IMG/VR virus record: IMGVR_UViG_3300044990_001033
Coordinates: 1-24,811 of that record
Strand: one strand, 5' to 3'
Length of the DNA: 24,811 nt
Origin: a virus
The stretch's first letter is position 1; the number at the start of each line of letters is the position of its first letter. Both the position numbers and the translations under genes were made by a program. Below are positions 1 to 24,811 of the stretch, piece after piece. Under the pieces are notes generated by a model. The model saw only the letters and a list, made by a program, of their open reading frames with translations, was not told where the DNA came from and searched no databases.

Positions 1-1
1 C

Positions 2-313
2 ATCAACAAATCTGAGTTCACCAAGTTACAACTGCAATCCAACGTCGAGGATGGCTTGGAGGCGATTGATAACGTCCTGCGCATCCTGGAAAGCGCGGTC
101 ACTGAAATTGGCAGGTTCAAGGCGACGTTCCAGTCAATCGGTTCTGGCAAAGACCCCGAGTCATTGAATGCCAGAACTACCGAGGAAGTCGTCTTGTCGT
201 GGATTGCCAACCACCTCGCGTCGAACATCCTGGGTAACGTCCGCATCGACATGCTGGTCACGCACGCTGCTCGCATCGCTGCTGCCCGCGCTTCGTTAAA
301 AGCGGAGGCCTGA
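2..313 (+). CDS. Hypothetical phage protein, 5' truncated by window edge
   Basis: The reading frame is open from base 2, so the true start lies outside the window; an internal TTG at 56 is unlikely to be the start because the frame upstream stays open and protein-like. About 103 residues are visible, largely helical with no recognised domain. It ends one base before the next gene at 315, so it belongs to the same rightward operon. I do not recognise the family and assign no function. Confidence 0.6.
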   Translation: MNKSEFTKLQLQSNVEDGLEAIDNVLRILESAVTEIGRFKATFQSIGSGKDPESLNARTTEEVVLSWIANHLASNILGNVRIDMLVTHAARIAAARASLKAEA

Positions 314-314
314 A

Positions 315-524
315 ATGTTCGCGCTCAACTACGTCAAGATTTTCCTCGATGGTCCGCTGGCTGGCATGCCGCTGCCGTGTTCCTTCCGCGTGCCAAACTA
401 TGACGTCGCTCTGGACCGGTTCGGCAATCTGCTCGACAAGACCGAGGCGACTCCCGGCCGCGACTGCGTGACCGGCTTGCACTTCTGGTGTTCCAACGTC
501 GAGATCGTGGCGGTGCCGAAATGA
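315..524 (+). CDS. Small hypothetical phage protein (69 aa)
   Basis: It starts with ATG immediately after the previous stop, with an AGCGGAGG-type ribosome site at about 300-308, and its TGA overlaps the ATG of the next gene at 521 (ATGA). This overlap style is typical of the whole operon and supports both genes. The protein has an N-terminal hydrophobic/aromatic stretch (FALNYVKIFLDGPLAGM) and a LHFWC motif near the end. No known domain is recognised. Confidence 0.65.
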   Translation: MFALNYVKIFLDGPLAGMPLPCSFRVPNYDVALDRFGNLLDKTEATPGRDCVTGLHFWCSNVEIVAVPK

Positions 525-817
525 ACGGTCCCGCTATCCGTCCGCGCGTAACCATCCGAATGGAAATGACGCCACCGCGAACGTCCAAGGCCGAACAGGC
601 CCGCGTCGCCTTCGCGGCTGGTGACATCAAGACCGCTTTAAGGATCGTGTCGAACTTCTTCAACGGTCTTACTCGCGACGAAATCCACACGTTCAAGGAT
701 GGCTATGAGGCCATCGTTCATCCGGGCTTTTCATGGCAGGTCGGGCGTGACCCGAATGCCGCTGTTGAGCGCGCCTGCGCTTTGTTCCGCCTTAAATTTC
801 TCAAGGAGTCATCATGA
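521..817 (+). CDS. Hypothetical phage protein (98 aa)
   Basis: The chosen ATG at 521 overlaps the upstream stop as ATGA; an upstream in-frame start at 488 would overlap the previous gene without a reason. The product is a soluble alpha-rich protein containing AEQARVAFAAGDIKTALRIV, which resembles a phage family with an 'AF..GD...AL.I...F..L...E...L..GYE' pattern. It ends with a four-base overlap with the gene at 814. Function unknown. Confidence 0.7.
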   Translation: MNGPAIRPRVTIRMEMTPPRTSKAEQARVAFAAGDIKTALRIVSNFFNGLTRDEIHTFKDGYEAIVHPGFSWQVGRDPNAAVERACALFRLKFLKESS

Positions 818-1176
818 GTCACACCCCTGGTCCGTGGAATATCCATCCTGCTTACATCAACGATGAGCCAATGCAGGCGTGTTCTGAGGATGGAAAGGAG
901 CGTTGGAACTGGCTTACTTTACGCATTGCCAAAGGCAATCGGCTTATCGGTTCTGCTGACTTTAACGATTGCGTTGATTGTGGCTGGCCGCGCATCGATG
1001 ACGTCGAGGAAGCCCGCGCTAATGCGCGCCTGATGGTTGCGGCCCCCGAATTGCTGGCTGCGCTGCAAATTATCGCCGACTCTGAAGAACACCACGGCTT
1101 CTCGTTCGTCTGCGACTTCTCGACCTTGCAGGGCGTTGCTCGCGCTGCTATCGCCAAAGCGACGGGGGGTGCGTGA
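814..1176 (+). CDS. Phage accessory protein of the TPGPW / ANARL family
   Basis: The 120-residue product begins MSHTPGPWNIHP and contains EEARANARLMVAAPELLAAL, the two landmarks of a small family very common in proteobacterial phages and of unknown function. A clear ribosome site (AAGGAG at about 803-808) precedes the ATG, which overlaps the upstream TGA. The next two genes are diverged copies of the same scheme, so this is one member of a three-gene paralog run. Cytoplasmic; no catalytic motif seen. Confidence 0.8.
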   Translation: MSHTPGPWNIHPAYINDEPMQACSEDGKERWNWLTLRIAKGNRLIGSADFNDCVDCGWPRIDDVEEARANARLMVAAPELLAALQIIADSEEHHGFSFVCDFSTLQGVARAAIAKATGGA

Positions 1177-1496
1177 TGCCTGATCTGACCTCTCCGGCTC
1201 CCTGGTCCATTTCTGGTGGATACATTGCTGACGCAACCGGCACCAAGGCGGTTGCGCGCTTCGTTCCTGATGGTCGGCAGGTTGTTGTTTGGGCGGGTTC
1301 TCCGGCCGATGACGTGACTATCTCCAACGGCATGCTGCTCGCTGCCGCTCCGCTGCTGCGCGATGCGCTGGTGCGCTGGGTTGCGTATTGGGATAGCCAG
1401 ACGCGATCCGAGCCTGGCAACGACATCCAAGCGGCTTCTCTGGCTGCGCTTCGTGCCGCCACTTATCTTCCATTCGGCCCGGAGGCAAAGCCATGA
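1176..1496 (+). CDS. Second copy of the TPGPW / ANARL family
   Basis: The start is ATG at 1176, overlapping the upstream stop by one base; a GTG at 1173 directly before it is an alternative. It keeps the N-terminal APWSISGGYIAD block and the NGMLLAAAPLLRDAL helix that match HTPGPW and NARLMVAAPELLAAL in the preceding gene, so it is a paralog. About 106 residues, function unknown. Its stop overlaps the next ATG at 1493. Confidence 0.75.
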   Translation: MPDLTSPAPWSISGGYIADATGTKAVARFVPDGRQVVVWAGSPADDVTISNGMLLAAAPLLRDALVRWVAYWDSQTRSEPGNDIQAASLAALRAATYLPFGPEAKP

Positions 1497-1876
1497 AAAA
1501 CCACACCAAGGAGCCGTGGGCGTTTGCCGAACATAGCGACGGCATTGAAGAAACGCCGGCTGTTATCGCCAGCCCCATTGGCACTATTGCTGAAATGCGC
1601 CGTGATTTGAGGGGAATAGACGAATGCCGCGCTAATGCGCGCCGCATCGTCGCCTGCGTCAATGCCTGCGCTGGCATCCCGAACGCCGCGCTGTCGCAGG
1701 GGATTGTGCCGGTGCACTTATTCTCTGCCGTGTGCGAGCAGCGCGACGCCAACCGTGAGCGCATCAAGGAACTGGTCGCCTGCGTCACCGAGCTTATCAA
1801 CTGCGCGCACCCTGACCGTGACTATGCCGAGTTGAAGCGTGCCCGGTCGTTGCTGCGCAGCCTGGGGAGGATGTGA
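1493..1876 (+). CDS. Third copy of the TPGPW / ANARL family
   Basis: The 127-residue protein starts MKNHTKEPWAFAEHSDG and carries ECRANARRIVACVNACAGIP, again the two landmarks of this family. A C-terminal helical extension (CEQRDANRERIKELVACVTEL) may form a coiled coil. It overlaps its neighbours at both ends by a few bases. Three family members in tandem points to local duplication and divergence; function unknown. Confidence 0.75.
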   Translation: MKNHTKEPWAFAEHSDGIEETPAVIASPIGTIAEMRRDLRGIDECRANARRIVACVNACAGIPNAALSQGIVPVHLFSAVCEQRDANRERIKELVACVTELINCAHPDRDYAELKRARSLLRSLGRM

Positions 1877-2085
1877 TGACCGCCGCCACCGACAAGCGGC
1901 AGAAGGATGCCGCGATTAAATGCGCCCGCAAGCTGGACGAGGCCTGCACCGCCATGAACGAATTCATGCGCGCGTCCTTCGCTGCTGGCTGTCCGGACGA
2001 GCGCGGTGCCGCCGATAGTCGTCGGCTGCTCATCGAGTCGATGTCCGAATATTCGACTTACCTGTCGTCGGTGTTCGACAAATGA
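1876..2085 (+). CDS. Small helical hypothetical protein (69 aa)
   Basis: ATG at 1876 overlaps the preceding TGA and has GGGGAGG at about 1864-1870 as ribosome site; a GTG directly before it is an alternative. The product is charged and alpha-helical (RQKDAAIKCARKLDEACTAM) with no recognised domain. It ends in an ATGA overlap with the very short gene at 2082. Confidence 0.65.
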   Translation: MTAATDKRQKDAAIKCARKLDEACTAMNEFMRASFAAGCPDERGAADSRRLLIESMSEYSTYLSSVFDK

Positions 2086-2171
2086 CCTACACGACGCCAA
2101 CCCGCTGCCCTTCCTGCGCTCATGGCCTTGGCTTCCGCTGTCCTGTCTGCTGGCCTAGGAAGAAGCCATGA
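2082..2171 (+). CDS. 29-residue zinc-knuckle micro-protein
   Basis: This short frame (MTYTTPTRCPSCAHGLGFRC...) has ATGA overlaps with both neighbours (2082-2085 and 2168-2171), exactly like every other junction in the operon. It contains two CxxC pairs, CPSC and CPVC, ten residues apart, enough for one structural zinc. The overlaps and the cysteine pattern are the only support. Such tiny zinc-ribbon proteins occur often in phage accessory operons; function unknown. Confidence 0.6.
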   Translation: MTYTTPTRCPSCAHGLGFRCPVCWPRKKP

Positions 2172-2359
2172 AGCGCACCGACGCCTTGGTGGTCATCCGT
2201 GTTGCCGGGTATCACTCCGACATGCGGACGTTCACCCGCACCTATACCGAAAACCGGGTCAGCCATGCCGCCGCCTGGGCTGAGTACCAGCGCGGCTCCA
2301 AGATGCGCGAGGCTGGCGTTCCGTGTTCCTGCCCTACTTGCAACCGAAAGGAAAATTGA
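2168..2359 (+). CDS. Small hypothetical protein with C-terminal CxCPxC motif (63 aa)
   Basis: The ATG at 2168 is inside an ATGA overlap and preceded by GGAAGAAG. The protein is basic and ends with PCSCPTCNRKEN, a half zinc-ribbon that may pair in a dimer or with a partner. Its stop overlaps the next ATG at 2359 as TGATG. No recognised family. Confidence 0.65.
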   Translation: MKRTDALVVIRVAGYHSDMRTFTRTYTENRVSHAAAWAEYQRGSKMREAGVPCSCPTCNRKEN

Positions 2360-2541
2360 TGCCGCACGTATCGAATCAGGTCTGGATTTATGTTGCCGCC
2401 GATGGTGTGCCGGAGGTGTTGCGCTTGCTCGCCGATGCGATCCTTGAATACAAGCGCCCTGCCGATCATTGGCTGCATGAGTTTGATGATGGGGTCGTCA
2501 CGATCACGTTGGATGCAAACGAGGGCGTTTATATCGCCTAG
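2359..2541 (+). CDS. Small hypothetical protein, 3' end replaced by an inserted cassette (60 aa)
   Basis: The start ATG at 2359 overlaps the previous TGA and follows AAAGGAAAA. The present stop (TAG, 2539-2541) lies inside the attC of the methyltransferase cassette that begins at 2535. If bases 2535-3579 are removed, the frame runs on without shift into 3580-3619 (tail IAGCCVSYSKGGV) and ends in ATGA with the gene at 3616, restoring the operon's usual overlap. The native protein was therefore probably about 72 residues. Function unknown; no motif recognised. Confidence 0.7.
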   Translation: MPHVSNQVWIYVAADGVPEVLRLLADAILEYKRPADHWLHEFDDGVVTITLDANEGVYIA

Positions 2542-2595
2542 CTAACCGGCTGGCGCGGGTTTATCGCGCCAGTCCGTGTTGAGCGACGTGTTAGC
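2535..2595 (-). other. attC site of the solitary methyltransferase cassette
   Basis: Read on the minus strand: outer box GCTAAC, 5-base spacer ACGTC, L'' GCTCAACACGG, stem CTGGCGCG, loop, CGCGCCAG, L' CCGGTTAGC, 5-base spacer TAGGC, then G. L'' pairs completely with L' if one C and one A are left extrahelical in L'' (GCT[C]AAC[A]CGG), the polarity mark of attC sites. This fixes its orientation as leftward. The 8-bp hairpin could be mistaken for a terminator but has no T tract. Confidence 0.8.
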
Positions 2596-2644
2596 AGTTT
2601 TTTGAAAAGTCGGCGCTGGCGGGACGGCGCAGGAAAGGAAGAAA

Positions 2645-3619
2645 GTGAATGAGTTGGCTTTATTCGCGGGCGCTGGTGGCGGAATACTTGGCGGGCACTT
2701 GCTCGGGTGGCGCACAGTCTGCGCTGTTGAGCGCGAACCCTATGCCGCAAGCGTTCTTGCCCAGCGACAGAATGACGGCTTTCTCCCGGCCTTCCCGATT
2801 TGGGATGACGTTTGCACCTTCGACGGACAGCCTTGGCGCGGGGTTGTTGACGTGGTTTCTGGGGGCTTTCCGTGCCAGGACATTTCAGCCGCAGGCAAAG
2901 GAGCAGGAATCGACGGCGAACGCTCCGGCCTATGGGGCCAGATGGCGCGAATTATCGGTGAGGTACGACCGCGATTCGTCTTCGTGGAGAACTCACCGCT
3001 CCTTGTGGGACGAGGACTTGTCCGCGTGCTCGCTGACCTTGCCGAAATGGGGTTCGATGCGCAATGGGGTGTTGTCGGAGCTTCTGACGTTGGAGCGCCC
3101 CACCGCCGAGAACGATGCTGGATTGTGGCCCACGCCGAACGTGCCGAACGGCGGCCGGAGTTGCGCGCATGTGACGGACTGGCGCGGAACGGACGGGCGG
3201 ACGGCCTACCACAAGGGCAAGAAGGTGCAGGTGGGACTGGAACATGCGGCGAAGTACTGGCCGACGCCGACGGTATGCGGGAACCACAACCGGAAAGGGT
3301 TGAGCAAGAGCAGCGGGGACGGGCTTTCGACGGCGGTGAAGACGTGGCCGACGCCAACAGTGAACGACAGCAAGAACTGCACGCTGCCACCCTCGCAAGT
3401 GAAGCACGACAACATCCCTGGGGCATTGTTGAGGGATGGCGAGAAGGCTGGTGGGGCGTTGAACCCGATGTGGGTCGAGTGGCTGATGGGGTGGCCGCTC
3501 GGGTGGACAGACTTAAAGCCATTGGCAACGGACAGGTGCCGCAATGTGCAGCAGAGGCATGGCGGCTGATGACTGCTAACGCTGGCTGCTGCGTCAGTTA
3601 TTCCAAGGGGGGTGTATGA
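2645..3619 (+). CDS. DNA (cytosine-5) methyltransferase
   Basis: Transfers a methyl group from S-adenosylmethionine to cytosine C5 in a specific DNA sequence, in phages usually to evade host restriction. Motifs in order: FAGAGGG (7-13, SAM binding), GGFPCQDIS with catalytic Cys77, VEN (114-116), GAPHRRER (150-157), a variable target-recognition stretch, and AIGNGQVP near the C-terminus. It is 324 residues, normal length. The start is GTG at 2645, because ATG 2649 is in another frame; GGAAAGGAAGAAA precedes it. The last 13 codons (after 3580) lie outside the cassette and come from the interrupted phage gene. A second intact frame overlaps almost all of it. Target sequence unknown. Confidence 0.9.
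   Translation: MNELALFAGAGGGILGGHLLGWRTVCAVEREPYAASVLAQRQNDGFLPAFPIWDDVCTFDGQPWRGVVDVVSGGFPCQDISAAGKGAGIDGERSGLWGQMARIIGEVRPRFVFVENSPLLVGRGLVRVLADLAEMGFDAQWGVVGASDVGAPHRRERCWIVAHAERAERRPELRACDGLARNGRADGLPQGQEGAGGTGTCGEVLADADGMREPQPERVEQEQRGRAFDGGEDVADANSERQQELHAATLASEARQHPWGIVEGWREGWWGVEPDVGRVADGVAARVDRLKAIGNGQVPQCAAEAWRLMTANAGCCVSYSKGGV
2649..3569 (+). CDS. Overlapping-frame phage protein (MSWLYSRAL... / MGWPLGWTDL family), 306 aa
   Basis: A complete 306-residue frame in +1 register inside the methyltransferase gene, starting at ATG 2649, four bases after the GTG, so both starts share one ribosome site. It begins MSWLYSRALVAEYL, contains three WPTPT/WPTPN repeats and ends with NPMWVEWLMGWPLGWTDLKPL. 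I recognise these blocks from phage proteins of unknown function often found with C5 methyltransferases. The same bases give VADAN or AHAER in the methyltransferase frame and WPTPT in this one, so both readings show conserved-looking motifs. Either it is a true dual-coding gene or one frame is decaying; I favour the former. Confidence 0.65.
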   Translation: MSWLYSRALVAEYLAGTCSGGAQSALLSANPMPQAFLPSDRMTAFSRPSRFGMTFAPSTDSLGAGLLTWFLGAFRARTFQPQAKEQESTANAPAYGARWRELSVRYDRDSSSWRTHRSLWDEDLSACSLTLPKWGSMRNGVLSELLTLERPTAENDAGLWPTPNVPNGGRSCAHVTDWRGTDGRTAYHKGKKVQVGLEHAAKYWPTPTVCGNHNRKGLSKSSGDGLSTAVKTWPTPTVNDSKNCTLPPSQVKHDNIPGALLRDGEKAGGALNPMWVEWLMGWPLGWTDLKPLATDRCRNVQQRHGG

Positions 3620-3981
3620 GCCGCGCCGTGATGCAACTGGCGCTTGATGCGCTGGAAGATGACTTTACGCTAGTCACCCAAGGTGCCAAGGTAATCGCCG
3701 CGCTCAAAGCCGAACTGGCAAAGCCTGAGCCTGAGGCCGCGCTCACTAGGTTTTACGCCTGCGAAGGCGACAAGGAAGATTCGCCTTTAGAGCGCCTGCG
3801 CTTTTTCTGTTCGTTGTCTATGAACGGACAGGACTGGCTTGATTCAGAACAGTTCTTCGATGCGCTGGCAACGCCTGAGCCGGTTGCCTGGATCAATGCG
3901 CGGGGTGACTACTGCGAAGTCTCAAGACCTGACACGGTGTATGGCTCGCACACGATTCCGCTATACCGCAAGGAGGCATGA
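3616..3981 (+). CDS. Phage accessory protein with C-terminal PVAW...IPLYRKEA block (121 aa)
   Basis: ATG at 3616 overlaps the upstream TGA (ATGA) and follows AAGGGGGG. The C-terminal part EPVAWINARGDYCEVS...YGSHTIPLYRKEA matches a short beta-rich tail found on many small phage proteins of unknown function; the N-terminal half is helical (ALDALEDDFTLVTQGAKVIAALKAEL). It sits directly after the methyltransferase cassette and was next to the gene at 2359 before insertion. Function unknown. Confidence 0.75.
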   Translation: MSRAVMQLALDALEDDFTLVTQGAKVIAALKAELAKPEPEAALTRFYACEGDKEDSPLERLRFFCSLSMNGQDWLDSEQFFDALATPEPVAWINARGDYCEVSRPDTVYGSHTIPLYRKEA

Positions 3982-4268
3982 TGGACATCGCCGACCGCAT
4001 TGCCGACATTCTGGTCGAGGACCACGTTGCCCTGCTCGCTGAACATGCCGCGCTCCGGCGTGATGCCGAGCGGTTCCGCTGGCTGGCTGCCGCGTTGCAG
4101 GATGCTTATGACGGCTGCCCTGCCGACCTGCAAAAGATGTCCGTCTGCTGCCACATGCAGTTCGGGCGTGGTTCGTTTCGCCGGGTAGAGGCGACGGTCA
4201 CGTGGTCCGATGTTCGGGACGAACCGCTTGCCCTGGGTGACGCCATCGATGTTGAAATGGGCTTGTGA
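3978..4268 (+). CDS. Phage protein with LRRDAERFRWL helix (96 aa)
   Basis: Starts at ATG 3978 (ATG 3981 is an equally possible start; GCAAGGAGG lies just upstream). The helix ALLAEHAALRRDAERFRWLAAALQD is a signature of a common small phage protein family of unknown role. It is the last gene of the rightward operon; the 78 bases to the convergent gene at 4347 show no convincing T-tailed hairpin. Confidence 0.75.
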   Translation: MMDIADRIADILVEDHVALLAEHAALRRDAERFRWLAAALQDAYDGCPADLQKMSVCCHMQFGRGSFRRVEATVTWSDVRDEPLALGDAIDVEMGL

Positions 4269-4346
4269 TGGTGCGCCTTTAAGCCGTTTCCAGCCGGCAG
4301 GGAAATCCCAACCCAGGATTGCTCCCGGCCGCGCTCGCCGTTTGTC

Positions 4347-4598
4347 TCAACCGACCCAATATTGATCGTCCACCGCGCTTAATGCGTCGTCTTTGGCCTG
4401 TCGCAGCGTGTCTATGTGGCATGCCATCCCCAGGCAGAGCGCCACCAAATCCTCGAAGTGAACATCTACCCCGTGCACGTAATCGTTGACGCTGGCGAAA
4501 CTGTAATCGGCCGGCATGGTGATGCCTTCCTGCGTCTCGGTTAGCACGGTTCCGGCCTGGTCGATGGTGTAGGTTGTCCGGTTATCGCTCATGTTCAT
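4347..4598 (-). CDS. Hypothetical protein (83 aa), last gene of the leftward early operon
   Basis: Start ATG at 4598 or 4592 (MSDNRTTYTID...), overlapping the 3' end of the small gene at 4582-4722. The sequence is acidic and mixed alpha/beta (FEDLVALCLGMACHIDTL). No family recognised. It is the promoter-distal end of the long leftward operon. Confidence 0.65.
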   Translation of the reverse strand: MNMSDNRTTYTIDQAGTVLTETQEGITMPADYSFASVNDYVHGVDVHFEDLVALCLGMACHIDTLRQAKDDALSAVDDQYWVG

Positions 4599-4722
4599 CT
4601 GTTCCTGGTTCGTAGGCGTACCAGCGGCATATTTTCACCGCTGGCTGTTGCAGGATGCGGCAGACCAGCACGCCGTCGATTGTCCGGCTCGCTTCGCAGG
4701 AGCGGCATGTGAACTGGTTCAT
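4582..4722 (-). CDS. 46-residue cysteine-rich micro-protein
   Basis: The frame MNQFTCRSCEASRTIDGVLV... starts in an ATGA overlap with the upstream gene (4719-4722) and ends inside the next gene, filling what would otherwise be an unexplained 120-base gap in a gapless operon. It has CRSC plus two further cysteines, consistent with one small zinc site. No homolog recognised. Confidence 0.55.
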   Translation of the reverse strand: MNQFTCRSCEASRTIDGVLVCRILQQPAVKICRWYAYEPGTDEHER

Positions 4723-4907
4723 GCGACCCGCCATCCCTTTTTCGGCAGCGTGAAGAATGCCATGCGCGCCAGCTTGGTCTTTGGCTTGTGCGTCCTGCCC
4801 ATGCTCAACCGTCCGTTGCAGACGACCGCGAAATTGCCGTTGTTCTTGGGTCCGCTTCTGGCGAACAGGCGCGGCTTGCTCGCCAGTAGGTCGTTGATCG
4901 TTGTCAT
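4719..4907 (-). CDS. Small basic hypothetical protein (62 aa)
   Basis: Starts ATG 4907 inside an overlap with the upstream stop (4904) and ends in ATGA with the 46-residue gene. The product is strongly basic (SKPRLFARSGPKNNGNFAVV, RTHKPKTK) and could bind nucleic acid, but there is no recognisable fold. Confidence 0.6.
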   Translation of the reverse strand: MTTINDLLASKPRLFARSGPKNNGNFAVVCNGRLSMGRTHKPKTKLARMAFFTLPKKGWRVA

Positions 4908-5428
4908 AGTCGGTCCCCTTGTGCCCGTCTCAGCGCGTCGTAATCGACCCCGCTGCCGCGCCGATATACCAGATGCCCTGCAATCGATAGGACTTCCGCG
5001 CCGCCTTTATGGCGCGATTGATTGACCGCGCCGTAGTGTTCCCCCAGCAGCGCACGCAGCCGTTCCCGCCGTTCTCGGCAGGTTTTTGTCGGGTGTGGCA
5101 GCGGGGGGTGCGGCTTGTCTCGCTTACCGTCTGCCATTGCGAAAAGGCGTGAGTAAGCACCTGGGCTGCCCTCGCGCGGCTTGCGCCATCCGGCGATGCG
5201 GATAATGCCGGCTTCGTGCAACTGTCCGAGGTATTTCGCCACGCCGTTGCGATCCGCGTGCACCTTCTCCGCCAAATCGATGGCATCGATCGGCTTCGTG
5301 TGCACTTCCATGTGAGTGATGATGCGCATCACGGTTGGTGCCATTGTTTGGCGCAGCCGTTTATCGATCAGCCATCCGGTTTTACGGTCCAGGAATAATC
5401 CTGTGGACGTTGTTTCATCACGCTTCAT
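4904..5428 (-). CDS. Probable winged-helix DNA-binding protein (174 aa)
   Basis: The start is ATG 5428 (MKRDETTSTG), with a strong GGGAGGGAG ribosome site; an upstream TTG would lie inside that site. Residues about 30-90 (VMRIITHMEVHTKPIDAIDLAEKVHADRNGVAKYLGQLHEAGIIRI) read as a winged helix: helix, recognition helix, beta wing. The C-terminal part is basic. Possible roles are replication initiation or transcription control in the early operon; which one is not visible. It overlaps the zinc-ribbon gene upstream by 11 bases. Confidence 0.65.
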   Translation of the reverse strand: MKRDETTSTGLFLDRKTGWLIDKRLRQTMAPTVMRIITHMEVHTKPIDAIDLAEKVHADRNGVAKYLGQLHEAGIIRIAGWRKPREGSPGAYSRLFAMADGKRDKPHPPLPHPTKTCRERRERLRALLGEHYGAVNQSRHKGGAEVLSIAGHLVYRRGSGVDYDALRRAQGDRL

Positions 5429-5690
5429 TTTCTCCCTCCCTTTCAACCACCAACCTACCTCCGCAGTAGGGGCAAAACCGGAATCCGTTGTCTTCCGGGG
5501 TGCCGTCTTCCATCAGAAATCGATTGCCGCATTCGGTATCAAACGCGCCATCTTCATCGTCATGCTTCCATGAGCATGCTTTCGTTTCTGGAATAACGAC
5601 CCTGCGTTCCTGGGCGGTTTCTTGGTGGTATCGCTTGAGGTCATCGATGGCTTCTTGCAGCCGATCAAGGCTTTTCTGGTTCATGCTCAT
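5418..5690 (-). CDS. Phage zinc-ribbon protein with CGxxF...FCPYCG signature
   Basis: The C-terminal half contains CSWKHDDEDGAFDTECG and GFRFCPYCGGRL, a four-cysteine zinc ribbon seen in many small phage proteins; the N-terminal half is a helix (SLDRLQEAIDDLKRYHQ). ATG 5690 is the preferred start; a GTG at 5696 overlaps the upstream stop and ATG 5684 is a third option. The role of the family is not established; some relatives are compared with restriction-alleviation proteins, but I cannot support that here. Confidence 0.7.
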   Translation of the reverse strand: MSMNQKSLDRLQEAIDDLKRYHQETAQERRVVIPETKACSWKHDDEDGAFDTECGNRFLMEDGTPEDNGFRFCPYCGGRLVVEREGENEA

Positions 5691-5692
5691 CC

Positions 5693-6007
5693 TCACTTTT
5701 TAATCCGGTCCACTAGGTCGTCGAATCGCTCTCCGCCCAGGCTTCGGTGCCATAGCTCCATGAAGTTTCGCGGGGATAGTTTTCTCAGTTTTTCGTAGCG
5801 TTCGAAGCCGCGCTTCCAATCCAACGCTTGATGTCTGTCGGCATTGATCTGGCTGATGAACCCTGCTGTTTCTTCCGCTTTGAATTCCAGCGCCGCGTTG
5901 AACCCTTTTTCAAAGCTCAAATTGACTGCGGGAATATCTTCGCCTGATAAATCGCCGTGCCAATCCACCCAGGCTTTTATCATCGCGTTCGCTTCTGATG
6001 TCGTCAT
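5693..6007 (-). CDS. Hypothetical phage protein (104 aa)
   Basis: Starts in an ATGA overlap with the resolvase gene (6004-6007) and ends against the zinc-ribbon gene. It is alpha-helical, with FEKGFNAALEFKAEETAGF and a positively charged C-terminal part (DWKRGFERYEKLRKLSPRNF). No known domain. Position next to rusA-like genes is typical for small helper proteins of phage replication modules, but that is only context. Confidence 0.65.
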   Translation of the reverse strand: MTTSEANAMIKAWVDWHGDLSGEDIPAVNLSFEKGFNAALEFKAEETAGFISQINADRHQALDWKRGFERYEKLRKLSPRNFMELWHRSLGGERFDDLVDRIKK

Positions 6008-6648
6008 GATGCGCTCCTGATCTGGTCTTTTCGCGTCACTTGGCTGCTGGCCTGTCCGGTCTTGCGGATGAAGATTTCGACCCTGGGCTGGTCGCTGAAT
6101 CGCTTATCCACGATGACCCGTTTCACCTGGCAATCGTCCAGCCAAGCCACCCCGTTGAGGGCATCCTTCGCCGCCTTGCCGATGTTGTCCGCGTCGGGTC
6201 GGCTGGTGTGCGCGATCTGTGCGTTCAGGGCTGCCTGGCGTTTCCAGTCCGGCCAGCTTTGCGCTGGTGCGAAGTAGGCGATGACCTCGACCTTGAGCGG
6301 TCCTTGCAGGGGCGGCTCTCCGCCCATCGCTGCCCTGGCCTGGTCCTTCGCGTCGGCTTCCCACTTCCGTGTTTTCTCCGGCGTGTGGTTGCCATTGGTT
6401 TTTCTCCCAAGTGTTTGGCGATGGGCGTACATGCTGGATACGATGCCGAACGGGCCGCCAGCCAGAAAGGCGGCGACCTCGCTCGGGCTTGCTCCGGGCA
6501 TGAGGCGATAGAGAGCCAGGTGGCCAGCGCCAATGGCGAAACTGGTCAGAAAGGCGGATTTGTAGTGGCCCTGGTTGACGTTCTGGCTTTGGAAGCCAAG
6601 GGCAAACACCGAGACGTAGACGCTGGCGAATAGGAGTAGCTCGGTCAT
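6004..6648 (-). CDS. RusA-type Holliday junction resolvase with an N-terminal membrane-like extension
   Basis: Residues about 85-195 form a RusA domain: TPEKTRKWE, then [17 protein letters not shown] and WLDDCQV, giving the acidic catalytic set D152, D154 and D171. RusA enzymes cut Holliday junctions during phage recombination and replication. Residues 1-78 ([43 protein letters not shown]) are hydrophobic and look like a separate small phage membrane protein. The usual first RusA strand with its KGRPR segment is eroded to LGRKTNGNH. This looks like an in-frame fusion of two neighbouring phage genes. It overlaps the intI stop by four bases, so the two are translationally coupled. Confidence 0.75.
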
Positions 6649-7661
6649 GAGGAGATCCGATCCAGCGGGCTCGCCACCCCACGCCCACCGCGATTAAGCA
6701 CGTGGGTATAGATCATCGTCGTCTTCACATCCGAGTGGCCAAGCAGCTCCTGCACCGTCCGGATGTCGTAATTCATTTCGAGTAGATGTGTGGCGAACGA
6801 GTGGCGCAAACAGTGCGGATGCACCGGCTTCGCAATGCCCGCCGCGAACGCCGCCGCCTTCACCGCCCGCTGAATATTCCGCTCGCCCCAATGATGCCGG
6901 CGAACCGCCCCGGAACGCGGATCGCGCGAGTAGGTCGGCGCGGCGAAAACATACTGCCACGCCCACTCCATCGGTGCCTTCGGATACTTCCGCCTCAACG
7001 CATCCGGCAACTCCACATCCGCGTGCCCGGAAGCTAGGTCGACGTCATGCCAACGGCGCCGAGCGACCAGATGTTCCCGCAACGGCTGCACCAACTTCGA
7101 CGGCAACATCGTCACCCGATCCTTACCCCCTTTGCCGTCCCGGATCGTTACCGATAACGAAGCCAGATCCAGATCTTTCACCCGCAGCCGCAGGCACTCC
7201 AGCAGCCGCATCCCGGTCCCATACAGCAGCTGCACGATCAGCCCATTCGTATCCGGCTTCAAATGCCGGATAAGTGAAGCTGCCTCAGCCTGGGTTAACA
7301 CCGTCGGCAAATGCTTGCTCGGCTTCGCCCGGGTGATGTTGTCCAGCCAAGGCAAGTCCACGTCCAGGACGTCGCGGTACAAAAACAGCAAGGCCGCCAG
7401 CGCCTGATTCTGAGTGCTCGCCGCCACGGTTCTCTCTGTCGCCAAGTGAGACAAGAACGACTCGATCTCGGGCGCCCCCATATCCTTCGGATGGCGTTTC
7501 CCATGGAAGAAGATGAACCGCTTCACCCAGTGGATATAGGCCTGCTCGGTGCGTAAGGCGTAATGCTTGGTTCTGAGCAAGGCACGGATTTGCGCCAGCA
7601 AACGCGGCGGTTGTTGAACGACAGGCGTTGCTGTCGTGTTGTGACTGTCAGTAACTAGCAT
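6645..7661 (-). CDS. intI: Integron integrase (tyrosine recombinase)
   Basis: Catalyses attI x attC and attC x attC recombination. The tyrosine-recombinase set is complete: R152 (GTGMRLLEC), K177/K180 (GKGGKDR), H283 and R286 ([14 protein letters not shown]), H309 (LLGHSD) and nucleophile Y318 (MIYTHVL). The IntI-specific insertion is present at about 214-260: [20 protein letters not shown], then [11 protein letters not shown], which distinguishes it from XerC/D and phage integrases. At 338 residues it is typical length. ATG 7661 has a strong AGGAGG seven bases upstream. It lies 30 bases after the preceding cassette gene and overlaps the resolvase gene by four bases, so it is co-transcribed with the phage early operon rather than driven by a visible promoter of its own. 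Confidence 0.95.
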
Positions 7662-7728
7662 TGCCGTGCCTCCTGACGTTATTGAGGTGGTTTAGGCGAC
7701 ATCAGGTGTCGTCGAATTTAAGTTGGCC
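7662..7728 (+). other. attI site (primary cassette insertion site)
   Basis: Between intI and the first cassette, ending in the core G|TTGGCC at 7722-7728, whose continuation complements the outer box of the first attC (7722-7732 against 8016-8026, 10 of 11). It contains a small inverted repeat CGACA-N5-TGTCG (7697-7711) that could be an integrase binding site. It also carries the intI ribosome site and the last ten codons and stop of whichever leftward gene reads in, currently the gene at 7692-8003. Exact left limit is a guess. Confidence 0.7.
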
Positions 7729-8003
7729 GACAAAACCGCTGCCTCGCCATCAAAGTACCCGATCATATATGCCTCTCCCTCTTCTTCGGTCGTGTTGCAA
7801 TCTGGCGGCACCACTCCGGCAAGCATGTGCTTGATCATCTCTTTCGCCTGGTTGGCCGTAAGCAGGTTCGTCCCAATCGGCCAGTGAGGACTGTCATGCT
7901 CGTGAACAGACCGGAACGAAATCCCGGCATCTGGGTGGAAATCTTTCGGCAGTTTCCATCCCAGGAACTGGTCCACCATTTGGTCAATCATCGTCTTCGC
8001 CAT
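7692..8003 (-). CDS. Cassette 1 gene: phage protein with WPIGTNLLTANQAKEM motif (103 aa)
   Basis: The start ATG 8003 (MAKTMIDQMVDQFLGWKLPK) follows AGAAAGG; the longer frame would begin inside attC. The core DAGISFRSV...SPHWPIGTNLLTANQAKEMIKHML is a block I recognise from small phage proteins of unknown function. Codons beyond 7722 (L-N-S-T-T-P-D-V-A-stop) are not cassette sequence but attI, so the protein has a tail supplied by the integron platform. It is antisense to its own attC and lies 30 bases before intI. Confidence 0.75.
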   Translation of the reverse strand: MAKTMIDQMVDQFLGWKLPKDFHPDAGISFRSVHEHDSPHWPIGTNLLTANQAKEMIKHMLAGVVPPDCNTTEEEGEAYMIGYFDGEAAVLSANLNSTTPDVA

Positions 8004-8019
8004 CTCATACCTTTCTGCC

Positions 8020-8087
8020 GGCCAACCCGGCATTGGAGAGGGATGCTTCGCCTGTCGGCTCCGCACCCCTAAATTTTTCGGTTAGCC
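8020..8087 (+). other. attC 1
   Basis: Outer box GGCCAAC (8020-8026), L'' ATTGGAGAGGG, a GC stem, L' CCCCTAAAT, core GTTAGCC (8081-8087). L'' pairs with L' (one mismatch) when G and A are left extrahelical in L'', which gives rightward polarity. It fills the gap between the cassette 1 gene's ribosome site and cassette 2. Confidence 0.75.
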
Positions 8088-8119
8088 GTCACCAGACCGA
8101 ACCAATGACGGCGCCCAAA

Positions 8120-8482
8120 TTAAACCGTGTGCGTACCTTCGACGCCGCGCCGCATGCGCTCGATGGTGCGCTGTTGCAGCCAGTGCTGCGCCTCTTCCAA
8201 GTGCGTCAATGCGCATGCGTTCGCCTTGCAGGCATACGGCCCGGCCTGAAACCCGCGCAGGCGGTCACACAGCACCGCAAGCAGCGCCTCATGCGTAATG
8301 CCATTCACGCCGTTGCCGTCCGCATTGATCGGGCCGTTCTGAAAGCGAAGATGCGTCGGCACCGCTTCGCCGCCTTCAATGTCGTAGGCGTGGTTCGCGT
8401 TGCCGTGGCCCGGCTCGTCCAGCACGGTAATCGTCAGCGTGTCGTTGCCGGGGTTGATCTTGTGTTCGTTCAAAGTGCGCAT
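8120..8482 (-). CDS. Cassette 2 gene: Acb2/Tad1-like helical hairpin protein (candidate anti-defence sponge)
   Basis: The 120-residue product begins MRTLNEHKINPGNDTLTI and contains LRFQNGPI, then two long helices: about 63-80 (THEALLAVLCDRLRGFQ) and about 84-112 (ACKANACALTHLEEAQHWLQ...). The second helix with its ALTxLEEAxxW pattern resembles the hairpin of phage Acb2/Tad1 proteins, known to sequester cyclic nucleotides or cADPR-type signals and so block CBASS or Thoeris. That resemblance is from memory and covers only the hairpin; the beta-rich N-terminal part is different. ATG 8482 follows AAGGA. The gene lies fully inside cassette 2 and is antisense to attC 2. Confidence 0.6.
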   Translation of the reverse strand: MRTLNEHKINPGNDTLTITVLDEPGHGNANHAYDIEGGEAVPTHLRFQNGPINADGNGVNGITHEALLAVLCDRLRGFQAGPYACKANACALTHLEEAQHWLQQRTIERMRRGVEGTHTV

Positions 8483-8522
8483 CTGTCAGTCCTTATAAAA
8501 CCGTGGCTTCATCGGGCGTCAC

Positions 8523-8580
8523 GGCTAACCCGTCAATCAACTCGGACGGCTTTCAGCCGCCGGTTATTTCTGCGTTAGCG
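8523..8580 (+). other. attC 2
   Basis: Outer box GGCTAAC (8523-8529), spacer CCGTC, L'' AATCAACTCGG, small stem ACGGCT/AGCCG, L' CCGGTTATT, spacer TCTGC, core GTTAGCG (8574-8580). L'' pairs perfectly with L' once C and T are extrahelical. The wider box at 8518-8529 complements the cassette 2 start at 8081-8092 in 11 of 12 positions. Confidence 0.85.
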
Positions 8581-8766
8581 CCCAATTTCGCGCACTCGCT
8601 CAATGATCTCGGTCAGATCGTCAAGCTGCTTCTTCGCTTTGTGTTCCCGGAGTACTTTGCTGGTACTGGCCCCATCGCCCATGTTGCCTAGCGAAATCAC
8701 GTCCCATGCCATTGCGAACGGCAGTTTCAAGGCGGTTTCGGTGGTGCGCTTCAGTAGTCTGAACAT
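8575..8766 (-). CDS. Cassette 3 gene: small amphipathic phage-type protein (63 aa)
   Basis: ATG 8766 (MFRLLKRTTETALKLPFAMA) is preceded by GAAAGGAAGAAG. The first 30 residues are amphipathic or weakly hydrophobic (ALKLPFAMAWDVISLGNMG), followed by a charged helix (KAKKQLDDLTEIIERVREIG), a scheme seen in small phage proteins that associate with membranes or filaments; no function is known to me. The TAA stop is formed by the first bases of the cassette (TTA at 8575-8577), inside the attC 2 core. Confidence 0.7.
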   Translation of the reverse strand: MFRLLKRTTETALKLPFAMAWDVISLGNMGDGASTSKVLREHKAKKQLDDLTEIIERVREIGR

Positions 8767-8789
8767 TCTTCTTCCTTTCGTAGTCCGGG

Positions 8790-8858
8790 CGCTAACCCGG
8801 CGTTCAACGCGGACCTTCGCAAGCTGCGCTTGCTCGGCCCGTTAACTCTGCGTTCGGC
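8790..8858 (+). other. attC 3
   Basis: Outer box CGCTAAC (8790-8796), spacer CCGGC, L'' GTTCAACGCGG, GC-rich stem, L' CCCGTTAAC, spacer TCTGC, core GTTCGGC (8852-8858). GTT[C]AACG against CGTTAAC shows the extrahelical C in L''. Bases 8787-8796 complement the cassette 3 start (8574-8583) in 10 of 10 positions. Confidence 0.88.
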
Positions 8859-8860
8859 CT

Positions 8861-9154
8861 CTACAGCACCGCCACCACAGTCTTGTCGGCCGGCAGCATC
8901 GCAACGATCTCGGCAAAGCTTGGCGCCGTTGCCTTGCCTTGCAACTCGGCCAACAGCCCGCCGCGGTTCAGCCCAAACTCGTGTGTCCATACAGGCCGCC
9001 CCAGGGCTTCTTCCACGGCCTTTTGGAACTCGTAGAACGGCATGCAAAGACAGTCTTGCTCCATCTGGAATAGTGCGCGGGTCTTGGCGTCCCACTTCTG
9101 CCAAGCATTGCTGTCGTGAAAGGCAATCGCCTGCTCTTTGGTCAGTTGTTCCAT
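8861..9154 (-). CDS. Cassette 4 gene: small phage protein with LGRPVWTHEF motif (97 aa)
   Basis: The start ATG 9154 (MEQLTKEQAIAFHDSNAW) has GAAAGGAAAACGAA in front; the longer frame would run through attC 4. The segment EFQKAVEEALGRPVWTHEFGL recalls small phage proteins carrying a 'lGRPV.THE' block; the rest is helical. Function unknown. The TAG stop lies within the first ten bases of cassette 4. Antisense to attC 4, co-directional with the phage operon. Confidence 0.75.
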   Translation of the reverse strand: MEQLTKEQAIAFHDSNAWQKWDAKTRALFQMEQDCLCMPFYEFQKAVEEALGRPVWTHEFGLNRGGLLAELQGKATAPSFAEIVAMLPADKTVVAVL

Positions 9155-9183
9155 TTCGTTTTCCTTTCGCTTCGGCACCAGAG

Positions 9184-9286
9184 GCCGAACAATTCGCTCA
9201 GCCCGGAAAACCAACGGCGGGCCACAGCGGTTCATTTTTGGCGGCCGTGCCCGCCGTTGGTTTCCGGCTAGCTCGGGCCGTTGTGC
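9184..9286 (+). other. attC 4, with long imperfect hairpin
   Basis: Outer box GCCGAAC (9184-9190), spacer AATTC, L'' GCTCAGCCCGG, a stem of about 19 bp (GGAAAACCAACGGCGGGC against GCCCGCCGTTGGTTTCC), L' CCGGCTAGC, core GTTGTGC (9280-9286). GCT[C]AGCC against GGCTAGC gives rightward polarity. AGAGGCCGAAC at 9180-9190 is the exact complement of the cassette 4 start at 8852-8862 (11 of 11). Confidence 0.88.
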
Positions 9287-9287
9287 G

Positions 9288-10100
9288 TCAAACCTCGAAC
9301 GCCTGCGCCTGGGCGAAGCTCACGCGAAAGCCTGCCGCGTTGCGATGCCCGCCGCCCCCGTACTGCTTCGCTACTTCGGCCACGTCTGCGCCGTCGTCGC
9401 TCGAACGTAGGCTGAATACCCGACCTTCCGGCGTGTCCCAGTAGCAGGCCGCGAACGGACGCCCCTTCGCCAGTTCGTGTCCGGCGTCGCTGCTCATCGT
9501 GTAGGGCAGGTTCGCCACCGGCACGCGGTGGCCGCCGATCACCATGTCCCGCGTCGTCACTCCGAGCAGTTCCCGAATGTCCTTGAAGTGCTTGCGCTCG
9601 ATGGCCTCGCCTTCGGCCGCCAGCTCATCCGGCGCGGTCGCCATCAGCATGTCCCACACTTGGAAGTCGTAGGGGAACGAAAAGACGTTGGCTTGAATCT
9701 GCCGCGTGTTCTGGAGCGCGAAGCGCCAGAGGTCGCGGTCCTCGATGTGCAGCAACAGCGGCGGCGGTTCCTGGCCTGGGAAGAAGTGTTCCCACGTCAT
9801 CATTGCGCCGCTGTGGCCCATGTCGAACTTCGCCGTCACGTTCGCCGGCAGGTCGACCAAGTTCTCAACTGCCGTCTTGTGATGGTCGAGAATCAAGATG
9901 CTGTTCGCCTTCTCGGCCATTTCCAGCAGCACCGGGCGCTTGTAGCTGAAATCCACCATCACTACGTCCTTGCCCGTCACGTCGGGCGGCGGCTCTTGGT
10001 ACTTGCCGGGGTGGAAGTCAATCTCGCCGAGCGCCTTGCGAACAACCCAGGCGGCCCCAAAGCCGTCGGCACAGTTTCCGTGGTAGATGCACATGCTCAT
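9288..10100 (-). CDS. Cassette 5 gene: DHH/DHHA1-family phosphoesterase
   Basis: The 270-residue protein has the DHH-superfamily metal motifs: YHGNCADGFGAAW (H7, D12), MVDFS (D50), LDHHKT (D72-H73-H74), IEDRDLW (D121) and the C-terminal DHHA1 substrate loop YGGGGHRNAAGF (248-258). The family comprises Mn-dependent exopolyphosphatases and phosphodiesterases that cut short oligoribonucleotides (NrnA type) or cyclic dinucleotides. In a phage setting it could degrade defence second messengers or recycle nanoRNA; the sequence does not decide. ATG 10100 follows AAAGGACATACAA. It is the largest array cassette gene and is antisense to attC 5. Confidence 0.88.
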   Translation of the reverse strand: MSMCIYHGNCADGFGAAWVVRKALGEIDFHPGKYQEPPPDVTGKDVVMVDFSYKRPVLLEMAEKANSILILDHHKTAVENLVDLPANVTAKFDMGHSGAMMTWEHFFPGQEPPPLLLHIEDRDLWRFALQNTRQIQANVFSFPYDFQVWDMLMATAPDELAAEGEAIERKHFKDIRELLGVTTRDMVIGGHRVPVANLPYTMSSDAGHELAKGRPFAACYWDTPEGRVFSLRSSDDGADVAEVAKQYGGGGHRNAAGFRVSFAQAQAFEV

Positions 10101-10133
10101 TTGTATGTCCTTTCTTCGTAGTTACCGTTTGCC

Positions 10134-10203
10134 GCACAACCCGTCGGTCGAGATGGACCGTGCGCAAGAAGCCGCGCCCGGCCCCTCACCTTTTGCGTTA
10201 GAA
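10134..10203 (+). other. attC 5
   Basis: Outer box GCACAAC (10134-10140), spacer CCGTC, L'' GGTCGAGATGG, stem region, L' CCCCTCACC, core GTTAGAA (10197-10203). GGT[C]GAG against CTCACC shows the extrahelical C in the left arm. CGCACAAC complements the cassette 5 start GTTGTGCG (9280-9287) in 8 of 8 positions. Confidence 0.82.
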
Positions 10204-10467
10204 CTCACAATCAACCTTCATTCCAAGCGATTGTCGTAATCCGCACTTCGGACAAACGTACTCGCCGCGCACAATCTGCACACTGGCCCTTGCCTGCCAC
10301 GCTTTCCATGCTTGGTGTGCAGCTATCAACTTATAGCTTTCGCCACTTCGATCGATACTCCTGCACTCTCGGTTCCCGCCAGAAAACCAGACCTCGAACG
10401 CCAACCGCTCTAACTCGGCGTTCGAGGTCGCCGCTTCGCGGCTGGACTCGTCATTCGCTTCGCTCAT
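10198..10467 (-). CDS. Cassette 6 gene: phage-type protein with C-terminal zinc knuckle (89 aa)
   Basis: Starts ATG 10467 in an ATGA overlap with the preceding gene, preceded by GAGGGGTGAGG. The middle part LAFEVWFSGGNRECRSIDRSG...YKLIAAHQAWKAWQAR is a block common in small phage accessory proteins, and the end has CPKCG. Its first about 20 codons are encoded by attC 6 itself, so the recombination site doubles as coding sequence. The TAA stop overlaps the attC 5 core. Function unknown. Confidence 0.75.
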   Translation of the reverse strand: MSEANDESSREAATSNAELERLAFEVWFSGGNRECRSIDRSGESYKLIAAHQAWKAWQARASVQIVRGEYVCPKCGLRQSLGMKVDCEF

Positions 10468-10494
10468 TCCTCACCCCTCAACTCTGCGTTAGCA
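10408..10494 (+). other. attC 6 (last attC of the array)
   Basis: Outer box CTCTAAC (10408-10414), spacer TCGGC, L'' GTTCGAGG, a 45-base variable stem, L' CCTCAAC, spacer TCTGC, core GTTAGCA (10488-10494). GTT[C]GAGG against CCTCAAC fixes polarity. The complement to the cassette 6 start (10197-10205) is 7 of 9. It lies within the coding regions of two leftward genes: the start of the 10198-10467 gene and the end of the 10464-10667 gene. Confidence 0.82.
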
Positions 10495-10667
10495 GGCACA
10501 CCATTCGGCTCTGCCTGCGCTTCCTTTTGCCCCAGCCACCCGAGGAATGCTGACTCGGTATGCGAGTCCTGGTAGTAACGGGGAGCACGCGTCAGTCGCT
10601 GAATCGGGAAGCAGCCAGCTTTCAGTGCCCATTCCTCAAATGCCTTCTGTTCTTCGTCGATGTTCAT
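10464..10667 (-). CDS. Small phage protein upstream of the array; C-terminus built from attC (67 aa)
   Basis: The start ATG 10667 (MNIDEEQKAFEEWALKAG) is in an ATGA overlap with the upstream gene and follows GGGGAAG. AFEEW...YQDSHTESAFLGWLGQKE matches the scheme of small phage proteins with two conserved tryptophan helices. After the cassette boundary at 10488 the frame continues into attC 6 (NAELRGEE). With the array removed it would continue in frame into attI and end NLNSTTPDVA, so it was probably the resident gene next to attI before cassettes arrived. Function unknown. Confidence 0.7.
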   Translation of the reverse strand: MNIDEEQKAFEEWALKAGCFPIQRLTRAPRYYQDSHTESAFLGWLGQKEAQAEPNGVPANAELRGEE

Positions 10668-10972
10668 TCTTCTTCCCCTGTCGATAGCCCGCGGGCTTGT
10701 CGAGCGGTTTTCCACTTTTCGAAAGGCAGCCCATACACATCATGGGCATGGCCGGGAGCGTTCCCGTCGTCTCGGTCGTTTTCGCCGAGTTGTTCCAACA
10801 GTGCCGACATGAGCGCCTTCAGTTCCGTGTTTTCTTCTGTCAGCCGCTCAACCTCTGCCGTCCTGTCAATGCCGGCTAGGCAGTTGCCGCAGGTTCCGGG
10901 GCCGTGCTCAGTGAACATGTCGCCGCATCCGCACGTCGCCAGCGCGAGCAACCGTTTTCTGTCGAGTTCCAT
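10664..10972 (-). CDS. Zinc-finger plus coiled-coil phage protein (102 aa)
   Basis: Starts ATG 10972 with GAAAGGAAACAGG upstream. The N-terminus has CGCGDMF...CGNC, a four-cysteine zinc site, followed by a leucine-rich coiled coil at about 38-63 (AEVERLTEENTELKALMSALLEQL), suggesting a dimeric nucleic-acid or protein-binding factor. It overlaps the next gene by ATGA. It is not inside a recognisable cassette. No family name can be given. Confidence 0.7.
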   Translation of the reverse strand: MELDRKRLLALATCGCGDMFTEHGPGTCGNCLAGIDRTAEVERLTEENTELKALMSALLEQLGENDRDDGNAPGHAHDVYGLPFEKWKTARQARGLSTGEEE

Positions 10973-11017
10973 CCTGTTTCCTTTCCAGGCAGCAGGCCGG
11001 TGAATTCAAACGTTGCA

Positions 11018-12127
11018 TCAGACCACCTTCCAGGCCACCGTCCGCGCTGCCTCGCCCTGGATGCGCACCAGCAATGCCCGCTCCGCATGCCCGGCCTGCA
11101 CGGCGCTGATCGCGCGGCTGTTGGCCTCGATGGTGTCGTCTGTGTCCAGGGCCTCCAGCTCGATCTGGTCGGTGCTGTCGATCAGCAGTATGGCCAGGGC
11201 GCCGCCCGATGCCTGTGCGGTGGCGGCACGGGTGGACAGGGCGTGGATCAGGTCGTCCAGGGCGGCCGGGACTTCTTCCAGTTGGTCGACCTGGAGCTTC
11301 CTGGCGACGTTCTCCAGCACCATGCGGGTGCCGGCTAGGTCGTTGCGGAGCTGGTGGTCGCGCTGCCGGCGCTCTTCGATCAGCTTCTTGGCCTCGTCGA
11401 CGGTGGCTACGCCCAGCAGGCCGAGCAGGATCCCGCCCGCGTCGCCACCGGCCGGGCCAATCTTCTTCTTCATGAATTCCGGGATTTCCTGGGTGGCCGG
11501 TGCTGTCGGCGCCGCCGTGTCCTTCTTGGCCCGGTTGACTTTCTCGTCCCACACCTCGGCCTGGGCCGGCGTCATGTAGTGTTTCAGGACCCGGGCGCGG
11601 TCCTCGTCATAGCCCTGGCGCTCGACGATGCGGCCATCGGCACGGTGCAGCGCCAGATAGGAATCCATCGATTTCGCCGCCACCTTGGCCAGGTCGGCCA
11701 GGGCGTGGGTGGTGATGGGGCCGTGTTTCGCCACCAGCGCGGCGATGCGGTCGCCCTGGGTCTCTTTTTTCTCTTTCATGGGTGTCTCTTTTTTCTCTTT
11801 GCTGGGTTTTGAAGCCGGCTTGGCCGGTGCGGCGGGTTGGGCAATATTTGCCGGCCGTGTCGGCGGCTTTCTGCCGGCGGCGGCCTGGACGCGATAGCCG
11901 ATTACCGGCGTCACAATCCCGGTCGGCCAGTAGACGTTGTGGTCCAGGTCGCCCTTGATCTGCCGATAGGTGCAGATGCGGCGCTCGCCCAGTAAGGTCT
12001 GCACGCCGGCGGCGAACTGCCGGGCCGTCAGCGTGCTGGCCTCGCGCAGCGCCGCTTCGCCGATGGGCGCCTGGGCGGTGGCCTTGGCCAGCGCGGCCAG
12101 AATGACGCCGGTGTGGGAATCGGTCAT
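11018..12127 (-). CDS. Phage early protein with two winged-helix-like segments (369 aa)
   Basis: Starts in an ATGA overlap at 12124-12127. Two regions look like winged helices: about 5-65 (VILAALAKATAQAPIGEAAL, then TARQFAAGVQTLL) and about 125-180 (RIAALVAKHGPITTHALADL, then YLALHRADGRIVERQGYD). They are joined by a linker with a duplicated SKEKKET/MKEKKET unit, encoded by a 24-bp tandem repeat (11760-11807). The C-terminal half is helical and Ala-rich. This arrangement resembles E. coli prophage proteins with repeated HTH units of unknown role (DUF1627-like). Likely a DNA-binding early regulator or replication accessory factor. Confidence 0.6.
   Translation of the reverse strand: MTDSHTGVILAALAKATAQAPIGEAALREASTLTARQFAAGVQTLLGERRICTYRQIKGDLDHNVYWPTGIVTPVIGYRVQAAAGRKPPTRPANIAQPAAPAKPASKPSKEKKETPMKEKKETQGDRIAALVAKHGPITTHALADLAKVAAKSMDSYLALHRADGRIVERQGYDEDRARVLKHYMTPAQAEVWDEKVNRAKKDTAAPTAPATQEIPEFMKKKIGPAGGDAGGILLGLLGVATVDEAKKLIEERRQRDHQLRNDLAGTRMVLENVARKLQVDQLEEVPAALDDLIHALSTRAATAQASGGALAILLIDSTDQIELEALDTDDTIEANSRAISAVQAGHAERALLVRIQGEAARTVAWKVV
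11760..11807. repeat. 24-bp tandem repeat, two copies
   Basis: Two adjacent 24-base units differing at two positions, each built around GTCTCTTTTTTCTCTTT, inside the linker of the 369-residue protein. The unit length is a multiple of three, so copy-number change would keep the frame and only alter linker length (an EKKET unit per copy). Confidence 0.85.
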
Positions 12128-12318
12128 GCCTGCCCCCGGTAAGCGGTGATGGCCACGCGGTTTTTCTCGGCCAACCAGCCGGCCATGGCGATGACCTCCC
12201 AGGCGCGACGGGCGGGCTTCGGCACCCGTGCGACCACGCCGGCGCCATGCAGCCAGGCGACAACGCGGGCCGGGTCGGCTCGGCCGGTGACGTGCAGACC
12301 GCGGGCAAAGTCAGTCAT
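12124..12318 (-). CDS. Small hypothetical protein (64 aa)
   Basis: ATG 12318 (MTDFARGLHVTGRADP) overlaps the end of the membrane micro-protein gene by eight bases and is preceded by GAGGCGCGG. The sequence DPARVVAWLHGAGVVARVPKPARRAWEVI suggests a compact helical fold, possibly HTH-like, but no family is recognised. It ends in ATGA with the 369-residue gene. Confidence 0.6.
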   Translation of the reverse strand: MTDFARGLHVTGRADPARVVAWLHGAGVVARVPKPARRAWEVIAMAGWLAEKNRVAITAYRGQA

Positions 12319-12412
12319 CGCCGCGCCTCGGTTCACTGGTTTCGACCACGATCAGGATGGCAATAGCGATACCGCAGGCGGCGAAGAACGTAATCCAGGC
12401 GCCAAAGCTCAT
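12311..12412 (-). CDS. Single-pass membrane micro-protein (33 aa)
   Basis: ATG 12412 with a strong GGAGG six bases upstream opens a frame MSFGAWITFFAACGIAIAI... with one uninterrupted hydrophobic segment of about 20 residues and a charged C-terminal tail (ETSEPRRGDD), so it is probably inserted in the inner membrane with its tail in the cytoplasm. It overlaps the downstream gene by eight bases. Small membrane proteins are common in phage early operons; its role is unknown. Confidence 0.6.
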   Translation of the reverse strand: MSFGAWITFFAACGIAIAILIVVETSEPRRGDD

Positions 12413-12575
12413 GACACCTCCGCACCGGCCGGACGGACAGGGCGATCGGGGCATAGCCGGCGGCGATCGCGCAGCGCCGGCCGATGCCGCAGGCGTCTGC
12501 ACTCGATGCCGCGACCACACTGGCGCGCAGGCGCTGCCGGTGGGCCGTGGCCAGGGTGACTATATAGGCGTGCAT
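12333..12575 (-). CDS. Doubtful small ORF (80 aa)
   Basis: ATG 12575 lies directly after a good ribosome site (GGAGGTGA) and overlaps the upstream gene, so the beginning (MHAYIVTLATAHRQRLR) looks real. The last 27 residues overlap the membrane micro-protein in another frame and are rich in R, C, H and W like a shadow translation. The native protein may have ended earlier and lost its stop. No homology recognised. Confidence 0.4.
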   Translation of the reverse strand: MHAYIVTLATAHRQRLRASVVAASSADACGIGRRCAIAAGYAPIALSVRPVRRCHELWRLDYVLRRLRYRYCHPDRGRNQ

Positions 12576-12862
12576 GATTTCACCTCCAGGGCATGGGCGA
12601 GGGCGTCGTAGGCGTCAGCCGCATGGCCTTTGCGGGCCATCTCCAGGGCATGCCAGGCGGCGCGCTCTATGACGCGCAGGCGGGCGATCTGGCCAGTGAG
12701 GATTTCCACTTCGCCCGCCGTGATGTCGGCGGCGCGCTCGACCGGCTCCCGGCCCAGGGCGGTCCGGGCCGCGTCGCGCACCTCGGGGGTGACGGCGTGG
12801 CCGAATTGCTCGGGGTCGAGCAGTCGGCGCACGAAGGCGATGATGTTCGGGTCCGGCGCCAT
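12560..12862 (-). CDS. Hypothetical phage protein (100 aa)
   Basis: Starts ATG 12862 in a TGATG overlap with the first gene of the operon. All-helical, with a central segment DITAGEVEILTGQIARLRVIERAAWHALEMARKG that could form an antiparallel hairpin. No known family; its overlaps on both sides and codon use like its neighbours support it as a gene. Confidence 0.65.
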   Translation of the reverse strand: MAPDPNIIAFVRRLLDPEQFGHAVTPEVRDAARTALGREPVERAADITAGEVEILTGQIARLRVIERAAWHALEMARKGHAADAYDALAHALEVKSCTPI

Positions 12863-13419
12863 CAGGCCGCCACCTGGTGTTCGACGATGGCCAGCTCGCC
12901 GTCCGGCGTCATGGCGCGGGTGGCCGTGCGCGACTCGCCGAGTTGATCCTCCAGGGTGGCGGCATAGTCGCGCTCGAAGTCGACCATGCGCTCGGCATCG
13001 ATGCGGGCATTATCGGCCTGCTCGAATTGCTCGCTAGGCACCAGGCCAAAGGCGGCGGCGATCTCCCGGCGCGCGGCCTCGTAGCCGTCCTGACGGCCTT
13101 TTGCATAACCGATAAGCTCGATCTTGGTAGCGGGCCGGACGGCAAGGATGTCCCGGGTGATACCGTCGATCTCGGCCAGGCGCGCCTGCACCCAGGCGTC
13201 TCGGATCGTGTCCAGATCGGCCGCCAGCCATCGCTCGCACTGGCGCAGGGCTTCCTGTTCGTCGTCGACCAGGCCGCCGACTCGGACAAGGCCATGGTCG
13301 TCGATGCTGACGGCCCAGTGCCACCCTTTCCAGGTGCTTTGGCTGATGTAGCCATGCCGTCCATCTTGGCGGAAGGTGGCTTCAACGAGATTGGCCGTAT
13401 AGGCCAAGGTGATGTCCAT
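12862..13419 (-). CDS. First gene of the leftward early operon, hypothetical (185 aa)
   Basis: ATG 13419 is preferred because GGAG lies just upstream; ATG 13431 has no ribosome site. The N-terminal part (YTANLVEATFRQDG...HWAVSIDDHGLVRVGG) is beta-rich, followed by long helices and an internal YAKGRQDGYEAARREIAAAFGL. The C-terminal part is strongly helical (ERMVDFERDYAATLEDQL). It stands about 40 bases from the operator-covered promoter, the position of an early antirepressor, recombination or anti-defence gene in lambdoid phages; no function can be assigned. Confidence 0.65.
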   Translation of the reverse strand: MDITLAYTANLVEATFRQDGRHGYISQSTWKGWHWAVSIDDHGLVRVGGLVDDEQEALRQCERWLAADLDTIRDAWVQARLAEIDGITRDILAVRPATKIELIGYAKGRQDGYEAARREIAAAFGLVPSEQFEQADNARIDAERMVDFERDYAATLEDQLGESRTATRAMTPDGELAIVEHQVAA

Positions 13420-13458
13420 CGTGGTCTCCATGGCCGCGTGAGGGGCGGCGATGGAGGG

Positions 13459-13487
13459 ATAATAGAATATCTATTACGCATAGGCAA
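13459..13487 (-). promoter_or_regulatory. Early leftward promoter (PL-like)
   Basis: On the minus strand a -35 TTGCCT (13487-13482) and -10 TATTAT (13464-13459) are separated by exactly 17 bases. Two operator palindromes overlap it, one on the -35 side and one on the spacer/-10. The predicted start at about 13452 leaves a leader of roughly 30 bases to ATG 13419. It is the only clear promoter facing the operon that contains the integron. Confidence 0.7.
13461..13475. promoter_or_regulatory. Operator 1, palindrome AATAGA-N3-TCTATT
   Basis: AATAGAATATCTATT, a perfect 6+6 palindrome with a 3-base centre, overlapping the -10 and spacer of the leftward early promoter. It matches the three other copies in the window. 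Confidence 0.8.
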
Positions 13488-13500
13488 TAGAATTTCTATT
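13486..13500. promoter_or_regulatory. Operator 2, palindrome AATAGA-N3-TCTATT
   Basis: AATAGAATTTCTATT, centred 25 bases from operator 1 and touching the -35 of the leftward promoter. It may also influence the rightward moron genes beginning at 13562. Confidence 0.8.
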
Positions 13501-13561
13501 TGATCGAAAAAATATACTGGAGTGGAATACCAGAAATACCGCATATCACAGGGAGACAAAA

Positions 13562-13762
13562 ATGAAGCCGAGCACTTTGCTAGTCATGATGGCCATGTTG
13601 CTGTGCAACCAGGCGATAGCTAGCAATACGCCGTGTTCCGGGAAGAAGGGCGGAATATCGTTCTGTCAGAACGGAAAATTCATCTGCAACGACGGCAGCA
13701 TCAGCGGCTCAAAAAAGGTGTGTCCAGTTGGTTTGTACGGAACCGGCGAGAAGAAGAAATGA
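13562..13762 (+). CDS. Small secreted cysteine-containing protein (66 aa)
   Basis: A signal peptide is evident: MKPS, hydrophobic LLVMMAMLLCNQAIA, then cleavage before SNTPCSGKKGG. The mature part has four cysteines in CSGKKGGISFC...GKFICNDGSISGSKKVC, a block I recognise from small periplasmic or secreted proteins that often precede nuclease genes. AGGGAGACAAAA precedes ATG 13562. Its stop overlaps the nuclease ATG (ATGA), so the two are coupled and may act together outside the cytoplasm. Confidence 0.8.
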   Translation: MKPSTLLVMMAMLLCNQAIASNTPCSGKKGGISFCQNGKFICNDGSISGSKKVCPVGLYGTGEKKK

Positions 13763-14253
13763 GGCGCGGCCCGCTGATTGCAGTCTGCCTTATCGGATTC
13801 GGCCTGGCGACAGCGGCCGAGTTGTCCGGTCGCGTGGTGGGAGTCACTGACGGCGACACGCTCACCTTACTTTCACCAGGCAACATGGAGGAAAAAATCC
13901 GCCTCGCCGGAATTGACGCCCCCGAGCAGACGCAACCATTTGGGCAGACATCAAAACAACATCTTTCGGATATGGTATACGGCCGCCAGGTAGTGGTGGA
14001 TTGGGCGAATCGCGACCGGTACGGCCGAATCGTCGGGAAGGTCTTAGTCAGCGGCCAGGATGCCTGCATCGACCAGGTGAATTCTGGTCTGGCTTGGCAC
14101 TACGTGAAGTACGCAGGAACGCAATCTCCAGCAGACCGAACTACCTATGCCGCGGCCGAGGCCGCGGCGCGTGCCATCAGGGCCGGACTCTGGTCTGATT
14201 CGGAACCAGTGGCGCCATGGGACTGGCGCCGTAAAAAATCGGAAAAGAAATGA
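13759..14253 (+). CDS. Secreted staphylococcal-nuclease-like (SNase/TNase) protein
   Basis: A Ca-dependent nuclease fold: signal peptide 1-20 (LIAVCLIGFGLATAA), then GRVVGVTDGDTLTLL (D31, D33), IRLAGIDAPE (R48, D53, E56) and DRYGR (R90), matching the catalytic and metal residues of the family (Arg35, Asp40, Glu43 and Arg87 in the S. aureus enzyme). The 164-residue length fits a single domain. Start ATG 13759 overlaps the previous stop; the longer frame from 13633 overlaps the secreted protein gene and is spurious. Located between early promoter and repressor, it is a moron-type lysogenic conversion gene. Confidence 0.85.
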   Translation: MRRGPLIAVCLIGFGLATAAELSGRVVGVTDGDTLTLLSPGNMEEKIRLAGIDAPEQTQPFGQTSKQHLSDMVYGRQVVVDWANRDRYGRIVGKVLVSGQDACIDQVNSGLAWHYVKYAGTQSPADRTTYAAAEAAARAIRAGLWSDSEPVAPWDWRRKKSEKK

Positions 14254-14417
14254 AGCTTGATACGTCACGGGAGCAGCGGGCAATGAACAGGCTCGCAAAA
14301 CGGCTGGACGGCGCCGGTACCAGCATGCAACAGGCAGGCCAAAACATGATGAAGGTGGGTTGTTCGATCATGCTGATGGGGATGATCGGCCTATTGTTAT
14401 TGGCGGCCGTCCTATAA
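14250..14417 (+). CDS. Small single-pass membrane protein (55 aa)
   Basis: ATG 14250 overlaps the nuclease stop. Residues 1-33 are charged and polar (REQRAMNRLAKRLDGAGTSM), then SIMLMGMIGLLLLAAVL forms a C-terminal membrane anchor. It converges on and overlaps the repressor gene's last bases (14412-14417). Third gene of the moron; role unknown. Confidence 0.65.
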   Translation: MKLDTSREQRAMNRLAKRLDGAGTSMQQAGQNMMKVGCSIMLMGMIGLLLLAAVL

Positions 14418-14909
14418 GTTACCGTCACCGGCGGCGGCTTCCCCGTCCTGTTCAGTAAACGCATCGACAATCTGAAAGACGGCAGCCTTCCATGTGGCTG
14501 ACAACTTATGGGCATTGCGGGCAATGCTGGCGGCCTGTGGATCAAGTAATGCGATCTGCTCGAACAAGGCTTCTAACTCCCCGGCCTGATTTTGTTGGTG
14601 TTGTTTTTGTGGTTTGTCAACCCATGTTACGGTTAAGGTCGGGTTGATTTCATAAGGCTGCACGCCAAAGGCGCGCGCGAGGTTGATCGCGGCGTCAGTT
14701 CCTATCGGGGAGTATTCCCTGAGCCATTGCAGAAAAGCGCCCTGGCTGACACCCAGCTTTTCTTCGGCGAATTGTTCCTGAGTCACCCCTGGGTTAGCGG
14801 ACCGATACTCTTCCCATAACCGCCGTATGTTTTCGGCGGCCGCCAATTCGTCAGCTGTCAGCGGGCGTTTCTTGTATTTGCCTTGGCCTTGGCCTTGGGA
14901 TTCGTTCAT
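14412..14909 (-). CDS. Phage repressor-like HTH protein lacking a peptidase domain (165 aa)
   Basis: Residues about 42-90 form a lambda-repressor-type HTH: VTQEQFAEEKLGVSQGAFLQ, then GTDAAINLARAFGVQPYEIN. It is divergent from a Cro-like gene with two operator palindromes between them, the standard immunity layout. The C-terminal half is a short helical region; there is no S24 Ser-Lys peptidase, so induction by RecA-stimulated self-cleavage is unlikely. The start at 14909 has no clear ribosome site. By position I infer it binds the AATAGA-N3-TCTATT operators and silences the leftward operon in the lysogen. Confidence 0.78.
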   Translation of the reverse strand: MNESQGQGQGKYKKRPLTADELAAAENIRRLWEEYRSANPGVTQEQFAEEKLGVSQGAFLQWLREYSPIGTDAAINLARAFGVQPYEINPTLTVTWVDKPQKQHQQNQAGELEALFEQIALLDPQAASIARNAHKLSATWKAAVFQIVDAFTEQDGEAAAGDGNL

Positions 14910-14942
14910 GCGTGCATTCTGAATACCGTATTCCCAGGGTCA

Positions 14943-14957
14943 AATAGAGTATCTATT
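14943..14957. promoter_or_regulatory. Operator 3, palindrome AATAGA-N3-TCTATT
   Basis: AATAGAGTATCTATT in the repressor-Cro intergenic region. It lies 33-47 bases from the repressor start and 35 bases, centre to centre, from operator 4. Confidence 0.8.
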
Positions 14958-14965
14958 GGATTTGC

Positions 14966-14994
14966 TTGCACTAAAAAAATAGACCGTCTATTCT
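14966..14994 (+). promoter_or_regulatory. Rightward promoter for the Cro-like gene (PR-like)
   Basis: TTGCAC (14966-14971), a 17-base spacer and TATTCT (14989-14994). Operator 4 covers the spacer and -10. The predicted transcription start at about 15001 is only 3-4 bases from the ATG at 15005, so the Cro-like mRNA may be leaderless; no ribosome site is visible. Confidence 0.65.
14978..14992. promoter_or_regulatory. Operator 4, palindrome AATAGA-N3-TCTATT
   Basis: AATAGACCGTCTATT, overlapping the -10 of the rightward promoter. With the other three copies it gives the consensus AATAGA-N3-TCTATT. Confidence 0.8.
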
Positions 14995-15004
14995 TGCCGG
15001 CATC

Positions 15005-15304
15005 ATGAGTGCCCTTGCCCAATACCTCGACCTGATTAACGAGACGCAAAAAGCCTTTGCGGCACGCTATGGCTTGACCCAGGGCGCTGTCAGTCAGTGG
15101 GCAGCAAGAGGAGTTCCAGCCGAGCGCGTCCTGCCTGTATGCGCGCAAGAGGACTGGAGGATTACGCCACATTTACTACGCCCAGACCTGTACCCGAATC
15201 CATCGGACGGATTGCCTGGACTGCGTTGCCCATGCCACGACGAGGCCGCCCACGACGAGCGGCAACCCACCGACCACGAAATGCAGGGAGACGCCCATGC
15301 CTGA
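15005..15304 (+). CDS. Cro-like (YdaS-type) HTH regulator (99 aa)
   Basis: The N-terminal 55 residues form a compact HTH: YLDLINETQKAFAARYGLTQ, then GAVSQWAARGVPAERVLPVC, like YdaS/Cro proteins in which the repeated 'W..RG.P' motif follows the recognition helix. The C-terminal tail (LYPNPSDGLPGLRCPCHDEA) is low complexity. Divergent from the repressor; expected to favour lytic development by competing for the same operators. No ribosome site is seen before ATG 15005. Confidence 0.78.
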   Translation: MSALAQYLDLINETQKAFAARYGLTQGAVSQWAARGVPAERVLPVCAQEDWRITPHLLRPDLYPNPSDGLPGLRCPCHDEAAHDERQPTDHEMQGDAHA

Positions 15305-15348
15305 GAAGAGCCTTGAATCATTGCCGGCCTGGGACGGGATCGATCGGA

Positions 15349-15651
15349 TCAATGACTGGCTGACGGGTCTCGGCTTCGAGGTATCGCCGAGTTCTTCACC
15401 AGTCCAGCGACGTGATGAAGCATTTCTGAACGCATTGCGTTCGGCGCTTCTTGATCGAACAGCCGTTCCATCCGTTCGATGTTTTGCGCGAATACAGCAC
15501 CGTCCATCTGTCTTGCGGCGGCGGTGGCAATCATGGCGAGCGCGTCTTGCGTCGCTTGCCGGTGCTGTTCGAGCCTGGCTGTCAGCTCGGCCATGATCTG
15601 CGCGAAGAATTCGCTTTTCATGATCAGGGCTTCGAAGTCCTTTTGTTCCAT
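15349..15651 (-). CDS. Hypothetical helical protein, antisense between Cro-like gene and leader (100 aa)
   Basis: ATG 15651 is preceded by CAGGAGA. The protein is almost entirely alpha-helical (MEQKDFEALIMKSEFFAQIM, then ELTARLEQHRQATQDALAMI) and probably forms a coiled coil. It runs opposite to the surrounding rightward genes, so transcription from PR would be antisense to it, as for some lysogeny-expressed genes. A rightward frame over the same bases (15297-15596) is less protein-like. Function unknown. Confidence 0.65.
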   Translation of the reverse strand: MEQKDFEALIMKSEFFAQIMAELTARLEQHRQATQDALAMIATAAARQMDGAVFAQNIERMERLFDQEAPNAMRSEMLHHVAGLVKNSAIPRSRDPSASH

Positions 15652-15725
15652 GGGGGTCTCCTGTGATTAGGGTTGCTGAGTGGAATCTCGACTCTATCAC
15701 GGGGCCGACCCCCGCCTTTTCGCGA

Positions 15726-15757
15726 GGTAGAGCGCCTTTGCTCTGCCTATTTTTTTT
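15726..15757 (+). terminator. Intrinsic terminator-like hairpin 1
   Basis: GGTAGAGC-GCCTTT-GCTCTGCC forms an 8-bp stem with one G-T pair and is followed by TATTTTTTTT, a near-ideal rho-independent terminator for rightward transcription arriving from the Cro-like gene. Confidence 0.75.
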
Positions 15758-15966
15758 GCCCTTTCGACTACAGGATAACCAGCGCTCCGGCCTGGGTAAC
15801 GCCGTAGGCGCAACCTTCTCCTCCCTCGGCGGCCCAAACCCCGCCGCCTTTGCCGGCCCGCGATTTTCTCCCGCTTGGATCACCGGCTTTTTTATTCCCC
15901 GGCTGGCAGGCCCGGCATGTCTGCTCACAAGTCTTCTCCTTGTTTTTCCCAAGGCCAGTTTGGCCT

Positions 15967-15993
15967 CCCGGCCACCGCCTGGCCGGGTTCTTT
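15967..15993 (+). terminator. Intrinsic terminator-like hairpin 2, just before the cII-like gene
   Basis: CCCGGCCA-CCGCC-TGGCCGGG is a perfect 8-bp stem with a 5-base loop, followed by TTCTTTT. Downstream genes (cII-like, primase) would need read-through or antitermination. Confidence 0.65.
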
Positions 15994-16050
15994 TGCCTGC
16001 ATCGTAATTGCCGCTCCGGCCGGCATCCACAACAAACGAGGGGAACTGTT

Positions 16051-16552
16051 ATGACACTGAGAAAAGACGAGATGGACCAACTGTCGGCGCTGTACCACGT
16101 GGTGACGAAGTACCCAGGCGGGGTGCCGGCGATGGCGGCGCGCTTGCCTGGGAAAAATAACGACGAGCCCCTGGCTTCGTCGACGCTGTACGCCATCCTG
16201 CGCGGCGACGAGAAGCTGACGGTGGAGCGCCAGGACATGATTCTGCATTTCGCCCGCCAGGCGAAGGTCGTCGGCTGGACACAGCCCTTGCACGCGAAGG
16301 CGTGCCGAGCATGGCTGCATCCTGATCGAGGCGCCGGAGTTCCATGGCGCGCCGGATGCCTTGTCGGCGGCCATGCTCCATGCTGTCAAGGAGTTCGGCG
16401 ACCTGGCGTCGGAGGCGGCGAGCGATGTGGCCGACGGCACGATCACGGCCCGGGAACTGCACGATATCGAGCGTCATGGTTACGAGGCGATCGCGGCCAT
16501 CACCGCGTTCGTGGAGTTGTGCCGGGAGGTCAACGCGCGCGGGGAGCGGTGA
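16051..16552 (+). pseudogene. CII-like (CP76 family) phage regulator, frameshifted
   Basis: ATG 16051 follows GAGGGGA and opens MTLRKDEMDQLSALYHVVTK...SSTLYAILRGDEKLTVERQD, the N-terminal part of the CP76/CII-like phage regulators. This frame degenerates after about 16290. From about 16320 a different frame continues the protein sensibly (LIEAPEFHGAPDALSAAMLH...GYEAIAAITAFVELCREV) to the TGA at 16550. The 502-base span is one base off a multiple of three, so a single indel at about 16270-16320 joins the halves into about 166 residues, the family's length. Either a real loss of a lysogeny regulator or a sequencing error. Confidence 0.65.
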
Positions 16553-16554
16553 TC

Positions 16555-16731
16555 ATGCCGACCCAGCAGGATCTGCATCACCAGGCGGAGCGTTGCAGGC
16601 GTATGCAATCGCGTGATGATCAGCGGCAGGCGGCGAAGTTATTGTTCGCCATGCTGCTGGAGTCGTTTCAGGCCAAGCTGCCGGAGCGGGATAGTAAGCG
16701 CTGGATTCAGGCTCAGGCGACAGGCCAATGA
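16555..16731 (+). CDS. Small basic helical protein before the primase (58 aa)
   Basis: ATG 16555 (MPTQQDLHHQAERCRRMQSR) starts two bases after the cII-like stop, with GGGGAGCGG upstream, and its TGA overlaps the primase ATG (16728-16731). Charged, helical, no cysteines beyond one; no family recognised. The longer frame extending upstream through the frameshifted gene is not a fusion but an accident of register. Confidence 0.6.
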   Translation: MPTQQDLHHQAERCRRMQSRDDQRQAAKLLFAMLLESFQAKLPERDSKRWIQAQATGQ

Positions 16732-19175
16732 TCAAGCTGCCATTCAAGCGCGTCAACGACGCGGCCCTGGCGTGCCTGGTGAGCCTGCTCTCGGAGTGGT
16801 TGCCCGACGGCAAGCTGGATGGCTATGAGTTCAAGGCGCTGAATCCACGCCGCGCAGACGGGCACAAGGGATCGTTTTCGATCAACACCACGAACGGGGT
16901 CTGGGCGGATTTCGCCACGGATGACAAGGGATCGGACCCGATCAGCTTGTATGCCTATATCTTCACCTCGGGCGACCAGGGCCAGGCTTGCCGTGAATTG
17001 GCGGATCGGTTCGGGATCGATGTTCCGGGCGGCGCCGAAAGAAAGTCGCCACGGGCCGCCGTTCAGCGAAACCCGCCGCCGGTCGAGATCAAACCGGCGA
17101 AACCGCGCACGCCCTGGACGCCGGCCGGCCCGGCACCGGCGGATGCGCCCGAGCCGCCGAAGGCGCACGTCAAGCGCGGCCTGCCAGAACGGGTGTGGAC
17201 TTACCTCGATTCCGCTGGCCAGGTGCTGGGCTATGTCTACCGCTTCCGCACCAGCGATGGCGGCAAGGAGGTGCTGCCCCTGGTGTGGGCCCGTAACGAG
17301 GCGAGCGGCAAGACCGAATGGCATTGGATGACCTGGGCCGAGCCTCGGCCGCTGTATGGCCTGGACAGGCTGGCGGCCAGGCCCGATGCGACCGTGCTAC
17401 TGGTGGAGGGTGAGAAGTGCGCCGACGTGGGCTCGGCCGAGCTGCCGGACCTGGTGGTGGTGTCCTGGCCGGGCGGCGGCAAAGCGGTGGCCAAGATCGA
17501 TTGGGCGCCGCTGCATGGCCGCAAGGTGATTCTGTGGCCGGACTGCGATGCTCAGCGGGTGCCGTTGACGCGGGAGGAGAAGGACGCCGGGATGGCGCCG
17601 GAGGCCAAGCCCTTGCTCGATGCCCAGGACCAGCCGGGCGTGAAGGCCATGGACCGGATTGAGGCGGTGCTGGAGGGCAAGGCAAAGCTCTGGCGGGTCT
17701 CGATCCCGGCGCCGGGTGAAAAGCCCTCGGGCTGGGATATCGCCGATGCCGTCGACGAGGGCCTGCGCGGCGAGGCGTTGGCGGGGTTTATTCGCGCCAA
17801 TAGTCTCGCGCTCGCGCCAGCGGTCGCGGGGTCGGTCGGTCCTGCAAGCACTTCGACGCAACGACCGGCTGGCGCGGCCGACGCCATCGAAGGCCCGAAA
17901 ACCCCGGGCTGGATGGACGGGATGGTCTGGAAAGAGCGCGGCAAGCTCGAGGACTGTCGCGAGAACGTTTTTTTGCTGCTGACCCAGCACCCGGCCTGGG
18001 CCGGGGTGATTGCCTGGGACGATTTCGCCCGGCGCTGCGTCAAGCGCAAGCCGACGCCATGGGGCTCGCCGGCGGGGGAGTGGACGTCGGAAGACGATTT
18101 CGAGCTGGGCCTGTGGATGGCCCAGCGCTGCCGTCTGCTGGTGAAGGGCGAGGGCACTATCACCAATGGCGTGGCCATGACTGCCGCCCGTAACAAGTTT
18201 CATCCGGTGCGCGAGCACCTGGAGGGCCTGCAGGCCTGGGACGGTATCCCGCGACTGGATCATTGGCTGGTTGATTGCCTGGGGGCGAAGGCGGGCAGCA
18301 ACGATTATCTGCGCATCGCCGGCCGGCTGTTCTTCCTGGGGCTGGTGGCGCGGGTGATGTGCCCCGGCATCAAGTGGGATTACATGCTGGTGCTGGAGGG
18401 TCCGCAGGGTAAGGGCAAGTCAACGGCGCTGCGCATCATCGGCGCCGACTGGTTCGCCGATACGCCGCTGCGCCTGGGCGACAAGGACGCCTACATGGCC
18501 CTGGACGGCGTCTGGCTGTATGAGGTCGGCGAGATGGATTCATTCAACCGCGCCGAGACCACGGCGGTGAAGGCGTTCGTGACGACCCAGACGGACCATT
18601 ATCGCGAGCCGTATGCCCGGCGCACCATCGATCGCGCGCGCCAAGTAGCCTTCGCCGGCACCACCAACCAGGGCGAGTATTTCAAGGACACCACGGGCAA
18701 CCGCCGGTTTTTTCCGGTGCGACTGGTGGGCACGCTGGACCTGGACAAGCTGGCTGAGTGGCGCGACCAGTTGCTGGCCGAGGCGCTGGCGGTGTTCCGG
18801 TCCGGGGCGCGGCTGTATCCGACCCGCGAGGAGGAGGCGCTCTATATCCGTCCGGAGCAGGAAGAGCGCGAGATCGTCGATCCGTGGATCTACAAGCTCC
18901 AGGACTACCTGGCCGAGCCGGAACAGCAGTTCACCAATGAGTACACATCGCTCGATCTACTGGTCGGCGCCATTGGCGTGGAGGTGGAGAAGATCGATAA
19001 CAACCGGGGCGCGGCGACGCGGCTCGGTAACCTGATGGCGAAGCTGGGTTGGCGCAAGGATCGCCGCTCGACTGGCCGTCGGGAGTGGGTCTATGTGCGC
19101 CCATGGGCCGTAGAGTCGGCGCCCGCGCCAGCAGTCAGTCACGGGGCAGGGGGGGGCAACGGTGCGCCTTTCTGA
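16728..19175 (+). CDS. Phage primase-helicase: Toprim plus VapE-type AAA domain (815 aa)
   Basis: Synthesises primers and unwinds DNA at the phage origin. N-terminal CHC2-like primase core about 1-100 (FKALNPRRADGHKGSFSINT, GVWADFATDDKGSDPISLYA), Pro-rich linker about 100-150, Toprim region with LLVEGEKCAD (224-233) and WPDCDA (270-275), then a VapE-type helicase: LQAWDGIPRLDHWL (501-514), Walker A LEGPQGKGKST (556-566), Walker B-like WLYEVGEMD (596-604) and AGTTNQGEYFKDTTGNRRFF (643-662). A C-terminal winged-helix-like region about 715-790 ends the protein. Start ATG 16728 overlaps the upstream stop. The candidate origin lies immediately downstream. Confidence 0.85.
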   Translation: MIKLPFKRVNDAALACLVSLLSEWLPDGKLDGYEFKALNPRRADGHKGSFSINTTNGVWADFATDDKGSDPISLYAYIFTSGDQGQACRELADRFGIDVPGGAERKSPRAAVQRNPPPVEIKPAKPRTPWTPAGPAPADAPEPPKAHVKRGLPERVWTYLDSAGQVLGYVYRFRTSDGGKEVLPLVWARNEASGKTEWHWMTWAEPRPLYGLDRLAARPDATVLLVEGEKCADVGSAELPDLVVVSWPGGGKAVAKIDWAPLHGRKVILWPDCDAQRVPLTREEKDAGMAPEAKPLLDAQDQPGVKAMDRIEAVLEGKAKLWRVSIPAPGEKPSGWDIADAVDEGLRGEALAGFIRANSLALAPAVAGSVGPASTSTQRPAGAADAIEGPKTPGWMDGMVWKERGKLEDCRENVFLLLTQHPAWAGVIAWDDFARRCVKRKPTPWGSPAGEWTSEDDFELGLWMAQRCRLLVKGEGTITNGVAMTAARNKFHPVREHLEGLQAWDGIPRLDHWLVDCLGAKAGSNDYLRIAGRLFFLGLVARVMCPGIKWDYMLVLEGPQGKGKSTALRIIGADWFADTPLRLGDKDAYMALDGVWLYEVGEMDSFNRAETTAVKAFVTTQTDHYREPYARRTIDRARQVAFAGTTNQGEYFKDTTGNRRFFPVRLVGTLDLDKLAEWRDQLLAEALAVFRSGARLYPTREEEALYIRPEQEEREIVDPWIYKLQDYLAEPEQQFTNEYTSLDLLVGAIGVEVEKIDNNRGAATRLGNLMAKLGWRKDRRSTGRREWVYVRPWAVESAPAPAVSHGAGGGNGAPF

Positions 19176-19260
19176 CCGGCATGTTTCCGCCTTCATTTTC
19201 GCCCAGGGATCGGTGCGCTTTTGCGTGTCCGGAAAAGGGTCGGAGATGAAGGTCGAATCC

Positions 19261-19291
19261 GTCCAACCTTCTCAAGCAACCAAGGTTGGAC
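19261..19291. repeat. Perfect 10-bp hairpin of iteron sequence
   Basis: GTCCAACCTT (19261-19270) and AAGGTTGGAC (19282-19291) are exact complements around an 11-base loop, each arm containing one iteron. Confidence 0.8.
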
Positions 19292-19296
19292 AGCCA

Positions 19297-19515
19297 GGCT
19301 GGACGGCTGGAAGCCGCGCCGATACTGGCTTCGTCCAACCGTCCAACCATGTCCAACCGACATGCGCAGGCACACACACGCGCACGCCCGCGTATAGGCG
19401 TGCGTGGCCTTGGTTTTTACCCCTGAGTTTTCCTACAAAAGTTTGTCAATTTCCCTTGGACGAGGTTAGACGGTTGGACGAAGCCAGTATTGGCGCGGCT
19501 TCCAGCCGTCCAGCC
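19297..19515. repeat. 52-bp near-perfect inverted repeat (arms 19297-19348 and 19464-19515)
   Basis: The two arms are reverse complements with only two mismatches in 52 positions, separated by 115 bases. They begin GGCTGGACGGCTGGAAGCCG on the left arm and on the complement of the right arm. Weaker similarity continues about 12 bases outward. Near identity of both arms implies recent formation or active maintenance. Confidence 0.9.
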
Positions 19516-19550
19516 TTGGCGTCTAACTGTGTTTTCGGAGGTTGGACGGT

Positions 19551-19826
19551 ATGAACGACTACGGAATCGATATCCACGCCCTGCGCCGGCACTTCGTGGC
19601 GGTGCGGGATTGGATGCTGGCGTGCGGTGAGTGGACGGCAGATGAGGGAGACGAGATTGGCCAGGCGATCAAGCTGGCCATCGATCCGCCCGACCTGGGC
19701 TATCTGGCTTGGTGGGCTGAGTGGCTGTCAGGCTGGGCCGATGTGGTCAAGGCGGATGCCGCCGGCCTTGATGCGATGTATCAGGCCGCCCTGGTGCGTG
19801 CCCGGGCCGATAAGGGGGAGGCATGA
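19551..19826 (+). CDS. Hypothetical acidic, Trp-rich protein (91 aa)
   Basis: ATG 19551 has GGAGG nine bases upstream; the upstream TTG at 19542 is inside that spacing. The sequence is acidic with many tryptophans (VRDWMLACGEWTADEGDEIG, then YLAWWAEWLSGWADVV) and fully helical. It overlaps the next gene by four bases. Position between replication and packaging modules; no family recognised. Confidence 0.7.
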   Translation: MNDYGIDIHALRRHFVAVRDWMLACGEWTADEGDEIGQAIKLAIDPPDLGYLAWWAEWLSGWADVVKADAAGLDAMYQAALVRARADKGEA

Positions 19827-20581
19827 TCAAACTCGAAATGAAGTGGGATGAGTCCAAAGGGTCGCGCCAGCAGATCGAGATCGCGGCTCAACGGGCGCTG
19901 CTGAAAACCGCTCAGGCTATCCAGGCGGCAGAACAGACCGAGATGGGGCGGGTGTTCGACCGCCCGACACGCTGGACGCTCGGGGCCATGAAGGTCCGAG
20001 TGGACAGCAAGTTCGCTGTCACGGTCGGCATTCTCGATCCGGATGGATTCTACAAGCGCGCTCAGAACTATCTGTCGACGCAGGTCGATGGTGGGACTCG
20101 GCGCCTGAAGGCGATGGAGGTCGCCCTGCAGCGCCGCGACATCATGCCGACCGGATGGGTGGCTGTGCCTGGATCAGGCGCGGAACAGGACCAGTACGGC
20201 AACGTGGCGGTCGGGCAACTCAGGCAAATTCTGTCCTGGTTCGATGCGGCCGAGCGCTGGGCTGGGTCGACCCAGAACATGGGCGAGAAGGGCAGGGCGA
20301 AGCGGCGCAAGGGTACGCGCTCAAAGCGCGGCTTCGAGTACTTCCATGTCTACCCCGGCAGGTCGCACCAGGGCCACAGGCAAGCGCTGCACCCAGGCAT
20401 CTACAAGCGCACGTCGTTTGTGTTCGGAAAGGCCATCAAGCCCGTGCTGCTCTTCGTCCGGGCGGCTGGGTACAAGCCACGGTTTGGATTCGAGCAGGTG
20501 GCCATCGATACCTATGAGCGCGAATTCCCGGCCCAGTTCGATGCGGCAATGCAGCGCGACCCAGGGGCCTCCGATGCCTGA
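19823..20581 (+). CDS. Hypothetical phage protein, possibly virion-associated (252 aa)
   Basis: Starts ATG 19823 in an ATGA overlap. The protein is mixed alpha/beta with a basic central segment (MGEKGRAKRRKGTRSKRGFE) and an ordered C-terminal part (GIYKRTSFVFGKAIKPVLLF, then RAAGYKPRFGFEQVAIDTYE). The general plan of helical N-terminus, basic linker and beta C-terminus is like minor tail or tail-completion proteins of the lambda Z type, but I would not assign it. It precedes the terminase genes. Confidence 0.55.
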   Translation: MIKLEMKWDESKGSRQQIEIAAQRALLKTAQAIQAAEQTEMGRVFDRPTRWTLGAMKVRVDSKFAVTVGILDPDGFYKRAQNYLSTQVDGGTRRLKAMEVALQRRDIMPTGWVAVPGSGAEQDQYGNVAVGQLRQILSWFDAAERWAGSTQNMGEKGRAKRRKGTRSKRGFEYFHVYPGRSHQGHRQALHPGIYKRTSFVFGKAIKPVLLFVRAAGYKPRFGFEQVAIDTYEREFPAQFDAAMQRDPGASDA

Positions 20582-20688
20582 CCGCGCCCACCCCACCCCC
20601 CCCCCTTCGGGTCCTTCCAAAAAGCCCCCAATGCGGGTTATTCGAACCACGTCTTTTCAGGGTTTGTGGAGGTTGCTAAGGGGGTTGT
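20582..20688 (+). other. Short non-coding gap before the terminase; possible cos region
   Basis: 107 bases with a run of ten C (20596-20605), TTCGGGTCCTTCC and a short GCGGG element. In lambda-type phages the cos site lies just upstream of the small terminase gene, so this is the natural place. Nothing in the sequence itself proves a cleavage site. Confidence 0.25.
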
Positions 20689-21216
20689 ATGGTTGACCTG
20701 ATGGCCAGGTGTAAGCAAGCGGAATTCGGTGAACTGGTTGGGGTCAGCCAGCAAGCCATTTCGGACCTGTTCTCCAGGCGCGTGCTCTCCGAGGATGGCA
20801 CGGCGGGGCAATGGCTCCGTGAGTACTGCGGGCACCTACGCGAGATGGCCGCCGGCCGGGCTGCCGCCGGCGACCTGGATCTTGCAACCGAACGGGCGAT
20901 GCTGGCCCGATCCCAGCGCCATGGCCAGGACATCAAGAACAACGTGGCCATGGGCACCTACGCTCCTATCGATCTGCTGTCCGATGTGCTGGCCAATGCC
21001 GCCCAGGCGGTGGTAGACCGGCTGGAGCAGATCCCGGCTGACCTGCGCCGAGTATGTCCCGACCTTCCGCAGGCGGCGCGTGACGCGGTGATGGCCGAGA
21101 TCGCCTCGGCCCGAAACGAGATGGCGCGCAAGACCGCCTCCCTGGTTGCCGATGCCCTGGACCCCACGGACCTGCAGGAAGATGATGAGCCGACGGTCGA
21201 GGAGGTCGACGCTTGA
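20689..21216 (+). CDS. Terminase small subunit (lambda Nu1-like)
   Basis: The start ATG 20689 follows AAGGGGG. The N-terminus is a winged-helix DNA-binding region (KQAEFGELVGVSQQAISDLF, then SRRVLSEDGTAGQWLREYCG) as in Nu1-type subunits, followed by a long helical stretch (LDLATERAMLARSQRHGQDI) typical of the family and an acidic C-terminus that contacts the large subunit. 175 residues, close to the lambda protein's length. It recognises the packaging site and recruits the large subunit; its stop overlaps the large-subunit start. Confidence 0.82.
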   Translation: MVDLMARCKQAEFGELVGVSQQAISDLFSRRVLSEDGTAGQWLREYCGHLREMAAGRAAAGDLDLATERAMLARSQRHGQDIKNNVAMGTYAPIDLLSDVLANAAQAVVDRLEQIPADLRRVCPDLPQAARDAVMAEIASARNEMARKTASLVADALDPTDLQEDDEPTVEEVDA

Positions 21217-23312
21217 TCCCGCATACCCTCCCGATCGCTACGCGCGCCGCCGTCGTCCGCGCCGTCCGCGCCGGACTGGCACCGCTGCGCGCCGATCCGC
21301 CCATGCCCCTGTCCACCTGGGCTGAGCAGCACTTCGAGATGGATGAAGAATCCAGCCACCGCCGGGGCCTGTGGGCGGCCTGGCCGATCCAGATCGGCTG
21401 GATGGACGCATTCAGCAACGACGATATCTTCGAGGTCGACGTCGAGAAGGCCAAGCGGGTCGGCTACACCAAGAGCGTGGTGGCCTTCGCCGAATACAAC
21501 GCCAGCCATCGGCGCCGGAAGCTGGCCATCTGGCAGCCGACCGACGATGACCGGGACTCATTCGTCAAGAGCGAGGTCGCGCCCGCTTTCGACATCTGCA
21601 AGGCCTTGGCGGCAGTACGACGTCACGATCGTGACGCCAACACCGTCCGCTTCGTGCGCTTCCGCGGCAGCGTCCAGCACTACCTGGGCGCCAAGGCCGC
21701 GCGGAATTTCCGCCGAATCACGGTGGCCGTCTCGGTCCTGGACGAGGTCGACGCCATGGATACCGTGGTGGAAAAGACCATCGATCCCTACACCGGCGCC
21801 GTCGGCCGCTTGGAGGGGGCCCCGTTTCCGAAAGTGGTCCTGGGCACCACGCCCAGGCACAAGCTCACCAGCCACATCCGCCGGCGCGTGGACGCCGCCG
21901 AAGCGGTCATGGAATACCTTATCCCTTGCCCGCACTGCGGCCATCGCCATGCCCTTGGCTACGGCCGTCTGCGCGACGAGGCCGACGAAACCGGAATGCA
22001 GTGGGAGGAGGACGAGCCTCTGGCCACCGTTAGGCACGTCTGCCCGCACTGCCGCCAGTCCATCACGCAGGCCGACTACCTGGCCGTGTGGGAAGACGGC
22101 CGCTGGATCAGCCGCTGCGGACAGTACCACTACGACCACGTGGCCAAGGTTTGGCAGGACGGCGAAGGCATGCCCAGGCCGGCGCCGCGCCACGTCGCCT
22201 TCGTGCGCGCCTGGACCGCCTACAGCCCCCAGCGCGCCTGGCCTGACATCCTGCGCGAGTTCCTCGAGGCCAGAAAGGCCAAGAAGGCCGGCGACAACGG
22301 CCCCATGCAGGGCTTCGTCAACGAGACCTTGGCCGAGGTCTGGGAAGAGGAGTACGAACACACCGACGCCAGCGTCCTGGTCAAGCGCGCCCAGACCGAC
22401 CTCGACATTCCTCTGCATGTAGTCCCGTCCGGCGCCTGCAAGCTGTTGATGTTCGTCGACACCCAGGCCGACCGCTGGGAAGCCGTCACCTGGGCCATCG
22501 GCCGTGGCGAAGAGATGTGGCCTATCGACTACCGCGTCATCTACGGCACCCCCGCCGACCAGGCCGAATGGGCCGACAAGCTCGACCCCCTGATCCGCAC
22601 CGTATACCGCCACACCCACGGCCACGAAATGACCCTCGACGCCATCGGCATCGACACCGGCGGCACCAACTGGACCCACCAGGCCTACAACTACTGCCGG
22701 CTGCGGGCCCACCAGAAGGTCTACGCCTGCAAGGGCGACCCCGCCCTGGGCAAGCCCATCAAAATGAAGCCAAGCCAGGTTGACGTGAACGCCTACGGGC
22801 GCGTCATCAAGCACGGCGTCAAGCTCTGGCGGATCTGCGTCGACACCGCCAAGGACCTGCTCCATGGCCGCCTGGAACAGGTCAAGCGTCCAGGCCCCGG
22901 CTACATCCACCTCAACCGCCACTTGCCCCAGGAGTTCTACGACCAGCTCACCGCCGAGCACCGCATCCGGGTCCGCCAGGCCCACGGCTGGGCCGAGCGC
23001 TGGGTCTGCCCCAGCGGCCACCGAAACGAGGTGCTTGACTGCACGGTCGGGTGCCTGTTCCTGATCCAGGTGCTCGGCCTGCACAACACACCGGCCAGCG
23101 TCTGGGAGCGCTGGGAAGCCAACCTCACCCCAGACCTGTTTGCCACACCGCCTGAAACAACAGCGCCAGAAAGCGAAACAACAGCCCAAGAAAGCGAAAC
23201 GCAGACCCATGAAACCGTGCCTACGTCTGCACCGAGCGCACCCGTGCCATTGCCACCGCGCCGATCACCAAGCCTGTCCCGCCGCACCGGCGGCGTTTCG
23301 CGCCGGACCTGA
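21213..23312 (+). CDS. Terminase large subunit (lambda gpA family)
   Basis: ATP-driven packaging motor and cos nuclease. Motifs: variant Walker A KAKRVGYTKS (79-88, as in lambda KSARVGYSK), Walker B SVLDEVDAMD, a C-motif-like VVLGTTPRHK, paired CPHC zinc-type motifs, and a nuclease domain with FVDTQADRWEAVTWAIGRGE and DAIGIDTGG. 699 residues. The start is TTG 21213, overlapping the small-subunit stop, with GAGGAGG eight bases upstream; ATG 21303 would remove the region that binds the small subunit. The last 50 residues are Pro/Glu/Thr-rich repeats (ESETTAQESETQTHE), a likely disordered tail. Confidence 0.92.
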   Translation: MIPHTLPIATRAAVVRAVRAGLAPLRADPPMPLSTWAEQHFEMDEESSHRRGLWAAWPIQIGWMDAFSNDDIFEVDVEKAKRVGYTKSVVAFAEYNASHRRRKLAIWQPTDDDRDSFVKSEVAPAFDICKALAAVRRHDRDANTVRFVRFRGSVQHYLGAKAARNFRRITVAVSVLDEVDAMDTVVEKTIDPYTGAVGRLEGAPFPKVVLGTTPRHKLTSHIRRRVDAAEAVMEYLIPCPHCGHRHALGYGRLRDEADETGMQWEEDEPLATVRHVCPHCRQSITQADYLAVWEDGRWISRCGQYHYDHVAKVWQDGEGMPRPAPRHVAFVRAWTAYSPQRAWPDILREFLEARKAKKAGDNGPMQGFVNETLAEVWEEEYEHTDASVLVKRAQTDLDIPLHVVPSGACKLLMFVDTQADRWEAVTWAIGRGEEMWPIDYRVIYGTPADQAEWADKLDPLIRTVYRHTHGHEMTLDAIGIDTGGTNWTHQAYNYCRLRAHQKVYACKGDPALGKPIKMKPSQVDVNAYGRVIKHGVKLWRICVDTAKDLLHGRLEQVKRPGPGYIHLNRHLPQEFYDQLTAEHRIRVRQAHGWAERWVCPSGHRNEVLDCTVGCLFLIQVLGLHNTPASVWERWEANLTPDLFATPPETTAPESETTAQESETQTHETVPTSAPSAPVPLPPRRSPSLSRRTGGVSRRT

Positions 23313-23313
23313 C

Positions 23314-23577
23314 ATGACCCTGCGCGAGCTGATGCAATTCGTGGTCGAGTGCGCCGAGCAGACCGGGCACAGCCTAAGCGCCGACTGCGCCGAACAGATT
23401 GAGAGACAGATCGCCAAGACATTCCCGGCCGAGAAGGTCTACATTCCGCGGCCTGACGCATCGAAAAAAATTGCCATCGCCGAGGCAGCGAAACGCCTAC
23501 CCACCGATGTAGTGGCAAGCAGGTATGGCGTCACGCGATCCTGGGTCCACAAGGTCGTCAGAAAAAAAGTGGACTGA
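23314..23577 (+). CDS. Mor-like transcription activator family protein (87 aa)
   Basis: ATG 23314 is one base after the terminase stop. A helical N-terminal dimerisation part (LMQFVVECAEQTGHSLSADC) precedes FPAEKVYIPRPD and a C-terminal HTH (EAAKRLPTDVVASRYGVTRS), the layout of Mor/C-type activators of Mu-like phages and of many small relatives. Here it sits between terminase and connector genes, not in an early region, so it may regulate late genes or be structural fill. Function inferred only from the HTH. Confidence 0.65.
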   Translation: MTLRELMQFVVECAEQTGHSLSADCAEQIERQIAKTFPAEKVYIPRPDASKKIAIAEAAKRLPTDVVASRYGVTRSWVHKVVRKKVD

Positions 23578-23619
23578 CTCGGCCCTACGAGTCCACAACC
23601 GCTTGCCATGCTTCGCCCC

Positions 23620-24180
23620 ATGGCATCCATCCAAACCACCGAACCCACAGAACTGCGCGCCGGCGATACCTGGACCTGGCGCCGGGACGACCTGTCCGAC
23701 TACCCGGCGGGCGATGGTTGGACGCTCACTTACTACTTCCGCACCGCCACCCACTATTTCAACGTCGTCGCCGCGGCCGATGGCGATGCTTATCTCGCCA
23801 CCGTGGCCAAGGCCATCACAGCCACCTACGGCGCCGGTGCCTATGACTGGGTCGCTGTGGTCGGAAACGCCACCGAGCGCCATGAGGTCGACCGCGGCAA
23901 GACCACTGTCCTGCCCGACTACAGCGCCGCCGTCGCCATCGATGGCCGCACCTTTGCCCGTACCCTGCTCGACTATGTCGAAGCCGAGCTGCTCAGCCGC
24001 GGCAGCTCAGGCCGCCTGGACGTGGTCACCAGCGCCCTGGCCGACCGCAGCCTGACCCGCGACGCCGGCGGCCTGACCACGCTGCGCAACCAGCTCAAGG
24101 TCGAAGTGCAGCGCGAAGAGGCCGCCGAGCGGCGCCGGCAAGGTCTGCCCAGTCGCAACCGCATGCACTTCGTGGGCTGA
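23620..24180 (+). CDS. Head-tail connector-like phage protein (186 aa)
   Basis: Start ATG 23620 (MASIQTTEPTELRAGDTWTW) is preferred over ATG 23608, though neither has a good ribosome site. The N-terminal about 110 residues are beta-rich (AGDTWTWRRDDLSDYP, then WTLTYYFRTATHYFNVVAAA), the C-terminal part helical with RDAGGLTTLRNQLKVEVQRE, a segment like lambda gpW (head-tail joining). The position directly before the portal gene agrees. I call it connector-like without naming a gene. Confidence 0.65.
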   Translation: MASIQTTEPTELRAGDTWTWRRDDLSDYPAGDGWTLTYYFRTATHYFNVVAAADGDAYLATVAKAITATYGAGAYDWVAVVGNATERHEVDRGKTTVLPDYSAAVAIDGRTFARTLLDYVEAELLSRGSSGRLDVVTSALADRSLTRDAGGLTTLRNQLKVEVQREEAAERRRQGLPSRNRMHFVG

Positions 24181-24182
24181 CC

Positions 24183-24811
24183 ATGACGACCACGCCAATC
24201 CTCGCCGACGTAACCCTGGGCCCGGTGCGCGTCCGCCAGGCCGGCCAGCCGATGCCCGCGCCGCGCCGCCTGAACACTTGGGCCGCCGTGCGCTCCGAGG
24301 CGGTCAAGCCGCCCCATGTGCTCGCCCACCACCGCGCCCGGGTCCGGGCCGAGTATGCCGGTGGCACCATCCAGCGCCACAACGCCAACTGGATCGCCAG
24401 CCACAGCAACGCCAACCAGGCCTTGCGCTACACCCTGACCACCATGCGCGCCCGCTCGCGCTCCCTGGAACGCGACGACCCGCTGGTCAAACGCTTCCTG
24501 GCCCTGGTCGAGACCAACGTGGTCGGTGCCCAGGGCGTCAGCCTGCAAAGCCGGGTCGGCAATATCGGCCCGGATGGCCGCACCGTCATGGACGCCGCCG
24601 CCAATCGCATCTTCGAGCGCGAGTACGCCCTGTTCTCCCGCCGCGGCGAATACGATGTCACCGGCCAACTCGGCCGCGCCGCCTATGAGCGCCTGCTCAT
24701 CCGCACCATCGCCCGCGACGGTGAAGTCCTGGAAAAGATCGTCTCCGACCCAACCAGCCGCTGGGGCTTCCGCCTGCAGATGATCGAAGCCGACTGGCTC
24801 GACGAGACCCT
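24183..24811 (+). CDS. Portal protein (lambda gpB family), 3' truncated by window edge
   Basis: ATG 24183 opens MTTTPILADVTLGPVRVRQA..., continuing through VRAEYAGGTIQRHNANWIAS, ARSRSLERDDPLVKRFLALV, ETNVVGAQGVSLQSRVG and IRTIARDGEVLEKIVS. These blocks are the N-terminal signature of phage_portal_2/lambda gpB proteins, which form the dodecameric DNA entry ring of the head. 209 codons are visible; the rest lies beyond base 24811. It begins three bases after the connector-like gene. Confidence 0.9.
   Translation, partial: MTTTPILADVTLGPVRVRQAGQPMPAPRRLNTWAAVRSEAVKPPHVLAHHRARVRAEYAGGTIQRHNANWIASHSNANQALRYTLTTMRARSRSLERDDPLVKRFLALVETNVVGAQGVSLQSRVGNIGPDGRTVMDAAANRIFEREYALFSRRGEYDVTGQLGRAAYERLLIRTIARDGEVLEKIVSDPTSRWGFRLQMIEADWLDET

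Follow-up and report, generated by a model that had tools for sequence, protein, structure and literature searches.

The cassette and its neighbourhood

The DNA analysed here, hereafter the window, is the 24.8-kb IMG/VR virus record IMGVR_UViG_3300044990_001033 (24,811 nucleotides). It encodes a primase/helicase (16728-19175), a terminase large subunit (21213-23312) and a portal protein (from 24183). An Rfam scan of the window gave no matches. The phage carries an integron with six attC sites; a seventh attC stands alone about 4 kb from the integron, in a rightward operon of the left arm. Two other records were used to delimit the features around this site: L008 (IMGVR_UViG_3300044984_003323) and L023 (IMGVR_UViG_3300046004_001812), the latter being another phage. 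A vertical bar marks a crossover point.

2359..2541, plus strand: host phage gene, broken by the unit close to its 3' end; the L008 homolog is whole
2529..2535, minus strand: left junction, the attC end G (2535) followed by host ATATAA (2534-2529); core GAT
2535..3579, minus strand: solitary integron gene cassette, 1045 bp (L023 array copy, L008 empty site, attC model)
2535..2596, minus strand (model match 2529-2596): solitary attC, with R'' TGCTAAC at 2590-2596 and ending ...TAGGCG at 2535
2645..3619, plus strand: C5-cytosine DNA methyltransferase ORF; the cassette part reaches 3579, and the host tail supplies its final codons and stop
3574..3580, minus strand: right junction, host G (3580) and then the cassette start TTAGCA (3579-3574)
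3580..3619, plus strand: detached 3' part of the host gene, which now supplies the C-terminal tail of the methyltransferase (L008 comparison)
3616..3981, plus strand: next gene of the same rightward operon, with ATGA overlap; homologs in other phages
6645..7661, minus strand: intI, integron integrase of the window phage (TIGR02249; phage clade of the tree)
7697..7724, plus strand: attI (CGACATCAGGTGTCGTCGAATTTAAG|TT), crossover 7722|7723 (near-identical phages; clade motif)
7723..10488, plus strand: array of six cassettes, with genes on the minus strand
8020-8087, 8523-8580, 8790-8858, 9184-9286, 10134-10203 and 10408-10494: attC sites of the array (covariance model)

Read on the minus strand, the cassette begins at 3579 and ends at 2535, and the layout is host ...GCCAGCG|TTAGCAGTC...(methyltransferase gene, antisense)...TGCTAACACGTCGCTCAACACGGACTGGCGCGATAAACCCGCGCCAGCCGGTTAGCTAGGCG|ATATAAACGCC...host. 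The coordinates 2535-3579 given in the initial annotation, which had been made from the window alone, proved exact. The complementary unit ends described there pair at 9 of 9 positions (GTTAGCAGT and ACTGCTAAC), a count that includes the host-supplied G.

A covariance model built from eleven attC sites of the window phage and two related phages scored the solitary attC at 61.6 bits (E 6e-16). The six array sites scored 47-64 bits, consistent with the earlier view that all seven have the same build, and the best window match outside these sites reached 10.4 bits (E 0.64). The solitary attC was one training row of the model; nevertheless, its architecture matches that of the other sites. It has R''/R' and L''/L' pairing with extrahelical bases, its R' half being replaced by host G|ATATAA and thus necessarily host-derived. 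Moreover, the specificity of the model is independent of this training row, because its matches in 84 virus intI loci numbered almost 190 on the intI-canonical strand and one on the opposite strand. The attC pairs covary when compared with shuffled and slid controls, and the bottom-strand fold of the solitary attC has a z of -3.9. We also considered GTTAGC at 2541-2546 (minus strand) as the R' box, which would place the unit end at 2546|2545. This end was rejected: it leaves the TAG stop behind, and the L023 attC continues to TAGGCG|. The GTTAGC sequence is the L' side of attC, and the R' half was lost at 2535|2534.

The cassette gene product belongs to Pfam PF00145 (E 2.7e-30) and contains the catalytic GGFPCQ and VENSP motifs and the C-terminal conserved motif; the dcm profile TIGR00675 fell below its cut-off. 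There is no restriction enzyme partner in the unit. The ORF has no stop inside the unit and reads across the junction into the host tail (...MTANAGCCVSYSKGGV*), ending at 3619, where its TGA overlaps the ATG of the gene at 3616. As the methyltransferase lacks a stop of its own, the inserted gene takes over the ATGA overlap of the gene that it broke. A matching frame at the junction would arise by chance one time in three, so it may be fortuitous. In L023 the methyltransferase stops in the sequence of its neighbour (...MTANAADKGRA*).

The +1 frame of the methyltransferase gene contains a second full-length ORF (2649-3569, plus strand, ATG at 2649, 306 aa, ...WVEWLMGWPLGWTDLKPL...), and a PHROG 1008 match falls on this frame. 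In 80 of 80 methyltransferase homologs, down to about 46% protein identity, the +1 frame stays open for more than 90% of the gene length; the +2 frame is open in none of the 80. The methyltransferase and its +1 frame look like a conserved, fully overlapping gene pair. Homologs of the methyltransferase lie between attC sites in L024, L042 and L088 and directly against attI in L026; the methyltransferase is thus a recurring cargo of cassettes in viral contigs.

Array copy, empty site and crossover

L023 contains the 1045-bp unit with one mismatch in 1045 (G/A at 3408). Here the unit is the middle cassette of a three-cassette intI-attI array next to the intI of L023 itself, sitting between two other cassettes with exact ends at the G|TT crossover, as a movable unit does. 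The L023 attC is followed by TTATGC, giving the canonical core G|TTATGC where the window has G|ATATAA, in agreement with the earlier observation that the far junction in the window is not a core box. The array copy thus identifies the unit as a cassette with these exact ends and assigns the left GCG to the cassette attC rather than to a target duplication. A duplication had to be considered because GCG flanks the unit at either end in the window, which is what a transposon-like or homing insertion of the methyltransferase gene with a 3-bp target duplication would leave. However, one of these GCG copies is host sequence and the other belongs to attC; in L023, GGCG is part of the cassette attC and is followed by the canonical core, which rules out the duplication. 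Profile searches found no transposase or nuclease in the unit, and we regard this type of insertion as having a negligible chance of being correct. An exact search of viral contigs for the solitary attC returned, beyond the window, only the L023 contig; near-identical records may be hidden from it. L023 provided the only array copy of this unit, and the filled site was seen in the window alone.

Removal of 2535-3579 from the window yields a host gene reading MPHVSN...GVYIAGCCVSYSKGGV (MPHVSN...DANEGVYIAGCCVSYSKGGV) and restores the ATGA overlap. The initial annotation had proposed that this deletion rejoins gene 2359 in frame to 3580-3619 and had advised looking for a relative with the empty site. 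L008 is such a relative. Its host gene is uninterrupted and ends ...GVYIAGCCVSYSKGDA (full reading MPHVSN...DANEGVYIAGCCVSYSKGDA), as predicted for the restored ORF. Across the joint, 196 of 206 nt are identical between L008 and the restored window, and the L008 ATATAA directly adjoins the opposite host flank. L008 lacks gene 3616 and is therefore not an otherwise identical genome. Homologs of gene 2359 that naturally end at VYIA were looked for and none was found. A tblastn search of the phages collection with the restored host protein gave no match, and a pattern search for further empty sites returned only the L008 contig.

The target site is CAGCGATATAA (minus-strand CAGCG|ATATAA). It contains neither attI nor attC and is uninterrupted in L008, which are the features of a secondary site. 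The junction G|ATATAA has the GNT/GWT core, and the target fits the IntI secondary-site core G|AT; such a core is weak evidence by itself, because GWT occurs 1377 times on the two strands of the window. As orphan attI copies exist in relatives, we also sought one at the solitary site. None was present, the clade attI motif occurring once in the window, at 7697-7724.

The comparison involves one empty-site relative and one array-copy relative, each a metagenomic contig, and a window that is an IMG/VR record. With metagenomic and virus-catalogue records and a near-exact cassette copy in another contig, reads of the L023 cassette could have been misjoined to an insert-free phage during assembly. 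Such a chimera would require two false junctions, each exactly at a recombination point of the cassette, and the approximately 3 bases (CGC) that host and cassette share at the junctions are far too few for an assembler overlap. In addition, the window cassette differs from that of L023 by one base. We consider a chimera highly improbable. At the level of sequence, the three records establish the identity of the cassette, its exact ends, its array form, the empty site and the type of junction.

From these data we conclude, with a probability of about 0.95 for the explanation as a whole, that the window contains a mobile cassette with an orphan C5-cytosine methyltransferase that was inserted by an integrase at a secondary site in a phage operon gene. 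An integron integrase would have recombined the folded bottom strand of attC with the secondary (attG-type) site in the small gene of the rightward operon. A single crossover after G would then give host G|TTAGC...cassette...GGCG|ATATAA without target duplication. The host protein is shortened from 71 to 60 aa by a TAG stop inside attC; insertion would thus have removed its last 11 residues, with the methyltransferase acquiring the last codons and the overlap with the next gene. As noted initially, the methyltransferase gene is antisense to attC and co-directional with the host operon. It is probably transcribed from this phage operon, and the enzyme probably methylates phage DNA against host restriction.

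We infer that the phage-encoded IntI was the acting enzyme and that the array of this phage was the source. The initial annotation had proposed that cassettes apparently moved out of the array to distant sites of one genome. The insertion does lie far from the array, but this cassette is missing from the window array and was found in array form only in L023, so the source may be an earlier window array, another phage or a host integron. The same two facts would fit insertion by a different integron integrase, from the host cell or from a co-infecting phage, and L023 indeed has its own IntI (78% identical to the window IntI at the protein level). This actor is unlikely, though it deserves to be kept in mind: the window phage itself encodes an intact IntI from the lineage in question, and its array differs by turnover among near-identical relatives, which makes an outside enzyme unnecessary. 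The window IntI scored 465.9 bits against the IntI-specific profile TIGR02249 (cut-off 265). Near-identical phages match the window up to the attI G|TT and then differ in their cassettes. Left of the array, 1319 bp of L004 match the window without a difference, and to its right 9566 bp match with 3 mismatches; the two arrays (2766 bp in the window, 373 bp in L004) are exchanged exactly at the attI G|TT and the terminal G|TTAGCAGG. L005 has a third first cassette at the same attI G|TT. Judged by this natural variation among near-identical relatives, the integron appears to be active in this phage group.

Insertion could also have happened in another phage, the filled site then being inherited whole by homologous recombination. 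These phages are mosaic: L002 and L005 are 100% identical to the window only down to 4868, and L003 and L004 change at 6390. The breaks lie next to the integron and look like ordinary phage mosaicism. A single mismatch in 1045 relative to L023 suggests recent movement of the cassette, which speaks against inheritance of this kind. We judge it slightly less probable still than an outside integrase, and it would alter the place of the event and not its nature.

Several other array contents were observed. The product of window 8120-8482 (minus strand) resembles the Acb2/Tad1 hairpin domain, at a score below the cut-off (E 5e-4); Acb2 and Tad1 are nucleotide sponges against CBASS and Thoeris. Window 9288-10100 (minus strand) encodes a DHH phosphoesterase (PHROG 4771), and both array genes are possible counter-defence cargo. 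By eye, we noticed a reverse-transcriptase-like ORF at the far array end of L006 (approximately 5000-5290) and, in L265 (the contig of L115), an array cassette at 3265-4980 in which a methyltransferase is apparently interrupted by an HNH-type ORF. Part of the L265 array also has a gene oriented in the attC sense.

A second solitary cassette lies upstream of a homolog of gene 3616 in L009 (IMGVR_UViG_3300044984_002597). Its attC (5191-5246, minus strand) scored 36.5 bits with the covariance model, and its junctions are G|ATAGGT at attC and G|TTAGAAGG at the far end. The cargo is an N6/N4 methyltransferase (PF01555, E 4e-6) that is antisense to attC; its ORF continues past the junction into the host tail and has an ATGA overlap there. 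A search for its empty site returned L009 itself only, so this locus is a candidate parallel. The cargo is co-directional in both the window and L009, in line with the proposal that cassettes spread in the orientation that gives expression; that this orientation is selected cannot be demonstrated from two events. L010 and L011 contain a single cassette close to a gene of the 3616 family, in their case with a canonical core. Off-array attC matches in L112, L115 and L172 were set aside, being at contig ends and resembling arrays that span the end of a circular genome. A match at 9288 in L134 (25 bits) was taken as noise.

A probable lineage of phage integrons

An IntI profile search provided 80 virus loci, kept from 228 confirmed IMG/VR intI loci, and 80 bacterial loci. 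In a tree made by a quick method, 59 of the 69 viral rows grouped with 2 rows from bacterial MAGs (59/61 viral, SH-aLRT 99), and the window IntI falls in this nearly all-viral clade. L182, one of the two MAG rows, has a phage-type integrase adjacent. Terminase genes of two families were present in 17 of the 39 records tested, many records being short fragments. Nearly thirty loci of the clade have the attI motif CGACA-N4-TGTCG...GAATTTAAG|TT with small variations; no bacterial locus outside the clade has it.

The genes of the window array are antisense to attC, whereas those of a canonical integron are mostly in the attC sense, and they are co-directional with intI and the leftward operon. Antisense and sense cassette genes numbered 96 and 17 in the clade compared to 37 and 97 outside it (Fisher p 2e-20, with loci that are non-independent). 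By locus majority the ratios were 32:1 and 2:23, respectively. In held-out tests run without start-site signals, the orientation caller gave the right answer in 249 of 318 cases. The contrast is probably understated rather than exaggerated, because many 'sense' calls in the clade are weak ORFs without an antisense candidate. We conclude that the antisense build is general in this phage integron lineage.

Orphan attI copies with cassettes of their own were found at three loci:

L131 11226-11253, minus strand: adjoins a phage tyrosine integrase
L182 9615-9642, minus strand: adjoins a phage tyrosine integrase
L264 3199-3226, minus strand: between terminase and head genes

L130 probably holds one likewise. 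By their positions, these copies may be extra cassette landing platforms in other operons. We lean, with some reserve, towards the view that these are phage-specific integrons with their own IntI clade and attI, whose antisense cassettes would be expressed from phage operons without an attI promoter and could also reach additional attI copies and secondary sites. If so, viruses would have in them a means of swapping methyltransferase genes and others that probably serve in counter-defence, with cargo delivered to more than one phage operon.

Relation to known systems

In class 1 and chromosomal integrons, cassette genes lie mostly in the attC sense and the promoter is at attI. The window integron shares with class 1 and sedentary chromosomal integrons the IntI family (TIGR02249), the attC architecture and cassette exchange at attI, but its genes are antisense to attC and share the direction of intI and the phage operon. 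The cassette methyltransferase has the same motifs as phage orphan C5-cytosine methyltransferases (PF00145), again with no restriction partner in the unit; it differs from them in being packaged as an integron cassette.

Phage integrons, and cassette insertion away from canonical sites, are each already known separately. According to the accessible portions of Qi et al. 2023 (PMC9892861), phage genomes carry integrons and CALINs, methyltransferase cassettes included, and phage attC sites work with IntI1. These integrons share intI, attI, attC and cassettes with the window; as far as that text extends, they are few and, where traced, pieces of bacterial integrons, and a phage-specific IntI clade, antisense arrays, orphan attI copies or a secondary-site cassette are not described in it. 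Phage integrons have thus far been viewed as occasional captures of bacterial ones. Taken together, the nearly all-viral IntI clade, its own attI, the antisense arrays and the orphan attI copies point to a distinct phage mode of operating integrons, and the pattern raises a directly testable question, namely cassette expression without an attI promoter. We found no description of phage-specific or antisense integrons, or of a fully documented natural phage case, in a literature search whose scope excluded preprints and most subscription papers; for that reason, priority is not established.

IntI acts at secondary sites with a GNT core and can cut in GAT (PMC10127599), and cassettes insert at non-classical attG sites, according to work cited in PMC12901181. 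Insertions of this kind were reported by Recchia 1994, Francia 1993 and Loot et al. 2024, as cited in the portions available of PMC12901181 and PMC10127599. To the extent that these sources describe them, the known cases share with the window an attC-borne cassette, a target without canonical attI or attC, a single crossover at a G|WT-type core and an attC kept beside the insert. Off-target insertion has so far been studied mainly in laboratory and bacterial systems. For the window insertion, source, unfilled target and product can each be read to the base in natural phage DNA, which shows that a cassette can exit the array system and settle as a regular gene of a phage operon, the overlap with the downstream gene being intact. 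The cases covered in those sources come from the laboratory or from bacterial genomes, whereas the window case lies in a phage operon and has both a natural empty site and an array copy.
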